Source of the DNA: Nitrospirota bacterium
Lineage (GTDB): Bacteria > Nitrospirota > JACRHL01
Assembly: GCA_029858285.1 (NCBI GenBank)
Contig: JAOUFN010000006.1
Coordinates: 62,001 to 126,000, forward strand
Reading direction: 5' to 3'
DNA: 64,000 nucleotides
Part shown: piece after piece, positions 1 to 64,000 of the stretch
Layout of the letters: every line of letters begins with the position of its first letter
Numbering within the stretch: position 1 is the stretch's first letter
Notes under the pieces: model-generated
What the model saw: only the letters and a program-made list of their open reading frames with translations
Told to the model about the DNA's origin: nothing
Databases searched by the model: none
Position numbers and translations under genes: made by a program

Positions 1-707
1 AAGATCAACTGTTTGTCGTTTTCACGGGCACGCAGGTTGGCGTCCAGCAGCGCCGATGTCTGGCGAGAGCGCAGCCACTCGAAGCGGAAGAACAGGGCCG
101 CTGTCAGCAACCCCAGAAGGGTGCAGGTGAAGATCAGCGCCACCTGGGTGCGCACAAAGGAACGAAATTTGTTGTCGATGGCTCGGCGCAGGGCGGCATC
201 GGTGCGCTGCATGGACAGATTGAACGAGGTCCAGGCACCCTCGAAAGCGGAGTTGGCGTTACCCCCGTGATCTGCTACCTCCCGGTTTATGGCAGAAAGG
301 TACAGGCGGCGTTTGGCGGCGTCCTGAAACTCGTCCAGGCGTGCCAGGGTGCGGCGCAATTGGCGGTTGACCTCGGGATCGTCGATGGGGGTGATGTGCC
401 AGTCTCCGTCGTGTCCCCCCTCCAGCAAGGCGGTGGTGAGCCACTCCGACTGCCCCAGATGGGCACGCACCTCCTCGAAGCGGCTCTTGGGATCTCCGGC
501 CAGAATTTCGTCCAGCACCAGGTGGGCGCGCACCACCTGCACCTCAATTTCAGCCGCGGCGCGCAGTTGTGGCAGGTTGACCTCCTGGATGCGGGAACCG
601 GTGTACAGGACGTACCCCATCCCTGCCAGCACAAACAGTGTCAGCACTAGGGAAATCACCGGACTGCGCCCGGTAACGGCCACGTTTCTGAATTCGAGGC
701 CCTTCAT
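1..707 (-). CDS. Membrane sensor protein, N-terminal part (truncated by window edge)
   Basis: An open frame starts at ATG 707 (opening MKGLEFRNVAVTGRSP) and runs off the left edge, giving 235 residues without a stop. A GGAG sequence lies about 8 bases upstream of the ATG. A first hydrophobic helix at about residues 17-36 is followed by a ~150-residue helical, probably periplasmic region rich in charged residues. A second helix follows at about 187-207 (opening VALIFTCTLLGLLTA), then a charged cytoplasmic segment. This two-helix layout is that of the N-terminus of a sensor histidine kinase, diguanylate cyclase or chemoreceptor. The output domain lies outside the window, so the class cannot be assigned. 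Confidence 0.75.
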   Translation of the reverse strand, partial: MKGLEFRNVAVTGRSPVISLVLTLFVLAGMGYVLYTGSRIQEVNLPQLRAAAEIEVQVVRAHLVLDEILAGDPKSRFEEVRAHLGQSEWLTTALLEGGHDGDWHITPIDDPEVNRQLRRTLARLDEFQDAAKRRLYLSAINREVADHGGNANSAFEGAWTSFNLSMQRTDAALRRAIDNKFRSFVRTQVALIFTCTLLGLLTAALFFRFEWLRSRQTSALLDANLRARENDKQLI

Positions 708-997
708 CAGGGTCTCCGCGCGTCTCCTTTCCCGCCGCATGCCCAGGGCACACGACGCCTTCCCCATGACCACAGGTGGTGCGCCATCCGGTCGTCCACC
801 TGCCCGGACGGGCCGGAGGGCAACGCGGATCGGGCGCTACAACTCGCAGGTCTTATCGGAAAATACCCGGCGAACATGCAGGAATGGCACTGAAAAATCG
901 CATTTTTTTCGGCACTGGAGCAGGATTTTGAGTGGCGCGGCGGATCGGGAGCGGATCGGATATGATGTCGGTGCGTTTACCTCACTCTGACGGCGGG

Positions 998-1615
998 ATG
1001 GGCATGCACACTGGGCACAGGGCAACAACCCGGGGATTGGCACGTTGCGCGGCCCGTACAATCGGTGCCCTGGCCTTGCTGGCGGCCATGATGTGTGCGG
1101 GCTGCGCGCTCTCCGGCCATAACACCGTGGAGCCGGGCGCCGCCCGGGTGGTCGTCGCCGATCGTCAGGATGCCGTGGCGCATTTTCTGAGCGGCCGGGA
1201 ACTGCAACCGCTGGAGGGGGTGTGGGTGTGGTGGGACGACTCCTTCGAGGTGGCGATCATCCCCAACCGTACCGGGACATTTCCTGAACACGAATTTGTG
1301 GCGGTGGTCACCGCCTCTCAGGTTTCCGGCTGGCAGCGGCCGGGGCGAGTGCAGATGTTCATCCGTGCCACCGCCTGCGATCCGGTGTACACGGTGCGCA
1401 TCGGCTATCCGGATTTCCGCACCGGCGGCGGCCGCTTGACCCGAATGAGCCCCGACCGCCTGAAACTGCAATTCACCTTGGGTGATCAGGTGGGGGAAGC
1501 GGAACTATACCGCGTCCAACCCTCAGGCTCCCTCGCACCCTCCGGAACCGGGACTGCCGGAACCTCCACCACCACTGCGGGGGAATGTCTTCCGGGCGGG
1601 CCGGAAAAAGGGTAA
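998..1615 (+). CDS. Putative lipoprotein, function unknown
   Basis: The protein has about 205 residues with an N-terminal hydrophobic stretch (ALALLAAMMCAGC) that ends in a lipobox-like Cys, so it is probably anchored to a membrane. The mature part includes VWVWWDDSFEVAIIPN and an EFVAVVTASQ stretch, suggesting a beta-rich fold. I do not recognise the family. ATG 998 was chosen; the frame could open at GTG 932 or ATG 1004, and no strong ribosome-binding site decides this. The C-terminus after about residue 170 is low-complexity Gly/Ser/Thr and possibly disordered. Confidence 0.6.
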   Translation: MGMHTGHRATTRGLARCAARTIGALALLAAMMCAGCALSGHNTVEPGAARVVVADRQDAVAHFLSGRELQPLEGVWVWWDDSFEVAIIPNRTGTFPEHEFVAVVTASQVSGWQRPGRVQMFIRATACDPVYTVRIGYPDFRTGGGRLTRMSPDRLKLQFTLGDQVGEAELYRVQPSGSLAPSGTGTAGTSTTTAGECLPGGPEKG

Positions 1616-1871
1616 AAAGGGAAGCCGATTTCCCAGCAAACACCCCGTGGAAGGCCGCCCGTGCCTCGTGAACCAGCCGGAGAACTGCCCTGCCGTCTGC
1701 GGCGGGACAGGTAAAAACAGTATAAAAACATGGCTGTTTGAGAGGGGGTAGGGAGGCGCCATCCGATGGCGCCAGGCGATGGTCCGGGACTTGCTGCTGG
1801 TTCTGTGAGCCGGGCCATTCCGGCGCTGTCGGCGGATGTGTTTCCGCCCTCCACCCGACGAGGTCAGGGCC

Positions 1872-1952
1872 ATGTTGAATGTGTTTCCGTTCGCCTGCAC
1901 CGTTTCCATCCTGCTGTTGGCCATGGTGTGGGCCGAGCTTTACGTCGACTGA
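1872..1952 (+). CDS. Small single-span membrane peptide (26 aa)
   Basis: A 26-codon frame encodes MLNVFPFACTVSILLLAMVW followed by a short acidic tail AELYVD. It is almost entirely one hydrophobic helix. A GAGGTCAGGG sequence just upstream can serve as a ribosome-binding site. No other gene occupies 1616-2227, so this peptide would explain an otherwise empty 600-base gap. It resembles two other tiny membrane peptides in this window (14049 and 36242) in size and style, not in sequence. Such peptides are often accessory subunits of membrane complexes, but I cannot assign a partner. Coding status rests on composition and start context only. Confidence 0.4.
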   Translation: MLNVFPFACTVSILLLAMVWAELYVD

Positions 1953-2227
1953 TCCGCATCCGCAGATTGTTCCCGCAGTCATGACGGGCCCCCGCGTCTT
2001 CCCTTGAGCAGATCCCGCGCGAGGGCCAGGATCCACTCCGCAAGCCCGCCCGGAAAACCCGGCCCCCATCCCCCTCTTGGGGTGCGTCCGGGCGATATGC
2101 TACATTCCCCCCGTTCCGATGTAATCGACATGTCACCGCACCCCTGTCCGGGCGGGCTTTTTCCCCTTCCCGGGCGGGCGATGCCGCGCCTTCGGGGGGA
2201 GGTGTGCCTGGATGGATCGGGGTTCCC

Positions 2228-4429
2228 ATGGCGCGCTCACACCTGTTTTCCGTCGGCTCACGGCCTGTCGCCGCCCTCCTGTCCGCGCTCTTGCCCACGT
2301 GTTTGACGGTTTTTGTTGCAATTTCTCCAGCGCTGTCCGCCAAGGCACTGGCGTACCCGTTCCATATTACCCAGGTGGCGACGGCCGCCCCCGGTACGGT
2401 ACGTTGTGTGGCCTTCAGTGGTGGTTACCTTGCGTACTGCGTTGATCCCCCACCGCCAATCGTCGGGCCGACGGTCGTGTGGCGGTACGACATGACCACC
2501 GGCGCCACACTCCTCCTGGGTGCCACCGGGTGGGTGGAAAGCCTGCACGTGAACTCCAGGGGGGAGGTGGTGTGGAGCGTCCTTGAGGAGGGGGGAAACT
2601 GGCGGATTCACCTGGCGGACGGCCAGCAGGACACCGTGCTGGCCGCCAGCGGCATGAACCTGTCGCCACGCATCAACAATGCCGCCCAGGTGGTGTGGAC
2701 CGCCGGGTCCGGCGCCGGGAACGATGTCGTGCTGGCCGACCCGGCTGTCGGTGGCGCGCCGCTCCTCCTGAACAACGCCATGACGGACGCCACCTTCCCC
2801 GACCTCAACGACGCCGGGGGGGTGGTGTGGGTAGAGAAGGACGCCGCGGGTAGCTTCTCCCTGCACCGCTACGACCCGGCGGGGGGCGTTTCGCGTCTGG
2901 ACACCGGCACCTTTCCGCCCCCCTCCCTCGCGCCGCGCCTCAATGCAGCAGGGGCGGTGGCATGGTCACGGACTGACCCCGGCAATCCCGGGGTGTATCA
3001 GTACACCGCCACCGGGACAGTACAACTGGCGGGGGCAGAGGGTGGGGCCAATCCAGGGCGGGTGGCCCTCAGCGCTACCGGCAGTGTGGTGTGGAGCGGT
3101 CTTGATGTCGGCCAGCGTCGCCAGCTTTACGCGGCCAGTGTGGGCGCTACCGGTATTCCGGAGCCAGTGCGACCGTGGACCAGCACCGAGTGGGACAACC
3201 TTTTTCCCGCCATCAACGGGAACGGGGACCTGGCCTGGGTGCAGCGTACCCCCACGGGGGACCGGGTGCTGTTGGGAGTGTCCGACCCCTTGCTGGCGGT
3301 TGCCCCGGAAAACTGCAACGGACTGGACGACGACCGGGACGGGCAGGTGGATGAGTTCGTCGCCACATTCCACTACTACCCGGACGGTGATGGTGACGGC
3401 TTTGCGGCCATCGGGGCGGCCCTTTCCATTCCGGGCTGCAATGCGACACCGCCGGCCGGGGCCACCGAAAAGGACGGGGATTGTGATGACACCGATCCCC
3501 AAGTGTCTCCCGCCGCCGCTGAAATCTGCAACGGACGCGACGACAACTGCAACGGCGTCGTTGACGAGGGGGTGCTGGTGCAGACTTGGCCGGATCAGGA
3601 CGGCGATGGCTACGGTTGGGGAGGGGGTACCCCGGTGCCCATGTGTCCGGATAGCGCCGGGCGGGCGCCGGACGCCTCCGATTGTGACGACGTCAGCGCC
3701 GCCATCCACCCCGGCGCGATCGAGACCTGCAACCGGATGGACGACAATTGCAACGCTGTGATCGACGAGGGCGTGTGCAACACCGCATCCAATACAGGTT
3801 CCAGTTCTGGCTCCCCGGTTCGTGTGGCGGTGGCCCCTGGTGTGGATTTATGGTTCGAGTCCGTGCTGGTGGCAGGGGAAACCACCCTCAAGGCAGTCGC
3901 GGCCGCACCGCATCCGCCGGATTCTTACCGATTCGTAGGCGAGACCTTCGTGTTCGAAATCCAAACCACGGCGGACCTCGTCGGACAGGTGTGGGTATGC
4001 GCCGCAGTGCCGGGTGGTTCCTCCCCTCAGGGTGTTCTTCCCGCCTTGCTGCACTGGGATGGTGACGGCTGGCGTGACGTGACCCTGGATGCGACTCCGG
4101 AGATGATTCCAGAATTTTCTCCCGCCGTCACCCAGGATTCCTCCGGAGTATGTGGTGTGCTTCCGGGCTTGTCGGCCCTGGGGGCGACCCGGCTGGCGGC
4201 CGCGTGGTGGACGTCCCCACCGTCACCTGCGCCACCCGCACCCGCCGCACCGGTAAGCCAGGGAGGTGGGTGCGCACTGAGCGCGGCACCGGGCAGCTAC
4301 GGCGCGCTGGACGCCGGGCTGATGCTGCCACTCATTTGGGCACTGGGGTACGCCGTCCGACGGCGCGTGCGCAAGCATTTGGAAACACGGAACAAAGATT
4401 TTGCTTGCAAGTTGTATACAGATTGGTAA
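2228..4429 (+). CDS. Secreted MopE-like metal-binding protein with C-terminal sorting tail
   Basis: The protein has 733 residues and a signal peptide at about 1-37. Residues 40-350 form repeated beta-propeller-like blades with recurring N-A-A-G-x-V-x-W elements (for example LNAAGAVAWS). Three Asp/Cys-rich segments follow at about 361-376, 418-448 and 485-517, each of the CDDxD...PGAxExCNxxDDNCNxxxDEG type. These match the putative metal-binding repeat of the Methylococcus MopE family. Residues 525-660 form an Ig-like or MYXO-type domain. The C-terminus has a GGGC motif (about 679), a hydrophobic helix containing LPLIWALGYA, and an Arg cluster, as in JDVT-CTERM or Synergist-CTERM sorting signals. 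About 20 extra residues after the Arg cluster are unusual. It is probably an exported, processed surface protein. Confidence 0.8.
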   Translation: MARSHLFSVGSRPVAALLSALLPTCLTVFVAISPALSAKALAYPFHITQVATAAPGTVRCVAFSGGYLAYCVDPPPPIVGPTVVWRYDMTTGATLLLGATGWVESLHVNSRGEVVWSVLEEGGNWRIHLADGQQDTVLAASGMNLSPRINNAAQVVWTAGSGAGNDVVLADPAVGGAPLLLNNAMTDATFPDLNDAGGVVWVEKDAAGSFSLHRYDPAGGVSRLDTGTFPPPSLAPRLNAAGAVAWSRTDPGNPGVYQYTATGTVQLAGAEGGANPGRVALSATGSVVWSGLDVGQRRQLYAASVGATGIPEPVRPWTSTEWDNLFPAINGNGDLAWVQRTPTGDRVLLGVSDPLLAVAPENCNGLDDDRDGQVDEFVATFHYYPDGDGDGFAAIGAALSIPGCNATPPAGATEKDGDCDDTDPQVSPAAAEICNGRDDNCNGVVDEGVLVQTWPDQDGDGYGWGGGTPVPMCPDSAGRAPDASDCDDVSAAIHPGAIETCNRMDDNCNAVIDEGVCNTASNTGSSSGSPVRVAVAPGVDLWFESVLVAGETTLKAVAAAPHPPDSYRFVGETFVFEIQTTADLVGQVWVCAAVPGGSSPQGVLPALLHWDGDGWRDVTLDATPEMIPEFSPAVTQDSSGVCGVLPGLSALGATRLAAAWWTSPPSPAPPAPAAPVSQGGGCALSAAPGSYGALDAGLMLPLIWALGYAVRRRVRKHLETRNKDFACKLYTDW

Positions 4430-4671
4430 AATCCCCGCCGTTTCCACGATCGACTTGGCCCCTGACCCTTTGGTCTGTGCGTAACCCCCTGTTTCCAGTC
4501 GGGGGGAACACTTTGGGTGTGTGTCACGTTTCGGCCCGCTTCGGCGGTCCGTAGACGGGTGTGTGTCTCTTGTTTTTTCCCCCGGGCACCTACGGCGGTG
4601 GGGGGGGGCACCGCGCAGCAGCGGGGCTGTGCTCGCCCTTTCCAGCGTGCTCCCTCCCGTGTTCGTCTTGA

Positions 4672-4829
4672 CCTGCGGAGGGTGGTTGTCGCCTGCTGCC
4701 GGGTACCGCAGCGGGCCGTGCCCGTTTTTTTGCTTTACCAGCGTGCCGCAGGAGAACTGTTCCGTTCCGGGCGCCCTGGCCTGCGGAGGGTGGTTTCCGC
4801 CTGCCGCCGGGTACCGCAGCGGGCCGTGC
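4672..4829. repeat. Direct repeat of 50 bp, 108 bp apart, in the leader of the RRM gene
   Basis: Bases 4672-4721 and 4780-4829 are near-identical (about 47 of 50 bases), both opening CCTGCGGAGGGTGGT and containing GGGTACCGCAGCGGGCC. They lie in the 557-base gap between the MopE-like gene and the RRM gene, which holds no convincing ORF. The core also recurs near 22082 and 28823. The rest of the gap contains poly-G and poly-T runs and presumably the promoter and 5' leader of the downstream RNA-binding protein gene. Confidence 0.7.
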
Positions 4830-4986
4830 TCGCCCGTGCCCGCTACCCGGATTTTGTTTTTGGGTTGTGCTATGGTGAAGGGGCTACCACTACTGGGGTG
4901 CCTTATGTGCCGAAAGCGCAGTCCTGTCCCGTGGGGGGACGCCGTTCCCGGCATGAGGGCGTCGACACGGGCTTAGGAGATCGTTC

Positions 4987-5325
4987 ATGGGCAACAGGTT
5001 GTACGTTGGCAACTTGCCGTTTTCCATTCAGGATGACTCCCTGTCGGCGCTGTTCGCCGAAGTGGGGGAAGTGACCCGGGCATCGGTGGTGACCGATCCG
5101 GCCACCGGGCGCTCGCGGGGCTTCGGCTTCGTGGAGATGGCCACCGAGGCTTTGGCCGAGAGCGCCATTCAGAGCATGAACGGTCGCGACATGTCGGGCC
5201 GCCCGCTGCGGGTGGATATGGCCCGTCCCAAGCCGGAACGCCGTTCCGGACCTGGAGGCCCTCGCCGGTCTGGTCCCGGTGGTCCCGGAGGAAGCGGTGG
5301 CTATCGCCGCTCGCCCCAGGCCTGA
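4987..5325 (+). CDS. RRM RNA-binding protein
   Basis: The protein has 112 residues. Residues 3-78 form one RNA recognition motif with RNP2 (LYVGNLPF) and RNP1 (RGFGFVEM), both intact with their aromatic residues. The C-terminal 30 residues are Gly/Arg/Pro-rich (RRSGPGGPGG), an RGG-like flexible tail. Bacterial single-RRM proteins of this size (Rbp type) bind single-stranded RNA and are often cold- or stress-induced. The start is set by GGAG 7-8 bases upstream of ATG 4987. The long upstream region with a duplicated GC-rich segment suggests a structured 5' leader. Confidence 0.93.
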   Translation: MGNRLYVGNLPFSIQDDSLSALFAEVGEVTRASVVTDPATGRSRGFGFVEMATEALAESAIQSMNGRDMSGRPLRVDMARPKPERRSGPGGPRRSGPGGPGGSGGYRRSPQA

Positions 5326-5347
5326 CCACGACTCATCGGGGATCGGT

Positions 5348-5394
5348 GCAGCCCCGCAAGGGGAAAGTCGCTGCCCCGGATAGACGGGGTGACT
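5348..5394 (+). other. Two adjacent GC-rich hairpins upstream of the FIST gene
   Basis: CCCC(GCAA)GGGG at 5352-5363 forms a GNRA-capped hairpin inside a GCAGC/GCTGC outer stem. It is followed at 5374-5389 by CCCCG-gataga-CGGGG. No T-run follows, so it is not a standard terminator for the RRM gene. It could be an RNA structure in the leader of the FIST gene, which starts 146 bases further on. I recognise no known riboswitch consensus. Confidence 0.3.
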
Positions 5395-5539
5395 ATTGGG
5401 CGGTGGTCCCGGGCGCGGCCCCGAATCCGCCGTCCGGAGGTTGCCCCGTGCCCCGAGTGGTCGCATAGCGAGTGGGAACGGGGGAGAGGTATGAAAAGGT
5501 GGGTAACGAGGGGGTGACACGGAGGGTGTTGCGGGCGGT

Positions 5540-6796
5540 ATGACGGAAAAAATGTCAGCGACGGACCCCGCCCCGGCTCCCTCCGTGATGCAGTGGGGCG
5601 ACGCCCTGTCCACCGCTTCCGATCTGGCCGATGCCGTGGCGGATTGCGCCGCACAGTTGGCGCTCCTGGTACCCGCTGAATCCCTGCCCTTCGACCTGCT
5701 TTTTGCTTTCTGCGCCCCCGATTATCCGGGGATTGAACACCTGCCGGCCCTGTTGGCCGAGGCCGTCCCCCATGTGCATTTGCTCGGGTGCGGCGGTCGG
5801 GGCCTGATCGCCACCGGTCGCGAGATCGAATTTTCGCCAGCGCTGGCATTGGTGGGGGCGCGTCTGCCCGGCGTCACCATCCGGCCATTCCACCTGACCG
5901 CCGGGGCGCTTTCCGACGCCGGGCCGTCGCCATCGGAATGGGAGCGGTTGCTGGGAGTTCCCCGGCAGGGCCCGCATGGGCCGGAACAGCACCATTTTGT
6001 GGTTCTGGCCGATCCCTTCACCTTTCCCGCCGAGGACCTCATTGCCGGGCTCGATTTCGCCTACGCGGGTGCGCGGGTGGCGGGGGGGCTTGCCAGCGGC
6101 GCCGACGCGCCGGGGGGCAGCATGCTGTTTCTCGACGGCACCACCCTGCGCGAAGGGGCGGTGGGTGTGGCGCTGGAAGGCGCGCTGGAAATGGAAACCG
6201 TAGTGGCCCAGGGAGTGCGCCCGGTAGGCCCCAGCTTCATGGTCACCCGTGCCGAGGCGCACCTTCTGCAGGAACTTGATGGAGAGCCGTCCCTTGCAGT
6301 ACTGGGCCGGATGTTCGGTGAACTGGACGAAGAGGAACAGGAACTCGCCCGCCACGCCCTGTTTCTGGGGGTGGCGCAGAATGCTGGCATTGACGCTCCG
6401 GAGCACGGCGAATACCTGATTCGCAACATGCTTGGGGTGACCCAGGATGAATCCGCCCTGGTGGTGGGGGAGCGCCTGCGGGCCGGACAACTGGTGCGCT
6501 TCCATGTGCGCGATGCGGAAAGCAGCTCCGGGGATCTGGTGCAGATGCTCGGCGCTTACCGTAGTCGGCGGGAAGAAGGCCCGGCGGCGGCCGGGGCCTT
6601 GCTGTTCTCGTGTTTGGGGCGCGGGTTGGGCCTGTATGGGGAAAGCGGCCACGACAGCCGGGTGTTCGGCAGCGTGGTCGGCCCGGTGCCTCTGGGGGGC
6701 TTTTTCTGCAACGGCGAGATCGGACCGGTAGGGGATGCCACCTACCTGCACGGCTACACCTCCGTCTTCGCCGTCTTTCACCCCCCGCTGGACTGA
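5540..6796 (+). CDS. FIST domain sensor protein
   Basis: The protein has 418 residues covering a complete FIST_N (about 55-240) plus FIST_C (about 250-410) pair. Recognisable elements include HLLGCGGRGLIATGREIE near residue 82, AGGLASG near 183, GGSMLFLDG near 193, the FIST_C stretch EYLIRNMLGV near 295, and the terminal GFFCNGEIGPVG with LHGYTSVFAVF. FIST domains are predicted intracellular sensors of small ligands, usually linked to histidine kinases or cyclases. This copy stands alone, followed 38 bases later by a J-like membrane protein. A second FIST gene in the window (57110) is coupled to a kinase. The start is ATG 5540; an in-frame ATG at 5552 is also possible. Confidence 0.9.
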   Translation: MTEKMSATDPAPAPSVMQWGDALSTASDLADAVADCAAQLALLVPAESLPFDLLFAFCAPDYPGIEHLPALLAEAVPHVHLLGCGGRGLIATGREIEFSPALALVGARLPGVTIRPFHLTAGALSDAGPSPSEWERLLGVPRQGPHGPEQHHFVVLADPFTFPAEDLIAGLDFAYAGARVAGGLASGADAPGGSMLFLDGTTLREGAVGVALEGALEMETVVAQGVRPVGPSFMVTRAEAHLLQELDGEPSLAVLGRMFGELDEEEQELARHALFLGVAQNAGIDAPEHGEYLIRNMLGVTQDESALVVGERLRAGQLVRFHVRDAESSSGDLVQMLGAYRSRREEGPAAAGALLFSCLGRGLGLYGESGHDSRVFGSVVGPVPLGGFFCNGEIGPVGDATYLHGYTSVFAVFHPPLD

Positions 6797-6834
6797 CCCG
6801 ATTTTCTTCCGGCGGAAACGGCTACACTGACGCC

Positions 6835-7626
6835 ATGGAACACGCAGACGACCGGGGTTTTTACCGCATCATCGGGGCCGCGCCCCACGCCTCCGACGAC
6901 GCGGTGCGCCGCCTGTACAAAAAGCGTCGCTGTGAACTGGCCGCCCGCAGCGGGCACCTGGGGACCGACTTGCAGACCCGGGCCCTCGAAGAGGCGTGGC
7001 AGGTGCTGTCCGATCCGGAGGCTCGGGCGGCGTACGACCGGCTGGCGCTGTACCGCGCCACTGGTGGAGATGCGGGACCGGAGGCGGCAGGGGAGGCGCT
7101 GGCTTGCAGCCGCTGCCGACAGGTGACCGCGCAACCGCGTTATCTGGCCTTCACCCAGGTGGTGAGCGGGTTGACCCGGGTGGCGCGTTCGCGGCTGCAC
7201 GGCATCTATTGCCCGCGCTGTGGGCGGGATGTGGCGGTAGGTGCCAGCCTGTTGACGTGGGCGCTGGGGTGGTGGGGGTTTCCCGATGGCCCCGTGGCGG
7301 CGGCGCGGGCGATTCTGGGCAACGTGCGCGGCGGCGAGTTTCATCGTGAAGACAACGCACGGCTCCTGACCTGGCAGGCACTGGCCTTTGCTCGCTCCGG
7401 GCGGCGGGAGGTGGCGCGTGCGGTGGCGCACCAGGCGGTGACCATGGATCCCGGTGGCCCCCATGTGGCCGCTCTCCAGCCCCTGCTGGCGGGGGAAGAG
7501 GGGGTTCCCCTGCTGCGCAACCAGTGGGGGGTGATGCGTTCTGCCGCTGTGGCGCAACTATTCCCCCTGGTATTTGTGTTGATGGGGCTGATCTACCTTA
7601 TCATCGGCCTGCGGCACGGGCGCTGA
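6835..7626 (+). CDS. DnaJ-like membrane protein lacking the HPD motif
   Basis: The protein has 263 residues. Residues 7-65 resemble a J-domain (GFYRIIGAAPHASDDAVRRLY, then ALEEAWQVLSDPEARAAYDRL), but the HPD tripeptide needed to stimulate Hsp70 ATPase is replaced by residues around ARSGH. A zinc-ribbon-like pair follows: CSRC near 85 and CPRC near 125. Next come a TPR-like helical region (about 165-220) and a C-terminal membrane helix (AQLFPLVFVLMGLIYLIIGL). It probably sits on the inner membrane facing the cytoplasm. ATG 6835 is preferred because the J-like fold begins there; the upstream part of the open frame overlaps the FIST gene in another frame. Confidence 0.75.
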   Translation: MEHADDRGFYRIIGAAPHASDDAVRRLYKKRRCELAARSGHLGTDLQTRALEEAWQVLSDPEARAAYDRLALYRATGGDAGPEAAGEALACSRCRQVTAQPRYLAFTQVVSGLTRVARSRLHGIYCPRCGRDVAVGASLLTWALGWWGFPDGPVAAARAILGNVRGGEFHREDNARLLTWQALAFARSGRREVARAVAHQAVTMDPGGPHVAALQPLLAGEEGVPLLRNQWGVMRSAAVAQLFPLVFVLMGLIYLIIGLRHGR

Positions 7627-7735
7627 GGCACCCTGTCGGCTGCCGGATCGGCCATGACCACCTCACCGAGGCCGGGTACACCGCGCGTAAGGCGCACCCT
7701 GGCTCCCGCACTTCTGCCTGAAGGGATTTTTTGAA

Positions 7736-7945
7736 ATGACCGACCACATCTACAAGCACATCGAGATTACCGGCACCTCCCCCGACAGCATCGAGGCGGC
7801 AGTGGGGGCGGCGGTGGCCCGCGCCCATCGGTCCGTGCGCCACATGCGCTGGTTCGAGGTGCTGGACACCCGCGGCCACATCCAGGACGGACGGGTGGCT
7901 CAGTGGCAGGTGACGATCAAAATCGGGTTCACGCTGGAGGAGTGA
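7736..7945 (+). CDS. Dodecin flavin-binding protein
   Basis: The protein has 69 residues, the usual dodecin length. The family signature is complete: [15 protein letters not shown] at the start, the helix [10 protein letters not shown], and the flavin-stacking Trp region [12 protein letters not shown] followed by [10 protein letters not shown]. Dodecins form hollow dodecamers that store flavins such as riboflavin, FMN or lumichrome in the cytoplasm. An AGGGA sequence lies upstream of the ATG. The gene stands alone. Confidence 0.95.
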
Positions 7946-8042
7946 GGAGGGGCCGCCTTCCGGCGGTATTCGCGACGGGCGGCGGCGTTTTCGAGCAGAT
8001 CACAAAATTGAATCGGGTACGTCCTGAAACGAGCCGCAGCGG

Positions 8043-8074
8043 GACACCGCAGGACACCGCAGTTTCCCGCAGTT
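8043..8074. repeat. Short GACACCGCAG direct repeat
   Basis: GACACCGCAG occurs twice in tandem (8043-8062), followed by related CCGCAGTTT-type sequence. It sits in the 200-base gap between the convergent dodecin and PilZ genes. Its role is unknown. Confidence 0.35.
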
Positions 8075-8145
8075 TGTGACCGACTCAGTGCAGGCGGCGC
8101 AGGTTCAAGGTCCCGGCGCGGACAATCTGGAAAAAGCCCCCGCTG

Positions 8146-8469
8146 CTACCATTTCAAATCCTGGGCCATGAAAAATTCCCACAGGATTTCCTGGGCTGCC
8201 TCGTCGATCTCCGAGAAGGAGATGCCGACGCCGTCGGACAACACATAGACCACCTGCCCTTTGGCGGACACAGTGGTGCCCTCGCGGGGTGCGGTCAGGG
8301 AGATGTCCACCACAACACTCTCCCCTTCCTCCGGGGGAGTGCTGCATACCGCATAACACCCTCCCAACCCAACCTGGCGGGTGTGCGCGCTGATAGTGCG
8401 TCCGCCCCCCTGGATGGTCACAGGCAGGGCCATGCTGTGGCGCTCGAAACGACGGGTAAATTCGGTCAC
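8146..8469 (-). CDS. PilZ domain protein
   Basis: This is a single-domain PilZ protein of 107 residues from GTG 8469. The c-di-GMP-binding RxxxR is seen as RRFERH near residue 5. The second motif is modified to QVGLGGCYA (usually D/NxSxxG). It ends in WEFFMAQDLKW. PilZ proteins bind cyclic di-GMP and act on motility, adhesion or polysaccharide output. The start is uncertain: GTG 8469 has GGGAG 11 bases upstream, while the frame stays open to 8553. It is the first of three small PilZ genes within 3 kb. Confidence 0.8.
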   Translation of the reverse strand: MTEFTRRFERHSMALPVTIQGGGRTISAHTRQVGLGGCYAVCSTPPEEGESVVVDISLTAPREGTTVSAKGQVVYVLSDGVGISFSEIDEAAQEILWEFFMAQDLKW

Positions 8470-8624
8470 GGTATGCTGCACTCCCGGATGTGGCGGTTGA
8501 ACTTGCGGCCAATCCCCCAGACTTCTCACTAGCCCCCCCCCCAACGACGGCACAGCCCCTCATCGCTGGAGCCGCCGGTAACAGCCTATCATCATCCGTC
8601 GGATTGTTCACGGGGGGGCCGAAT

Positions 8625-9095
8625 TTATCCCCGCCCGTGCTTTTGTCCGTGGCTTTTGCCACCCCCGCGCCGCCACCCGCGTCGCCATGTTTTCAGTTCG
8701 GAGACGAGGGCCGCGGCCTGTCCGGCAGTCAGGCGGCCTAACCCCTCCACGCCGGTATGGTGGTGGACAAAACGCTCCAGCGCCTCAAAGCTGCCGTCCG
8801 CCACCACACCGGAGGCAGCCAACTGCCCCCACATGGACCGCAACTGCCCGACATGGGCCGGGCGGGAGCACGGGGCGGGGGGAGGCGGAACCTCGGCCCG
8901 CAGCGCGCCACAACTGCGCAAAAAGGCCAGCAAGCGAGACAGGGCGCGGGCATCCAGGTGCTCCAGCCGGGCATCGTGTGCGCCACTCAGGTCGTGCAGC
9001 AGCGCCCCCCAGGTGGCGTCATCCAGGCCCAGTCGGCGGCGGGCCGCGCCGATGCGCAGGAGGTCGGCCGACCGCTGCTCACGCCAGTTGCCCAT
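8625..9095 (-). CDS. Mu GemA (gp16)-like regulatory protein, orphan
   Basis: The protein has 156 residues. The N-terminus has the GemA/DUF1018 pattern (IGAARRRLGLDDATWGALLHDLSG). The middle and end have the family's GQLRSMWGQLAASGVV and FVHHHTGVEGLGRLTAGQAAALVSELKTW blocks. A basic, Gly/His-rich tail (RRGWRRGGGKSHGQKHGRG) is probably a nucleic-acid-binding extension. Mu GemA modulates host gene expression and DNA supercoiling. No other phage gene is near, so this is either a domesticated gene or a lone remnant. It is intact and full length. Confidence 0.8.
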   Translation of the reverse strand: MGNWREQRSADLLRIGAARRRLGLDDATWGALLHDLSGAHDARLEHLDARALSRLLAFLRSCGALRAEVPPPPAPCSRPAHVGQLRSMWGQLAASGVVADGSFEALERFVHHHTGVEGLGRLTAGQAAALVSELKTWRRGWRRGGGKSHGQKHGRG

Positions 9096-9425
9096 ACCCG
9101 CATCCTCTCCGTGGGAAACCCTTTATCGCTGCGCCGATTGTAACGCTTTGCCGGGATGGCGGCACGTTCGGCCCGTGGTCTGGTGCAGTGGGGCGGTTTC
9201 TGTGGGTCATTTTTGATGAGTGTATGGGCAGTCGTTTTCGTCGGGAGAGTCTCCCCGGGCCTTTTCCGACCGAACTTGACCAGGGACCGGGGGCGTGAAA
9301 GGATGAACCCGGTAATCCCCTCGAACCGCTCGGGGAGCGGGGGGCCTTCACACCACAGGCAAAATGCCAGGTTGCCGGGCCGGTCCCGGGACAACCGGTT
9401 GAATAGATAGGAGCAGTGGGGGAGT
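9096..9425. other. Intergenic region with divergent promoters
   Basis: This 330-base gap lies between the divergent GemA-like and TPR genes. I see no ORF with coding character, no repeat and no clear sigma-70 promoter. It presumably holds both promoters. Confidence 0.3.
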
Positions 9426-10124
9426 ATGCGCAAGATCCAGTCCCGCCTTGCCACTGCGGAACGTTTGCTGGAGGCGGGCCGAACCGTCGAGGCCGAAGCA
9501 ATATACGAGCAGATACTGGGGCACCGTCCGCGTTGTACCGATGCCCTCTACCGCCTGGCGTTGCTGCGCCACGCGGCGGGCCGACTGGAGGATGCGGTGG
9601 CGTTGCTGCAACGGGCGGCCACCGAGAAGCCGGAGCAACTGAACTACCTGCACACACTGGCGCGCCTGCACACCGAGGCCGGGCGCCCGGCGGATGCGGT
9701 GACCTGCTACCGCCGCGCCGCCCATGTGCGACCGCAACAGGTGATCACCCACCGCATGCTGGGGGAAGCCCTGCGCCGGATGGGCCGATTCGACGAGGCG
9801 GTGGAAAGCTACCGCACCGCGCTGGTGATGACCCCCTACGACCCGGACCTGTTGATCGGCCTGGGCCTGTCCATGGCCGATCAGGGTCGGTTGGAGGAGG
9901 CCATGTCGATCCTCACCCAGGCAGTGGAGGCGGATACGGAATACGCTCTGCCCCATGCGGCCCTGGGCCGGGTGCTGGCCATGCAGGGCCGCAATGGTGA
10001 CGCGCTGGATCGGCTGGACCGGGCCGTGGACCTTGACCCCGGCGACGTGGCGCTGCGACGGGAGCGGGACGCGTTGCGAGCCCGGATGGAACACGTGGCC
10101 CACGGGAAATCCACAGGGGCGTAG
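9426..10124 (+). CDS. Tetratricopeptide-repeat protein
   Basis: The protein has 232 residues built almost wholly of about six TPR units (for example AEAIYEQILGHRPRCTDALYRLALL, ADAVTCYRRAAHVRPQQ, FDEAVESYRTAL). It has no signal peptide or membrane helix, so it is probably a cytoplasmic scaffold. The start at ATG 9426 follows GGAG and GGGGGAG sequences. It lies upstream of two PilZ genes in the same direction, 270 bases away, and could be functionally linked, but I cannot name a partner. Confidence 0.85.
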   Translation: MRKIQSRLATAERLLEAGRTVEAEAIYEQILGHRPRCTDALYRLALLRHAAGRLEDAVALLQRAATEKPEQLNYLHTLARLHTEAGRPADAVTCYRRAAHVRPQQVITHRMLGEALRRMGRFDEAVESYRTALVMTPYDPDLLIGLGLSMADQGRLEEAMSILTQAVEADTEYALPHAALGRVLAMQGRNGDALDRLDRAVDLDPGDVALRRERDALRARMEHVAHGKSTGA

Positions 10125-10393
10125 CGGCCCCCTCGGCGTCGTCCGGAAAAATTTTCCGGTAACGTCTCCCCGGCACCCGTATCTGCGCACGACCTCGCCC
10201 CGCCGTTCCGGGAGCTCATTCTCCCGGCACGGCGGAGCGTTGCTTTTCTCCCATCGTTTTCAATTTTCCGCACATATTTCACGCGCCCATAAAGCCTTCC
10301 CTGCTCGCGCCGATAAGAGGGAGGGATTTGTCTTTCCCGTTTCCGGTGCCGGGCCTGTCCACCGACACCTCCGGGACACCAGTGGAGGGCCGT

Positions 10394-10729
10394 ATGGGGC
10401 GCGTATTTTTCAAACGGGAATTCGACCGCACACCGGTAGAACTGTGGGTGGTGGTCACCACCCGAGACGGTCACCGCATCGACGGCATGACCGGTGATAT
10501 CGGCATGGGGGGGTGCTGTCTTTCCAGCGTTAATCCACCCGCTCTGGGTGCCCGATGCCGCGTGCAGATGCGCTTTGGTGAGGGGGAACACGCCGTGGAC
10601 ATCGAAACTCCGGGCACCGTGGTGTGGGTGCGGGACGCTCTGGTGGGGATCGCCTTCGAGAACATGGACGAAGCAAACCGGCGGCGCATGCACGATCTGT
10701 TTCTGTACAACCCCGAAGGCACCGAGTAG
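10394..10729 (+). CDS. PilZ domain protein
   Basis: The protein has 111 residues. It opens MGRVFFKREFDRTPVELWVVV, containing the RxxxR c-di-GMP contact (KREFDR). The second motif is TGDIGMGGCCLSS, then VVWVRDALVGIAFENM near the end of the barrel. ATG 10394 is chosen over the longer frame from 10328 because GGAGGG lies 5-10 bases upstream and the PilZ fold starts here. A second PilZ gene follows 31 bases downstream, so the two are probably co-transcribed. They share little sequence outside the motifs. Confidence 0.85.
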   Translation: MGRVFFKREFDRTPVELWVVVTTRDGHRIDGMTGDIGMGGCCLSSVNPPALGARCRVQMRFGEGEHAVDIETPGTVVWVRDALVGIAFENMDEANRRRMHDLFLYNPEGTE

Positions 10730-10760
10730 CCGGGCGCAGGAAACCGGCGGAGGTTTAGCG

Positions 10761-11096
10761 ATGAGCAATTCGGAACGCAGACAATTCGGGCGCATGGCGG
10801 TGGAAATGGCCGTGGTTGCCACCGCCGCCGACGGCAAAACCTACGCGGGCCCGGTGCGGGACCTGAGCCTGGACGGCCTGTTCATCTGCTGCAAGGTGGA
10901 CGGTGCGGCACAGGGCATGGAATGCCACATGCTCATGACCAACAACGGCGGCCCCCGCCCACTGGTGATCCAGTCCCGCGGCCTGATCCGCCGGGTGACG
11001 CCGGGGGGCATCGGTATCTCCTTCACCGCCATCGGCGCCGAGGAACTGAAGAGAATCTACCATCTGCTGATGGAATACTCTCTCATCGAGGGCTGA
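10761..11096 (+). CDS. PilZ domain protein
   Basis: The protein has 111 residues. The RxxxR motif is RRQFGR near residue 6 and the second motif is DLSLDGLFI near 36. It ends with ISFTAIGAEELKRIYHLLMEYS. GGAGG lies 8 bases before the ATG. The gene follows the previous PilZ gene with a 31-base gap. Both are single-domain adaptors that would change partner binding on c-di-GMP capture. The third small PilZ gene of this region is on the other strand at 8469. Confidence 0.87.
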   Translation: MSNSERRQFGRMAVEMAVVATAADGKTYAGPVRDLSLDGLFICCKVDGAAQGMECHMLMTNNGGPRPLVIQSRGLIRRVTPGGIGISFTAIGAEELKRIYHLLMEYSLIEG

Positions 11097-11231
11097 GATC
11101 AAAAACCACAATTAAAGGCTTGATTCAAGCCTCCTGTCTCGTGTGTCAAACCTATGATGGTGGCGTTGTGCATCGGGATCTAAACGGTCCGGTTGCGCAG
11201 AGGGCTATCCGGGAATATAGTCATGGGAGGC

Positions 11232-11257
11232 GTGTGGATGATTTTTGTCATTCACAC
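11232..11257. promoter_or_regulatory. Palindrome upstream of XRE regulator 1
   Basis: The imperfect inverted repeat GTGTGGATGA...GTCATTCACAC (arms of 10-11 bases, centre TTTTT) lies 80 bases upstream of the XRE gene. It is followed at once by a second palindrome (11266-11282). This placement fits an operator for autoregulation; that is inference. Confidence 0.45.
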
Positions 11258-11265
11258 GGGGGGAG

Positions 11266-11282
11266 GGTTGTACATCACAACC
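11266..11282. promoter_or_regulatory. Perfect inverted repeat upstream of XRE regulator 1
   Basis: GGTTGT-acatc-ACAACC is a perfect 6-base-arm palindrome, 55 bases before ATG 11338 and directly after the palindrome at 11232. It is a candidate operator. Confidence 0.45.
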
Positions 11283-11337
11283 TTATCAAGGTGGGTTTTC
11301 ACCGTCCGCTCCGGATGGGGAAATAAGGGGGTATTTT

Positions 11338-11778
11338 ATGTTCACGTCACTGGACGGTCACCAGATGAGTGGTGACCGGAGCACGTTTGGGGCTGGCACG
11401 GGGTCGGATGCGGAATTTGGCCCGGAGGTTGGTCTGGAATTTGGGCCCATGCTGCGCATGCTGCGCACCGACAAGGGCTATCGGCTGCGGGAATTCGCCC
11501 GCGAGGTAGGCATCAGCCCCGCCTATCTGTCACAGATCGAACGGGGGGAGGCCCGGCCTCCGCGAGAGGAACGGGTACGCACCATCGCCCTGGCCCTGGG
11601 GCAGGATCCGGAACTTCTGATGGCCCATTCGGGGCGCGTCTCGGCGTTGCTCTGTCAGGCCATCCGCAACTCCCCCGAAGATGTCACCCGGCTGATTCAC
11701 CTGACCATGTCCATGGATCAGGATCAGGTGGCGGCCTTGGTGGAAATCGCCAGGAAACTGGTGAAATCCCGCTCCTGA
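11338..11778 (+). CDS. XRE-family transcriptional regulator (paralogue 1)
   Basis: The protein has 146 residues. A variable N-terminal 35 residues lead into an XRE helix-turn-helix at about 37-95 (MLRTDKGYRLREFAREVGIS, then PAYLSQIERGEARPP). A helical C-terminal domain includes DPELLMAHSGRVSALLCQAIRNSPEDVTRLI. The same layout and many of the same residues occur in the genes at 19643 and 21054. Relatives often repress their own promoter or pair with ImmA/IrrE-type proteases, but no such partner is adjacent here. A GGGGG run precedes ATG 11338. Confidence 0.88.
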   Translation: MFTSLDGHQMSGDRSTFGAGTGSDAEFGPEVGLEFGPMLRMLRTDKGYRLREFAREVGISPAYLSQIERGEARPPREERVRTIALALGQDPELLMAHSGRVSALLCQAIRNSPEDVTRLIHLTMSMDQDQVAALVEIARKLVKSRS

Positions 11779-11846
11779 ACGGAACACGGGGCGACCGGCG
11801 GCGGGTGGGATGCCACCGCCGTTGGTCTCCCGGTGCGGCCCGCTTC

Positions 11847-12629
11847 TCAAAAACGCAGTGCGGCGCTCAGTAACATGCCGCCACGGGCTGGAACGACGCC
11901 TGCGCTCAGCCGGGGGGTGGCGTCTGTCCGCGCCTGCGCCGTGCGTTCCATACCGACGGGGGCAAAGCGGGCGGCATACAGATACCAGGCATTCCAGGCC
12001 AGAAAATTGTCCCGCAGGATGCGCGCCTCGTGGATGTCGCTGTCGTTCAGCACCAGCAGGTTATAGCTGCCGAGGGCCAGTTCGAACAGGGGCAGTTTCC
12101 AGCGCAGGGTCGACGGGGCTGCGGGACCGGAGGCGAAGTGGACGATGGGTGCGGACACCACCAGCACCTCTCCCCAGACCTCGGGGGAGAACACGGCCAT
12201 GAGGCTCAAACTTCCCAGTACCATTTCTGTCATCACGATGCGGCCGACATCAACCGGTTGGGCCACCGGAACCGGTGGTACCGGGGGCGGGAAAAAGGCT
12301 GACGGCGGCGCGACGGGGGAACGCGGTGGTTCTTCCGTGACCACCGGTGCTGGCGTTTCCCGCGGGGCTGGCACCGGCGTGTCTGACGAGGGTGGCACCA
12401 GAGGTTCCAGCGAGGCCGGGGCCAGTGTGTCCGAAGGCGGTGGCACCAGGGGTTCCAGCGGGGCCGGGGCCAGTGTGTCCGAAGGCGGTGGCACCAGAGG
12501 TTCCAGCGGGGCCGGGGCCAGGGTTGGGGACGGTGGCGGTACCAGCGGCTCCGACGGTACGGGTGTCTGGGCGTGCGCCAGCGGCGCCGCGACGGTAAGC
12601 AAAAGGGTGAGCAACAAGGTAGGGCGCAT
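11847..12629 (-). CDS. Exported proline-rich repeat protein, function unknown
   Basis: The protein has 260 residues from ATG 12629, with a signal peptide opening MRPTLLLTLLLTVAAPLAHA. Residues about 20-100 are Pro-rich 16-residue repeats of the type TLAPAPLEPLVPPPSD, encoded by a 48-bp tandem repeat. The C-terminal ~130 residues include two hydrophobic segments (VLGSLSLMAVF, VLVVSAPIVHFAS) and end in Phe (MLLSAALRF), which could suit outer-membrane insertion. The Pro-rich part may span peptidoglycan, as in TonB-like or lipoprotein stalks. The family is not recognised. The frame stays open upstream to 12797, but the signal peptide fixes the start. Confidence 0.7.
   Translation of the reverse strand: MRPTLLLTLLLTVAAPLAHAQTPVPSEPLVPPPSPTLAPAPLEPLVPPPSDTLAPAPLEPLVPPPSDTLAPASLEPLVPPSSDTPVPAPRETPAPVVTEEPPRSPVAPPSAFFPPPVPPVPVAQPVDVGRIVMTEMVLGSLSLMAVFSPEVWGEVLVVSAPIVHFASGPAAPSTLRWKLPLFELALGSYNLLVLNDSDIHEARILRDNFLAWNAWYLYAARFAPVGMERTAQARTDATPRLSAGVVPARGGMLLSAALRF
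12376..12567. repeat. 48-bp tandem repeat, four units, inside the proline-rich gene
   Basis: Two central units (12424-12471 and 12472-12519) differ by one base over 48, flanked by one degenerate unit on each side. The period keeps the reading frame (16 residues), so copy number could vary without breaking the gene. Confidence 0.85.
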
Positions 12630-12812
12630 GACGGAGCGGCTCAGGGCGACGGAGTTTCCTGCGACGGGGGCTGGTTTTCCGGCATCGGGACCGTCACCAA
12701 CGGATGACACTCCCGGCGCCCGGGATTCTCGGGTCGCGGGCATTATGCGCAAAAACCGCACCTCGCGCCACTCCGGAGGGGGTAACCGGGCGATCACCGT
12801 GGCTGCCCCGAC

Positions 12813-13418
12813 TTAACGGAGGGTTCCCTGCGCCTTGGAACGTCCGTTTTCGAATCTCAGGTGCAGCCGCTGGCCGCCCACTGCGGGACCGTCGTAAAAC
12901 CACTCGATCGTGTGCACCGTGGCGCGCACCACCGAGCCATCACCGGCGACCACCGTCCTGCGCTGAACCTGCTCGCTGGTTCGTTGGGGCAGACCGCAGG
13001 CCGCCGCCACAGTCACCAGCGTCTGCCCGGGCTGAAAAATCTCCGGGTCGCAGGCGGCGGGGGTCGGCGCCCCCTCACCCTGCCACTCCACCACCTGGTT
13101 GGTGAAGCGCACCAGGCCCACCGGCAGGTTTGACCCCAGGTCGTAAACCCACTCCTCCACGGTTTCCCCCCGGGTAACGGCGGGGGCGGCGGGATGCCAG
13201 CTCTGGCGGAGCCATTCGCTGCGCTGGACAGGGGTCCCACAGTTTGTGATGACTTCGTCCACCCCCTGTCCGATCGTCACTTCTCCCGCAGTGCAGGAGA
13301 AGGCGTACACCGGGGGCCCGGTTCCCAGGATTCCCCCACCCAGGACACAAATCTCCGGGACGAAGGTTCCCAAAGCGCAGACGAACGCGGCCACCCGCCG
13401 AAAAGGGGTGCTGTGCAT
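12813..13418 (-). CDS. DUF2845 domain exported protein
   Basis: The protein has 201 residues with a signal peptide ending near VYAFS. Two DUF2845-type segments follow, each CxxG/P...I/VxxGQxxxxVxxxCGxPxxR. The first is CTAGEVTIGQGVDEVITNCGTP; the second has CDPEIFQPGQTLVTVAAACGLP. Each is followed by an E-E/I-W-V/F-Y-D segment (VEEWVYDLGS, TIEWFYDGPA). DUF2845 proteins are periplasmic and of unknown function in Gammaproteobacteria. GGAGG lies 6-10 bases before ATG 13418, which fixes the start. A 77-residue gene ends 14 bases upstream on the same strand. Confidence 0.88.
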   Translation of the reverse strand: MHSTPFRRVAAFVCALGTFVPEICVLGGGILGTGPPVYAFSCTAGEVTIGQGVDEVITNCGTPVQRSEWLRQSWHPAAPAVTRGETVEEWVYDLGSNLPVGLVRFTNQVVEWQGEGAPTPAACDPEIFQPGQTLVTVAAACGLPQRTSEQVQRRTVVAGDGSVVRATVHTIEWFYDGPAVGGQRLHLRFENGRSKAQGTLR

Positions 13419-13432
13419 GGTATGTCCTCCGG

Positions 13433-13666
13433 TCAGGCGTGCGCGACGTGGTGTCGGGGCCACACCTGCACATTGCCGCGCCGCACCCGCTCCACGCCCT
13501 GGGCGAGGATCAGGGCGCGGGCTTGTTTGACCGGGTAGTAATCGGTGCTGTGCAGCACGCCGCCGGAGATGTGCACCCAGCCGCGCCCGTGGGGTGCGGG
13601 GGGTGGCATGGGGGTGATGTCCCGCACCAGAACGTCACCGCTCCGCAACTGGATCGTCGTCTCCAT
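13433..13666 (-). CDS. Hypothetical 77-residue protein upstream of the DUF2845 gene
   Basis: The protein opens METTIQLRSGDVLVRDITPM and includes GRGWVHISGGVLHSTDYYPV and VERVRRGNVQVW. GAGGGGG precedes ATG 13666. There is no signal peptide or membrane helix; the predicted strands suggest a small beta-rich soluble protein. The 14-base spacing to the DUF2845 gene suggests an operon. The family is not recognised. Confidence 0.6.
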   Translation of the reverse strand: METTIQLRSGDVLVRDITPMPPPAPHGRGWVHISGGVLHSTDYYPVKQARALILAQGVERVRRGNVQVWPRHHVAHA

Positions 13667-13951
13667 AACCGGGCCCCCTCTCGTTTGGCACGTGGTTCCG
13701 GAAATCCCCCCAAGGACAAACGTAGCCGCAGTCACGCAGGAAGGGAAGGGGTGGCGAACGGTCCGGCCCGGTCGGTGTCTGCTGGCTGAACGACACGATG
13801 CCGAATCGTCACCGGTTTGACGGCGCTGCGTTACACAATTTGGCCAAAATCCGCCATCCGCATCCAGGCTGCCCTGTACCCTGAACAGGGCGGGAAGAGG
13901 ATTCCAAGCAGTTACCGGTGGTTATGGAGCAGGAAAAAGGCAAAAAAAAGC

Positions 13952-13979
13952 TTGTGATTGGCATGTGGTATGCAATAAT
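13952..13979 (+). promoter_or_regulatory. Possible sigma-70 promoter for the small membrane peptide
   Basis: TTGTGA (13952-13957) and AATAAT (13974-13979) are separated by 16 bases, about 70 bases before ATG 14049. The 382-base gap 13667-14048 holds nothing else clear except a GCCCTG/CAGGGC hairpin at 13871-13891. Confidence 0.4.
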
Positions 13980-14048
13980 TCCGCACCAGAGGCGCCCTCG
14001 GGCACTCCGAGGGTACATATTTGCAAACCCCAAGCGGGGGAAAATCAC

Positions 14049-14132
14049 ATGAAGACTGTCATCGTTCATCTCAATCTGTTCATGGCCGGCATCGCGGCGA
14101 TCATCTTCAGCTTCTGGTTGATGCTGGTATAG
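14049..14132 (+). CDS. Small single-span membrane peptide (27 aa)
   Basis: A 27-codon frame opens MKTVIVHLNLFMAGIAAIIF and ends SFWLMLV. GGGGGA lies about 9 bases before the ATG, a promoter-like pair is 70 bases upstream, and a strong terminator begins 47 bases after the stop. Together these make it a well-formed monocistronic unit. It is one hydrophobic helix with a Lys at the N-terminus. Function unknown. Confidence 0.6.
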   Translation: MKTVIVHLNLFMAGIAAIIFSFWLMLV

Positions 14133-14178
14133 CCGACAGGGCACCCGAACAACAGGCAGCCGACGCCAGCGCGTCGGC

Positions 14179-14224
14179 AACGACAAAGGCCGCACCCCCC
14201 CCCCGGGTCGCGGCCTTTGTCGTT
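14179..14224. terminator. Bidirectional hairpin terminator
   Basis: The perfect 15-base arms AACGACAAAGGCCGC (14179-14193) and its complement (14210-14224) enclose a C-rich loop. T-rich sequence follows on the + side. It ends the small membrane-peptide transcript. Confidence 0.85.
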
Positions 14225-14304
14225 TGTAACCGGGGCCGGTTCTGGATTCCGGACATACCACACGGGGCAGTATGTGGCCCCCCCTTCGCGTTGGGCCGTG
14301 CCCG

Positions 14305-14340
14305 CCGCCTAGCCTGCCGGGGCCCCGGCAGGCTAGGCGG
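14305..14340. terminator. 36-bp perfect palindrome overlapping the desaturase stop codon
   Basis: The 18-base arm CCGCCTAGCCTGCCGGGG is followed directly by its exact complement, with no loop. The right arm contains the desaturase stop codon (14333-14335). It is probably the terminator of the desaturase mRNA, although no U-run follows. Confidence 0.6.
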
Positions 14341-15499
14341 CGGTGCGGGTGATGCCACGCACGGCAGACTGCCAGGTGGCCATGGTGGTGGCCAAGTCAT
14401 GCTCCGCATGGTGCACCCGACCGTGCAGTTCGGCAACCTGGCGGTGCAACTCGGCGGTGGTGCCGGAGCGCAGGTCGTGCTTCAGGCGCTGGTACTGGGC
14501 ACGCAACTGCACGAGCCTCTCCACCGACTGATGCACCTGCTCCCGGGCTGCCCCCAGGGTCTGCTGGGCCACTCCGGTCAGGGCGCCGGGGAACCGCCGC
14601 AACCGCTCCGCCAGATGTTTTTCCTGCATCTCCAGGCGCTTGGCGGTGATTTTTTCCGGGTCGACACGCCGCAGAGAGTGGGCCAGGCTCAGCCGCGAGC
14701 AGCTCCAGATCAACCACTTGGTGGGATCCCACTGCCAGGGGCGGATGCCATTGCGATAGTCCGAGGGAAATTCGTGATGATAGTTGTGATAGCCCTCGCC
14801 GTAGGTGAGCAGGGCGGTGAACCAGTTGTCGCGGGCACTGTGGCTGTCGGAATACGGCTGGGAGCCCGCGATGTGGCTAAGGCTGTTGATCAGGAACGTG
14901 GCGTGGTGGTTGACCACAATGCGCAGGGTGGTGGCCACGAACAGTCCGCCCCACAAATCGCCCCACAGGGCGCACAGGGCAATGGGCAGCAGAAAACTGG
15001 TGCCGATGGCGATCCACACATAGTAGCGGTGCTGCAGGCGGATCCAGCGATCGGCGTAAAGGTCTGGCACTTCTTCGGGATTGACCGGCTCGCGGCGGTT
15101 GAACACCAGCCACAGCATGTGGGCCCACCAGAAACCCTGCCCGATGTTATAGGGGTCCCGCTCGGTGTCTACAAAGCGGTGGTGACGGCGGTGGTCGCGG
15201 CACCACTCCAGGACCGACCCCTCCCAGGCGGCGCCGCCCCCCAGCAGGAACAGCATGCGCAGCGGGCCGGAGGCCTCGTAGGCACGGTGCGAGAACAGGC
15301 GGTGGTAGCCGCCGGTGATGCCCATGGCGGTGGCCGCCCAGGTGAGGAAAAACAGGGCCAGCGTGGCGCGGTTGAATTGCCCGCTGGCAACCCACCAGAC
15401 GGTACCGGAAATGGCCACCGGAGGTGTGATGAACAGGAACAGCGTAGTGGGCCAGTTCACCCGGCGGGACGGGCGGGCGGAGGTGGATCCGGTAGTCAT
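14333..15499 (-). CDS. Acyl-CoA / fatty acid delta-9 desaturase
   Basis: The protein has 388 residues. The three histidine boxes of membrane di-iron desaturases are present: HRLFSH near residue 64, HRRHH near 100 and HNYHH near 237, plus NHHATFLINSLSH. Hydrophobic pairs around 20-55 and 145-185 give the usual four-helix membrane layout. It would introduce a cis double bond in acyl chains using O2 and an electron donor. Residues about 285-388 form a long charged, coiled-coil-like tail absent from minimal desaturases. ATG 15499 was chosen; the frame extends to 15556. A PAS-rich sigma-54 activator gene is divergent. Confidence 0.93.
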   Translation of the reverse strand: MTTGSTSARPSRRVNWPTTLFLFITPPVAISGTVWWVASGQFNRATLALFFLTWAATAMGITGGYHRLFSHRAYEASGPLRMLFLLGGGAAWEGSVLEWCRDHRRHHRFVDTERDPYNIGQGFWWAHMLWLVFNRREPVNPEEVPDLYADRWIRLQHRYYVWIAIGTSFLLPIALCALWGDLWGGLFVATTLRIVVNHHATFLINSLSHIAGSQPYSDSHSARDNWFTALLTYGEGYHNYHHEFPSDYRNGIRPWQWDPTKWLIWSCSRLSLAHSLRRVDPEKITAKRLEMQEKHLAERLRRFPGALTGVAQQTLGAAREQVHQSVERLVQLRAQYQRLKHDLRSGTTAELHRQVAELHGRVHHAEHDLATTMATWQSAVRGITRTAA

Positions 15500-15862
15500 G
15501 CGCGCGAAAAAGCTCCGTGTGGTCTGGCGGGCTTCAAAATGCCCCTCCGGGTACACGTCCGGGCGGGTGCCCCCTGATTATATCTGACACAGTGTGTATC
15601 GGCCAGAGAACCTCATGCGTTGGAAAGGTGGGGCCGGAGCCCCATTCACCGGAGCGCCGTCCTGCCGCTCCAGGGGCTTTTGGTCAATGGCGTGCCGGGT
15701 ATGCCGAAGCCCAATCGAGAGTCCCCCCTTGAGGACACTCCATCATGTTCGTTATCGACGCGGAGCGGGTGTAAGATGAAACGGCGCGGCGCCGCGGCCG
15801 CAACCCGGTTCTCCGGTTTTGTCCCCGAAGGTGGGGCGCAACGGCATAGGGAGGTAGACAGA

Positions 15863-18800
15863 GTGGATCTTCCCCACGGGGGGCGTGACAACGTGCCGCT
15901 GGAGCAGGGCATGAACGCAACCGGAGACGGTCTGCGTCCGGTCGGGGAGGGGGGGTGGTTCTCACCCGACGCCCTGCCGGTTCTGGTGGCCTACCTGGAT
16001 TCCGGTCTGGTCTACCGGTACTGTAATGCCCGCTACACCGAATGGTTCGGCTTCGATCCCGCCGTGCGGGGGCTTACCGTGCAGGAACTGGTGGGAGCCT
16101 CCGGCTTTTCCCAGGTGCGTCACCATTTCGAGTCTGCACTGGGCGGGCGGGAGGTGGTCTACGAAACCACCCTACCGGTGGGTGATGCGGTACGCCACCT
16201 GCGGGTGTTCCTGGTGCCGGACCGGGGCGGCGCAGGCCGGGTGCGCGGGCTGTTCGCCTCGGTGCTTGATATCTCCGTCGGCCACGCGGCGGAGCGTTCC
16301 CTGCGCGACACCGCCCGGCGGCTGGCCCTGCATGTGCGCCACACCCCCCTGGCGGTGATCGAGTGGACCCCGGATTTTTGCGTCGCGGAATGGAACCGGG
16401 CCGCCGAGGTGATTTTTGGCTTCAGCCGCGAAGAGGCCATCGGTCGCCACGCTGCCGACCTGATCGTGACCGGGGACGGGCGCCAGGATATGGACCTCAC
16501 CTTCGAGGCCCTGCTCACACGGCAGGGCGGGACCTACGGCGAACTGTCCAACGTCACCAAGGACGGTCGCAGCATCCTGTGCGAATGGCACAACACACCC
16601 CTGATGGACGAGCGTGGCGAAGTAGTGGGTGTGGCGTCCACGGTGCAGGACATCACCGATCGCCGCCACACAGAACACATGCTGGAGCAGTCCCGCGACC
16701 TGCTGCAACTGGTGCTGAACGCCATCCCGGTGCGGGTGTTCTGGAAGGACACGAACCTGGTCTATATGGGATGCAACCGGCGCTTTGTCGAGGACGCCGG
16801 GCTGTCCGGCCCGGAACAGATCGTCGGTCGTGACGATTTCCAGATGCCCTGGGGAGAGCAGGCGGAACAGTATCGCGCCGACGACCGCCAGGTGATGGAA
16901 TCCGGCGTCCCCAAGCTCAATTACTTGGAAACCCTGATCGCCCCCGACGGCCGCACCATGTGGCTGCGCACCAGCAAGGTGCCCCTGCGCGGCGCGGACG
17001 GCACGGTGGTCGGGGTGATGGGGTGTTACGAGGACATCACCGAAGCCCGTCGGACCGAACGCCTCATCCAGGAGAGCGAGGAACGCTTCCGCCTTTTGGC
17101 CGAGCACATCGAGCAGGTGTTCTGGTTTGTACAGGCGGGGGACCCGGTGCGTGTCCTGTACCTCAGCCCCGCCTTCGCCCGCCTGTTTGGCGTGCCGGTG
17201 GAGCAGGTTTACCAATCCCCCCAGCGCTGGCTGGAACTGGTGCACCCCGAGGACCGACCGCGGCTTTCCGAGGCCTTCCGCGCCTTGGTGGTCGGCACCG
17301 CCAGCCGCTATGAACTGGACTACCGGGTGATCCGCCCCGACGGCACCCTGCACTGGCTTCGCGACCGGGGCACGGCCCTGCCGCCGGACGCGGGCGGCGT
17401 GCGGCGGGTGAGCGGCATCATCGAGGACATCACCGCCCGGCACCAGATGGAAGAGGCCCTGAAGGCCAGCGAGGCGCGCTACCGCCACCTGATCGAATCC
17501 GCCGCCACCGCCATGCTGGAGCAGGATTTGTCCGGGGTACTGGCCGAACTGGAACACCTGCGCACCACCGGGGTGGCGGATGCAGTCGATCTGGCCCAAC
17601 TGCTGGACCGGCAACCGGAACTGGCCAGGAACATCATCAACCGGATGCGGGTGGTGAACGCCAACCCGGCCGCTGTCCGGCTGTTCGAGGCTGACAGCCG
17701 CGAACAATTGCTGGAATCCTTTGGCAGTTGTTACCTGGCCGACTCCGAGGCGGGGTGCCGGGCCGCCCTGCTGGCCATGTTTCGGGGCGATTCCCGTTTC
17801 GATGCCGAAGTCGTTTACCGCTCCCTGGCGGGCAAACCCATCCGGGCGCTGGTGTCGTTCGCGGTTCCTGGCACGACCGAGGATTTTGCCCGTGTCACCG
17901 TGACCCTCACCGACCTCACGGAGTTGCGCCTGGCCGAAGAGATGGTGCGCAGCAAGGACCGCCTGATGCGTTCCGTGGTGGAGGGCGCCGAAATGGTGTT
18001 GTTCGCCCTGGCCCCGGACGGCACCATCACCCTTTCGGAGGGCAGCGGCCTGCGGCGGGTGGGTTTGCGGTCCGGCGAGTCGGTGGGGCGGTCGATTTTT
18101 GATCTGTATGGTGACCATCCGGACACGGTTGCCAACGTCCGTCAGGCGTTGAAAGGAACGCCGGGGCACTACACATCCCGGGTGGGGGACGCGGTGTTCG
18201 AGGTGCAACTCACCCCCCAGTTCGATGACCACAATCGCCTGACCGGTGTGGTGGGGGTGGCGGTGGAGGTGTCCCGCGCCCTGAAGGCCGAGGAGGAGGC
18301 CCGCCAGGCGTTGGCGGAGGTGGAACGCCTCCGGGAGCGGTTGGCGGCGGAGAACGTGTATCTGCAAGAGGAACTGCGCACCGAACACCACTTTGACGAA
18401 ATGGTGGGGCACAGCGCGGCGCTGGGGGAGATTCTGGCGCGGGTGGAGCAGGTGGCCCCCACTACCGCTGCGGTGCTGATTCAGGGCGAGAGCGGTACCG
18501 GCAAGGAACTCGTGGCGCGGGCCATTCACCAACTCAGCCCGCGCCGTGACCGGGCGCTGGTCAAAATCAACTGTGGTGCGATTCCGGAGAACCTGGCGGA
18601 GAGTGAACTGTTCGGCCACGAGGCCGGGGCCTTTACCAGTGCGGAACGGCAGCGCCTGGGGCGGTTCGAAGTGGCGGACGGCGGCACGCTGTTCCTGGAC
18701 GAGGTGGGGGAACTCCCCCTGGACGCCCAGGTCAAGCTGCTGCGAGTGTTGCAGGAAGGGGAGTTCGAGCGCGTGGGCGGCACCCGGACCATCACCGCAG

Positions 18801-19348
18801 ACGTGCGCATCATCGCCGCCACCAACCGGGACTTGCAGCAAATGGTAGCATCGGGTCGCTTCCGTGCGGACCTGTATTACCGGCTCAATGTGTTTCCATT
18901 GCTGGTGCCCTCGCTGCGCCAGCGTCCCGAAGATATTCCGGCCCTGGTGCAGCACTTTCTGGAGCGCTTCGCGGAGCGTCATGCCCGGCGCGTGGAGGGA
19001 ATTTCCACCCGTTCCATGGAACGCATGATGAGCTACCCGTGGCCGGGCAACATCCGTGAACTGCAAAACGTCATTGAACGCGCCGTGATCGTTGCCCGGC
19101 GACCGGTGATCGATATCGATCCGGGACTGCTTGGCGGTGCGCCTGGCGCGGACGGAGGGGCCGGGCGTACCCTGGTCGAGGTGGAACGCCAGCACATTGT
19201 TCGCATCCTCGAGGAGACCGGCTGGAAGATATCGGGAGAGCGGGGCGCTGCGGCGATTCTCGGTATGAACCCCAATACCCTGCGTTCCCGCATGGAGAAA
19301 CTCGGCGTCCGTCGAGGCGGGACGCCCTCCGGCGATTCACGGCGATAA
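15863..19348 (+). CDS. Sigma-54-dependent activator with about six PAS domains
   Basis: The protein has 1161 residues from GTG 15863, which has AGGGAGGT 6-8 bases upstream; the frame is open back to 15620. About six PAS domains occupy 35-810 (for example VIEWTPDFCVAEWNRAAEVIFGF, then the PAS/PAC pair around FWKDTNLVYMGCNRRFV). The AAA+ sigma-54 interaction domain spans about 843-1075 with Walker A GESGTGKE (about 874) and Walker B GGTLFLDE. The sigma-54 contact loop reads GAFTSA, not GAFTGA. A Fis-type helix-turn-helix ends the protein (GAAAILGMNPNTLRSRMEKL). No receiver domain is present, so signals enter through the PAS domains. Its targets are unknown; the divergent neighbour is a desaturase. 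Confidence 0.93.
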   Translation: MDLPHGGRDNVPLEQGMNATGDGLRPVGEGGWFSPDALPVLVAYLDSGLVYRYCNARYTEWFGFDPAVRGLTVQELVGASGFSQVRHHFESALGGREVVYETTLPVGDAVRHLRVFLVPDRGGAGRVRGLFASVLDISVGHAAERSLRDTARRLALHVRHTPLAVIEWTPDFCVAEWNRAAEVIFGFSREEAIGRHAADLIVTGDGRQDMDLTFEALLTRQGGTYGELSNVTKDGRSILCEWHNTPLMDERGEVVGVASTVQDITDRRHTEHMLEQSRDLLQLVLNAIPVRVFWKDTNLVYMGCNRRFVEDAGLSGPEQIVGRDDFQMPWGEQAEQYRADDRQVMESGVPKLNYLETLIAPDGRTMWLRTSKVPLRGADGTVVGVMGCYEDITEARRTERLIQESEERFRLLAEHIEQVFWFVQAGDPVRVLYLSPAFARLFGVPVEQVYQSPQRWLELVHPEDRPRLSEAFRALVVGTASRYELDYRVIRPDGTLHWLRDRGTALPPDAGGVRRVSGIIEDITARHQMEEALKASEARYRHLIESAATAMLEQDLSGVLAELEHLRTTGVADAVDLAQLLDRQPELARNIINRMRVVNANPAAVRLFEADSREQLLESFGSCYLADSEAGCRAALLAMFRGDSRFDAEVVYRSLAGKPIRALVSFAVPGTTEDFARVTVTLTDLTELRLAEEMVRSKDRLMRSVVEGAEMVLFALAPDGTITLSEGSGLRRVGLRSGESVGRSIFDLYGDHPDTVANVRQALKGTPGHYTSRVGDAVFEVQLTPQFDDHNRLTGVVGVAVEVSRALKAEEEARQALAEVERLRERLAAENVYLQEELRTEHHFDEMVGHSAALGEILARVEQVAPTTAAVLIQGESGTGKELVARAIHQLSPRRDRALVKINCGAIPENLAESELFGHEAGAFTSAERQRLGRFEVADGGTLFLDEVGELPLDAQVKLLRVLQEGEFERVGGTRTITADVRIIAATNRDLQQMVASGRFRADLYYRLNVFPLLVPSLRQRPEDIPALVQHFLERFAERHARRVEGISTRSMERMMSYPWPGNIRELQNVIERAVIVARRPVIDIDPGLLGGAPGADGGAGRTLVEVERQHIVRILEETGWKISGERGAAAILGMNPNTLRSRMEKLGVRRGGTPSGDSRR

Positions 19349-19508
19349 CCGGCAGGGGAGTCCCCCTTCCGATGCAATTCCCCATATCCGCCCCGCAACG
19401 CTGCCCCCTAAATGGTGCACGTGGAACACGGTATTTCACGCGTTTCACGATATTTCGTAAAAACGCCCCCCATTTATCGCACGGAGACGGCTTCCTGGTT
19501 ATCGATGT

Positions 19509-19530
19509 ATCACATTGTTTTTAATGTGAT
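19509..19530. promoter_or_regulatory. Perfect palindrome upstream of XRE regulator 2
   Basis: ATCACATT-GTTTTT-AATGTGAT has perfect 8-base arms, 113 bases before ATG 19643, in an AT-rich stretch unlike the rest of the window. It is an operator candidate. Its arms differ from those upstream of XRE regulator 1. Confidence 0.55.
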
Positions 19531-19642
19531 TTTAAAAAAATATCGGGACATTCCTCTGTCTGGCATGCAACGTGCTGTGTACATGGGCTGAAACCGGCGC
19601 ACACCAAGCGTCGTCAGAGAATACCAAAGGGGGTTACACCAT

Positions 19643-20101
19643 ATGATCAAGTGGGAGTCCATGAGCAACACGATGACCAACACCCGGAGCGCCAGCACCG
19701 CTTTCACCAGCGCCACCTCGGCCGCGCCCCAAACCGCCACCGATGGCGCCGATTTTGGCGCCACGCTGCGTTCACTGCGGCTGGCCAAAGGGGTGGGACT
19801 GCGCCAGTTGGCCCGCCGCATCGGCATCAGCCCCACCTATCTGTCCCAGGTGGAACGGGGCGACACCGCGCCGCCGGTGGAAGAGCGCGTTCTGGCCATG
19901 GCCCAGGAACTGGGAGGAGATCCCGACGAACTGCTGGCTCTGGCCGGACGTATCCCGACTGCGGTGCGCGCCGCCATGTCCCGGCATCCGGGTGAAATGA
20001 CCGCGCTGATCGTCGCTGCGGGACAACTTTCCCAGGAGGGGTTGTCGGAACTGATCCGCGCCGCCGAGTCGATATCCAAATCCGCTGGGGGGCGTCACTA
20101 G
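19643..20101 (+). CDS. XRE-family transcriptional regulator (paralogue 2)
   Basis: The protein has 152 residues. A Ser/Thr/Ala-rich N-terminal 36 residues precede the helix-turn-helix (LRSLRLAKGVGLRQLARRIG, then ISPTYLSQVERGDTAPP). The C-terminal helical domain is DELLALAGRIPTAVRAAMSRHPGEMTALI. It is closest to paralogue 3, sharing the GRIPxxxRAAxxRHPxEMTALI block. GGGGG lies 8 bases before ATG 19643; an ATG at 19661 preceded by GGGAG is an alternative. A strong terminator follows at 20241. Confidence 0.88.
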   Translation: MIKWESMSNTMTNTRSASTAFTSATSAAPQTATDGADFGATLRSLRLAKGVGLRQLARRIGISPTYLSQVERGDTAPPVEERVLAMAQELGGDPDELLALAGRIPTAVRAAMSRHPGEMTALIVAAGQLSQEGLSELIRAAESISKSAGGRH

Positions 20102-20240
20102 GCCCCTGAGCGGGAAGCCGGGAAACCGGGGAGTGCGGGGGAGGCCGGCAACGGCTCCCCCGCCTTCCCCAGCCCGTTTCGCCGCCTGCCGCACGGGGGT
20201 GTGCAGACGGTTTGCAGCCAACCCCGGCCACTCATACCGC

Positions 20241-20278
20241 GGTGGCGTCGCCTGCGATAGCGACGCCACCATTTTTTT
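20241..20278 (+). terminator. Rho-independent terminator
   Basis: The perfect 11-base arms GGTGGCGTCGC and GCGACGCCACC with an 8-base loop are followed by ATTTTTTT. It lies 140 bases after XRE regulator 2. Confidence 0.9.
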
Positions 20279-21053
20279 GTCTTCCCCAGCCCCGCAACCG
20301 CCCGGGACGGAATCCTCGCCGATACAGCCCCGGAAACTGGCATCAACTCGCCACCAATGCCGGAAGCAAACCGCGGCGCAGGGCCATCTTCCCTGCCCGC
20401 CCCGGCAACGCCTTGCCCCCGGTCTGCGGACAACTGTTTAATGGCTATACACACCGACGCGCTATCGGGAATAAATCCGGGTGTTTTACAGAAATTTAAC
20501 CGCTCACCCCAACGAAATTTTTGGGGTGTATCGGAAGTTTGTTTTATCGTTAACGCACATAAAAAACTACGCTATCCAGCATGGTCCTTATGACATGTTT
20601 TTCAGGAATAATGTATGACATATATCAAAATGGTTTGACAATTTTTGATGGCTTTCCTATTCTCGCAAAAAGGCGCAGAAAGTCTGCCATTTTTTACGGC
20701 AAACTTGACGAGCCTTGGCTCGGGGGAGAGGTCTGTTGTTGGCGGTTCCCGGCACGCCCGTCAGTTTCTGATGCGGGACCCGGGGCAGCCTCCTTTCCCC
20801 CCCGGAGATTGAGTGGAAGTCTGGTGCTTGCCACGGGGGCTGGCCTCTGCGGGGGGGGCTGTGCGGCACGCACCACGCACGGGGGGGATTCCCCTGAATA
20901 AATGATTTGGAAACAGATTCGGGATGCCCTTCGAGGGTGCCTGTCGGTGCGTGTATTGGCGGTGTGTGCGACCCGGGCGGGGCTTGTCCTGTGCCGGTCG
21001 TTCCCGGGAAGTGGGGGAGCGGGGTTGCCATTCATTTTTCTGGCGGGAGTTAC
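20279..21053. other. Long non-coding leader region of XRE regulator 3
   Basis: No convincing gene lies in these 775 bases. They hold a perfect inverted repeat CACCCCAA-cgaaattt-TTGGGGTG (20505-20528). An AT-rich island (20470-20690) carries two ATGACAT direct repeats (20589 and 20614) and the promoter at 20635. Downstream is about 390 bases of GC-rich leader. A small RNA or long 5' UTR is possible but not shown. Confidence 0.4.
20635..20663 (+). promoter_or_regulatory. Consensus sigma-70 promoter
   Basis: TTGACA (20635-20640), a 17-base spacer and TATTCT (20658-20663) make a near-consensus promoter in an AT-rich island. The next gene is XRE regulator 3, about 390 bases downstream. The ATGACAT repeats just upstream could be regulator sites. 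Confidence 0.65.
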
Positions 21054-21518
21054 ATGGATCACCACACAGCTACGGAGTCATATAAATTGACAGCCACCAC
21101 CCCACCTCGAGGGACTGGTCCGGTTGAGGGTGGCTGGCGTCCGCAAAGACGCCTGCCTGCACCGGAATTCGGAATGCGGGTGCGCGCCCTGAGGGTCAGC
21201 AAAGGATTCGGCTTGCGGGAGTTTGCGCGCCAGGTGGATATCAGCCCTACCTATTTGTCCCAGGTGGAGCGGGGTGAAGTTCCTCCGCCCGCCGAGCCCC
21301 GGGTGGTCACCATCGCACAGGCGCTGGATCAGGATCCGGCGGAGCTCCTGGCGTTGGCCGGTCGCATCCCCCAGGACATCCGTGCCGCGCTTATGCGTCA
21401 CCCCGCCGAGATGACTGCCCTGATTGCCGCTGGCGCCCGCCTCACCCGCGAACAACTACTGGAACTGGTACTCCTGGCCCAGAAATTTCCCGGTGGAAAA
21501 AAGTCCCCCTTGAAGTAG
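21054..21518 (+). CDS. XRE-family transcriptional regulator (paralogue 3)
   Basis: The protein has 154 residues from ATG 21054 (GGGAG 5-9 bases upstream). About 40 variable N-terminal residues precede the helix-turn-helix (VRALRVSKGFGLREFARQVD, then ISPTYLSQVERGEVPPP). The C-terminal helical domain is AELLALAGRIPQDIRAALMRHPAEMTALI. It ends in a Lys-rich tail (GGKKSPLK). It is very similar to the protein 950 bases upstream; tandem duplication is the simplest explanation. Promoter and leader are separate (20635). Confidence 0.88.
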   Translation: MDHHTATESYKLTATTPPRGTGPVEGGWRPQRRLPAPEFGMRVRALRVSKGFGLREFARQVDISPTYLSQVERGEVPPPAEPRVVTIAQALDQDPAELLALAGRIPQDIRAALMRHPAEMTALIAAGARLTREQLLELVLLAQKFPGGKKSPLK

Positions 21519-21521
21519 CCC

Positions 21522-21542
21522 GTGGCGGGCCGTTCCCGCCAC
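21522..21542 (+). terminator. Hairpin terminator after XRE regulator 3
   Basis: GTGGCGGG-ccgtt-CCCGCCAC is a perfect 8-base stem starting 4 bases after the stop codon, followed by pyrimidine-rich sequence. Confidence 0.6.
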
Positions 21543-22112
21543 ACCCTTCTTCCCCCTTTCCCCCATTCGACGGCCCCTGCCTCGAGGTTTGCCTGGGCCA
21601 CCGGTAGACCGGGGGAGATCTCACGAAAAGCATGGTGTTGGGGGAGATTCAGCCAACGGCCGTGTGGGTATCCCCTTCCTCCGATCAATGCGGATTTGCC
21701 ACACGATTTACGCGCAGGCGCCCGCAAGGCCCGGCAAGGATAAGCCCAATTCTGGCCCTTCCAGAGGGTAAATATGCGGTTTTTGCCCCCGCCCCCACCG
21801 CATCGGGGAAGGCCCAGACAAGGGCGCAGAACCGGCGCTCAGCCCCTTCTTCTCCCCAGTGGGGTGGAAGGGCGGGGTTGTGCGCACGGTACGTGATATC
21901 GAAGAACAACCCACGCCACTTATCTGGACCGGCGGGGCCGTACGCCTTCCGAAAGCCGTCGATTGGTTAAGCGGGTTGCGCTTCGACTGGCGCAGCGCGA
22001 ACGATTTTTTTATTTTTCGGGATGGAGGATGGCGCGGCCTGTTTCGCGATGAACGCGGGCCTGCCGTGGATTTTACGCGAATACCGCAGCGTGCCGCCCC
22101 CGCTCACGCCCC
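21543..22112. other. Intergenic region
   Basis: These 570 bases lie between the convergent XRE regulator 3 and the ankyrin-repeat gene. I see no coding region I trust. A weak + frame at 21859-22116 lacks a ribosome-binding site and family features. The right end carries one copy of the dispersed TACCGCAGCG repeat (22061-22096). Confidence 0.35.
22061..22096. repeat. Dispersed intergenic repeat copy
   Basis: The sequence ending GAATACCGCAGCGTGCC resembles the copy at 28801-28838 (GGATACCGCAGCGGGCC), with ATTTT-rich flank on the left in both. The core also occurs twice in the RRM leader (4672-4829). All copies are intergenic. Confidence 0.45.
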
Positions 22113-22880
22113 CTAGTGGCCGGTGTGGACGGGTGCGGCGGGGCCCTTGTAGTTGGCGATGGCCTCCTCCACCAACCGGATCAATTCCGGATCGGCACTT
22201 TTTTTGGCCAGTTTGAGGGCGGTGACGCCACCGCGCGCAGCGTTGTTCGGATTGGCGCCCGCCGCCACCAGAATGCGTGCCGATTCGGTGTGGCCGAATT
22301 TGATGCACTCCATCAACACCGTGCTGTGATGGTGATCGGCGGTGTTGACGTCGGCCCCCAGGGCGATCAGGGTGCGCACCGCCTCGTGCCGGTCGTGCAG
22401 GGCGGCCTGCATCAGGGCGGTTCCGGCCCGCCAGTGACGGGCTTCCAGGTTGGCCCCGGCGTGCACCATCTGTTCCAGCACCTGGGTATGGCCGGCCATG
22501 GCCGCTTCCATCAGCGGCGTGCCCCCCATGGTGCCCACGACCGCCGCGTTGGCCCCGGCCGCGATCAGCAGCGCGACCACCTCGGTGTAGCCCTCGGAGG
22601 CGGCGACCCACAAGGGAGTGCGGCGGTTGTCCGGTTGAGTTTCCAGGGGCGGATGGTCGGCCAGCAGGGTGCGCACGGTGTCCACGTCGCCCTGCGCGGC
22701 GGCCTCCCACAGCAGCACCCCCGGCTCCATGGTGGGGGCGGGAGCCGCCGGGTTGCCATTGGCCGGGGGCGTGCCCCGCCGGGTGTCCGCCGGTTCTGCC
22801 GCCAGCGTGGCGGAGGCCATGCAGGCCACAAGCGCCACCGCCACCACTGCCCCGAAACCCAGCGAAGCAATCCGCCGCAT
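22113..22880 (-). CDS. Exported ankyrin-repeat protein
   Basis: The protein has 255 residues with a signal peptide at about 1-28 (VVAVALVACMASATLAAEPA), probably for export to the periplasm. Five to six ankyrin repeats cover about 58-240 (for example RRTPLWVAASEGYTEVVALLIAAGAN and GTALMQAALHDRHEAVRTLIALGADVN). Ankyrin arrays bind proteins; bacterial periplasmic examples include catalase-linked AnkB types. GGGAG precedes ATG 22880. The gene stands alone, so the partner is unknown. Confidence 0.9.
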   Translation of the reverse strand: MRRIASLGFGAVVAVALVACMASATLAAEPADTRRGTPPANGNPAAPAPTMEPGVLLWEAAAQGDVDTVRTLLADHPPLETQPDNRRTPLWVAASEGYTEVVALLIAAGANAAVVGTMGGTPLMEAAMAGHTQVLEQMVHAGANLEARHWRAGTALMQAALHDRHEAVRTLIALGADVNTADHHHSTVLMECIKFGHTESARILVAAGANPNNAARGGVTALKLAKKSADPELIRLVEEAIANYKGPAAPVHTGH

Positions 22881-23143
22881 GGTCAGAACTCCCTTTCAGA
22901 TGTGATCTGCCAACCTCCACGAAATCCGGCACAACATACCGGAATCAAAGGGGGAAAATATATGCGGAGGCAACTTGTGCCTTTTGTCATGGCCTAATGG
23001 CGCGGGTGGTGCCAGCGTGGGTACGGTGGCGACGGAGGCCGGGCACCGGATGGACCAGAAGCTGCGCGGTTGGCCGAAGTGGGGGACAATTAGGAGGCGT
23101 CGAAGGGGGGCTTCCGTGGCCGTGGGGAAAAAGGGGGACCGGG

Positions 23144-24019
23144 ATGATTCAGATCGCCGCCGACTACTTTACCGACCCTGTCTGCTCCTGGTCGTGGGCC
23201 AACGAGCCGGTGTTGCGACGCCTGCTGTGTGCTTACGGTCACGATATGGTGATTCACCACCGCATGGGCGGGTTGCTGGGATCTCGCGACGCCGCCTTCG
23301 TCGATGCGCAAAATGCCCTTTCCGGCCCCGACCCGGTTCAATACCGGGAGCACCAGGATGAGGTGTGCCGGGGGGCGCAGGTGCCTTTCGATGCCCGCGT
23401 GTGGGATCGCCACGCACCTCTTTCCAGCTACCCTGCTTGCATTGCCGTCAAGGCTGCCGGATTGCAGGGGGCGGGGTTCGAGGCAGCCTACCTGCGCCGC
23501 GTGCGCGAGGCCTTTTTTACCGAGTGCCGCCCGGTGGACAGCCGCGATGCCCTGCTGGCCCTGGCACGAGAGGTGACGGGGTTGGACCTGGAGCGCTTTG
23601 CCGTGGAGGTGGACGGCCCCCTGGCCCGGGAGAATTTCGCCGCCGATCTGGTGGCCACCCGCACCCCGGTGCCGGGTGCCCGCGACGTCAAGACGGAGCC
23701 GGATGGCGCACGCCGCTATGGCTTTCCCACCATGGTGTTGATGAACGGGGTGGGGGACGCTCGGGTGCTGGACGCCGATCATTGTTTTGACGATTATCGG
23801 CAGTCCATACAGGAGCTTGCCCCCGATCTGGTTGCCACCCAGCCTCCGACACCGCTGGAGTTTCTGGGGCGCTTCGGGCGAGTGACCACCCGCGAGGTGG
23901 CGGACTGCTGCGGCCTGGATTTCGACGCCGCGCGGCGGCAACTGGAACAACTGGAGAAAGACGGTCGGGTACTGGGTCGCCCGGTGGCGGAACACCACAT
24001 GTGGCGGGCGCTGCCGTAA
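23144..24019 (+). CDS. DsbA-family (FrnE-like) thioredoxin-fold protein with C-terminal helix-turn-helix-like domain
   Basis: The protein has 291 residues from ATG 23144. The N-terminus DYFTDPVCSWSWANEPVLRR is the thioredoxin-fold start of the FrnE/DsbA-like group, with CSWSW in place of CxxC. A helical insertion follows, then YGFPTMVLMNG (cis-Pro loop, near residue 197). Residues about 235-285 (FLGRFGRVTTREVADCCGLD then a QLEKDGRVLGRPV wing) look like a winged helix. There is no signal peptide, so it is cytoplasmic. FrnE-like proteins act as disulfide isomerases or in oxidative-stress defence. The single Cys argues against classical oxidoreduction. Confidence 0.8.
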   Translation: MIQIAADYFTDPVCSWSWANEPVLRRLLCAYGHDMVIHHRMGGLLGSRDAAFVDAQNALSGPDPVQYREHQDEVCRGAQVPFDARVWDRHAPLSSYPACIAVKAAGLQGAGFEAAYLRRVREAFFTECRPVDSRDALLALAREVTGLDLERFAVEVDGPLARENFAADLVATRTPVPGARDVKTEPDGARRYGFPTMVLMNGVGDARVLDADHCFDDYRQSIQELAPDLVATQPPTPLEFLGRFGRVTTREVADCCGLDFDAARRQLEQLEKDGRVLGRPVAEHHMWRALP

Positions 24020-24020
24020 A

Positions 24021-24051
24021 GCGGCGCAGGCAGGGGAAACGCCTGCGCCGC
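24021..24051. terminator. Bidirectional hairpin terminator
   Basis: GCGGCGCAGGC-aggggaaac-GCCTGCGCCGC is a perfect 11-base stem between two convergent genes (stop at 24019 and 24080). Confidence 0.8.
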
Positions 24052-24079
24052 ATTCCGGTCGTGGTAGCCCACGGGGAGG

Positions 24080-24781
24080 TTAGCGGTCGCGCTGTACCGT
24101 GACCATCGCCCCGGGACCGAGCCAACGATGCCCTTCCCCAAGGCCCGACGTGGCCAGTCCGTCGTCCGCCGTGACCACTCCGGCATGGAGGGTCACCTGA
24201 TCCCTCAGGTCGTCACGTGCGGCGTCGTACCCGGTTCCCATCAGGGCCGGGACGGTGGCGGCAGTTTCCGTGTTGGCTTCGGTTCCGGCGTCATAAACGG
24301 AAAGCGGAAAGGTCCGCGATTCGCCCGCAGCCATGTCTCCCACCAGAGCGTCCTTCAACCCGGCAAAGCCGTCGTTGGTGGCCCCCAGCATGGCTGCCAC
24401 GCTGATGCGCATGTCGGGACGCCGGGGGGCGCCCACGGTGACCGTCCTGGCGTTCCCAGGCAGGGTCAGCCCGGCGCCGCTGGCGGCGTCGGCCACGGCG
24501 GTGTCCGCAGCGGCCTCGTTCACGAAACCGGAGGGATCTCCCCCTTCGGCCAGCAGTTCCAGCCCATCGCTGGCGGCGGCCCCGATTTGCCACGGGGTGT
24601 AGCCGGGGGTGTGCAACACCACGGCGGCAGGCGCCAGGGGCTGGCCGTGGGTCGCGTTGGTATAAGTAACGGTGTACAGGGCGGGCGCCACCTTGGCGGC
24701 ATCCTGGCAACCACCGGCCAGCAGTGCGGCGGAGAGCGCGCCCGCCACGGCGAGGCCTCGAATGACAATGGTGTGATTCAT
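24080..24781 (-). CDS. Spondin-domain lipoprotein
   Basis: The protein has 233 residues. The N-terminus has a lipobox (ALLAGGC, Cys at about 25). The rest matches bacterial Spondin_N proteins: YTVTYTNATHGQPLAPAAVVLHTP, then ASDGLELLAEGGD, LGATNDGFAGL and LSVYDAGTEANTE with the conserved D-A-G-T-E-x-N. Spondin domains are extracellular and adhesion-like. GGAG lies 6 bases before ATG 24781. The neighbouring gene 24792-25496 upstream encodes a second spondin protein, 10 bases away, so they form an operon. Confidence 0.9.
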   Translation of the reverse strand: MNHTIVIRGLAVAGALSAALLAGGCQDAAKVAPALYTVTYTNATHGQPLAPAAVVLHTPGYTPWQIGAAASDGLELLAEGGDPSGFVNEAAADTAVADAASGAGLTLPGNARTVTVGAPRRPDMRISVAAMLGATNDGFAGLKDALVGDMAAGESRTFPLSVYDAGTEANTETAATVPALMGTGYDAARDDLRDQVTLHAGVVTADDGLATSGLGEGHRWLGPGAMVTVQRDR

Positions 24782-24791
24782 CACGGGCTCC

Positions 24792-25496
24792 TTAGTTGAC
24801 GGTCAATTCGACACGCGCCACCGGGTTCTGCCAGCGGTGCACGGTGCTGTCCAGATCGCTGGCGCCGCCCGTGGCGTTGGTGTCGCCCAGAGTGCCCCGA
24901 TGCACATGCACCGTGGCCGTGGCGTCCGCCCCGGCCACCCCGGTGCCGCCGGTGCCGCCCAGCATGGTGGGGTCCGCCGGAATGCCGGGCAGCCCCGCCG
25001 AGCATCCGGTGCTGAACAGTTCATCGTTGGCCTCGGTGCCCGCGTCGTACAGATTGAGATCGAAGGTGTAGGTTCCCGGCGCGGAGGGGATGGTCGCGCT
25101 GTCCAGCCCCACAAAGCCGTCGTTGGTGGGCAGCCCCATGGCCACCACGCTCAGCCGGGTGTTCGCGGATGCCGTGGTGAGCATGGCGGTGGTGCTGGCG
25201 CCGGGCGCCAGCAGGCCCGCCGCCGGATTGGCGACCAGGTCGGCGGCGGCGCCGGCCAGGGTGGTGGAGAGCGCCGCAATATCGCCGCATTCGGCCATGA
25301 TCTGCAAATCTGCCGATGCCGCCATGCCGACGCTGAACAGATCGCTGGTAGCGGGATGGGCGGCGACCAGCAGGGGGGTGAAGTAGATGTTGTGGGACAG
25401 GTTGGTTACGGTTACGTCCAGGCTGGCCGCAGCCGCCGGGGCCGTGGCGAGCAGGGCCGCAGCAAGCCCCAGGGTGGCGATGCGATGGTGTTGCAT
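24792..25496 (-). CDS. Exported spondin-domain protein
   Basis: The protein has 234 residues with a classical signal peptide (ending APAAAA). The spondin pattern is complete: DVTVTNLSHNIYFTPLLVAAHP, ADLQIMAECGD, GLPTNDGFVGLDS and NLYDAGTEANDE. Unlike its neighbour it has no lipobox Cys, so it is probably released or periplasmic. GGAGGAG precedes ATG 25496. It is the first gene of a two-gene spondin operon; the pair probably arose by duplication. Confidence 0.9.
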   Translation of the reverse strand: MQHHRIATLGLAAALLATAPAAAASLDVTVTNLSHNIYFTPLLVAAHPATSDLFSVGMAASADLQIMAECGDIAALSTTLAGAAADLVANPAAGLLAPGASTTAMLTTASANTRLSVVAMGLPTNDGFVGLDSATIPSAPGTYTFDLNLYDAGTEANDELFSTGCSAGLPGIPADPTMLGGTGGTGVAGADATATVHVHRGTLGDTNATGGASDLDSTVHRWQNPVARVELTVN

Positions 25497-25659
25497 GAAA
25501 AAAACTCCTCCGTCGACAGGTTGATGCGTATCGGCGCCGAATCCCGGCCACCGTTTGCGCCTTCATCCTGTCAGCCGCGATTAACGGAGGAATAAACACC
25601 ATATGACGGTTCTGTAAACATCGCGGCGGGTCACCGTCGGTCGTCCCCTCTTTCCCCGG

Positions 25660-27012
25660 TTACGGCCGAGGGCCGTTTCCACTACCCTCTTCATCCAGAT
25701 TTACCCGGTACCAGTCGATGTGGCGGGTGAGGTACATCACTCCCGCCAGCACCACGAACAGGCCGATGCTGCCCATCAGCAGTGCGTAGTCCTCGAGTTG
25801 CAGGACCACAAAAAGGAAGCCGTAGAGCAGGAACAGCAGGGAGCCCACCATGCCCGCCATGCGCAGGCTGCCGAGGATGGCGCGGGCGTAGCCGGTGATC
25901 ATGCCGATCACGGCGGTGGCCGCGATCAGGTAGGAAAGGCCGAAGGAAATCTGTTCCGACAGGGCGATGAGCAGGGTGTAGAACAGCACCACCGCAAACC
26001 CCACCAGCAGGTACTGGATGGGGTGCACCCGGCGCCGGTTCATGATTTCCGACACGAAGAAGGCCGTGAACGCGAAGGTGATGAACAGCGCCGCGTACTT
26101 GGCTGTGCGTTCGGATTTCTGATAGATGTCCACGGTGCGGTGCAGCTTGACGCCGAAGGCGGAGCCGCTCACCCGGTACTTGCCGCCCGCCCACTCCTGG
26201 GGATAGTTGCGGTTCAGGTGCAGGGTACGCCAGGTGGCGGTGAAGTCCTTGTCGGTGATGGTCCGCTCCTGGGGCAGGTAGGCGCCGGAAAAGCCGGGGG
26301 AGGGCCACGGCGCGGCCAGTTTTACCTGGGTTATCTTGCCCACCGGGGTGACCTCCAGTCGCTCATTGCCGTTGATGCGCAGGTGAAAGCTGAATGGAAT
26401 GTCCCCCCGCTCCGGGCCATCCAGGGGAAGGGGAGCGCTGACCCCGGCGTCCATCAGGTCGGTGGTGGGCACGCCGGGGTTCATCGCCGGTTTCCCGTGG
26501 GTGGACAGATCGGTCTCGATGGTGTCCCGAATGCCCACCATGTCGCTGACGCCGAGCTGCACCACCGCCTGCTCCCACAAAATGTCCCCGGCGGGGACAT
26601 CGACGCGGCGACTGCGCGGGTGCGAAAAATGGCCGCTCAGGGACAGGTCGGCGCCGTAGAGCACCGCCTCGTAAATGCCCCGGTAGCGGATTTCGGGGGC
26701 GAGGCTGCCTTCGAGGTTCAGGGTATCCGGCAAGAAGTGCAGGTAGGCGAGGCTGTATTGTGGTTCGCCGCCTTTATTTTCCTTGTAGGTGACCTTGTAG
26801 GGGACCGAGATGATGGGGCCGGTGATGGTCTGCGCCTGCCCCCACTTGGCGGCGATGTTCCGCACCGCCTCGTCGCGCCGGTCCTCGCGCTCGTGGATAA
26901 GACCTTGCACCAGGGCGGCGGGGATGAGCAGGATCAGAATCAGGACGCCGATGATCAGTGCCTTGACGCTGATGGAACTCTTCATCACCGAGACCGTGCC
27001 GGGGTTCCCCAT
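25660..27012 (-). CDS. creD: CreD-family inner-membrane protein
   Basis: The protein has 450 residues. One N-terminal helix (KALIIGVLILILLIPAALV) is followed by a large periplasmic region that begins with ERxxRRDEAVRNIAAKWG and GPIISVPYK, typical of CreD. Six C-terminal membrane helices follow from about 305 (including HPIQYLLVGFAVVLFYTLLIALSE). CreD is an inner-membrane protein of the CreBC regulon that alters envelope or colicin resistance. GGAGG lies 6-10 bases before ATG 27012. No creBC genes are adjacent, so this is an orphan creD. Confidence 0.93.
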   Translation of the reverse strand: MGNPGTVSVMKSSISVKALIIGVLILILLIPAALVQGLIHEREDRRDEAVRNIAAKWGQAQTITGPIISVPYKVTYKENKGGEPQYSLAYLHFLPDTLNLEGSLAPEIRYRGIYEAVLYGADLSLSGHFSHPRSRRVDVPAGDILWEQAVVQLGVSDMVGIRDTIETDLSTHGKPAMNPGVPTTDLMDAGVSAPLPLDGPERGDIPFSFHLRINGNERLEVTPVGKITQVKLAAPWPSPGFSGAYLPQERTITDKDFTATWRTLHLNRNYPQEWAGGKYRVSGSAFGVKLHRTVDIYQKSERTAKYAALFITFAFTAFFVSEIMNRRRVHPIQYLLVGFAVVLFYTLLIALSEQISFGLSYLIAATAVIGMITGYARAILGSLRMAGMVGSLLFLLYGFLFVVLQLEDYALLMGSIGLFVVLAGVMYLTRHIDWYRVNLDEEGSGNGPRP

Positions 27013-27125
27013 CGCGTTTCCTCCTTGAAGCATCGGGCAAATAAAACGGGCTGACGAAAGCCGACGAGCGCCGGGCGGGGGGCAGAAAACCGGAAGGGGA
27101 GGCTGAAAAGGGAAGCTGGATGCCG

Positions 27126-27611
27126 TCAGTCGTCCCCACCGACCGGCCCGCGCAGCCGTTTGACAGTGCCACGCCGCCCCTTTTGCGTCAAGCGTCGCTC
27201 GCGGGCAGCGCGGCCCGGCTTGGTCTTTTTGCGCGGCGGGGGGGGCGGGGCGGCGGCGCGTTCGATCAGGGCGCGCAGGCGTTCCAGCGCGTCCTGACGG
27301 TTGCGCTCCCGGGTGCGGTGACGGTGGGCGTGGATGAGGATTTCCCCGGCGGCGGTGGCCAGGTGTCCGGCCATTTTCAGCAGGCGTTGCCGCACCGGAT
27401 CCGGCAGGGAGGGCGAGTGCGCCGCGTCAAAGCGCAGCACCACGGCGGTTTCGACCTTGTTGACGTTTTGGCCGCCGGGCCCCGGGGAGCGGGCGAAGCT
27501 GACGCCGATCTCCGTCATGGGGATGACCACCCCGTGGCCAACGCGCAGCACATCGCGGGGTGTGGAGGCAGGGGGGGGCGTTGGGGCCGGGGGCAGGGAG
27601 GAATCGGTCAC
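27126..27611 (-). CDS. arfB: Peptidyl-tRNA hydrolase ArfB (ribosome rescue)
   Basis: The protein has 161 residues. The catalytic GGQ is in SPGPGGQNVNKVETAVVLRF near residue 43, followed by the class I release-factor fold. The C-terminus is a basic tail (RKKTKPGRAARERRLTQKG) that in ArfB enters the empty mRNA channel of stalled ribosomes. The N-terminus has a Pro-rich extension of about 20 residues. A GNAT gene ends 5 bases upstream, so the two are co-transcribed. Confidence 0.95.
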   Translation of the reverse strand: MTDSSLPPAPTPPPASTPRDVLRVGHGVVIPMTEIGVSFARSPGPGGQNVNKVETAVVLRFDAAHSPSLPDPVRQRLLKMAGHLATAAGEILIHAHRHRTRERNRQDALERLRALIERAAAPPPPPRKKTKPGRAARERRLTQKGRRGTVKRLRGPVGGDD

Positions 27612-27616
27612 CGGGG

Positions 27617-28051
27617 CTATGGACCCGTCAGGTTCAGCCGGAAATGGTGGCTGGTGAATTCCATGTGATGGGCCTCGTAAAAGCGGTGGGCGTCCATCCG
27701 CTGCACCCCGGAATCCAGATGCAACTGGTCACACCCGGCCTTGCGGGCGATGTCGATCAATCGTTCCAGCAAGTGGCCGCCAAACCCCCGGGAGCGGTAC
27801 GCAGCATCGGTGACCAGGTCGTCCACATACAAAAACCGGCCCCAGGCCAGGTTTTCCGCAATCCGGTATCCGGCTACCGATACCACCTCGCCCCCGGCTT
27901 CTACAAAGGTCATGCGGTAACCCCGCTCCATCTGGCGGCGCACGCGGGAAACGAAAGTGCCCGCCTCCAGATGCGGGCGCAACTGGTACAGAACCGAAAA
28001 ACAGCGCGCAATGGCGGAGTCCGTTTCGGCGTGGCGAATCATGTGCGGCAT
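27617..28051 (-). CDS. GNAT-family N-acetyltransferase
   Basis: The protein has 144 residues from ATG 28051 (an ATG at 28042 is also possible). The acetyl-CoA-binding motif is YRSRGFGGHLLERLIDIARKAG near residue 88, with the preceding strand FLYVDDLVTDAAY. The C-terminus AHRFYEAHHMEFTSHHF is the usual motif B region. The substrate is unknown. It sits in the middle of a three-gene run (lipoprotein, GNAT, arfB) with gaps of 10 and 5 bases. Confidence 0.88.
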   Translation of the reverse strand: MPHMIRHAETDSAIARCFSVLYQLRPHLEAGTFVSRVRRQMERGYRMTFVEAGGEVVSVAGYRIAENLAWGRFLYVDDLVTDAAYRSRGFGGHLLERLIDIARKAGCDQLHLDSGVQRMDAHRFYEAHHMEFTSHHFRLNLTGP

Positions 28052-28061
28052 GGCAGCGGCT

Positions 28062-28559
28062 TCAGGACGGTGTTTCGGCCACGCACTCGGCTTCCAGGCG
28101 AGTGTGACCAGGGGAGGCACTGGAACCACTGGTGACCCGACACAGGGCGCCACCACGGCGCAGAGACAGTGCCGTGGTCAAAGCGGGGGAGGTCTGTGTG
28201 GCGTCGGGCATCGTCGTAACGGGCAATAGTTCCCACCCGCGCACGGTCATGTCGTGGTTGAGTTTTTCCAGCAATGACGCGCTGTCAGCGTCCGCTTCTG
28301 GTTCCGTGATGCGGCAGGCGGGCACGGGCGCACCGGTGACCGGGTGGGGCACGCTGGCGGTGCTGCGCACCACGTGAGAGAAGCGGTAGACGCCCATGAC
28401 CTCGGCCAGTTCACTGCACGCCGCCTGAGCCATGGGGGACACGCGAGGCCCGGAGGGTGACGGTGGGGGAGAGCAGGCGGACATTCCTGCCAGCGCCAAC
28501 ATCGTCACCGCGATGATTCCCGGCAGGGAGGGACCGGGCCGGGTTGTTTCCAGTGTCAT
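28062..28559 (-). CDS. Putative lipoprotein, function unknown
   Basis: The protein has 165 residues from ATG 28559. The signal peptide ends in a lipobox-like LAGMSAC followed by a Pro/Ser linker. The mature part has ACSELAEVMGVYRFSHVVRSTASVP and RGWELLPVTTMPDATQ, with Cys at several positions. The family is not recognised. It is the first gene of the run that continues into the GNAT and arfB genes. An earlier start at ATG 28610 cannot be excluded. Confidence 0.65.
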   Translation of the reverse strand: MTLETTRPGPSLPGIIAVTMLALAGMSACSPPPSPSGPRVSPMAQAACSELAEVMGVYRFSHVVRSTASVPHPVTGAPVPACRITEPEADADSASLLEKLNHDMTVRGWELLPVTTMPDATQTSPALTTALSLRRGGALCRVTSGSSASPGHTRLEAECVAETPS

Positions 28560-28800
28560 GTGCGTCTGCCACTCCACCCGCTGACGGTTGCGGCGCGCCG
28601 TCTGGCTCATGCCGGGCGCCGAATGCGTCCCACTATAGCGGATTTGCCCAAGGCGGGCACGCGGGAAGGGAAGGGTGAACACGGCTCGCAGCGCCAGCCG
28701 GGGTGGTCACCGGGTCACGGCCATCCACGGGCTTCCACGCCCGGGACACACGGAGGCCTCAGTTCCCCCAATCGGCGCGGCCGGATTCCCGATAAATCCG

Positions 28801-28838
28801 ACCGTGCCCCGGATTTTTCACGGATACCGCAGCGGGCC
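28801..28838. repeat. Dispersed intergenic repeat copy
   Basis: The sequence contains GGATACCGCAGCGGGCC preceded by CCCCGGATTTTTCAC. The same core is at 4704 and 4812, and a close variant is at 22061-22096. This copy lies just beyond the stop codon of the zinc-ribbon gene. Confidence 0.45.
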
Positions 28839-28845
28839 AGGCCTG

Positions 28846-29043
28846 CTAGCCGACGCGGGCGCGGGAAACCTCGGGCGCCGGCCGATGCGTGCGGTTGTAA
28901 AGGATCACTGGATCGGACGCCTCGCCGCAGGTCAGGCAGCGCCAGCCTTCGAACGTATGGACACCCTGATCCCCCCGCATGTCGAAAAACCGCTGCGGCA
29001 CCATATGGGCCGCGCAACGCGGGCATTTATTAATGTGTTTCAC
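28846..29043 (-). CDS. Small zinc-ribbon protein (paralogue A)
   Basis: The protein has 65 residues from GTG 29043 (poly-G Shine-Dalgarno upstream). It carries a CPRC and CLTC pair separated by about 26 residues, which would bind one zinc. The sequence between and after reads QRFFDMRGDQG then WRCLTCGEASDPVILYNRTHRP. The same framework, including R/F-D, WRCL-CG and DPVILxN, recurs in the gene at 35787. The function is unknown; such ribbons often bind nucleic acid or act as small adaptors. The repeat copy at 28801 lies next to its stop. Confidence 0.78.
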   Translation of the reverse strand: MKHINKCPRCAAHMVPQRFFDMRGDQGVHTFEGWRCLTCGEASDPVILYNRTHRPAPEVSRARVG

Positions 29044-29195
29044 GCTTCACCCCCCCAGGTTGGTTTCACCCGCTCCCCCCCAAAAAACTCCCGTTAGTTC
29101 GATTCAAGCCCATGAAACCGCACCCCGCAATTGGGGAAAACCCTGATGGGGGAAGTGGGGTGGGGGAAGTGGGATGGAGGAAGTTGCCGGAAGGG

Positions 29196-30500
29196 TCAGG
29201 GGGCCGGGGGCGGGGGCGGGGAAAAAATCACCGGGCCGCCGGAGGTGGAGGCACTGCGAATATGCACGTCACGCTGGGGAAAGGGAATCTCGATTCCGTG
29301 CAGGCGAAACTTGTCCCAGATGCGCAGATAGATGTCGCTGGTCACATTACCCAGCCCGCCCTCCGGGTCGTTGATCCACACCCGCAGCTCAAGCTCCACG
29401 GCGTTGTCGCCAAAGCCGGTGACCAGAACATTGATGGGAGGTTCGGCCAGCGTCCGGGGCGATTCCGTCGCCGCATCCCGCATCAGTTGCATGGCACGCC
29501 GCACGTCGGCGGTGTAGGCCACGCCCACCGGAACCCTCAGCCGGACGTCGTTGTTGGAATAGGACCAGTTCTCCACCCGCTCGGTGATGAGGGTCTCGTT
29601 GGGGATAAGGTGTTCCTTGCCGTCGCGGGTGAGCACCGAGACGTAGCGCGCCGAAAGATTTTCCACCCAGCCGTAGGTGTCACCCACCACGATCACGTCA
29701 CCGGGCTTGATGGAGCGGTCCACCAGCAGGATGATGCCGCTGATGAAGTTGGACACCACCTTCTGCAGGCCGAAACCGAGGCCCAGTCCAATGGCGCCGC
29801 TGAACACGGTGAGGGCGGTAACGTCGATGCCCACCGCCGTCATCCCCAGCAGGATGGCGAACACCAGCAAACCGAAACGCAGCAGCTTGCCGAACAACAC
29901 GCGCATGGAAGGGGACAGGTCCGACCAGGCGCCAAGTTGTCGCTCCAGCAGCCGCGACAGCATGTTGGCGCCGCCCACGAACAGGGTCAGCACCCCAAGG
30001 CCGGTGAGCACCGACAGCACCGAAATGCGCGAGTGCCCCAGTGTAACCCCCAGGGCATCCAGTGCTGCCACCAGGGGAGAGAGCAGTCCCGCCAGGTGCA
30101 GCGCCGCCGTGACCCAGGCGACGCTGGCCAGAAACCGCGCCAAACGCGGGCGCAGCGCCAGGATCGACACCAGACGAATGATCACCCAGGTCAATGCCAG
30201 TGTGATGGCGCCGTCGGCGATGCCGGTGGCGGCGCCCTTGGCCCGGGCGGCGCTGGCGTACAGCCAGAACAGGAACAGGGAAACGGTCGGCAGCAGGATG
30301 TCCGCCAGTGCGTGCATCAGGGCCGCCACCAGAGGCGGTTCCTGTTCGCGGGAGAGGGCTAGGAAGCGCCGCACCGGCACCCGGGTGACGAGAAACGCCA
30401 CTATCAGAGACAGCAGCACCCAGCCGCTCTGGCTCAGGACGGCGGGATGCAGCAGATGCAACCGCACCCAGTCCTGCACGATGTGAAACAGTTCGGTCAT
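29196..30500 (-). CDS. MscS-family mechanosensitive channel
   Basis: The protein has 434 residues. About six membrane helices occupy residues 15-240. The pore helix TM3 is FSGAIGLGLGFGLQKVVSNFISGIILL near 235, with the Gly/Ala packing of MscS, followed by the beta domain PGDVIVVGDTYGWVENLSARY. A cytoplasmic alpha/beta vestibule domain ends in FPQRDVHI and a Pro-rich tail. It would open on membrane tension to release solutes. ATG 30500 lies over 400 bases from the nearest gene upstream. Confidence 0.95.
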   Translation of the reverse strand: MTELFHIVQDWVRLHLLHPAVLSQSGWVLLSLIVAFLVTRVPVRRFLALSREQEPPLVAALMHALADILLPTVSLFLFWLYASAARAKGAATGIADGAITLALTWVIIRLVSILALRPRLARFLASVAWVTAALHLAGLLSPLVAALDALGVTLGHSRISVLSVLTGLGVLTLFVGGANMLSRLLERQLGAWSDLSPSMRVLFGKLLRFGLLVFAILLGMTAVGIDVTALTVFSGAIGLGLGFGLQKVVSNFISGIILLVDRSIKPGDVIVVGDTYGWVENLSARYVSVLTRDGKEHLIPNETLITERVENWSYSNNDVRLRVPVGVAYTADVRRAMQLMRDAATESPRTLAEPPINVLVTGFGDNAVELELRVWINDPEGGLGNVTSDIYLRIWDKFRLHGIEIPFPQRDVHIRSASTSGGPVIFSPPPPPAP

Positions 30501-30759
30501 GCGGTGGGGGATGTCATTTCCGGAAATGGAGAGGTATCCGGGAGGACATGGGGTGCCCTGTCGCTGGCGGTGGGCACCGACTGGTGGAAACCCGATTGCT
30601 GGTTACGCCGCATGTACCGCTGCCTCCAAACGCCCTTCGGTCCATTATGGGGGGGAGCATAGCGCGAAGCGGGGCGCGGGGGAAGGGTGTCGGAAAGTGG
30701 CGGACGGAGAGGGAGGAAAGCCGGGGGAAGTGGTGGAGGATCGATTTCTGCCCGGGTGC
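30501..30759. other. Intergenic region
   Basis: This gap lies between the small lipoprotein gene (which ends here) and the MscS gene start, both on the minus strand. It is G-rich, with no supported gene; it presumably holds the MscS promoter. Confidence 0.3.
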
Positions 30760-30963
30760 CTACGGGGCCAAAGCAATGCCGACAAAGTGGCGGTCACCGG
30801 TGACCACCATCTGGGTCGATTGCAACGACGGGTGAAATTCGGCGCAGGCGCCAAGCGCCAGCAAGGCGATTGCCGCGGCAGCCAGCAGGGCGCGTCGGCG
30901 GGGACGTGCAGGAACCGGCTGCGGGCTCCGTGCGGTTGTTTCCCGACGGATAGGCTGCATCAT
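30760..30963 (-). CDS. Small lipoprotein
   Basis: The protein has 67 residues from ATG 30963, with AAGGAAA 9 bases upstream. A basic N-region is followed by a hydrophobic stretch and a lipobox (ALLALGAC), leaving a mature peptide of about 25 residues. The family is not recognised. It lies divergent from the hybrid kinase; the 280 bases between contain no other feature I can support. Confidence 0.6.
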   Translation of the reverse strand: MMQPIRRETTARSPQPVPARPRRRALLAAAAIALLALGACAEFHPSLQSTQMVVTGDRHFVGIALAP

Positions 30964-31244
30964 GGATATCTTGTTTCCTTTACTGTTTACGACACTCCTG
31001 TCGGCCAATAAATGATCTGATATTAGATATTTATTTTCGCGGGGGGACCGTCCTCCGGTGGGGGCCGCCGCCGCGGTGGGCGAAAGGTTCGTTCGTCGGC
31101 AATCGACCGTTGTGGTTGCCCGGTTTTTCGGAGCGTGTTACCTTTCTGCTGTCTGCGGGTGTGCAACAGCGTTCTCACGAACCTGTCCTGTAGGGGAAAG
31201 ACCGTTTCCCTCCAAGGCTGGGTCTTGTGCGGAATCGGGGGGAT

Positions 31245-34193
31245 ATGGCCGAGCGGTCCGCCACCACTGAAAAACACCTGCTGCGGGTACGCGCCCGCCA
31301 GCTGCAACTGCTGTTCGACTCCCTTCCATCGGCGCTGGTGGTGTCGTGGCTGAACGCTGTGGTGCTCGCCGCCGTGTTGTGGGGCGAGGCGGACCCCTCC
31401 CCCATTTTCATCTGGCTGGGGGTGGTGACTGTCCTCACCTCCGTTCGCCTCCTGTCCCTGCGCCTCCGCCGCCCCGATCTGTCCGAACCCGGCGTTCTGG
31501 AGGTGGTGGAGCACCGGTTCAAGCTCTACATGGGGGTGTCGGGGGTGGTCTGGGGCGCCTCCGCGTTCTTCCTGTTCCCCTCCGGGTCGGTACCGCATCA
31601 GGCATTTCTGGCCTTCATTCTGGGGGGGATCGGCGCCGGGGCGGTTTCCACCCTTCCTTACTATCTGCGTCCAGTTCAGTTTTTCGTAGTAGCGGCGATT
31701 CTGCCCGTCTGCGCCCGGTTGATCGCCCAGGGCACCCCCTTGGGCACCACCATGGGGGGCATGCTCGGGTTGTTTGTGGTGATGTTGCTGGTCAGCTTGC
31801 AGCGCCTGTACCTGAACTCCCGCGAGACCACCCGTTTGCAGGTGGAAAACGCCGTGCAATCCGAGGCCCTGGACGCCACCCGGCAGCGGCTGGATCTTCA
31901 CCTCCGCAACACCCCCCTGGGAGTGATCGAGTGGGACCCCAACGGCAAGGTCATCAACTGGAACCCCGGCGCCCAGAGGATTTTTGGCTATAGCGCCGAG
32001 GAAATACTCGGCCACGGGTGGGAGCGGATCATCCCGGAATCCGCCATGCCCCACGTGAAACAGGTGGTGGACGCGCTGCTCAGCAACACCGGTGGTGAGC
32101 GCAGCACCAATGCCAATGTCACCCGCGATGGTCGGGCTATCCTGTGCGAGTGGTACAACACCCCCCTGGTGGCCGAGGACGGCACCGTGCTGGGGATCGG
32201 GTCTCTGGCGATGGACGTCACCGAGCGCGCCATGACCCAGGCCGCGCTGCGCGAGAACGAGGACCGTTTCCGCGCCCTGATGGAAAACGCTGCCGACGGC
32301 TTTCTGCTGCACGATGCCGAGGGGCGCTTTCTGGACGTGAACCGTCAGGCCTGCAGCAGTCTCGGGTACAGCCGCGAAGAATTGCTGTCCATGCGCGTTC
32401 CGGACGTGGAGGTGGGGGTAGACCCGGCCATGCTGGGAGAACTGTGGCCCCACATGGAGCGGGGTGAGGCCGTCACCCTGCAGGGGCTTCACCGCCGCAA
32501 GGACGGCTCCACTTTTCCCGTGGAAGTGCGTCTGAGTGCCATCGAACGCAAGGGCGAAAAGCTGGTGGTGGTGGTGGCACGCGACATCAGCGAGCGCCTG
32601 CGGGCGCAAAGCGCCCTGCGCGAAAGTGAGGAACGCCTGCGCTTCCTGCTCTCCTCCGCCCCGGTGGTGATCTACACCTGCTCCCTGGAAGAGCATTTTC
32701 CCGCAACCTACGTCGGCCCCAACGTGTCGGACATGCTCGGCTACCCCCCGGAGAAATTTCTGGACGATCCGCTGTTCTGGTCCTCCGGCATCCACCCGGA
32801 GGACCGGGAGCGGGTGTTCCGCGACTTGCAGGCGTTGTTCGCCCACGGTACCCACGAACACGAATACCGCTTCCGCAGGGGCGACGGCAGCTACATCTGG
32901 GTGTACGACGAACTACGCCTGCTGTATGACCCCGAAGGTCACCCGCGTGAGATCATTGGTTACTGGGCCGATGTGTCGCGCCGCAAGGGGGTGGAGTTCG
33001 CCCTGGTGGAGGCGCGCCGCGAGGCAGAGTATGCCAGCCAGACCAAAACCCGCTTCCTGTCGCGCATGAGCCACGAGCTGCGCACCCCCCTCAACGGCAT
33101 CCTCGGGTTCGCCCAGTTGCTGAACATGGACCGCGCCCGGCTTTCCCCCAACCATGTGGAGTCGGTGGAACAGATACTTACCGGCGGCAACTATCTGCTC
33201 AACCTGATCAACGACCTCCTCGATCTGTCCAAACTCGACATTGGCGAGATGCCCCTGTCCATCGATGCGGTGCCCCTTGAGGACGTGGTGGAGTCCTGCG
33301 TGCGCCTGGTGCAGCCGGTTGCGGGCAAGCGCAACATCCGCATCCACGCCGATGGTTATGCCGGGGTGTCCGTGACGGCGGACCTGGTGCGGCTCAAACA
33401 GGTGTTGCTCAACCTGCTGTCCAATTCGGTCAAGTACAACCGAACGGACGGCGATGTCTACCTTACCGTTCAGCGTGAGCCGGAGGGGTGGGTGCGGCTG
33501 GCCTTGCGGGACACGGGGCCGGGCATCGAGGCTGAGTTCCAGCAATACCTGTTCCAGCCGTTTCGCCGCGCCCTGCCCATGGAAGATTCCGTGGAAGGAA
33601 CCGGTATCGGGTTGTCTATCAGCCGCAAGCTGGTGGAACTGATGGGGGGCCGCATCGGTTGCGACAGCGCTCCCGGCGAGGGGGCCACCTTCTGGGTCGA
33701 ACTGCGCGCTGCCACACCGCATTTGGAGGAGGTCGAAATCTCCGGCGTTGAAGCGACCCAGGCGTCAGACACCGACGCCTGGGCTTCCGGGGTTCGCCCG
33801 ATCGCCGTTTTGCAGGTGGAGGACAACCCCTCCAACCGGCTGCTGATGCAGGAAATCCTGTCGCGCGTTCCGGGCCTTACCCTGCATTCCGCCCGTACCG
33901 GTGAGGAGGGGGTGCGCATGGCCCGTGAGCACCGGCCGGACCTGGTGTTGCTGGACATGAATTTGCCGGATATGACGGGTTTCGACGTTTTCACCCTGCT
34001 GCGCACCCTGCCGGAGATGAATGGGGTTCCGGTGGTGGCGGTCAGCGCCGACAGTCTTCCCGATCAGGTGCAGCGCGCCCTGCACGCTGGATTCGATGAC
34101 TACCTGTGCAAGCCGTACCGGGTGGAGGGCGTGTTCAAGGTCATCGAAAAGGTCGCGGGCCAGTCCACTGGAGGGGCAACCCCCCAGCGGTAA
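31245..34193 (+). CDS. Hybrid sensor histidine kinase with membrane N-terminus and three PAS domains
   Basis: The protein has 982 residues from ATG 31245 (GTG 31227 is an alternative). Five or so N-terminal helices (about 30-185) are followed by three PAS/PAC units between about 205 and 590. The HisKA box is SRMSHELRTPLNGILGFAQLL near 610. The HATPase has the N-box LLNLLSNSVKYN, G1 DTGPGI and G2 GTGIGLSIS. The receiver domain at about 850-970 has VLQVEDNPSN, phospho-acceptor DLVLLDMNLPD and CKPYR. It therefore phosphorylates His, then an internal Asp. A downstream Hpt or response regulator is not in the window. It is followed convergently by a membrane/TPR gene. Confidence 0.95.
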   Translation: MAERSATTEKHLLRVRARQLQLLFDSLPSALVVSWLNAVVLAAVLWGEADPSPIFIWLGVVTVLTSVRLLSLRLRRPDLSEPGVLEVVEHRFKLYMGVSGVVWGASAFFLFPSGSVPHQAFLAFILGGIGAGAVSTLPYYLRPVQFFVVAAILPVCARLIAQGTPLGTTMGGMLGLFVVMLLVSLQRLYLNSRETTRLQVENAVQSEALDATRQRLDLHLRNTPLGVIEWDPNGKVINWNPGAQRIFGYSAEEILGHGWERIIPESAMPHVKQVVDALLSNTGGERSTNANVTRDGRAILCEWYNTPLVAEDGTVLGIGSLAMDVTERAMTQAALRENEDRFRALMENAADGFLLHDAEGRFLDVNRQACSSLGYSREELLSMRVPDVEVGVDPAMLGELWPHMERGEAVTLQGLHRRKDGSTFPVEVRLSAIERKGEKLVVVVARDISERLRAQSALRESEERLRFLLSSAPVVIYTCSLEEHFPATYVGPNVSDMLGYPPEKFLDDPLFWSSGIHPEDRERVFRDLQALFAHGTHEHEYRFRRGDGSYIWVYDELRLLYDPEGHPREIIGYWADVSRRKGVEFALVEARREAEYASQTKTRFLSRMSHELRTPLNGILGFAQLLNMDRARLSPNHVESVEQILTGGNYLLNLINDLLDLSKLDIGEMPLSIDAVPLEDVVESCVRLVQPVAGKRNIRIHADGYAGVSVTADLVRLKQVLLNLLSNSVKYNRTDGDVYLTVQREPEGWVRLALRDTGPGIEAEFQQYLFQPFRRALPMEDSVEGTGIGLSISRKLVELMGGRIGCDSAPGEGATFWVELRAATPHLEEVEISGVEATQASDTDAWASGVRPIAVLQVEDNPSNRLLMQEILSRVPGLTLHSARTGEEGVRMAREHRPDLVLLDMNLPDMTGFDVFTLLRTLPEMNGVPVVAVSADSLPDQVQRALHAGFDDYLCKPYRVEGVFKVIEKVAGQSTGGATPQR

Positions 34194-34233
34194 GGGCCGA
34201 CTGCCGCCCCCCGGCCCACAGTCGGCCGGGCCC

Positions 34234-34821
34234 TCAGTTCCCGCCCCCCAGGAAAAGTGCGTCCCGGGCGATGAGGTTGTGGGGATATGTGTCGGCAATG
34301 TGCCGATAGGCGTCCAGAGCCGCCTCCCGTTCCCCCAGACGCAGGTGGCAGTGGGCCACGCACAGCAGGGACATCTCCCGCAGGCTGTAACGGGACAGGG
34401 ACAGCAAAATCCACGCGCGATGCCGGTCCAGCCACGGATGGCGGACAAAGAAATCGCCGGAAGCAATCAGTTCCGGCAGTGCCCCCCGGTAATCCAGACA
34501 GTACATGCGCCACATGCCGCGCACAAACCGCCGTGCCACCAGCAGATGGGCGATGGGCGGGTAGACCACGATGGGCAGCAGCAGGCCCCCCAGAAACAGC
34601 AATGTCTGGCTGATGGGAAAGCCCGCCACCAGAATCAGCCGCCCGCCGCCATCCACCCACGCACGGAAGGGGAGCAGGAAGGGCAGGGGCATGAACTTCA
34701 GGATCAGCACGATCAGCACGGCGCCCCACACCACGCCGATGCCGGTCTGCATGGCGATGGCCATGGGGGCGGGACGGAAGATGGGCGGGATGCGATCGCT
34801 GCCGCCGGGGGTGTGGGTCAT
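34234..34821 (-). CDS. Membrane protein with TPR-like C-terminus, function unknown
   Basis: The protein has 195 residues. Two hydrophobic spans lie at about 25-45 (VVWGAVLIVLILKFMPLPFL) and 62-92 (LILVAGFPISQTLLFLGGLL). The second half is helical, with SLLCVAHCHLRLGEREAALDAYRHIADTYP reading as one TPR unit. It is probably an inner-membrane protein with a cytoplasmic repeat tail. The family is not recognised. It is convergent with the hybrid kinase (40 bases between stops). Confidence 0.65.
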   Translation of the reverse strand: MTHTPGGSDRIPPIFRPAPMAIAMQTGIGVVWGAVLIVLILKFMPLPFLLPFRAWVDGGGRLILVAGFPISQTLLFLGGLLLPIVVYPPIAHLLVARRFVRGMWRMYCLDYRGALPELIASGDFFVRHPWLDRHRAWILLSLSRYSLREMSLLCVAHCHLRLGEREAALDAYRHIADTYPHNLIARDALFLGGGN

Positions 34822-34934
34822 GGGATGGCCTTGCCGCTAAGGGGGAGCCCTCTTATCGGTCGACGGGGGGGCGTTCGTCACGCGTTTCGGGGGCTTTCCG
34901 GGTCCCTGTCAGACGCTGCGGGGGCCGTGCCCGC

Positions 34935-35543
34935 CTATGCCTGACCGACCGCCGCCCGCCGCCGCTTGTCGTTGGACGGGGTGTCCGCAAGGGCCGCCTC
35001 GATGAGGATGCGGGCGGCCTGTGCGGCGCGCCGGGTAACGTCGCCGGAATCGGCCAGCGCGTGCATCACTGCGGCCCCTTCCAGCAGCAGGGTGAGTTGC
35101 TCCGCCAGATCATCCGGCTGATCGGCCCCCGCCTGCCGCGCCAGTTCCCGTAGATAGCCGGTGATCAGGCGTTTGTACAGCGATGCCAGCCGGTGCAGGG
35201 GGTGGGCGCGATCCGAGAACTCACCCACCGCACGGATGAACGGGCAGCCCCGGTAACCGGAATTGCCCCAGAACAGTTCGTCGTGGGCCTCCACCACCGC
35301 CAGCAGGCGTTTGCGCGCGGTACTGGCGCGCTGCTCCACCAGAGACACAAAACGCACGCGGGCATCCTCCCCCTGTCGGCGCAGCACCTCCTCGATGAGC
35401 GACTCCTTGCTGGGGAAGTGTTGATACAGGGTGCCCTTGGCAACCCCGGCAGCCGAAAGGATTTCGGCCACACCCGTGGCGTGGTAGCCGTTTTCGCAAA
35501 ACAGGCGGGAGGCGGTGTGGATGAGGACGTCGCGCTTGGACAC
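34935..35543 (-). CDS. TetR/AcrR-family transcriptional repressor
   Basis: The protein has 202 residues from GTG 35543. The N-terminal helix-turn-helix is IHTASRLFCENGYHATGVAEILSAAGVAKGTLYQHFPSKE, fully typical of TetR. The C-terminal ligand domain includes RGCPFIRAVGEFSD and LLLEGAAVMHAL, as in TetR proteins that sense small, often electrophilic or aromatic compounds. It is divergent from a small zinc-ribbon gene. A GGTCGGT half-site sits inside its own promoter (35569-35597), and a perfect ACCGACCGGTCGGT palindrome lies at 35683. It probably represses itself and the zinc-ribbon gene. Confidence 0.93.
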   Translation of the reverse strand: MSKRDVLIHTASRLFCENGYHATGVAEILSAAGVAKGTLYQHFPSKESLIEEVLRRQGEDARVRFVSLVEQRASTARKRLLAVVEAHDELFWGNSGYRGCPFIRAVGEFSDRAHPLHRLASLYKRLITGYLRELARQAGADQPDDLAEQLTLLLEGAAVMHALADSGDVTRRAAQAARILIEAALADTPSNDKRRRAAVGQA

Positions 35544-35568
35544 AGTTTAGTTGACTCTCCGGGGCAGA

Positions 35569-35597
35569 AGTGTACTCATCGGTCGGTATTCTGACAA
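35569..35597 (-). promoter_or_regulatory. TetR gene promoter with operator half-site in the spacer
   Basis: On the minus strand TTGTCA (35597-35592), a 17-base spacer and TACACT (35574-35569) form a good sigma-70 promoter 25 bases before GTG 35543. The spacer holds TACCGACCGAT, which shares ACCGACC with the palindrome at 35683. A repressor bound here would block RNA polymerase. Confidence 0.65.
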
Positions 35598-35682
35598 GGG
35601 GTAAAGCCACAAAAATATCCCGTAAATAAAGGGTAGTATGCAGTTGACGGCGGGAGATTTATGCTGCATGTCATGTGACTGA

Positions 35683-35696
35683 ACCGACCGGTCGGT
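35683..35696. promoter_or_regulatory. TetR operator palindrome
   Basis: ACCGACCGGTCGGT is a perfect 14-base palindrome in the divergent region between the TetR gene and the zinc-ribbon gene. The half-site recurs in the TetR promoter. Assignment to this TetR protein is by position. Confidence 0.7.
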
Positions 35697-35786
35697 CATA
35701 CTTGGGGCATGGAGAGACGCAGACGCATAAGCTGGCATGGCGCCTTGGCGGCGGTACCGCAAAACGGTTACGCGGAGGGCAGTCCC

Positions 35787-35996
35787 ATGGACTGTCCGCG
35801 CTGTTGTGGTCCGTTGGTGGCGGAACGCTTTGTCGACCTGCTGGACGACTCCGGGCAGATGCGCGTGAACCTGTGGCGCTGCCTGAATTGCGGGTATGTG
35901 TGCGATCCGGTGATCCTCGCCAATCAGGCGCGGCGACCGGAAATCACCAGCCACGGGCGCGCGGTGCCCAAGCGGCGCGGCGGCAAGGCCGGGTAG
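35787..35996 (+). CDS. Small zinc-ribbon protein (paralogue B)
   Basis: The protein has 69 residues from ATG 35787 (GGAGGG 6-11 bases upstream). The frame is open from 35709, but the extension lacks family sequence. It opens MDCPRCCGPLVAERFVDLLDD, then WRCLNCGYVCDPVILANQARRP and a basic tail (PKRRGGKAG). Two CxxC knuckles would bind one zinc. It is clearly related to the gene at 29043. Its promoter region carries a TetR-type operator, so it is probably induced when the TetR ligand is present. Function unknown. Confidence 0.8.
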   Translation: MDCPRCCGPLVAERFVDLLDDSGQMRVNLWRCLNCGYVCDPVILANQARRPEITSHGRAVPKRRGGKAG

Positions 35997-36058
35997 GCCG
36001 GGTAGGCCGTGTGGTGTGGACGGGACAGCAGGTCGGGGTGAGCGGGGGGTTGTCTGTG

Positions 36059-36106
36059 CGCGGCCCCCTGCGCCAGGGCCAGTCGACTAAACCGCAGGGG
36101 GCCGCG
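36059..36106. terminator. Bidirectional hairpin terminator
   Basis: CGCGGCCCCCTGCG (36059-36072) pairs exactly with 36093-36106 across a 20-base loop, between the convergent zinc-ribbon and small membrane-protein genes. Confidence 0.8.
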
Positions 36107-36122
36107 TGCGATCGGGGCTGCG

Positions 36123-36242
36123 TTACAGACCCAGAATGTTGGGTATGGCTGCGACGACGACGGTGATTCCCGTCGCAAAACCACAGAAAAAAATGACGAA
36201 CGGAAACGCGTTCCCGGGCGTGTGCGGAGTCTCTTGTTTCAT
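36123..36242 (-). CDS. Small single-span membrane protein (39 aa)
   Basis: The protein has 39 residues from ATG 36242, opening MKQETPHTPGNAFPFVIFFC and ending in a Gly/Val-rich hydrophobic helix with NILGL. GGGGGAAG lies 5-12 bases before the ATG and a terminator follows the stop. It is one helix with a short hydrophilic N-terminus. It is the largest of the three mini membrane proteins in the window. Function unknown. Confidence 0.62.
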   Translation of the reverse strand: MKQETPHTPGNAFPFVIFFCGFATGITVVVAAIPNILGL

Positions 36243-36436
36243 GGTGCTTCCCCCGAATCGTGTGTGAATCCGGTCCCCTGACGGAGTGCTGTTGCGGCAC
36301 CCTTCTGCCTTATCTATCGGGGCGGTTTTGGGGGTGCTGGAGGGCGTGCCACGAGATTTCAAAAAAATCTTTTTGGAGAGTCGTAACGGTTTGGTTTCAG
36401 AGGTTTTTTGTGGTCTTCCCGTAGCACGCCCACCGG

Positions 36437-37996
36437 TCACCGCCGGGGCGGCAGGACCAGGTGCGGCTTCAGGTCCGGGCCCAGACGCCGGACGGCGACA
36501 CGGGCGATTTCCAGCAGGCTCCAGTAGGGGGCCTGGTAGCCGTGGTCACGGCGGAAAGCCACGGCATCCTCCTCCACAGCGGCGAACAGCCGGGGGTAAA
36601 CCGCGCTTTTGAGGGCACGAACGCGCAGGGCGGCATCCACAGTCAGGCCGTGAGGAATGGCGGGGTGTTTTTGCCACACAGTCAATCCCTTGGTGGCCCA
36701 TCCGGCGGGCAGAAGCCAGGGGGAAAAGTCCAGGCGCGCCCCGGCCTCGGCCTGCTCCAGCAGGGCGTCCAGCACGGCGTTGTCGATGCGGTCCTGCCAC
36801 AGTCCGGCGGGGTTGCGCCATTCGGCTACGGTCACCAGTTGCGGGTCATACTCCAGGTCCGACGGCAACAGCATGGTGAAGTTTTCCACCCCCATGTCCC
36901 GCATCCAGCGCACCAGCCCCGGCGAGGAGAGTGTCTGCCGCCAGCGCCACAGTTCGACTCCCCCGGAGCGGTAGGCGTGGTAGGGAACCTCGGAACAGAA
37001 CATGCGGGTGTCGTCCTGCCACCAGTGACCGAAGTCGTAACCGGGGTGGTGCCCCTTCACCCTTTCCAGCATGGCGCTGGCTACCCGGTGCGGCATGAGG
37101 GGGTCGGCGGCCACGGCGGGTAGACCCGGACGCGGTCGCAGCACCATGACCCGCAGCTTGCGACCGGCAAGAAAGGTTTCCACCGGCGTAAGGGTGCCGC
37201 CGGTCTCGATCAGCGATTCGATCACCGTGCCGACGTGGGTGGCCGGATCCACATGCAGCATGGCGACATGAGAGAAATTGCCCGGAAACGGCACCCCCCG
37301 CGCAATCAGCGCCGAGGTGGGGGCGTCGCCCCGCGACAGGAGCAAGTCGCCACTGTGCACCTCGACCCCTTCAACCACCATCGACGGGGTTTCCGATGTG
37401 ACCGGCGGCGCCAGCCACAGGGGAGGCAGGGCGGCGGTGCCGTTCTGGATCAGGGCTTCCTCCAGTGCCGTCCGCCCGCCGTAGACCACGCGGTAGATGG
37501 CTGCATGCACCCCCGGATCGTCCACCGGCCAGCGCATGGCGGCAGTGAGCACCACCTCCCGGCAGCGCTCCACCCACGGTTGCAGGGTGGCAAGCAGTTG
37601 TGGATGGGAAGCGGCCAGTGCCGCTCCCTGGAACAGCAGCGGTTCCAGTTGCGACAGGGGGTCGAGAGGGGGATTAGGCCCGCTGCGCACCACTGCCGCC
37701 AGCAGCGGCTCGGCACTTGTGATCAATCCGCCGAGTTCGGCCCGCACCTGCTCAAGAGGCTGTTCCCGCGCGGCCACAAACACCGCCTCCAGCTCCTTGA
37801 AAAGCTCGTCCCGCTGCCAGGTGAAGTTGTCGGTGCCCGTCGGCGCGGCAATGGCCACCAGCGGAGTGAACAGTGCCAGCACGGTCGTCGCCAGCAGCGC
37901 GGACAGTATCCGGTGTGGTCCCCACCATCCCCGCAATACCTCCGGCAATGATGTGGAGGCCAAACCCCCGTGCCGTCCGCTCCCGTCACCACACAT
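36437..37996 (-). CDS. YiiX/YebB-like NlpC/P60-type amidase, exported
   Basis: The protein has 519 residues from ATG 37996 (GGAGGAG upstream); the frame is open further but the signal anchor (LSALLATTVLALFTPLVAIAA) supports this start. The permuted papain-like YiiX domain lies at about 215-390. It begins VEVHSGDLLLSRGD and has the catalytic His in FPGNFSHVAMLHVD and the Cys in DDTRMFCSEVPYHAY. The region before it is helical; the C-terminus ends in a basic Pro/Arg tail. Enzymes of this group hydrolyse amide or lipid-linked bonds. It is divergent from the NHL-repeat gene. Confidence 0.85.
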   Translation of the reverse strand: MCGDGSGRHGGLASTSLPEVLRGWWGPHRILSALLATTVLALFTPLVAIAAPTGTDNFTWQRDELFKELEAVFVAAREQPLEQVRAELGGLITSAEPLLAAVVRSGPNPPLDPLSQLEPLLFQGAALAASHPQLLATLQPWVERCREVVLTAAMRWPVDDPGVHAAIYRVVYGGRTALEEALIQNGTAALPPLWLAPPVTSETPSMVVEGVEVHSGDLLLSRGDAPTSALIARGVPFPGNFSHVAMLHVDPATHVGTVIESLIETGGTLTPVETFLAGRKLRVMVLRPRPGLPAVAADPLMPHRVASAMLERVKGHHPGYDFGHWWQDDTRMFCSEVPYHAYRSGGVELWRWRQTLSSPGLVRWMRDMGVENFTMLLPSDLEYDPQLVTVAEWRNPAGLWQDRIDNAVLDALLEQAEAGARLDFSPWLLPAGWATKGLTVWQKHPAIPHGLTVDAALRVRALKSAVYPRLFAAVEEDAVAFRRDHGYQAPYWSLLEIARVAVRRLGPDLKPHLVLPPRR

Positions 37997-38199
37997 GCCC
38001 AGACTCCTCCATCCGGCCCGGGAGTGGGCCTTCGGCAGCAGTCTACACTGCGGGCAGTGATCGTTGCGATATTCGGTGCGGGTGTTCAAATTTGTGCGCC
38101 GGATGTGTCCAAAAAACGTATGCATGGTGTCTTGAAATACGCCTGATGCGGGTCTTATCCAGTTGAATTCAGGCGAAAAAAAATACGCGTTCCTCAGTG

Positions 38200-38214
38200 G
38201 TGCAAGACTTGCAC
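38200..38214. promoter_or_regulatory. Perfect inverted repeat in divergent promoter region
   Basis: GTGCAA-gac-TTGCAC lies between the amidase gene and the NHL-repeat gene, 84 bases before ATG 38298. TATA-like sequence follows directly. It is an operator candidate for a dimeric regulator. Confidence 0.45.
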
Positions 38215-38297
38215 AATATAGCCACAAGTAGCGATTCAGGGCAGTGCCCAGCCCGGTTCAGCCGGCTTCCTTGGGTATCGGCCCAAGGAGGTACGCG

Positions 38298-40226
38298 ATG
38301 AAACTACATGGGCTGATCTCGGCGACATTCATTTCTCTTCTGATGGCGGGTATGGGGGCGACCGCCGCCTCTGCCGCCGTCGGGGACGTGACCCCCGTGG
38401 CGGGTACCGGCGCAGCCGGGTACACCGGTGACGGCGGTGTCGCGGTGAGCGCCAAGGTCAACTCCCCCCAGGGCGTGGCCGCAGACGCCAACGGCAACCT
38501 GTTTATCGCCGACAGCCTCAACCACCGCATCCGGCGTGTGGACGCGGCCACCGGGGTGATCTCCACCGTCGTCGGCATCGGTCTGGTCGGGTTCTCCGGC
38601 GACGGTGGCCCGGCCCTGCTGGCCAAGCTGAACCGCCCGGTGGACGTGGCCGTGGATTCAGCGGGTAACCTTTACATTGCCGACCAGTACAACTTCCGTG
38701 TGCGCCGGGTGGACGCCGTGAGCGGTGTCATCACCACGGTGGCGGGCGTGGGGCTGTTCGGTTTCACCGGTGACGGTGGCCTGGCCGTGTCTGCCAGCTT
38801 CAGTTACATCAACAGCGTCCGTACCGATGCCCTCGACAACCTGTTTGTCGCCGACATGTACAACCACCGCGTACGCCGCGTGGATGCGGTCACCCACATC
38901 GTCACCACGGTGGCGGGCGGCGGCGGCAGTACTGCAGAGGGCGTGTCGGCGACCGGTACCGCCCTGAACTACGTCAATGACGTTGCAGTGGACAAGGACG
39001 GCAACCTGTTCGTCAGCGACTACCTGCGCAACCGCATCCGTCGCGTGGATGCGGTCACCGGCCTGATCCGTACCGTGGCTCCGACCAGTGGCACCCCCCG
39101 GGGTATTGAGGTGGATGCGGGCGGCAACGCCTTTTTCACCAGTTCCATGTCCACCACCACGGGCGGCGTCTACCGCCTGGACGGCCTGTCCGGAGTCGTG
39201 ACCACCGTGGTGCCGCAGGGCAATGATTACGCCAAGCTGGTGACATCCAACCGCGAAGTCTATGTGGCCGCCGGTTCCGGTCACCGGGTACTGCGTGTGG
39301 AAGGCGTCGCCACGCCCCCGGCAGGCCTCAATCGCGTTCCGGTTGCCGCTGCCGGCGCCGATCAGGTGCTGGAGTGCAGCGCCCGCCTGAGCGCCGATGT
39401 GGTGCTCGACGGCTCCGCGTCCTTCGACCTGGACAACGATCCGCTGATGATGCAGTGGAGCGGCTCCTTTGGCGTCGCCTCCGGTATCTCTCCGCTGGTC
39501 ACCCTGAGCGGGCTGATGACCCACCCGGTGGACCTGATGGTGGATGATGGCCGCGGCGGTACCGCCAGTGACCAGGTGCTTTACACCGTGGTGGACACCA
39601 CTGCTCCGGCCCTGAACGCGGGTGCCGACGTGGAACTGGCTGCCACCGGTCCGGGTGGCGTCAGCTACGACGTGCTCTCCGGGGTCACGGCTGCCGACAG
39701 TTGCGATACAGTCAACGTGGGAGTGGCCCCGGCCGGCCCCTACCCCTTGGGCAACACCGTGGTGAAGGTGTCCGCCAGCGACCCCACCGGCAACATGGTG
39801 TCTGCCATGGTCAACGTGTCGGTTCGCTACAGCTTTGGTGGTTTTCTGCCGCCGCTGCGCCCGAACGGTGTCTATCACTCCGGCCGCACCATTCCGGTGA
39901 AATTCCGTCTGCTGTACGCCGACGGAACGCCGGTGACCGATGCGGTGGCCACCCTTGAAGTGGTGCCCCTGTCCGGTGCCACCCCGGTGGTGACCGAAGT
40001 GGGGTCCGACCCCCATCACGCGAAACGTGATCGTGAGGAACACCACTCCGGCAACTGGGGTCATACCGAAAGGCGTCACGCGGGCAGCAATCTGTTCCGC
40101 TACCGCGCGGACGGCGCCATGTACATGTTGAATCTGGAGACTGATCGCCGCATGCGGGGCATCTACCGACTGGTAGTTCACCTCAATGATGGCGGATCGT
40201 TCTTTATGGACGTCCAGCTCCGGTAG
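38298..40226 (+). CDS. Secreted NHL-repeat protein with Ig-like and PxKF domains
   Basis: The protein has 642 residues; the signal peptide ends near ATAASA. About six NHL beta-propeller repeats span 50-345, each with a GVAVDxxGNLFIADxxNHRIRRVDA-type core (for example residues around NLYIADQYNFRVRRVDA). Two Ig-like domains follow, including a PKD/HYR type (DGSASFDLDNDPL). A PxKF module (RTIPVKFRLLYADGTPVTD) and a C-terminal SG/His-rich stretch end the protein. The perfect Shine-Dalgarno AAGGAGG lies before ATG 38298. NHL propellers bind proteins, polysaccharides or RNA; this one is extracellular. Confidence 0.92.
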   Translation: MKLHGLISATFISLLMAGMGATAASAAVGDVTPVAGTGAAGYTGDGGVAVSAKVNSPQGVAADANGNLFIADSLNHRIRRVDAATGVISTVVGIGLVGFSGDGGPALLAKLNRPVDVAVDSAGNLYIADQYNFRVRRVDAVSGVITTVAGVGLFGFTGDGGLAVSASFSYINSVRTDALDNLFVADMYNHRVRRVDAVTHIVTTVAGGGGSTAEGVSATGTALNYVNDVAVDKDGNLFVSDYLRNRIRRVDAVTGLIRTVAPTSGTPRGIEVDAGGNAFFTSSMSTTTGGVYRLDGLSGVVTTVVPQGNDYAKLVTSNREVYVAAGSGHRVLRVEGVATPPAGLNRVPVAAAGADQVLECSARLSADVVLDGSASFDLDNDPLMMQWSGSFGVASGISPLVTLSGLMTHPVDLMVDDGRGGTASDQVLYTVVDTTAPALNAGADVELAATGPGGVSYDVLSGVTAADSCDTVNVGVAPAGPYPLGNTVVKVSASDPTGNMVSAMVNVSVRYSFGGFLPPLRPNGVYHSGRTIPVKFRLLYADGTPVTDAVATLEVVPLSGATPVVTEVGSDPHHAKRDREEHHSGNWGHTERRHAGSNLFRYRADGAMYMLNLETDRRMRGIYRLVVHLNDGGSFFMDVQLR

Positions 40227-40265
40227 GATCGACGAGACGGCGCAAGCCGCCCCCCCCGGTCCAGC

Positions 40266-40304
40266 ACAAGGCCCGTACCCCCTCTCCCCGGGTACGGGCC
40301 TTGT
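40266..40304. terminator. Bidirectional hairpin terminator
   Basis: ACAAGGCCCGTACCC (40266-40280) pairs exactly with 40290-40304 across a 9-base loop, between the convergent NHL and HIT genes. Confidence 0.88.
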
Positions 40305-40350
40305 TGCGTCCGGAGTTTTTTTTGCGCGTCCTCCCTTTGCATTCCCCTTC

Positions 40351-40773
40351 TTACGGGGTGGGCCGGGCGCGCTCGCCCAGGGCGGACAGCAGGTCGTGGC
40401 GGGTGGTTTCGAGCTGATCGGGCGTATAGGGAACGGGCGGAAAGCTTCCCCACACCGGCCCTGGCCAGGTGGCGTCCCCCGGTTTGCGCACCACCACATG
40501 TACATGCAGGGGTGGAATAACGTTGCCCAGAGAGGCGACGTTGATTTTGTGGGCACCGAATACCTGGTGCATCACCTCCGAAAGATGGGATATCTCCCCC
40601 ATCAATTGCACTCGGTCCGGTTCCGGCAACTGGAAAATTTCGCTGACCCCCTCGCGCTCCGGGACCAGAATGCACCACGGGAAACGGGAATCATTCATGA
40701 GCAGCAGCAGGGACAGGGGAAAACGGCCGATCTGAACACAGTCCGACGCCAGGCGCGGATCCAGTTGAAACAT
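40351..40773 (-). CDS. HIT-family hydrolase/transferase
   Basis: The protein has 140 residues from ATG 40773. The start MFQLDPRLASDCVQIGRFPLSLLLL and the stretch FPWCILVPERE are typical of the bacterial HIT-domain subfamily. The histidine motif is PPLHVHVVVRK, with two of the three triad His kept and the third position Val. HIT proteins cleave nucleotide phosphoanhydride or phosphoramidate bonds. The C-terminus has WPGPVWGSFPPVPY. It is a full-length single-domain protein. The altered triad position should be compared with close relatives before activity is inferred. Confidence 0.88.
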   Translation of the reverse strand: MFQLDPRLASDCVQIGRFPLSLLLLMNDSRFPWCILVPEREGVSEIFQLPEPDRVQLMGEISHLSEVMHQVFGAHKINVASLGNVIPPLHVHVVVRKPGDATWPGPVWGSFPPVPYTPDQLETTRHDLLSALGERARPTP

Positions 40774-41106
40774 GCAGGCTCCTCTCCGGGGTAACAACGA
40801 CAAATGACGGTGCCAAAAGCGCCGCAGTCACAATAGCGGAGGTGGCGTCAGTGGGCAAGGTGCACGGTGCACGGGGCATATGCCTCATGCATCATTTCCG
40901 CAGGGCCGTGCCAATCCGGTGGTCCGGGTGTGGGACCCGTACGCCGAGTCGTTTTCCCCGTAGACCTCCCGCAGTTTCACCCGGAGCCCGCATCTGGTAT
41001 TGTGGCGCGGGCGCGACGATCCGGGAGGATGGCCCGACCTTGGGTGCGGTAGCAGCGTTTGTGCCGCCCGGCAGAGGGAGCAGGCGAAGGGGAGCGGGAG
41101 CATCAG
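40774..41106. other. Intergenic region, divergent promoters
   Basis: This 333-base gap lies between the divergent HIT gene and an exported-protein gene. It holds a short GGTGCACGGTGCACGG tandem near 40859 and no supported coding region. Confidence 0.3.
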
Positions 41107-41736
41107 GTGCGTACGACGCGGGGTTTTTCCAGATGGCTGCCGGGTGTGGTGCTCGGGGCGGGGTTGTGGCTGGCAGCCGGTGGCACGGCCTTGGCCCTGG
41201 ACCTGGAGCAGCGCACCGTGCGCGACGTCGAAGAGTGGGAGAGAGGCTTTTTTCTGCCCTGGATCAAGCTTGGCTCGGCGCAGGTGCGTGGACAGGCGGA
41301 GGAAAATTTCACCCTTGCCCTGTCCGGGGCCTACTACCGCGAGGCGCACCTGGCCGGAGCCGACATCCCCCTGGCCACATCGCTGGAACTTGGCAGCACC
41401 GCCACCCAGAACGACTGGCGCAACCGCTGGTGGGCCGCATGGGTTGGAGTGCCCGGCATCAAATTCGGCTATGTGTTCGACTATCGGGATTCCGGGGGCC
41501 GCACCTACAGCAGCCGGGGCCCGGCGTTCGGCCTGTCCCTGCTGGGGCTGGAGGTGACGGTGCGCACCGATTCCGCCTTCCCCGGCGAGCCGCGCATGGT
41601 GTCGTTCGGCCTGGCCGTACCGGTGGCGCCGCTGGGGTGGTTCGGGCGCGGAGCCGCCCCCGCATCCTGCGTCGGAGCGGAGTGTGCTGGCGACGCCCCT
41701 GCCGTCACCGATACCGTGCCGCTTCCCGTCCCCTGA
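41107..41736 (+). CDS. Exported hypothetical protein
   Basis: The protein has 209 residues from GTG 41107 (GGGAG upstream). The signal peptide spans about 1-30 (LPGVVLGAGLWLAAGGTALA). The mature part has ALSGAYYREAHLAGADIPLATSLE, NRWWAAWVGVPGIKFGYVFDYRD and FGLSLLGLEVTVRTDS. It reads as alternating amphipathic strands, possibly a small beta-barrel or outer-membrane protein. The family is not recognised. It is convergent with the DUF4402 gene. Confidence 0.6.
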   Translation: MRTTRGFSRWLPGVVLGAGLWLAAGGTALALDLEQRTVRDVEEWERGFFLPWIKLGSAQVRGQAEENFTLALSGAYYREAHLAGADIPLATSLELGSTATQNDWRNRWWAAWVGVPGIKFGYVFDYRDSGGRTYSSRGPAFGLSLLGLEVTVRTDSAFPGEPRMVSFGLAVPVAPLGWFGRGAAPASCVGAECAGDAPAVTDTVPLPVP

Positions 41737-41754
41737 ATCCTCCCGCAAACAACA

Positions 41755-41799
41755 CCGCCCGATCCCCCGTGGCCATCACTGGCCGGGGAGATCGGGCGG
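41755..41799. terminator. Hairpin terminator
   Basis: CCGCCCGATC (41755-41764) pairs with GATCGGGCGG (41790-41799). A second hairpin, GCCCGAGGG/CCCTCGGGG, follows at 41811-41839 and may serve the opposite DUF4402 transcript. Confidence 0.65.
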
Positions 41800-41854
41800 C
41801 AGATTGCACGGCCCGAGGGAGTTTTTCAAGCCCTCGGGGCAAATGCCGTTCCGC

Positions 41855-42367
41855 TTACAGGTAGGTCACCCGGAAGGTGGCGGTGCCGGAATAGGCACCC
41901 ACAATGTCGGTGCCGTCCAGCGCGGCAGTGGCGCCCACCTGGATGCCGGCCAGGGTGCCCAGAGCGCCCAGGGTAGCCGAGGCGGTCTCGTTGCCGTTAT
42001 CGGTCACGCCCACGCCGCCGAAGGTCCAGAAATCCACCGGGATCTGCTGGGTAGCACCCAGACCGGCGCCGGTGATCATCATGAAGCCGACCTTTTCAAC
42101 CACCTCAATGACCACGGGAGTAGTGGCGGCACCGGCGGTGATATCGAAGGTCGCTGCACCCGGGTCTGCCGGAGCCACTACCAGGTTGGCGACCACACCG
42201 GCCTCGTAGTTGCCAAAAGTGAGGTTGGTATTCTTGGTGACTGCCAGTGCGGTCAGGATGTTCATGGTGGCGGTAAATGCGGTATCCAGCGCCAGGGCGG
42301 GGGTTGCAGAGAGGACTGCCGCAACTGCGGTGACGGCAACAAATGCCTTCGTGGCCTTGAATTTCAT
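41855..42367 (-). CDS. DUF4402 protein, probable major fibre subunit
   Basis: The protein has 170 residues: signal peptide (ending TPALA), then LDTAFTATMNILTALAVTKNTNLTFG and ending GTATFRVTYL. The C-terminal hydrophobic beta strand pattern (ATFRV-Y-L) is as expected for a donor-strand-type pilin. DUF4402 proteins behave like fimbrial or spore-coat-U-type subunits. AAGGA precedes the ATG. It is the last gene of the chaperone/usher locus, with a 240-base gap after the usher, so it may have its own promoter and be the most abundant subunit. Confidence 0.88.
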   Translation of the reverse strand: MKFKATKAFVAVTAVAAVLSATPALALDTAFTATMNILTALAVTKNTNLTFGNYEAGVVANLVVAPADPGAATFDITAGAATTPVVIEVVEKVGFMMITGAGLGATQQIPVDFWTFGGVGVTDNGNETASATLGALGTLAGIQVGATAALDGTDIVGAYSGTATFRVTYL

Positions 42368-42607
42368 GGTTTTTTCCTTACATGGGATCGGTCGTCACTA
42401 CCCGCCGGGCCGGTCCCCAGGCCCACCTTGATTGACACGGGCGATTTACCCCCTTTTCGGAGGGAATTGCCTATGGCTTAAATATTTATGCCAAACAACG
42501 AACAGTACACCGATCACTCGTCAGCGCAGTGGAAAATCGTTTTCCTGGCTGCCACCCGGGAAACCAGCCCGGAAACCATTTTTTCGGAAGGAAGAGCGGG
42601 CGGCCGA

Positions 42608-45316
42608 TCAGCGTCGGGGAGCGGGCCAATCCAAGGTGAGTCCGCCGATCCAGTCGGTGCCTGCGGGGATGTCCAGCGCCATGGGGGAAGGGGGCGTGTC
42701 GGTGCCGGTGACCGTCAGCACAAAGCGGCCGCTGGTCAGACCCTCGATGAGGAAAAAGCCGTCCGGTTCCACCACCACGTCGGCCACGGTCACCCCGTCC
42801 GTGGCGCGGGTGGCAACGACGTGTACGCCATCGGGGATGGCGTCCTTGTGGCGCAAAAATCCGTCCACCCCGGCGGTCCACGAGAGCACGGGGTTGTAGT
42901 CAATGCGGGTGCCGGGACGGAAGCGCACCGCCCGGCCCTCCTCGGCCGGGGCCACGGTGGCGTCCAGTGTGGCCGCATCCACGGTGATGTAGGTGCGTTC
43001 GTCCGCCGGAATGCCACGGATCACAAAACTGCCGTCGTCGGCACTGACAGCACGCAGGGAGCCGCTGCGCACCGTCACGCCACCCACGACCTGGGGCTGT
43101 GCGCCAGGGGTGGGGGGAGCGTACACGGTGCCGGACAGGGTGCCGGTGCCAAACTGGTCCCAGCGGTCCGGTCCGGGGCGGGGGGCGACCACGTCCAGCC
43201 AGGTTAGTCGGAACCCGGCTCCGGAATCGCTACCGGTCAGGCCGATGTGAAAATTGTGGCGGTAGCGCCAGTTGAGAAGGGCGAACCAGGAGGTTTTCCC
43301 CTGATCGGGCACGGTCACCTGCATGGCGGCGTCCCACCGGGTGTCCCAGTTGCCTTGCACCCGCAGGCTGGCGCGCCAGTCGTTGCCCAGACTGCTCCAG
43401 GTGCGCCGCCCTTCCCCGACCAGTGCGGGTCGCGGTGTGATGACCACCCCTGCGGCGTCGGTCCGCCGCTCAATGGCGCCGATTCCGTTGCGGTGGGTCT
43501 CGCCGAACAGCCCCGCCTGACGGAACAGGTGCATGTCCAGGCGGCTGTCCAGATCGCGGCTCAGGGAGGAGTCGCTGTAGCGGTCCTGTAACGACAGGCG
43601 GCGATAGCGCAGGTTATGCTCCACCCGCCACAGCCGGGTGCCGATGGATTCCTGCCCTGGCATGCCCCGCACCAGACTGCTGTCGTCCAGCCAGCGACCG
43701 GTGAGGCGCAGGGTGTTGGCGGGGATGGAACTGAAGTCGGCGCTCACCCCCTGATCCACCCCGCGAGCCGACATGAGGGTGTCGGACAGGATGGTCAGGC
43801 CGTAGAACGGTCGCCAGGCGAAGTCGGCCAGCACGCCGCTGGCATTGTCGCTGCCCTGGGAGTCCGGCAGCACCAGTGCGTGCAGGCCGCCGGAGAGGGA
43901 GGGCAAAAAGCCGTAGCGCACCCCGGCGTGGGCAAAGCCGCCCACAGAGGTTTCTCCGGCGGCGGTGCGCCAGTCCACCTCGCCCTTGTCCAGCAGGGCG
44001 GCATGGTCCCAACTGATGGTGATGACGCGGGTGTCGCGGGAGCCGTCAGGAAAGAAAAATTCCAGCACGAAGCGGTCGCCCCCGGAGGCCAGACGTTCGG
44101 TGACCTCAAAGGTTCCGTCGGCGGCCACCACCAGGTTTTCTTCCAGAAAACCGTTACGATACAGGTCGACTTGGGTTCCCGGCTGGGTACGGTCGCGTAG
44201 TTCAAAACGCCCGGCGCCCCGGTCGCGGTAGGTGCGGTCGATGCGCACACCGCTATCGAGACTGACCGCAGACAGCAGGGTCATGGCGTCAAAGCGGGTG
44301 TCCCCGACCTCCAGCAGGTAGAAGTCGGGCAGGTGGGGGCCGCTGTTGTACAGCCGCCGGTAACGCCAGAAATTCAGCCGGGCATCCTCATCCTGGGCGC
44401 GATGAAAATAATTGGCCCCCACCAGAGCGGTGCCCCTGGCTACGTCGGCCTCGGCGTCCACGTCCACGGAACGGGTTTGCTTGCCGCCGGGGGCCCGCTC
44501 CAGTTGCACCCGGTAGCGTCCCTCGGCCCGCCCCCGGTCCGGCTCGGTCAGGGGCAGGTTTTCCAGCCGCCGGACTCGCGCCTGCTCCTCCTGCTGGCGT
44601 TCCAGAGCCAGGTCGCGCTGATGACGCAGGTCGGACAACAGGGCAAAGCGCGGCCGCATCTCCAGGATGTAACTGACCAAGTGCCAGCCAGTGGTGACCG
44701 GAAGCCAGGCGGACCAGGCGTCGTGGCGCAGCCACAAGCGCCCCTCGATGGTTACCAGCGCACCCGGCGCGATGGGGGTGGGGGTAAAACCGTTCTCACC
44801 CATCTGGGCGGAGGTGGCATCAATCCAGAAAGTCCGCGCCCCTCCCGGCAGGGTGGCCTGGCAGTACCGACGTTCCTGCTGGCAATCGGTGCGGGCCTCG
44901 AACCAGGTGCCCAGCACCTCTTCCACGTCCAGAAACGGGTTTTCGTGTTCATCCACCATCACCCGGTAGAAGGCGCTGCCCCGCTCCTCGGTGATGCGCA
45001 ATTCCACAAACCCTTCCTGAAGTTGCAGGTCGGTGGTGGACGGCGCGGCGGAGGGCCGGGATGCAGAGGGAGGGGGTGTGGGGGGAAGGGACGTGATCGT
45101 ATCGGAAGGCATGTCGGAGGCCGTTGCGACCGTGGCGGCGGGAAGCGGATCAGGCGCGTCAGGCGTCTGGGCGTAAACCCCTGGTGGTATGGCCGCGAAC
45201 GCGGCGAACGCGGCGAATATTGTGGCCAGCGCCAGCGTCAGTACCATTTTCGGCGGACAACCGCGTGGCCACGCAGCGGGCGTGGCACGGGCGCGGAATG
45301 TGTGACGCCGGAGCAC
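42608..45316 (-). CDS. Outer-membrane usher-like protein for DUF4402 fibres
   Basis: The protein has 902 residues from GTG 45316, with a signal peptide near 24-49. A Pro/Ser-rich stretch and an unusual N-terminal domain with coiled-coil segment (RHQRDLALERQQEEQARVRRLE) precede the barrel. The barrel and plug region shows the usher pattern VDLYRNGFLEENLVVAADGTFEVTERL and later GGLHALVLPDSQ. A C-terminal part has carboxypeptidase-regulatory-like repeats (GGVTVRSGSLRAVSADDGSFVIRGIPA). It is more divergent than classic FimD/PapC. It starts 9 bases after the chaperone stop, in the same operon. Confidence 0.82.
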   Translation of the reverse strand: MLRRHTFRARATPAAWPRGCPPKMVLTLALATIFAAFAAFAAIPPGVYAQTPDAPDPLPAATVATASDMPSDTITSLPPTPPPSASRPSAAPSTTDLQLQEGFVELRITEERGSAFYRVMVDEHENPFLDVEEVLGTWFEARTDCQQERRYCQATLPGGARTFWIDATSAQMGENGFTPTPIAPGALVTIEGRLWLRHDAWSAWLPVTTGWHLVSYILEMRPRFALLSDLRHQRDLALERQQEEQARVRRLENLPLTEPDRGRAEGRYRVQLERAPGGKQTRSVDVDAEADVARGTALVGANYFHRAQDEDARLNFWRYRRLYNSGPHLPDFYLLEVGDTRFDAMTLLSAVSLDSGVRIDRTYRDRGAGRFELRDRTQPGTQVDLYRNGFLEENLVVAADGTFEVTERLASGGDRFVLEFFFPDGSRDTRVITISWDHAALLDKGEVDWRTAAGETSVGGFAHAGVRYGFLPSLSGGLHALVLPDSQGSDNASGVLADFAWRPFYGLTILSDTLMSARGVDQGVSADFSSIPANTLRLTGRWLDDSSLVRGMPGQESIGTRLWRVEHNLRYRRLSLQDRYSDSSLSRDLDSRLDMHLFRQAGLFGETHRNGIGAIERRTDAAGVVITPRPALVGEGRRTWSSLGNDWRASLRVQGNWDTRWDAAMQVTVPDQGKTSWFALLNWRYRHNFHIGLTGSDSGAGFRLTWLDVVAPRPGPDRWDQFGTGTLSGTVYAPPTPGAQPQVVGGVTVRSGSLRAVSADDGSFVIRGIPADERTYITVDAATLDATVAPAEEGRAVRFRPGTRIDYNPVLSWTAGVDGFLRHKDAIPDGVHVVATRATDGVTVADVVVEPDGFFLIEGLTSGRFVLTVTGTDTPPSPMALDIPAGTDWIGGLTLDWPAPRR

Positions 45317-45325
45317 GTGCGGTCC

Positions 45326-46195
45326 CTAGTGGGCGGGGGTACAAGTGGTGGATCCGGGGGCTCCTCCCATGGGCCCCGGTTGCCACTCCAGCCGCAGCGG
45401 TGTTTTGTGGGGGGGCTGAAAATCGCGAATTACCACGGGATTCGTGGTCTCGCGCAGCAGCAGGAACGGTTGTCCGAACAGCGGAGGCGAATCGGCAACG
45501 GGTTTCACCCCTTTCCCTCCGGCATCCACCCGCTGGACAAAGCCCCGTACCGTACCCTCGTAGCGCCAGGGGGTGTTGTTGATGCCCTTGAGTACCAGCA
45601 GACCGTCCGCGTTGAGCTGGCAGGAGGGAAATTCCACAGCCCCGGCGCGGGTGCCACGATGGGCATAGATGGCCACCGCCGTTTCCATCTTGATGTTCAG
45701 AATCATGCTGATGCCACTGGTCGCCCCGCCAGGGGTCATGCTGGTGGCGTCCTCCAGCATTTTGACCAGTAGATGGGCGCGGTATTCCCCCTCCGGGGCG
45801 TCCGGCGGCATGCGCACCGAGGCGCGGATGTTGCGCCGTTCACCGGGTTGCAGCGACACGGTGCGTGGGCTGACCCGCAGAAAATCGACCAGGCTGTCCT
45901 GACCGGTTTTTTCCGGATAAATCGGCTCTCCGGCGTGCAGGGATGACGAGTTGACCTCGAAATAGATGGGTTCGACGGTCAGGCGGATGGGGCTGTCGCC
46001 GTTGTTGGTGAGGATGAACACCTGGGTGATCGGCCGTGCCAGGTCGATGTCCACGCGGCCGGGTGCCACCAGGAAGGAGTTGGATGCGGCGGCCAGGCCC
46101 GGCAGCAGAGTCCCTGTCAGTCCCAGCGCGAAGATTATCACCTTGCCCAGCCAACCGCCCGAACCGGCGCGGACAGTTCCGTAACACGCGTCCAT
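45326..46195 (-). CDS. Periplasmic pilus chaperone (PapD-like)
   Basis: The protein has 289 residues from ATG 46195 (GGAGGAG upstream); the signal peptide ends near LAAAS. Two Ig-like domains: the first has VFILTNNGDSPIRLTVEPIYF and RVSPRTVSLQPGERRNIRASVRMP, the second LNIKMETAVAIYAHRG. The Arg/Lys and the F1-G1 strand pattern fit a donor-strand chaperone. It would hold DUF4402 subunits in the periplasm and pass them to the usher. Position and gene order (subunits, chaperone, usher, subunit) support this. Confidence 0.88.
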   Translation of the reverse strand: MDACYGTVRAGSGGWLGKVIIFALGLTGTLLPGLAAASNSFLVAPGRVDIDLARPITQVFILTNNGDSPIRLTVEPIYFEVNSSSLHAGEPIYPEKTGQDSLVDFLRVSPRTVSLQPGERRNIRASVRMPPDAPEGEYRAHLLVKMLEDATSMTPGGATSGISMILNIKMETAVAIYAHRGTRAGAVEFPSCQLNADGLLVLKGINNTPWRYEGTVRGFVQRVDAGGKGVKPVADSPPLFGQPFLLLRETTNPVVIRDFQPPHKTPLRLEWQPGPMGGAPGSTTCTPAH

Positions 46196-46306
46196 GCGTC
46201 CTCTCCTCCTGTTGTCGATCGCGAACCGGGGTCGGCACGGTGACCGTCCCTCCATCCCTTTTGCGTTTTCCAGTCCGGCACGGGCGGGCCGCGTCAGCAT
46301 CCCCCC

Positions 46307-46864
46307 TTATTGGTACACCAGGCGAAACGTGGCGCTGCCGGTGCTCCCGTCGGAAATCGACACGACCAGCGGGGCGATCACGTTCACCTGAAGGTTCGCC
46401 AGCAGGCCGCTGCTATTGAAGCGAGCCACACCACTGGGGTCCATGTCGCCCCCGAAGCGCCACTGGACCACCGGAAAATACATGGCGTTGGACACTTCGC
46501 CCACCACATGAAAACGAACATCCGCCGCAGACACGCTGCCGGTGATGTAGGCCCCCGCCTCCCCCTTGGCGGCAAAGGTGATGGAACCCTCGGCCATGGG
46601 TTGGGCGCCGCCCTCCGCGTGAGAGGTGGACATGGTAACCACTGGGAGCACTGTGGCGACATGGGCGAGGGTCAGCGTGGAGGGTCCAGCCAGACGGGTG
46701 GGCTCCATCAACTGCATGCCGATGGTGAAGGATGTGTCCAGCGCCAGCACCAGTGTGGCGGTAACCAGGATGCCGGCCACGAACGCGCCCAGCGCCGTGC
46801 GTTCACCCCGAACCCCGCCGGGATCGGTTGAGCCGTTGCGCGTCCATGGCGGTCGGGCATTCAT
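46307..46864 (-). CDS. DUF4402 protein, second fibre subunit
   Basis: The protein has 185 residues. The long N-terminus contains a signal-like helix (GAFVAGILVTATLVLALDTS). The mature part resembles the other DUF4402 proteins, ending GSTGSATFRLVYQ. The stop of the upstream gene at 46869 and the ATG at 46864 are 4 bases apart, with no separate Shine-Dalgarno, so translation is probably coupled. It is a minor or adaptor subunit by position. Confidence 0.85.
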   Translation of the reverse strand: MNARPPWTRNGSTDPGGVRGERTALGAFVAGILVTATLVLALDTSFTIGMQLMEPTRLAGPSTLTLAHVATVLPVVTMSTSHAEGGAQPMAEGSITFAAKGEAGAYITGSVSAADVRFHVVGEVSNAMYFPVVQWRFGGDMDPSGVARFNSSGLLANLQVNVIAPLVVSISDGSTGSATFRLVYQ

Positions 46865-46868
46865 GGGT

Positions 46869-47387
46869 TCACAGGTACAGCACCCGAAAGGTCACATTGC
46901 CCACATAGGCGCCGGGCAGGTTGGCGGCGGCCACATGGGCGGTGGCCCCCACCCGCATGTTGTTGATCAATCCGACATTCGAAAAACTGGCCTGACCGGC
47001 GCCGATCACGTCCAGCAGGCTGCCACCGAAGGCCCAGGTGTCCACCAGGATTTGCGTGGCGGGGGTTCCCCCCGCCCCCAACAACATATTGACGGAGGGT
47101 TGGACAATGGTGCAGTTGATGGTCTGCCCCTTTTGACCTACGGAATTGAACACCGCAGCGGTGGCATCCAGGGGCAGTGTGACATAGTTGAGGGTGAGGC
47201 CCTGGGACGCGGGGGGGAACGACAGCCCCTGCACCAGGGTGACGGCAATCGGCCAGTGATTCTTGGCCCACGCCGAAACGGATGGCAACAGGGTAAGAAG
47301 CAAGGCTGCCAGCAGGGTGCACAACCCACCCCGCCACCGCCAGACACAGCGTAGCCCATGCGAAAGATGTGGAACCAGATGGCGCAT
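46869..47387 (-). CDS. DUF4402 protein, first fibre subunit
   Basis: The protein has 172 residues. The signal peptide is GGLCTLLAALLLTLLPSVSAWA. The mature part ends AYVGNVTFRVLYL, matching the C-terminal strand of the other two subunits (T/V-F-R-V-x-Y-L). Its central GGTPATQILVDTWAFGG aligns with the QQIPVDFWTFGG region of the 42367 gene. AAGGGG precedes the ATG. It is the first gene of the five-gene operon and may be the tip subunit. Confidence 0.85.
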   Translation of the reverse strand: MRHLVPHLSHGLRCVWRWRGGLCTLLAALLLTLLPSVSAWAKNHWPIAVTLVQGLSFPPASQGLTLNYVTLPLDATAAVFNSVGQKGQTINCTIVQPSVNMLLGAGGTPATQILVDTWAFGGSLLDVIGAGQASFSNVGLINNMRVGATAHVAAANLPGAYVGNVTFRVLYL

Positions 47388-47458
47388 CTACCCCTTAAAG
47401 GCGCCGGCTCCCCCGTCGAGCCGATCCCCATCGGCTTCTGTCAAACAATACCCAACTA

Positions 47459-47480
47459 GCGGAAATTTGTCATTTTCCGC
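47459..47480. promoter_or_regulatory. Inverted repeat upstream of the fibre operon
   Basis: GCGGAAA-tttgtcat-TTTCCGC has 7-base arms 72 bases before the first gene of the operon. A TTGACA-like -35 lies at 47444-47439 on the minus strand. It is a possible operator. Confidence 0.4.
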
Positions 47481-47682
47481 CTGCGGTACGGGCGTTATTT
47501 CGGTCCGGGAAGGGGGCGCGACGGGCAGACGCTGCCCCACGCACTGCCCCCCCCGGAACGGTCTGCGCCACCTCTCCCTTCGGCGAACGGCCAGTCCGGC
47601 ATTAGCCGTGCGCCCCACATCGGTCCATATCCGCTTGTTTTACTGGAGGATTAGTCCCTGGCGCTCGGACCGGGCTCCCTTG

Positions 47683-48219
<537 letters not shown>

Positions 48220-48351
48220 GGCGGAGTGCTCCCTGAGAGGTGGTGGCTGCCTGAAAAAAAATGCCGACGGGAGCCGTCCCGCCGCGCCCCTTCACGCAAA
48301 AGACTGCTTTATACCACGATGCGCGGCACAGCGGAATCTTTTGGGGTAAAT

Positions 48352-50175
48352 CTACCGCCCGGTACGTTTGCGCTCGTTCTCGGTCAGCAGGCGTTTGCGC
48401 AAGCGGATGCTCTTGGGGGTGATCTCCACCAGTTCGTCATCCTCGATGAACTCCACCGCCTTTTCCAGGGTGAGCTTGATGGCCGGGGTGAGGTCTACCG
48501 CGTCGTCACTTCCGGAGGCGCGCATATTGGTGAGCTTCTTGCCCTTGAGGGGGTTGACCGCCAGGTCGTTGTCGCGGGTATGGATGCCCAGGATCATACC
48601 CTCGTATACCGCTTCGCCGGGGCCGACAAACAGTCGTCCGCGCTCTTCCAGGTTCCACAGGGCATAGGCCACCGATTTGCCCTCGGCCATGGACACCAGC
48701 ACGCCGTTGGGGCGCCCCGGAAGTTCCTTGAGGAACGGGCCGTAGCCGTGGAACAGGTGGTTGAGTACGCCGGTGCCCCTGGTATCGGTAAGGAATTCTG
48801 ACGTGTAGCCGATCAGGCCGCGGGTAGGGCACATGAATTCCATGCGCACGCGGCCGTCCGGGTTCGGGTTCATGCTCTCCATGCGGGCGCCGCGTTGGCC
48901 GAGTTTTTCGATCACGCCGCCCTGGTACTCCGGATCCACGTCCACGGTGACGTGCTCGTAGGGCTCCTGTTTTTCACCATCCACCACGCGGGTGATAACG
49001 GTGGGGCGGGAGACGGCCAACTCGAACCCCTCCCGGCGCATGTTTTCCAGCAGGATGGTGATGTGCAACTCCCCGCGCCCGGAGACGCGGAAGGAGTCGG
49101 TCTGGGCGGTGTCCTCTACGCGCATCGCCACGTTGGTGCGGATCTCGCGATGCAGGCGGTCACGCAACTGGCGACTGGTGACAAACTTGCCCTCGCGTCC
49201 GCAGAACGGCGAGTCGTTCACCCGCACTTCCATGCTGAGGGTCGGCTCGTCCACGCGGATCGGCGGCAGGGGTTCAGGGTGGTCCGGATCGGCAATGGTA
49301 TCGCCGATCTGAATCTCCTCCATGCCTGCCACCGCCACCAGATCCCCCGCCTCGGCAACCTCCATGGGCACTTGGTTGAGGCCCAGAAAGCCCATCAGGC
49401 GTGACACCTTGACCGGACGCGGCGCGCCGTCATGACCCACCACCACCACCCGTTGGCCGTTGCTGATGCGCCCCTCGGCCACGCGGCCAATGACCACGCG
49501 CCCCACATAGTCGTCCCACGCCAGGGTGGTGGCCAGCATCTTGAGGGGAGCATCCGAGTCGCCGGAAGGAGGCGGCACGCGCTCCAGAATGGTGGAGAAC
49601 AGGCAGCTCATGTCCCGGGGGCCGTCCTTGGTGGCGTCTTCGGGGTCGAGGACCGCATACCCCTCCTTGGCGGAGGCATAGACGATGGCAAAATCGAGTT
49701 GTTCGTCCGTGGCACCCAGGGCGCAGAACAGGTCGAAGGTGGCGTCCACCATGCGCCTGGGTTCGGCGCCGGGGCGGTCGATCTTGTTCACCACCACGAT
49801 GGGTTTGAGACCCAGGGCCAGGGCCTTGGCGGTGACGAATTTGGTTTGTGGCATGGGGCCATCGAAGGCATCCACCAGCAGCAGCACGCCATCCACCATG
49901 TTCAGCACGCGCTCCACCTCGCCGCCGAAGTCGGCGTGGCCGGGGGTGTCCACAATGTTGATGATGGTGCCCTGGTAGCGGACCGACGTGTTCTTGGCCA
50001 GGATGGTGATGCCGCGCTCGCGCTCCAGGTCGTTGGAATCCATGGCGCGTTCAGTCAGGTGCTGGTGGCTGGCGAAAGTGCCGGACTGGCGCAGGAGCTG
50101 GTCCACGAGGGTGGTCTTGCCGTGGTCCACGTGGGCGATGATGGCGATGTTGCGGACGTTGCGCGGGGAAGACAT
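48352..50175 (-). CDS. typA: GTP-binding translation factor TypA/BipA
   Basis: The protein has 607 residues, the normal length. All GTPase motifs are present: [18 protein letters not shown] and NKIDRPGA. The elongation-factor-like domains II and V follow, and the TypA-specific C-terminal domain has [20 protein letters not shown]. It binds 70S ribosomes and assists assembly and translation under stress or low temperature. The ATG lies 340 bases from the next gene on the other strand. No unusual features. Confidence 0.98.
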
Positions 50176-50522
50176 GGGATGAAACAGTCAGATAGAGTCG
50201 ATGAGAGGCACAAGGGAACCGCGCATTATACCTTGTAGATCATGGATTACGATAGGCAGGATTTTTTCTGGCTGCAATTCGCCCCGAACAGCGGTGGATG
50301 CCACCGGGGTGCCTGGGAACCGCCGGGTCTTTCCGGTATCCTGCTACCTGTGTTAGCCTCGGAGCCCGGTGCCCTGGGGCACCGCAGAGCGTTGGGATGG
50401 CCTCCGCCGGGATACCTTGAATGCCCGGAAAAAGCAGCCCGGCGCAGCCCGGGTTCAGGGCCTGTGTGATGTCCGCCTCGCCAAAACTGCTATGGTGGGC
50501 CGATGTCCCCCGATAATTTGCC
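50176..50522. other. Intergenic region between divergent genes
   Basis: This 347-base gap lies between typA (-) and the large membrane protein (+). No gene or repeat is supported; it presumably holds both promoters. Confidence 0.3.
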
Positions 50523-52436
50523 ATGTCCGGGCCCGCTGCGGGCGGGGCGATGCTGGATGGGGATTTTACTGTGCTTGTGAATGCTCCCGTACTTCTCCTG
50601 CTGCTGCCAGGACTCTGGCTGGGCGCCCTGTCGATTGCACGCAGGGTGGTCCAGCGCCCGGAGCCGACCCGTCTAGTTGCCGTTGGCTTGGCACTGTGCG
50701 CCTGGCTGTTGGGCATCCATGTGGCGGGGCTGGTGCTGCATTCGTTCCATTTGGGCCTTTGGGTGGGGACGCTGGTCGCCGGGATTGGCGGCTACACCGT
50801 GTGGTTTCGCAACCGTACCTGGGTCCCGCCACTGACTGATTCTGCCGTGGTCGCCGATCCTTTATTCGGCAAATGGGTGTGGCGCGGGGCATGGGCCAGC
50901 ACCGTAATGGTGGGAGTACTGGTGGGGATGTGCGGGTGGGGGTACGACCAGGAGACGGTAACTGGTCATATGTCAGAGATTGCCCAGATTAAAAATGGGG
51001 AATATCCGCCCCGTTTTATCCAGTTCCCGCAGTTTGAATACCGATATCACTACGGCGTAGACGTACTCTGCGCGGCGGTTTCCTCGCTGCTCTGGACACC
51101 AGTTGATATCACGATTGATATCGTGACGGTCCTGGGGTGGTGGTATTTCTGGCTGTTGCTTTCCGCCACGGGTGCGGCGATGCTCGGGGGCAAGCGTAGG
51201 GCTCCGCTGCTTCCAGTCATGATTCTATTTTCAGGTGGAACACAGCCATTTCTCTATCTGTTTGCCAGAGTCGTAACCTCCGTATCCGAACATTCCTGGG
51301 TTGAGCTCTCCGAAAAGGCTCAGGGGGGTGGAGGAGGTCTGGTTTTTCACCATTTTTTTCAGCCCCCGTTCATGATGGGAATGATCCTGGTGTTTGGGTT
51401 GCTGGTGCTCACCCTATACCGCCACAGAGAGGTTCGGAGCGGATATTTTTTGGTGGCAGGGATGATTTTCCTGACGCTTGGGTTCTCCAACGTGGTGTTG
51501 TTTGCCACGGTGCTGGGTGCATGGTGCGCCCAAATGGGGCTTGAGGCGTGGAAGTACGACCGACGCCGTGCCGTTCCTTGGGTGGTGGGACTTCTTGTTG
51601 GCGTGGTTCTCCTGGTTTCCCAAATGCACGGTTTCTTCGCCCCCGCCTACTCTCCCAGAGATGGATTCCCCCTGGTGGTGAACCGGACTATCGACGATTT
51701 CCGTGTGGTGGGAACAAACCTGGTGATGTGGCTGGGGGTGGTTTTCCCTGTCCTCGGCATCGTCGGCCTGTGTCTGAACCGAAGTCTGCGGGCATTCTGG
51801 CTGCTTCTGGCCTCGGGAAGTTTGGCCGTATGGTTTCTATGGCGCTATCCACACAGTTGGGATATTGCGAAATTCACGGTGGTGGCCTGTATTGCACTGG
51901 GTGTGGGTGTGGCCGTATTTCTGGTCCGCTTGCTCCAGTCCGGGTACCGGTGGCGAATACCGGTGGCTGTGGCAATTGTGGGGGCATGTGTTCTGCCCAC
52001 CGCATCGACGGTGATTGCGGCTCTCTACACAAACCATTCTTTGAGCTACTCCCGCCCTATGGTGCTCACCGGAGATCACATTCAAGCTGTTGCGTGGATG
52101 CGGGCAAACGTGCCACCCGGGCAACTGGTCCTCATGGCGCCGGATATGTCCCTTTGGTACAGTATTTGGGGGGGAATCGGCACCGTTTGGGATGATAACG
52201 CCGTGCTGCACGGCGTCCCCCGCGAAATATTAGACAAAAGAGCGGCATTTTTGAAATATCCATCGTCCAACCCCGGTGATTTTCTTGCGGAAGGTATTCA
52301 CTGGGTGGTGGTTTCCGAAAAGAATGACCGCAGGACGAAAACTCTGGTTTCGCAGTGGGAGCAGGCAGGAAGAGCGCACGAGGCGTACGCGTCGAATCAA
52401 CTCAGGGTCTACGAGATCACCTCGGCGGGCGAATGA
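50523..52436 (+). CDS. Polytopic membrane protein, glycosyltransferase-like (GT-C fold possible)
   Basis: The protein has 637 residues. About 12-14 hydrophobic spans occupy residues 15-520, with an early loop GHMSEIAQIKNGEYPPRFIQFPQFEYRYHYGVDVLCAAVSS. A soluble C-terminal ~110 residues follow (VAWMRANVPPGQLVLMAPDMSLW). This layout, with acidic/aromatic residues in the first large loop, is typical of GT-C-type lipid-linked sugar transferases or their relatives, but no signature motif is certain. Base composition is less GC-rich than its neighbours, a hint of horizontal transfer. The start is ATG 50523 or ATG 50550. Confidence 0.75.
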   Translation: MSGPAAGGAMLDGDFTVLVNAPVLLLLLPGLWLGALSIARRVVQRPEPTRLVAVGLALCAWLLGIHVAGLVLHSFHLGLWVGTLVAGIGGYTVWFRNRTWVPPLTDSAVVADPLFGKWVWRGAWASTVMVGVLVGMCGWGYDQETVTGHMSEIAQIKNGEYPPRFIQFPQFEYRYHYGVDVLCAAVSSLLWTPVDITIDIVTVLGWWYFWLLLSATGAAMLGGKRRAPLLPVMILFSGGTQPFLYLFARVVTSVSEHSWVELSEKAQGGGGGLVFHHFFQPPFMMGMILVFGLLVLTLYRHREVRSGYFLVAGMIFLTLGFSNVVLFATVLGAWCAQMGLEAWKYDRRRAVPWVVGLLVGVVLLVSQMHGFFAPAYSPRDGFPLVVNRTIDDFRVVGTNLVMWLGVVFPVLGIVGLCLNRSLRAFWLLLASGSLAVWFLWRYPHSWDIAKFTVVACIALGVGVAVFLVRLLQSGYRWRIPVAVAIVGACVLPTASTVIAALYTNHSLSYSRPMVLTGDHIQAVAWMRANVPPGQLVLMAPDMSLWYSIWGGIGTVWDDNAVLHGVPREILDKRAAFLKYPSSNPGDFLAEGIHWVVVSEKNDRRTKTLVSQWEQAGRAHEAYASNQLRVYEITSAGE

Positions 52437-52533
52437 AAATGTCCTCTCCCGGTCCCAGCGGTTTCGGGGCACGGACAAAAAGATGTATGGAAACCGGATG
52501 GGATGAAACAGGAAGGCGCGGCGGGTAACCATA

Positions 52534-52974
52534 ATGGCCCATCCCGATTGTTGTGGCGGGGACGACGACCGCGACCCCTTGGCCTGCCCGGTGTGCGGGG
52601 AGCGGGGCCACGGCGTGGACGCCAGCACCGCGACCTCATTTGTACCCGCCGTCCATTTGGACGAAGCGGGTGGGGGCGGTTTCTGGTTCTGCGACACCCC
52701 CGGCTGCGCGGTGGCCTATTACCCCCCCGGCGGCACGCCGGTGTTTGCGGGGGAGATCGACATTGCGGTGGGCATCAAATCTCCTGACCCGGCGGCACTG
52801 TGGTGTTACTGCTTCGGCATAACGCGGCAAGCGGTGCGGGAACGGATGGCCTCCACCGACCCGGCCAGCGCCGAAATCGCCCGGCGCATCAGGGCGGAGG
52901 GGTGTGACTGCGTGACGAAAAATCCCTCCGGCCAGTGCTGTCTGGGGGCGATCCGGGCGCTGGAAGCGGGATAA
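52534..52974 (+). CDS. CopZ-like zinc/[2Fe-2S] protein
   Basis: The protein has 146 residues. A zinc knuckle (CCGGDDD...CPVCG) opens it; WFCDTPGCAVAYYPP follows. Then a BFD-like [2Fe-2S] site: WCYCFGITRQAVRERM and CDCVTKNPSGQCCLG with conserved Cys pairs. This matches the N-terminal domain of archaeal CopZ (zinc plus [2Fe-2S], copper chaperone) without the HMA domain. Its partner copper ATPase is not nearby. It lies 97 bases after the membrane-protein gene. Confidence 0.85.
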   Translation: MAHPDCCGGDDDRDPLACPVCGERGHGVDASTATSFVPAVHLDEAGGGGFWFCDTPGCAVAYYPPGGTPVFAGEIDIAVGIKSPDPAALWCYCFGITRQAVRERMASTDPASAEIARRIRAEGCDCVTKNPSGQCCLGAIRALEAG

Positions 52975-53005
52975 TTAGTTGCGGAGGCCGACGGATCGTA
53001 AGCTT

Positions 53006-53024
53006 CCCCGTCAAGAGGACGGGG
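53006..53024. terminator. Hairpin terminator
   Basis: CCCCGTC-aagag-GACGGGG lies between the convergent CopZ-like and hybrid-kinase genes. Confidence 0.65.
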
Positions 53025-53064
53025 CAATAGGGACGGGGTCAATGGGGGGACGTTCCCCCGTGGG

Positions 53065-55974
53065 TCACTCCGGGGCGGCCCGGTCCTCCAAACGGATCAA
53101 GCGTGCCACCGTGTGCAGCAGTGTCTCCATGGTGTACGGCTTGGCGATGAACGGCATGTTGCTGACCCGCACCTCGTGCCAGCGGTCGTCTTTTTCCGGA
53201 TAACCGCTGCACAGCAGCACCGGCAGATTGGGGTGGCGGGCGCGAATTTCCTCCGCCAGGCGGATGCCGCTGCCGTCGGGGAGCACCACGTCGCTGAACA
53301 CCAGACAGAAGGCGTCTGCCCCGGCCGACAGAGCTCCGCGGGCCTCGCCACAGGAGGCGGCGGTGGTCACCCGGTATCCTTGACCACTCAGGGCCAGACT
53401 GGCGAATTGCAACAGCGAGGGTTCGTCCTCAATCACCAGCACCCGGCAATCACCCGAGGTCTCCTGCGGCGGGCGGGAGCTCCGGCTCGGCAGGGAGGTA
53501 TCCGCCTCGGCCCCGACCGGCAACGCGGGCAGCAACATCAGAAACGTGGCGCCCTCTCCGGGCTGGCTGTGCACCTCCACCCACCCCTCGTGCTGGCGTG
53601 CCACGCCGTACACCACCGAAAGTCCCAGCCCGGTGCCGCTGCCCACTCCCTTGGTGGTGAAAAACGGGTCGAACACCCGCGCCAGAGTCTGCGCGTCCAT
53701 GCCCACGCCGGAATCAGTGACTTCCAGAAACACAAAATCCCCGGCCCGTGCGTCCGGATGACGCCGCTCCGCCTCTTCGGGACCCAGTGTCAGATTGCCG
53801 ACCCGGATGCGCAGCGCCCCGCCCCGGGGCATGGCGTCACGGGCGTTGATGGCCAGATTCAGCAGCACCTGATCGATATTGACCGGGTCGCCCTGCACCA
53901 GTCGCATGGCCGGGTCGATATCGGCAGCCACCGCGACGTCCTCTCCCAGTGTGCGTTGCAACAGATCCAAAAGCCCCAACACGCGGTTGCCCAGATGGAT
54001 GGCGCTGGAGGTGAGGGACTGTTTTCGCGAAAACGCCAGCAGTTGCCGGGTCAACCCGGCGGCACGATCGGCAGAGTCGCACACCGCGCCCAGATCCTTG
54101 GCCAGGGGGCTGCCGGCGTCCACCTTGAGCAGGGCCAGTTGGGCAAAACCGCTGATGGAGGTGAGCAGGTTGTTGAAGTCGTGGGCGATCCCCCCGGCCA
54201 GCACCCCGACGGCCTCCAGCTTTCTGGTCTGCGCCAGTTCCAGCAGGGCGTTTTCCTTGTCCTGTTCGGCGGCTTTCAGTTCGGTGATATCCGAGGCCAC
54301 CCCGGCCACGCGGTAAACGTGGCCCATGCCGTCGCGCACCGGAAACACCCGCTCCCGCACCCAGCGCAGGGAGCCGTCCGGCCGCACCACCCGATAGATC
54401 TGGTCGTACTCGCCCCGGATGCGGCCAGCGAAGGCGGTGGCCACCCGGCTGCGATCTTCCGGATGCACCCCCTCCAGAAATGCCAGAGGGTCGCGGTACA
54501 GGGTATCGCAAGGGAGTCCCCAGATGGTCTCGTAGGCGGGGCTGACGTAGATGGTGCGACCGACCTGTTGCGCTTCGCCTTCAAGACCGTCCCCCAGGTC
54601 GTCGAGACGGAACATGTCCTGGATGTTCTCGGTCACCTGTCGCAGCAGCAGTTCTGAACGCCTGAGATCCTCCTCCATGCGGCGCATTTCGGAAACATCC
54701 TGAAGGGTGGACAGCACCCGTGGCGGGGTGGCATCACCCTCGCCGACGGGTTCGCCCTGTTCGCGGATATAGCGCACCTCGCCGTCCGGCCGCAGGATGC
54801 GGTAGTGGCAGATGTAAGCCTGTCGTGTCCTGGCCGCCTCGCGCACCGCCTTCAGGACCTGTTTGCGGTCTTCCGGATGGATCGCTGCCGCAAACGCCTC
54901 CGTAGTGGGCATGAATTCGCCGGGGGAGCGACCGAAGATGCGGAAGGTCTGCTCCGACCAGGTGATCGTGGAATGTTCCAGATTCCATTCGCAGTAGCCC
55001 GTATTGGCAATGCGCTGGGCACGGTTGAGCAGATATGCGCTCTTGCGCAGGTCGCGCTCGGTGCGATTGCGTCGGGTCACGTCTCGGGCCACGGCGATAA
55101 TCACCGGCGGGCCATCCTGGGGCAGGGAACGGTTCCAGCGCACCTCCACCGGAAAACGCGAGCCGTCGCCGCGCACAAATTCGGTGTCATGGCCCACTAC
55201 CCCAACTCCCCCGGCGGCCAGATCGCGCAGCAAGGTGCGCAGGTAGCCGCGCTGGTGTTCCGGCACCAGTTCCAGAGGACCCATGGCGGCAAGTTGTTCG
55301 GCGGGATACCCCATGGTGTCGGCCACCGAACGGTTGAAATCCACGAAGTGCAGGGTGGCGGGGTCGATCAGAAAAATGGCGTCGTCGCTGGTGTCGAGGG
55401 CGGTGCGGAAGCGGCGGCGGGCGGCGGCCTCGCCCTCCCGTTCCTCAATCAGAGTGCGGGTGTGGGCCTCGTTGACCCGGCACAGGTGGAGCATCTTCGC
55501 CAGATTGCTAAGTACTGGTGAAAATACCTCGGCGACCGGCAGTGCGCCGCCCGGAGGGGTGCTGGCGAACAGCAACAAAACCCCCTCACCGGGCACCGGC
55601 AGGCGCAGACAGACAGGGTAGGCGGGCGGTGGCGATGTGGAAGGGAACAGAGGCACCACCAGTTCCGCGACGTCCTCAAGCATTTGCGGCGGCCCCCGCA
55701 TCAGCCGGACGTCCAGGGTGATGCTGGCGCCGATTCGTCCGCGCAGGGCATGGCTGCCGATGGCCATTTCCAAAATGCCGGAGCATCCACTATTGGTGTG
55801 CCCTCCAGCATTGCCGGGTATACCCAGCTGCCGGGAAATGAACACGCCGCACGGAAACGATGTGTGGTAGAGCAGGCGCTGCACCACACGCGTGAGCAGG
55901 GGGCGCACTGTGGTCTCCCGGCTCATGGTGAGTGCCATGTCGTAGAGGATGGTGAGGTAGCTGGCCTGATTCAC
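53065..55974 (-). CDS. Hybrid sensor histidine kinase with GAF and three PAS domains
   Basis: The protein has 969 residues from GTG 55974, which overlaps the stop of the upstream FIST gene (GTGA). It has no membrane helix. A GAF-like domain (about 20-165) is followed by three PAS units to about 570. HisKA is GVLAGGIAHDFNNLLTSISGF near 590, then HATPase (NQxxLNLAINARDAM, DSGVGM, GTGLGLSVVYG). The receiver domain at about 830-955 has VLVIEDEPS, DVVLPDGSG and CSGYPEKD. It is a soluble kinase whose input is probably the co-translated FIST protein. A TTG at 55995 is an alternative start. Confidence 0.95.
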   Translation of the reverse strand: MNQASYLTILYDMALTMSRETTVRPLLTRVVQRLLYHTSFPCGVFISRQLGIPGNAGGHTNSGCSGILEMAIGSHALRGRIGASITLDVRLMRGPPQMLEDVAELVVPLFPSTSPPPAYPVCLRLPVPGEGVLLLFASTPPGGALPVAEVFSPVLSNLAKMLHLCRVNEAHTRTLIEEREGEAAARRRFRTALDTSDDAIFLIDPATLHFVDFNRSVADTMGYPAEQLAAMGPLELVPEHQRGYLRTLLRDLAAGGVGVVGHDTEFVRGDGSRFPVEVRWNRSLPQDGPPVIIAVARDVTRRNRTERDLRKSAYLLNRAQRIANTGYCEWNLEHSTITWSEQTFRIFGRSPGEFMPTTEAFAAAIHPEDRKQVLKAVREAARTRQAYICHYRILRPDGEVRYIREQGEPVGEGDATPPRVLSTLQDVSEMRRMEEDLRRSELLLRQVTENIQDMFRLDDLGDGLEGEAQQVGRTIYVSPAYETIWGLPCDTLYRDPLAFLEGVHPEDRSRVATAFAGRIRGEYDQIYRVVRPDGSLRWVRERVFPVRDGMGHVYRVAGVASDITELKAAEQDKENALLELAQTRKLEAVGVLAGGIAHDFNNLLTSISGFAQLALLKVDAGSPLAKDLGAVCDSADRAAGLTRQLLAFSRKQSLTSSAIHLGNRVLGLLDLLQRTLGEDVAVAADIDPAMRLVQGDPVNIDQVLLNLAINARDAMPRGGALRIRVGNLTLGPEEAERRHPDARAGDFVFLEVTDSGVGMDAQTLARVFDPFFTTKGVGSGTGLGLSVVYGVARQHEGWVEVHSQPGEGATFLMLLPALPVGAEADTSLPSRSSRPPQETSGDCRVLVIEDEPSLLQFASLALSGQGYRVTTAASCGEARGALSAGADAFCLVFSDVVLPDGSGIRLAEEIRARHPNLPVLLCSGYPEKDDRWHEVRVSNMPFIAKPYTMETLLHTVARLIRLEDRAAPE

Positions 55975-57110
55975 GGCCCACCCCAGGGGATGCAAACCAC
56001 GGTGGCATTGTGGAACAGGGGGTATCCGCCGCGCACCGCGCTGCCGATCTCTCCCAAGGACAGAGCCCCCGCCAGACGGGCCGGGCGCAGTCGCCGGGAA
56101 AGTTCCCCCAGTTCCCGCCGGGCGTCATCGCCCAGGTGCATGCGGCGTCCGGCACAGTAGAAGGTTTGTACCAGACTGACCGGGTTGCGGTCGCAGTGCT
56201 CCCCCAGTAGCCGCACTGTGTCCCCGGCGTCGGCGGAAGCGGCCTTGAGCAGGGTGAGCACGGCGTTTTCGGGAATCTCGCCCACACAGGTAACCGCGCC
56301 ACTCTCGTCGAGGGCCACCGGGATGCGCACCACCACCTCGCCATCCATGCGCAGGATACCGAGCGGATAGTGCACCGCGTGCTGGTAGAAATTGGCCGGA
56401 GTGACCCGGGCGCCGTACACATCCTGGATCAGCCGTGCGTAGACTTCAAAGGCCGGGCGCCAGTCGATGCTGGTAATCCGGTTGCCGCTGGTGGCGGTAG
56501 CGGTGATGACCTGGTCCGGCGAGTGGTAGCCGTGCGCCAGCGCGGCGCCACCATGGGCGGGCAGGAGCAGGGCCAGCAGGGCGTCACGGACGAAATGCTG
56601 GCGATCGAACAGGCAGTCGATGGGCTGAAAGGTCTCGCTGCCCGCATTCACCCCCATGTAACGCACCCGGTCTGCCAGGGACAGATACAGGCCGTCCAGA
56701 AGTGTGGCAATGTTGGGGACCAGACAGTCGAAAATCAGGAACAGGGCACTGGCGCCATCTGCCCCGGAGTGGGCTTCGGCCATTTCCGCCACACAACCAA
56801 GGGCGGACTCTGTGTCCTCGGCGTGGCTGAGGTCGGTGGCCAGAGTGACCCGAACATCCATCGGCAGGGGCAGCAGCAGCACCCCGCGCTTGTAAAACCG
56901 ATCATCTACGACCAGTTCAGGAAAAACCGCGCCCGCCAGTTCCAGATTTTGCCTCTCGCAGGCCCGTTGCAGTACGGGCACGATTTCACGGTCGGCCTCT
57001 GCCACCAGCGCCAGCACACCGCACCCGGTACCGGCCAGACGCAACAAAGCGTCACCGACCGCGTCCACGGTCGGTACTTCGATGAACTCGAATAGCAGTG
57101 GTGCAGTCAC
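55971..57110 (-). CDS. FIST domain sensor protein coupled to the hybrid kinase
   Basis: The protein has 379 residues from GTG 57110 (GGGGGAG upstream). FIST_N spans about 1-200 (ELAGAVFPELVVDDRFYKRGVLLLPLP) and FIST_C about 220-370 (NFYQHAVHYPLGILRMDGE then GGYPLFHNATVVCIPWG). Its stop overlaps the start of the kinase gene by 4 bases, so the two are made in equal amounts. It differs strongly from the FIST protein at 5540. The module is a two-protein sensing unit for an unknown small ligand. Confidence 0.93.
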   Translation of the reverse strand: MTAPLLFEFIEVPTVDAVGDALLRLAGTGCGVLALVAEADREIVPVLQRACERQNLELAGAVFPELVVDDRFYKRGVLLLPLPMDVRVTLATDLSHAEDTESALGCVAEMAEAHSGADGASALFLIFDCLVPNIATLLDGLYLSLADRVRYMGVNAGSETFQPIDCLFDRQHFVRDALLALLLPAHGGAALAHGYHSPDQVITATATSGNRITSIDWRPAFEVYARLIQDVYGARVTPANFYQHAVHYPLGILRMDGEVVVRIPVALDESGAVTCVGEIPENAVLTLLKAASADAGDTVRLLGEHCDRNPVSLVQTFYCAGRRMHLGDDARRELGELSRRLRPARLAGALSLGEIGSAVRGGYPLFHNATVVCIPWGGP

Positions 57111-57201
57111 CCACTCCCCCCATTTTTTCCGCTACCCACGGAACCCCACGTTCCACCACGATTCAGACCCCGCCACAGGATGGAAGGCAAACACGCTGCT
57201 G

Positions 57202-58482
57202 TCAACCACCCCCGGTCCGGGTGTGTTTTGACGGCACTCGGGATGGGGCCGGGGCAGGCGCGGGGGTTTGGTCCCACATCCGCGCCAGAAGGGGGTTTCC
57301 GGGGCGGTAGTAGGGGTATCCGAACTGGCTGAAAAACACCTTTCGGCCGATGGCGTCCAGGTGGGGCCAGGTAGCGGCAATGCGGGATTGGTGGCGGGCG
57401 CGTTTTTTGGCGAAAAAAAGGCCTGCGAGACACAACTCCCGATCCGTTGGCTCCCCCCCCCTGCAGGTGTCCCTCACCCGCGACGGCAGCCTGGAGACCA
57501 TCCAGCGCCCCAGATAACCGGCTGTATTGAAGCAGGCCTGGCGCACCACACCGGATCGCTGGCTGCACTGGTCGGTCAGGTTGGCCATTTCGGTTTCGGT
57601 GCGGGGCACTGGCAACAGAAAACGCATGCACGCTCCCGGCAGTTGGCTTAGGTTTCCGCACAAGTTCATGCGCTCGTGAACTTTTGCGGCAAAGGTGGCG
57701 TTGGTGGTGGCCACCCCGCGCAACAGGATCGGTCGGGCATCCATGAAAACCCCGGTCTCGCAGTAGAAGCGCAGTTCCATGTCGTCACCATACAGTCTGC
57801 GACACCCTTCTACGGAAGCGCGAAAACCGGACCCGGCCACATGTTGCAATGCGTGTCCCACGGCGTGGGCGCAGTTGCCGGCGAAAAATCCCGGAATGGT
57901 GGCACCGCTGCCGCTGCAAAAGCGGCGCAACTCGGGTACCAGTGCCAGAGCCTGCTCCCCGGAACTGCCCGGAAGGCCCATTGAGCGGTGATGAAACGAA
58001 CCCGCCACCGCCCCATGCACGCAGCCGAAGGTGCAGGACGAATCACAAATTCCGATTGCCTGCTCCAGGTTGCCGGTGCGCCGGGCAAGCAATTCCCCCA
58101 GGGAGTGTAATTCCCCGTGGCAGGAGGGGTTACGCCGGTCGAAGTAGTCCATCAGGGCGGCGGCCCCCAGGTCGTCCAGAAATACCTCGAAAATCGGTGC
58201 GATATCGTCGTCCCGCTCCCACGCAGCTTCCCATTGCGTGGCGAACTCGGCCAGCCGTTGCGCCCGTCGCGTTTCCGCGAGGCGCCCTTGGGTCAGCAGG
58301 GGAATGTCGGTAAGTGGGGTGACCGGGGCGAAAATTGCCGTGACAGGGGGTGCCTCAAGCGGGTCCGGCACCTTGTCCACTGCGCGGGCGACGGGGTGCC
58401 CGCTGATCCAAAAAAACATGCCCAGGCACACCACAACCCACCGTCGGGCGAAAAACCGCCCCCGAAACCGCCCCGGTTGCAT
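57202..58482 (-). CDS. Exported Cys/His-rich protein with CHxxxH and CxHxxxH motifs
   Basis: The protein has 426 residues; the signal peptide is at about 1-34. Residues 121-126 read CHGELH. C146, C150, C154 and H156 lie in CDSSCTFGCVHG, and C204, H206 and H210 in CAHAVGH. A GVFMD block lies near 244, with further Cys at 189, 227 and 241. The helical pattern with paired Cys and His suggests metal binding or several disulfides in the periplasm. Related sequences with CxHGxGHA motifs occur in diverse bacteria and archaea, with no function I can recall. GAGG precedes ATG 58482. Confidence 0.75.
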   Translation of the reverse strand: MQPGRFRGRFFARRWVVVCLGMFFWISGHPVARAVDKVPDPLEAPPVTAIFAPVTPLTDIPLLTQGRLAETRRAQRLAEFATQWEAAWERDDDIAPIFEVFLDDLGAAALMDYFDRRNPSCHGELHSLGELLARRTGNLEQAIGICDSSCTFGCVHGAVAGSFHHRSMGLPGSSGEQALALVPELRRFCSGSGATIPGFFAGNCAHAVGHALQHVAGSGFRASVEGCRRLYGDDMELRFYCETGVFMDARPILLRGVATTNATFAAKVHERMNLCGNLSQLPGACMRFLLPVPRTETEMANLTDQCSQRSGVVRQACFNTAGYLGRWMVSRLPSRVRDTCRGGEPTDRELCLAGLFFAKKRARHQSRIAATWPHLDAIGRKVFFSQFGYPYYRPGNPLLARMWDQTPAPAPAPSRVPSKHTRTGGG

Positions 58483-58745
58483 CCGGAACCTCTTTTCGCT
58501 TGGGAATGGTGCCTGGTTTCACCCTCCCCCGCTGTCCATCCGGCGTCCCCGCAGACGCCACCTTCTTCCGGACGGACCGGAAGCGCCCCCCAACGGGCGA
58601 GTCACAACACCGTTTCACCATAGCACAAAAAAATGGCACTGCGGAGGGGGCGGGGTTCGATTCCCCACCAACGAGGGATTCCGGGTGGAAAATTCGGAGT
58701 GTGGGGTTCGGTGGGGGGGAGGTGGGGGGACGGACGGCGATCAGA

Positions 58746-59366
58746 TCAGCTGGGCACTCCGCAGGCGGGATCGCCTTCCTCTTCTCGCCGGGTGTGGCGC
58801 TCCAGCCACGCTTGCACCTGGCGGGGCTCCACGCCATAGTGGTTTTCGGCAAAACGGGCGGCCCCGGCGGCATCACCTTGCACCAGGAAAGGGGCCATGG
58901 ACTCCTTTCCCAGCAGGTTGCGGATGGCCTCAATCACATCCAGGCAGGCGTAGACATCCCGGGTGCGCCCCGGCACCAAGGGCAGCGCGGCATCGTTCCC
59001 CAGGTCCAGCAACACGCGGTGGAAGCGGGTGTCCCGGCGATCGCTGCGGGATTCCAGCACCACGTTCTGAATGGCGTCGAACCCCAACACCCCCCCCGCC
59101 GGGATGAGGCCCCGGCGCGACCAGCGCAGGCTGCGGGTGGCGGCGTCGAAATCGAAGCGACTCACCCGGCTGACCAGCAGCCCCCAGGCAGACACGCCAA
59201 AGGCGAGGCCAGCGTACCAGGTCATTTCCGAGTTCCACCCCAGACGGACGGCGGAGAAAAACAGCAGCGTCCCCATACCCACCGCCCCCACGGCAAACGC
59301 CGGAATCAGCCAGGCGGAGCCGTGGCGCAGGATTAAGCGTTCGGGACGATTCTCGACGATCTGCAT
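58746..59366 (-). CDS. Membrane protein with two helices, function unknown
   Basis: The protein has 206 residues. Two adjacent hydrophobic helices lie at about 18-40 (LIPAFAVGAVGMGTLLFFSA) and 48-68 (MTWYAGLAFGVSAWGLLVSR). A soluble domain follows (RFDFDAATRSLRWSRRGLIPAG, then RRDTRFHRVLLDLGNDAALPLVPG), PH-like in pattern. The C-terminus is charged. The family is not recognised. The gene stands alone on the minus strand before the GNAT-aminotransferase gene. Confidence 0.65.
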   Translation of the reverse strand: MQIVENRPERLILRHGSAWLIPAFAVGAVGMGTLLFFSAVRLGWNSEMTWYAGLAFGVSAWGLLVSRVSRFDFDAATRSLRWSRRGLIPAGGVLGFDAIQNVVLESRSDRRDTRFHRVLLDLGNDAALPLVPGRTRDVYACLDVIEAIRNLLGKESMAPFLVQGDAAGAARFAENHYGVEPRQVQAWLERHTRREEEGDPACGVPS

Positions 59367-59582
59367 GAGACTCCCTGTGTGGATGACGGATTTCTATCCC
59401 GCCCGCGTTCCGTGCGTGGTCGCTTGAACCCCCCATCATACCGGGTTTCGCCAACATGAATCAAAGCGGGTAGCGGCCCCCATGCCAGGCCTGTTTCCCG
59501 GTTCCAGGTTCGGTGTAAGCTACCGCCGCCCGGTCTCGGCTACCGGGGTGCGCCGAAAAATCATCCTGGGGAGGTGAGTCTG

Positions 59583-61241
59583 ATGCCGCTGGGTATGGAA
59601 TTTCGAATCGCCTGCAAGGCGTGGGAGTTCGAGCAGATTCACCAACTGAACCACCTTACCTTTGCGGGGGAACTGCCGCAACACACCCCCCGCCCCGACG
59701 GGCGACTGGTGGATCGTTTTCACCACGAAAACACCTACCTGATTGCTACCGACGGCGCCAGCGTGGCGGGGATGGTGGCGGTGCGCGGTCAGCGGCCGTT
59801 TTCCCTGGACCTAAAGCTTCCCGACTTGCTCACGTACCTGCCGGAACACCGCAATTCGTGCGAAATCCGCCTCCTGTCGGTGCGCCCGGAGCACCGGAAG
59901 GGGGCCGTGTTTTCCGGTCTGATGACTGCGTTGGCGGAATATGCCATCAGCCAGCACTATGATTTGGCCCTGATCTCCGGGACATTGCGCGAGGAACGCA
60001 TGTACCGGCAAATGGGCTTCGTCCCCTTCGGGCCGCAGGTGGGAACCGGTGGGGCGCATTTCCAGCCCATGTACATGACCTCGGACGGGTTCATGGACCT
60101 GTGCCGCAGGCGTCGGCTGTTCAGGGGGCAGGCCACCCGCCTGTCCGCCGGGCTGTCCGCTTCCTCAGTCCCTCGCGAAATCCTGAATTTGCTGCCGGGA
60201 CCGGTGTCCATGTCCCCTTTGGTGCGGCGGGAATTGTCGGCGGAACCGGTCAGTCATCGGGGTGGGGAATTTTTGAAGGTGGTCGCACAGGTGCGTGCCG
60301 CTCTGTGCGCGCTGACCGGCGCGGCGCGGGTGGCCCTGTTTTCCGGCGGGGGCACCCTGGCCAACGACGTGGTGGCGGCCCATCTGGCCCGGATGGAGGG
60401 GGAGGGCTTGGTGTGGGTGGGCGGCGAGTTCGGCCGCCGCCTGGCGGAGCAGGGGAGGGCCGCACGTCTGCGATTCCGCACCCTGGAGAACCGCCCCGGA
60501 ACGCCTCTGGAAGCGTCACGCCTGAGGCGCGAACTGGCCATGCACCCGGAAGTACGATGGGTATGGACGGTGCATTGCGAAACCGAAACCGGTGTGCTGA
60601 ACAACCTGTCCGCCCTGTCCGATGTCTGCCGCGAGGCCGGGGTAAGGCTGGCGGTGGATGGTGTCAGTTCCCTGGGCACCGTGCCCCTTTGCCTTTCTGG
60701 CGTGTGCCTTGCCAGTGCATCAAGTGGCAAGGGGCTGGCTGCGGCCGCCGGGCTGGCGCTGGTGTTTCACGACCATCCGGTGGCCCCGGCGGAGGGCATC
60801 CCCCACTGCATTGACCTGGGGCGTCACACGGCGGACGGCGGCGTGCCACACACCATCGCGTCCGGTCCCGTGCTGGCCCTGAGGGCAGCGCTTTTGGAGA
60901 CCGACTGGCCCACGCGATTTACCGCCATTGCCGAGGCTTCCCGCCATTTGCGCTGGGTGTTACTCGAGTCCGGTTACCCTGTCCTGGCGCCTGAGCAGTG
61001 CGCGTCTCCGGCAGTGCTTTCTGTGGATCTTCCCGCACGGCTTTCCTCGCGCCATGTGGGGGACCGACTGGAGCGACTGGGAGTGCGCGTCAGCTACCAG
61101 AGCGCCTACCTGCTGGCTGCAAACCGCATCCAGTTGTGCCTGATGGGCCACCGGATGCCGCAGCTGGAAATGTTGAACGACGCCCTGCGGAGCGCTTTTG
61201 GCGAGCCCGCGCTGAAACAGCGACGGGCCACCCCCGCCTGA
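59583..61241 (+). CDS. GNAT-aminotransferase fusion protein
   Basis: The protein has 552 residues from ATG 59583, with GGGGAGGT 7 bases upstream. Residues about 1-175 are a GNAT-type acyltransferase (CEIRLLSVRPEHRKGAVFSGLM near 97). Residues about 195-540 are a class V PLP aminotransferase of the alanine-glyoxylate/aminoethylphosphonate type: LPGPVSMSPLVRREL, HRGGEF, FSGGGTLAND, VDGVSSLG and the PLP lysine in SSGKG (Lys383). The fusion could acylate and transaminate one substrate in sequence. It is followed on the same strand by the transglutaminase/7TM and ATP-grasp genes. The substrate is unknown. Confidence 0.87.
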   Translation: MPLGMEFRIACKAWEFEQIHQLNHLTFAGELPQHTPRPDGRLVDRFHHENTYLIATDGASVAGMVAVRGQRPFSLDLKLPDLLTYLPEHRNSCEIRLLSVRPEHRKGAVFSGLMTALAEYAISQHYDLALISGTLREERMYRQMGFVPFGPQVGTGGAHFQPMYMTSDGFMDLCRRRRLFRGQATRLSAGLSASSVPREILNLLPGPVSMSPLVRRELSAEPVSHRGGEFLKVVAQVRAALCALTGAARVALFSGGGTLANDVVAAHLARMEGEGLVWVGGEFGRRLAEQGRAARLRFRTLENRPGTPLEASRLRRELAMHPEVRWVWTVHCETETGVLNNLSALSDVCREAGVRLAVDGVSSLGTVPLCLSGVCLASASSGKGLAAAAGLALVFHDHPVAPAEGIPHCIDLGRHTADGGVPHTIASGPVLALRAALLETDWPTRFTAIAEASRHLRWVLLESGYPVLAPEQCASPAVLSVDLPARLSSRHVGDRLERLGVRVSYQSAYLLAANRIQLCLMGHRMPQLEMLNDALRSAFGEPALKQRRATPA

Positions 61242-61472
61242 ACCGGATATCCGCGTCGCAGGGCGTGGGTCCGGGCGCGGAGGCGAGCCCGACACCGGTG
61301 GTCCGGGCGGAACAAACCCGCCACCCGGAACGTCCAACTTTTTGTGGGGAAACCCTTCTTTTACCTGCAGGGTGGATTCCCGCACCACGAAACGGGTATC
61401 GTCGCTCGGCCTTTGCACACGGAAACAGTGCCGCGTTTCTTTCAACATCACCGGGACCAGAACCACCCCCCC

Positions 61473-63089
61473 ATGCTTCGTTCCTTGTTCGGCATGTCTC
61501 TCAGGCGCATGGTGTTCCTTCTGCTGGTGGTGGTGTGCGCCGTTCTGCCCATGGGGCTGATGGCCTACAAACTGTACGTGCTTGACTACCCCCTTTCCGG
61601 GCTGATTCCGGCCACCAGCTACATGGTGGACGTGAACATGGATGTCACCGGACACGGCGACAACATTCAGGTCAAAACTTACCTGCCCCGTACCGATGCC
61701 AGGCAGCTCATTACCGGCGAGGAAAACGCCTCCGGCGCATTCGTGCTGGAGTTGCAGGCGGATGCCCTCAACCGCCAGGCGGTGTGGAACGCGGAGGCGG
61801 TGGAAGGGACACACGCCATCCGCTACAGCTACACCGTGCAGGCCGAAAGTGTGCGCTACGACATTCCCTCCGGGCTACCGATCTCCGCCACCCAGCCTGC
61901 GGAACTCCAGGGCTACCTGGTTGCTGAAGAAGGCATCCAGGTGGGTGACCCTCTCATCACCGAAGAGTTGAAGCGCGTCGTCCCCGAGGAGCGCCCGGAT
62001 GCACTTTCGGCCCTCACCCGCATCCACCGCCACCTGCAGGACGACTTCGCCAACCGCAATTTTTCCGGCTACACCGACGCATTGACTGCCCTCAAGCTGG
62101 GGGAAGCCAGTTGTAACGGAAAAAGCCGCCTGTTCGCCGCCATGGCCCGAGGTCTGGGGATGCCCGCGCGCCTGGTGGGGGGCATCATTCTGGAGCCCGG
62201 CAGCAAGCGCACCTCACATCAGTGGGTAGAAATCTACCTGGGCGGTCACTGGGTGCCGTTCGATACCATCAACGACCATTTTGCCTCCATCCCCGGCAAC
62301 TACCTGGCCCTTTACTACGGCGACGAGGCCCTGTTCCGGCACACCGGAAACGTCAACTTCCACTATTCCTTCAAGACCAAAAAACGACTGGTGCCGCGCC
62401 GCGAGGTACAGGAATCCCTGGGGGGCTCGTCGTGGAATATCCTCAACCTGTATTCCGTGTTTGAGCGCATCGGCATTCCCCAGAATCTCCTCAAGATTGT
62501 GCTGATGATTCCTTTCGGCGCACTGGTGGTGGTGATCTTCCGCAACGTGGTGGGACTGGAAACCTTTGGCACTTTTCTGCCCGCGCTGATCGCCGCAGCA
62601 GCGCGGGACACCGGTATCTGGTGGGGCCTGGCGGGGTTTTTGACGATTTTGTTGGTGGCTGCCACGGTGCGTAAGGCGCTGGACTGGGTGCACCTGCTGC
62701 ACTCCCCCAAAATGGCCATCATGCTCACGGTGGTGGTCATCACCATGCTCTCCCTGTCCGTGGCCGCCGTAAACGCAGGGCTGTTTGATCTGGCTCACGT
62801 CAGCCTGTTTCCCATCGCCATCCTGGCCATCACCGCAGAGCGGATCGCGCTGATTGACGCCGAGCAGGGTTTTTTGCAGGTGGCGCGCATCACCGTGGCG
62901 ACCATGGTGGTGATCGTGGCCTGTTACTGGGTGATGGACTCGCTGTTTTTGCAAAGCATGGTGCTGGCGTTCCCCGAGGTGCTGCTGATAATCATTGCGC
63001 TCAACCTGTGGCTGGGCAAATGGATCGGCATGCGCGTGAGTGAATTTGTCCGCTTCCGGCGCCTGATTTTCACGGGAAAAGAATCGTGA
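61473..63089 (+). CDS. Transglutaminase-like membrane protein with C-terminal seven-helix domain
   Basis: The protein has 538 residues from ATG 61473 (no strong ribosome-binding site; ATG 61494 possible). One N-terminal helix anchors a periplasmic domain containing a transglutaminase-like core. Its Cys (GEASCNGKS, C214), His (TSHQWVEIY, H249) and Asp (WVPFDTIN, D264) form a complete triad. Seven hydrophobic helices follow from about 350 to 520. Relatives are often called inactive transglutaminase fused to seven helices and are paired with an ATP-grasp ligase. That gene follows here with a 4-base GTGA overlap. The system is predicted to make or modify peptides at the membrane. Confidence 0.9.
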   Translation: MLRSLFGMSLRRMVFLLLVVVCAVLPMGLMAYKLYVLDYPLSGLIPATSYMVDVNMDVTGHGDNIQVKTYLPRTDARQLITGEENASGAFVLELQADALNRQAVWNAEAVEGTHAIRYSYTVQAESVRYDIPSGLPISATQPAELQGYLVAEEGIQVGDPLITEELKRVVPEERPDALSALTRIHRHLQDDFANRNFSGYTDALTALKLGEASCNGKSRLFAAMARGLGMPARLVGGIILEPGSKRTSHQWVEIYLGGHWVPFDTINDHFASIPGNYLALYYGDEALFRHTGNVNFHYSFKTKKRLVPRREVQESLGGSSWNILNLYSVFERIGIPQNLLKIVLMIPFGALVVVIFRNVVGLETFGTFLPALIAAAARDTGIWWGLAGFLTILLVAATVRKALDWVHLLHSPKMAIMLTVVVITMLSLSVAAVNAGLFDLAHVSLFPIAILAITAERIALIDAEQGFLQVARITVATMVVIVACYWVMDSLFLQSMVLAFPEVLLIIIALNLWLGKWIGMRVSEFVRFRRLIFTGKES

Positions 63090-64000
63090 AGCGTCTGCTC
63101 GGACTAGGTACGCGCTGGCGGCGGGCCCGGCAAGCGGCGGGACAGGTACTGTCCATGAATCAGCGCAACTTGCTGTACATCTACCCCAATAACCACCGGA
63201 AGCATTTTCCGATCTCCGACAACAAGCTGCTGGCCAAAAAGACCTTGGCCGCCGCTGGGGTACCGGTGCCGGACACCTATCGCACCTACGGCTCGTTTTA
63301 TGAACTGCGCACCATGGCCGAGGATTTGCGGGGTTTTCCACCGTTCGTCATCAAGCCCGCCCAGGGGAGCGGCGGCGGTGGCATTGTGGTGGTGGCGGGC
63401 CGGGACGGCGATGACTGGCTGAGCGCGGGGGGAAAGCGCTTCACGGTTTCCGACCTGCGCGGCCATATTTCCGACATCCTGTTCGGCATCCACTCCTTTG
63501 GCCTGTCCGACTGCGCCGTCATTGAGCAGAAGGTGGAACAACACCCGGTGATGGCGGAACTCAGTCCGGGGGGACTGGCCGACGTGCGTGTGATCCTGTT
63601 CAAGGGTAAACCGGCCATGGCCATGACCCGCATCCCCACCCGCAGTTCCGACGGCAAGGCCAACCTTCACCAAGGGGCAGTAGGGGCGGGTATCGACCTG
63701 AAAACCGGCCGTACCGTACAGGCCATTCTGGGTGGACGCCCTGCCATGGAGCACCCCGATACCGGGCTGGCACTGATCGGCCGCCAGGTTCCATTCTGGC
63801 CGGAGGTGTTGCGGGTGGCGAGGCGCACGGCAGCTGCGGTACCCCTGGGGTACATCGGAGCCGACATCGTGCTCAGCCCGCAGGGTCCACTGGTGCTGGA
63901 GATCAACGTGCGTCCGGGCCTGCAAATCCAGAACGCCAACGGCCGCGGCATGCGCCAGGTGCTGGAAGCCCTCGGCGGCATGCACACCGAGTGGGACGAG
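63086..64000 (+). CDS. Alpha-L-glutamate ligase-like ATP-grasp protein (truncated by window edge)
   Basis: From GTG 63086, which overlaps the stop of the previous gene, 305 residues are visible and the frame continues past the edge. ATP-grasp features: the substrate/ATP lid segment FPPFVIKPAQGSGGGGIVVV near 85-105, DVRVILFKGKPAMAMTRIPT near 168, and the metal-binding LVLEINVRPGLQIQNANGRG near 272. Such RimK-like enzymes form amide bonds between carboxylates and amines using ATP. An in-frame ATG at 63155 is an alternative start. The tight coupling with the transglutaminase gene shows they work together. Confidence 0.93.
   Translation, partial: MKRLLGLGTRWRRARQAAGQVLSMNQRNLLYIYPNNHRKHFPISDNKLLAKKTLAAAGVPVPDTYRTYGSFYELRTMAEDLRGFPPFVIKPAQGSGGGGIVVVAGRDGDDWLSAGGKRFTVSDLRGHISDILFGIHSFGLSDCAVIEQKVEQHPVMAELSPGGLADVRVILFKGKPAMAMTRIPTRSSDGKANLHQGAVGAGIDLKTGRTVQAILGGRPAMEHPDTGLALIGRQVPFWPEVLRVARRTAAAVPLGYIGADIVLSPQGPLVLEINVRPGLQIQNANGRGMRQVLEALGGMHTEWDE

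Follow-up and report, generated by a model that had tools for sequence, protein, structure and literature searches.

The window, by which we mean the whole stretch of 64,000 nucleotides, contains a forward-strand gene at 59583-61241 whose translation yields 552 amino acids with zero internal stops. The original prediction held that this single frame joins an intact-looking GNAT domain to a PLP aminotransferase with its lysine in the motif SSGKG, and the analysis agrees on each point and finds both domains intact. Pfam matched GNAT families at residues 20-166 of the window protein (FeeM at 8e-8, Acetyltransf_5 and Acetyltransf_1) and Aminotran_5 from residue 223 (2e-8), and the AlphaFold model displayed two confident domains (mean pLDDT 87) with a disordered stretch at residues 183-197 connecting them. 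The lysine is K383, invariant in 83/83 proteins. A stop or frameshift between the domains was looked for; none is present in the window frame, and the two-domain order recurs in relatives. Judged by its sequence, the gene appears to have a good ribosome-binding site. The features of the locus are listed below.

59568..59577, + strand: Shine-Dalgarno-like sequence GGGGAGGTGA, 5 nt 5' of the ATG at 59583; read directly
59583..61241, + strand: fusion gene, GNAT N-acyltransferase plus class V PLP enzyme, 552 aa; open frame, 83 distinct full-length proteins, model pLDDT 87
59583..60128, + strand: GNAT half, residues 1-182, FeeM/LuxI-like, with E94, R96 and R105 invariant; from the FeeM match in 21/21 members, Foldseek and conservation
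60129..60173, + strand: disordered linker, residues 183-197; pLDDT <50
60177..61199, + strand: PLP half, residues 199-539, fold type I, AEP transaminase/AGT-like; from Foldseek and hmmsearch
60657..60659, + strand: codon of D359, the pyridine-N Asp of the class V motif; invariant, 83/83
60729..60731, + strand: codon of K383, the PLP lysine in SSGKG; invariant, 83/83
61131..61133, + strand: codon of Q517, the Gln aligned with the substrate-binding Arg of PhnW/AGT; HMM alignments to 7e7g, 1vjo, 2dr1 and 1m32, Gln in 83/83
61344-63089, + strand: 7TM_transglut gene, RloB-like, following the fusion; likelier start near 61473
63086 (to 64000), + strand: ATP-grasp/TIGR02291 gene, RloC-like, second gene after the fusion and overlapping the transglutaminase gene

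A search of the window for structured RNA found none. A defence role for the fusion was rejected, as PADLOC gave only weak class V matches.

Database searches for the same two-domain order recovered full-length relatives with 34-47% identity from several groups: Bacillota, Verrucomicrobiota, the Gammaproteobacteria and, in the phylum of the window, one additional genome. The order was also found in 28 loci of a species-level genome collection, where one copy ends at a contig end and one is frameshifted. Since all but these two are intact and full length, we conclude that the fusion is neither a chance event nor an assembly artefact. The residue conservation counts for the fusion rest on 83 distinct full-length fusion proteins. 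The fusion is rare in the window's phylum (2/396 genomes), in the order of an Opitutaceae MAG (7/273 genomes) and in the class of a gammaproteobacterial carrier (3/369 genomes). It is common in the family of Cytobacillus firmus (Bacillaceae-type), with 83/194 genomes, a few of them partial. Near-full-length matches were present in 48/400 genomes of a Bacilli sample, in which the 238 matches at 1e-30 were mostly ordinary class V enzymes and not fusions. The rows named as Bacillota, Verrucomicrobiota and Pseudomonadota in the fusion tree each require just one change, and the branch of the window fusion is long and close to the gammaproteobacterial rows, a placement that is unsure. The NCBI product name is only 'aminotransferase class V-fold PLP-dependent enzyme'. 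Apparently split or frameshifted copies, with the halves in separate frames, were seen at L028 ~7914-9484, G731:C1:1299988-1301573 and G1472:C1:126087-127519. Frames of 615-629 aa with a related C-terminal class V domain and another N-terminal part occur in G1278, G1337, G1347, G1380, G1424, G1358, G1402, G1391 and G1369, and are possibly PntC-AEPT fusions.

When genomes and neighbours were counted at the 83 distinct loci, the conserved neighbour turned out to be a PlsY-family gene and not the peptide-ligation genes of the original prediction. This gene, here called PlsY2, is the immediate upstream neighbour, in the same orientation, at 68/83 loci from several phyla, and LtaS lies directly downstream of the fusion in 37/83. 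An adjacent PlsY2 is absent from 15/83 loci, including the window. The window genome has a single PlsY, located in the canonical clade; the other carrier in its phylum (G101) has a PlsY neighbour, and two further Bacillaceae genomes without adjacent PlsY2 have an extra PlsY elsewhere in the genome. The fusion operon as a replacement for PlsC was rejected, as PlsC-family genes were present in 19/19 genomes tested, including that of the window.

Several loci carry additional genes. Genes for DUF3999 and DUF2339 membrane proteins adjoin the PlsY2-fusion pair in G101 (L068 10806-15154), and a cyclopropane-fatty-acid-synthase-like gene converges on the fusion at both gammaproteobacterial loci (L004 9664-11073, L024 9660-11042). 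The 690-kb plasmid of Cytobacillus spongiae (L146, NZ_CP089998.1 203023-207073) carries the whole PlsY2-fusion-LtaS operon with generic annotation only.

The GNAT half was analyzed by family and by fold. FeeM matched 21/21 fusion members at E<=0.001 (best 1.7e-15) and Acetyltransf_5 (PF13444) matched 20/21 at the same threshold; the window GNAT half scored 35.6 bits for FeeM (cut-off 27) and 27.7 bits for Acetyltransf_5 (cut-off 22.4). PF13444 includes OlsB, GlsB and related N-acyl amide and N-acyl-amino-acid synthases. The domain model (pLDDT 91) had BjaI (5w8e, TMq 0.79) as its top Foldseek match, with FeeM (2g0b), LasI and TofI among the top matches; ordinary GNATs matched the model too. 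By sequence and model, the GNAT half belongs to the FeeM/LuxI-like N-acyltransferases, and its similarity in family (FeeM/PF13444) and fold (BjaI, FeeM, LasI) favours a long-chain acyl donor over acetyl-CoA. It shares the GNAT fold and family match with FeeM and the LuxI-type AHL synthases (BjaI, LasI; PF21926/PF13444), whereas here the domain sits in one chain with a PLP enzyme, is associated with PlsY2 and has a predicted donor.

The closest solved structures to the PLP half by Foldseek were 7e7g, 1vjo and 1m32 (hmmsearch to 7e7g, 1.4e-41), and its best solved relatives are 2-aminoethylphosphonate (AEP) transaminase and alanine-glyoxylate aminotransferase (AGT). The PLP site is intact, with D359 and K383 in 83/83 and the motifs GxGT and HxET invariant or nearly so in the 83 proteins. 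PhnW and AGT bind the acidic group of the substrate by Arg340 and Arg360, respectively. The aligned residue of the fusion, Q517, is Gln in 83/83, suggesting that the substrate is not gripped like an amino acid or AEP. The loss of this Arg also removes the usual site for the carboxylate of the amino donor, which makes transamination by the PLP half a prediction. The fusion scored 131.1 bits with the AepZ/PhnW model of NCBIfam, for which the equivalog cut-off is 360.8, and other members scored 93-152. Fold and complete PLP site are common to the PLP half, PhnW/AepZ and AGT, whereas the invariant Gln, the scores below cut-off and the lack of a phosphonate context set the fusion apart. Its sequence indicates a working-looking PLP site with an altered substrate pocket in an enzyme that is not a PhnW.

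The PlsY2 proteins showed a comparable mixture of retained and altered features. Like PlsY, the acyl-phosphate:glycerol-3-phosphate acyltransferase, they belong to PF02660 (130-142 bits, cut-off 24.1), but with 115-127 bits they fall below the TIGR00023 equivalog cut-off of 137.2, and a branch with 96/97 support splits the fusion-adjacent PlsY2 from the canonical PlsY copies that their genomes also encode. Rows L050 and L055-L061 of this tree, although labelled 'far', represent genes identical to adjacent PlsY2 copies. In aaPlsY, the phosphate of glycerol-3-phosphate (G3P) is held by Ser35, Arg45, Lys104 and Asn180 and the 2-hydroxyl by Ser142 and His177 (PMC5700162). We mapped these residues by alignment to 5xj5, in which the chain number is the paper number + 1. 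PlsY2 keeps Ser35 (67/68), Arg45 (68/68), Lys104 (63/68) and His177 (68/68), whereas Asn180 is found in only 13/68 as compared to 41/41 canonical PlsY, and Gly142 in 55/68 as compared to 1/41. The G3P pocket, consisting of Ser35, Arg45, Lys104, Ser(Ala)142, His177 and Asn180, is therefore incomplete. Loss of Ser142 alone was rejected as a diagnostic of PlsY2, since the canonical PlsY of the phylum to which the window belongs mostly carry Ala142 (18/19 PlsY), and so the argument rests on Gly142 together with the loss of Asn180. The simplest reading of these sequences is that the acceptor of PlsY2 would be a phosphorylated three-carbon compound changed at C2.

The domain content, its conservation, the co-location with PlsY2 and LtaS and the remodelled substrate residues in both enzymes were observed directly, and the context suggests a membrane lipid, so far undescribed, that has an amide in place of the ester of ordinary lipids. 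The PLP half probably makes an amine, which the fatty-acyl transferase half would then cap. At roughly even confidence, we propose that the fusion is a bifunctional aminolipid-precursor synthase, in which the PLP half aminates and the GNAT half N-acylates, followed by O-acylation by PlsY2. We infer the substrate, the acyl donor, the chain length and the order of the steps as follows. The PLP half would transaminate a three-carbon ketone, most likely dihydroxyacetone phosphate (DHAP), to 2-amino-1,3-propanediol (serinol) phosphate. Slow transamination of DHAP to serinol phosphate is documented (PMC9283133), and N-palmitoyl serinol is made by N-acyl synthases of Gemella (PMC11271093). We propose serinol phosphate because three features of one operon converge on it: an acyltransferase suited to a G3P analogue modified at C2, a PLP enzyme that lacks the usual grip on a carboxylate, and a fatty N-acyltransferase. 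The FeeM-type GNAT half would attach a long acyl chain, donated by acyl-ACP or acyl-CoA, to the amine, producing N-acyl-serinol phosphate, and by fusion of the two activities the amine might be handed straight to the acyltransferase (channelling). In most genomes, PlsY2 would use acyl-phosphate to place a second chain on the free hydroxyl, yielding an amide analogue of phosphatidic acid, and in many Bacillota the product would feed lipoteichoic-acid-type chemistry via the adjacent LtaS. Alternatively, PlsY2 could act first to give acyl-DHAP, followed by amination and N-acylation. The absence of PlsY2 from the window's species suggests that the pathway is incomplete or different there; synthesis may end with the N-acyl compound or be completed by housekeeping acyltransferases. 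For this reason, and because its neighbours are unique to it, the window locus may yield another product than the Bacillota operons do.

A broader hypothesis, which we put forward tentatively, is that PlsY2, the fusion and LtaS together make and use a glycerophospholipid-like class of membrane lipid, with serinol phosphate in place of glycerol phosphate and with one amide-bound and one ester-bound chain. Such an amide analogue of phosphatidic acid would have been overlooked so far in the common Bacillaceae, in Exiguobacterium and Opitutales and in some Gammaproteobacteria, and would supply teichoic-acid synthesis in many Bacillota. If this is true, the operon of Cytobacillus firmus and other cultivable bacteria serves to make a phospholipid analogue. 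Its sn-2-equivalent chain, being amide-bound, should resist ester-cleaving lipases and alkali. The fusion-PlsY2 operon would also offer a direct test for the persistence of second PlsY copies. N-acyl serinols are ligands of host receptors, and the pathway would connect these compounds to membrane lipid synthesis.

A lipid resembling the ornithine and glycine lipids is an unlikely alternative. Here, the PLP half would make an amino compound, the GNAT half would add a 3-hydroxyacyl chain and PlsY2 would esterify the 3-hydroxyl, resulting in an N-acyl-amino-acid or amino-alcohol lipid. The order of N- and then O-acylation would be shared with the OlsB/OlsA and GlsB/GlsA pathways, and so would the N-acyltransferase family, as OlsB/GlsB and some N-acyl amide synthases are members of PF13444, which 20/21 fusion members match; an O-acyltransferase partner is also present. 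However, the second step of the known pathways uses PlsC-like O-acyltransferases, whereas the conserved partner of the fusion is of the PlsY family and not PlsC-like (LPLAT), and the amine would be made in cis by the PLP domain. In addition, PlsY2 retains the phosphate-holding Ser35, Arg45 and Lys104, and the PLP half has lost its carboxylate-binding Arg.

Rather improbable is that the pathway ends with an N-acyl serinol or similar N-acyl amide, serving as a signal or surfactant, with a separate role for PlsY2. This end-product reading is consistent with the Gemella synthases that make N-palmitoyl serinol (PMC11271093) and with the window and 14 other loci without adjacent PlsY2. It is at odds with the PlsY2 gene adjoining the fusion in 68/83 loci and with the split of PlsY2 from canonical PlsY. 

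The human-microbiome Gemella enzyme hm-NAS (Cohen et al. 2017) is reportedly a two-domain aminotransferase/N-acyl-synthase protein, and the Gemella N-acyl-serinol synthases may be relatives of the fusion. If the two-domain description holds, this kind of enzyme is already known. New would then be how widely it occurs, the altered pocket of the PLP half and the coupling with PlsY2 and LtaS, which is not described for hm-NAS in the literature found. Should the Gemella likeness hold, this coupling would turn a signal-molecule enzyme into a membrane-lipid pathway.

The original prediction also suggested that the GNAT domain acylates the product of the PLP domain, an amino acid or phosphonate. Two intact catalytic domains in one chain and the idea of an acylated amine are supported, but a phosphonate substrate is not. 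That the fusion serves AEP metabolism, as an AEP transaminase joined to an AEP N-acyltransferase, is very unlikely: the closest solved structures are AEP transaminases and an AEPT fusion is known (PntC-AEPT, 6pd1), but phosphonate metabolism was rejected on the AepZ/PhnW score (131 vs 361 bits), the replacement of the substrate Arg by Gln in 83/83 and the search for PEP mutase (PF13714), which gave nothing above cut-off in the window genome and zero matches in two fusion-bearing genomes (G073, G076). The PF13714 matches in other fusion carriers do not tell PEP mutase from related lyases.

The position of the fusion before two predicted peptide-ligation genes holds in the window, but the functional link does not. 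These genes resemble RloB and RloC, which are encoded in the Rlo operon of Pseudomonas aeruginosa (PMC12239564), but they are not conserved with the fusion: neither was present near any of the other fusion loci examined, where PlsY2 is the conserved neighbour, and no RloA protease was recognised among the annotated neighbouring genes. It is thus hardly credible that the fusion serves this transglutaminase/ATP-grasp system, for instance as the source of an amino acid or as the enzyme that caps one, as the same-strand adjacency might suggest; a gap of approximately 230 nt separates the fusion from the likely start of the RloB-like gene, and we rejected the inference of function from these neighbours.

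The RloB-like gene at 61344-63089 matched Transglut_core with 69.5 bits and reads GEASCNGKS...SHQWVEI...PFDTIND, and its Cys-His-Asp triad seems to be preserved, even though members of this family are described as inactive. A gene for a TPR protein follows the RloC-like ATP-grasp gene (L064 8014-9891). Upstream of the fusion, two genes on the reverse strand (57202-58482 and 58746-59366) gave no Pfam or NCBIfam match. Also on the reverse strand (window 53065-57110), a FIST-domain protein is encoded beside a PAS-rich hybrid sensor kinase, an arrangement that resembles the NO-sensing NosP/kinase pairs.
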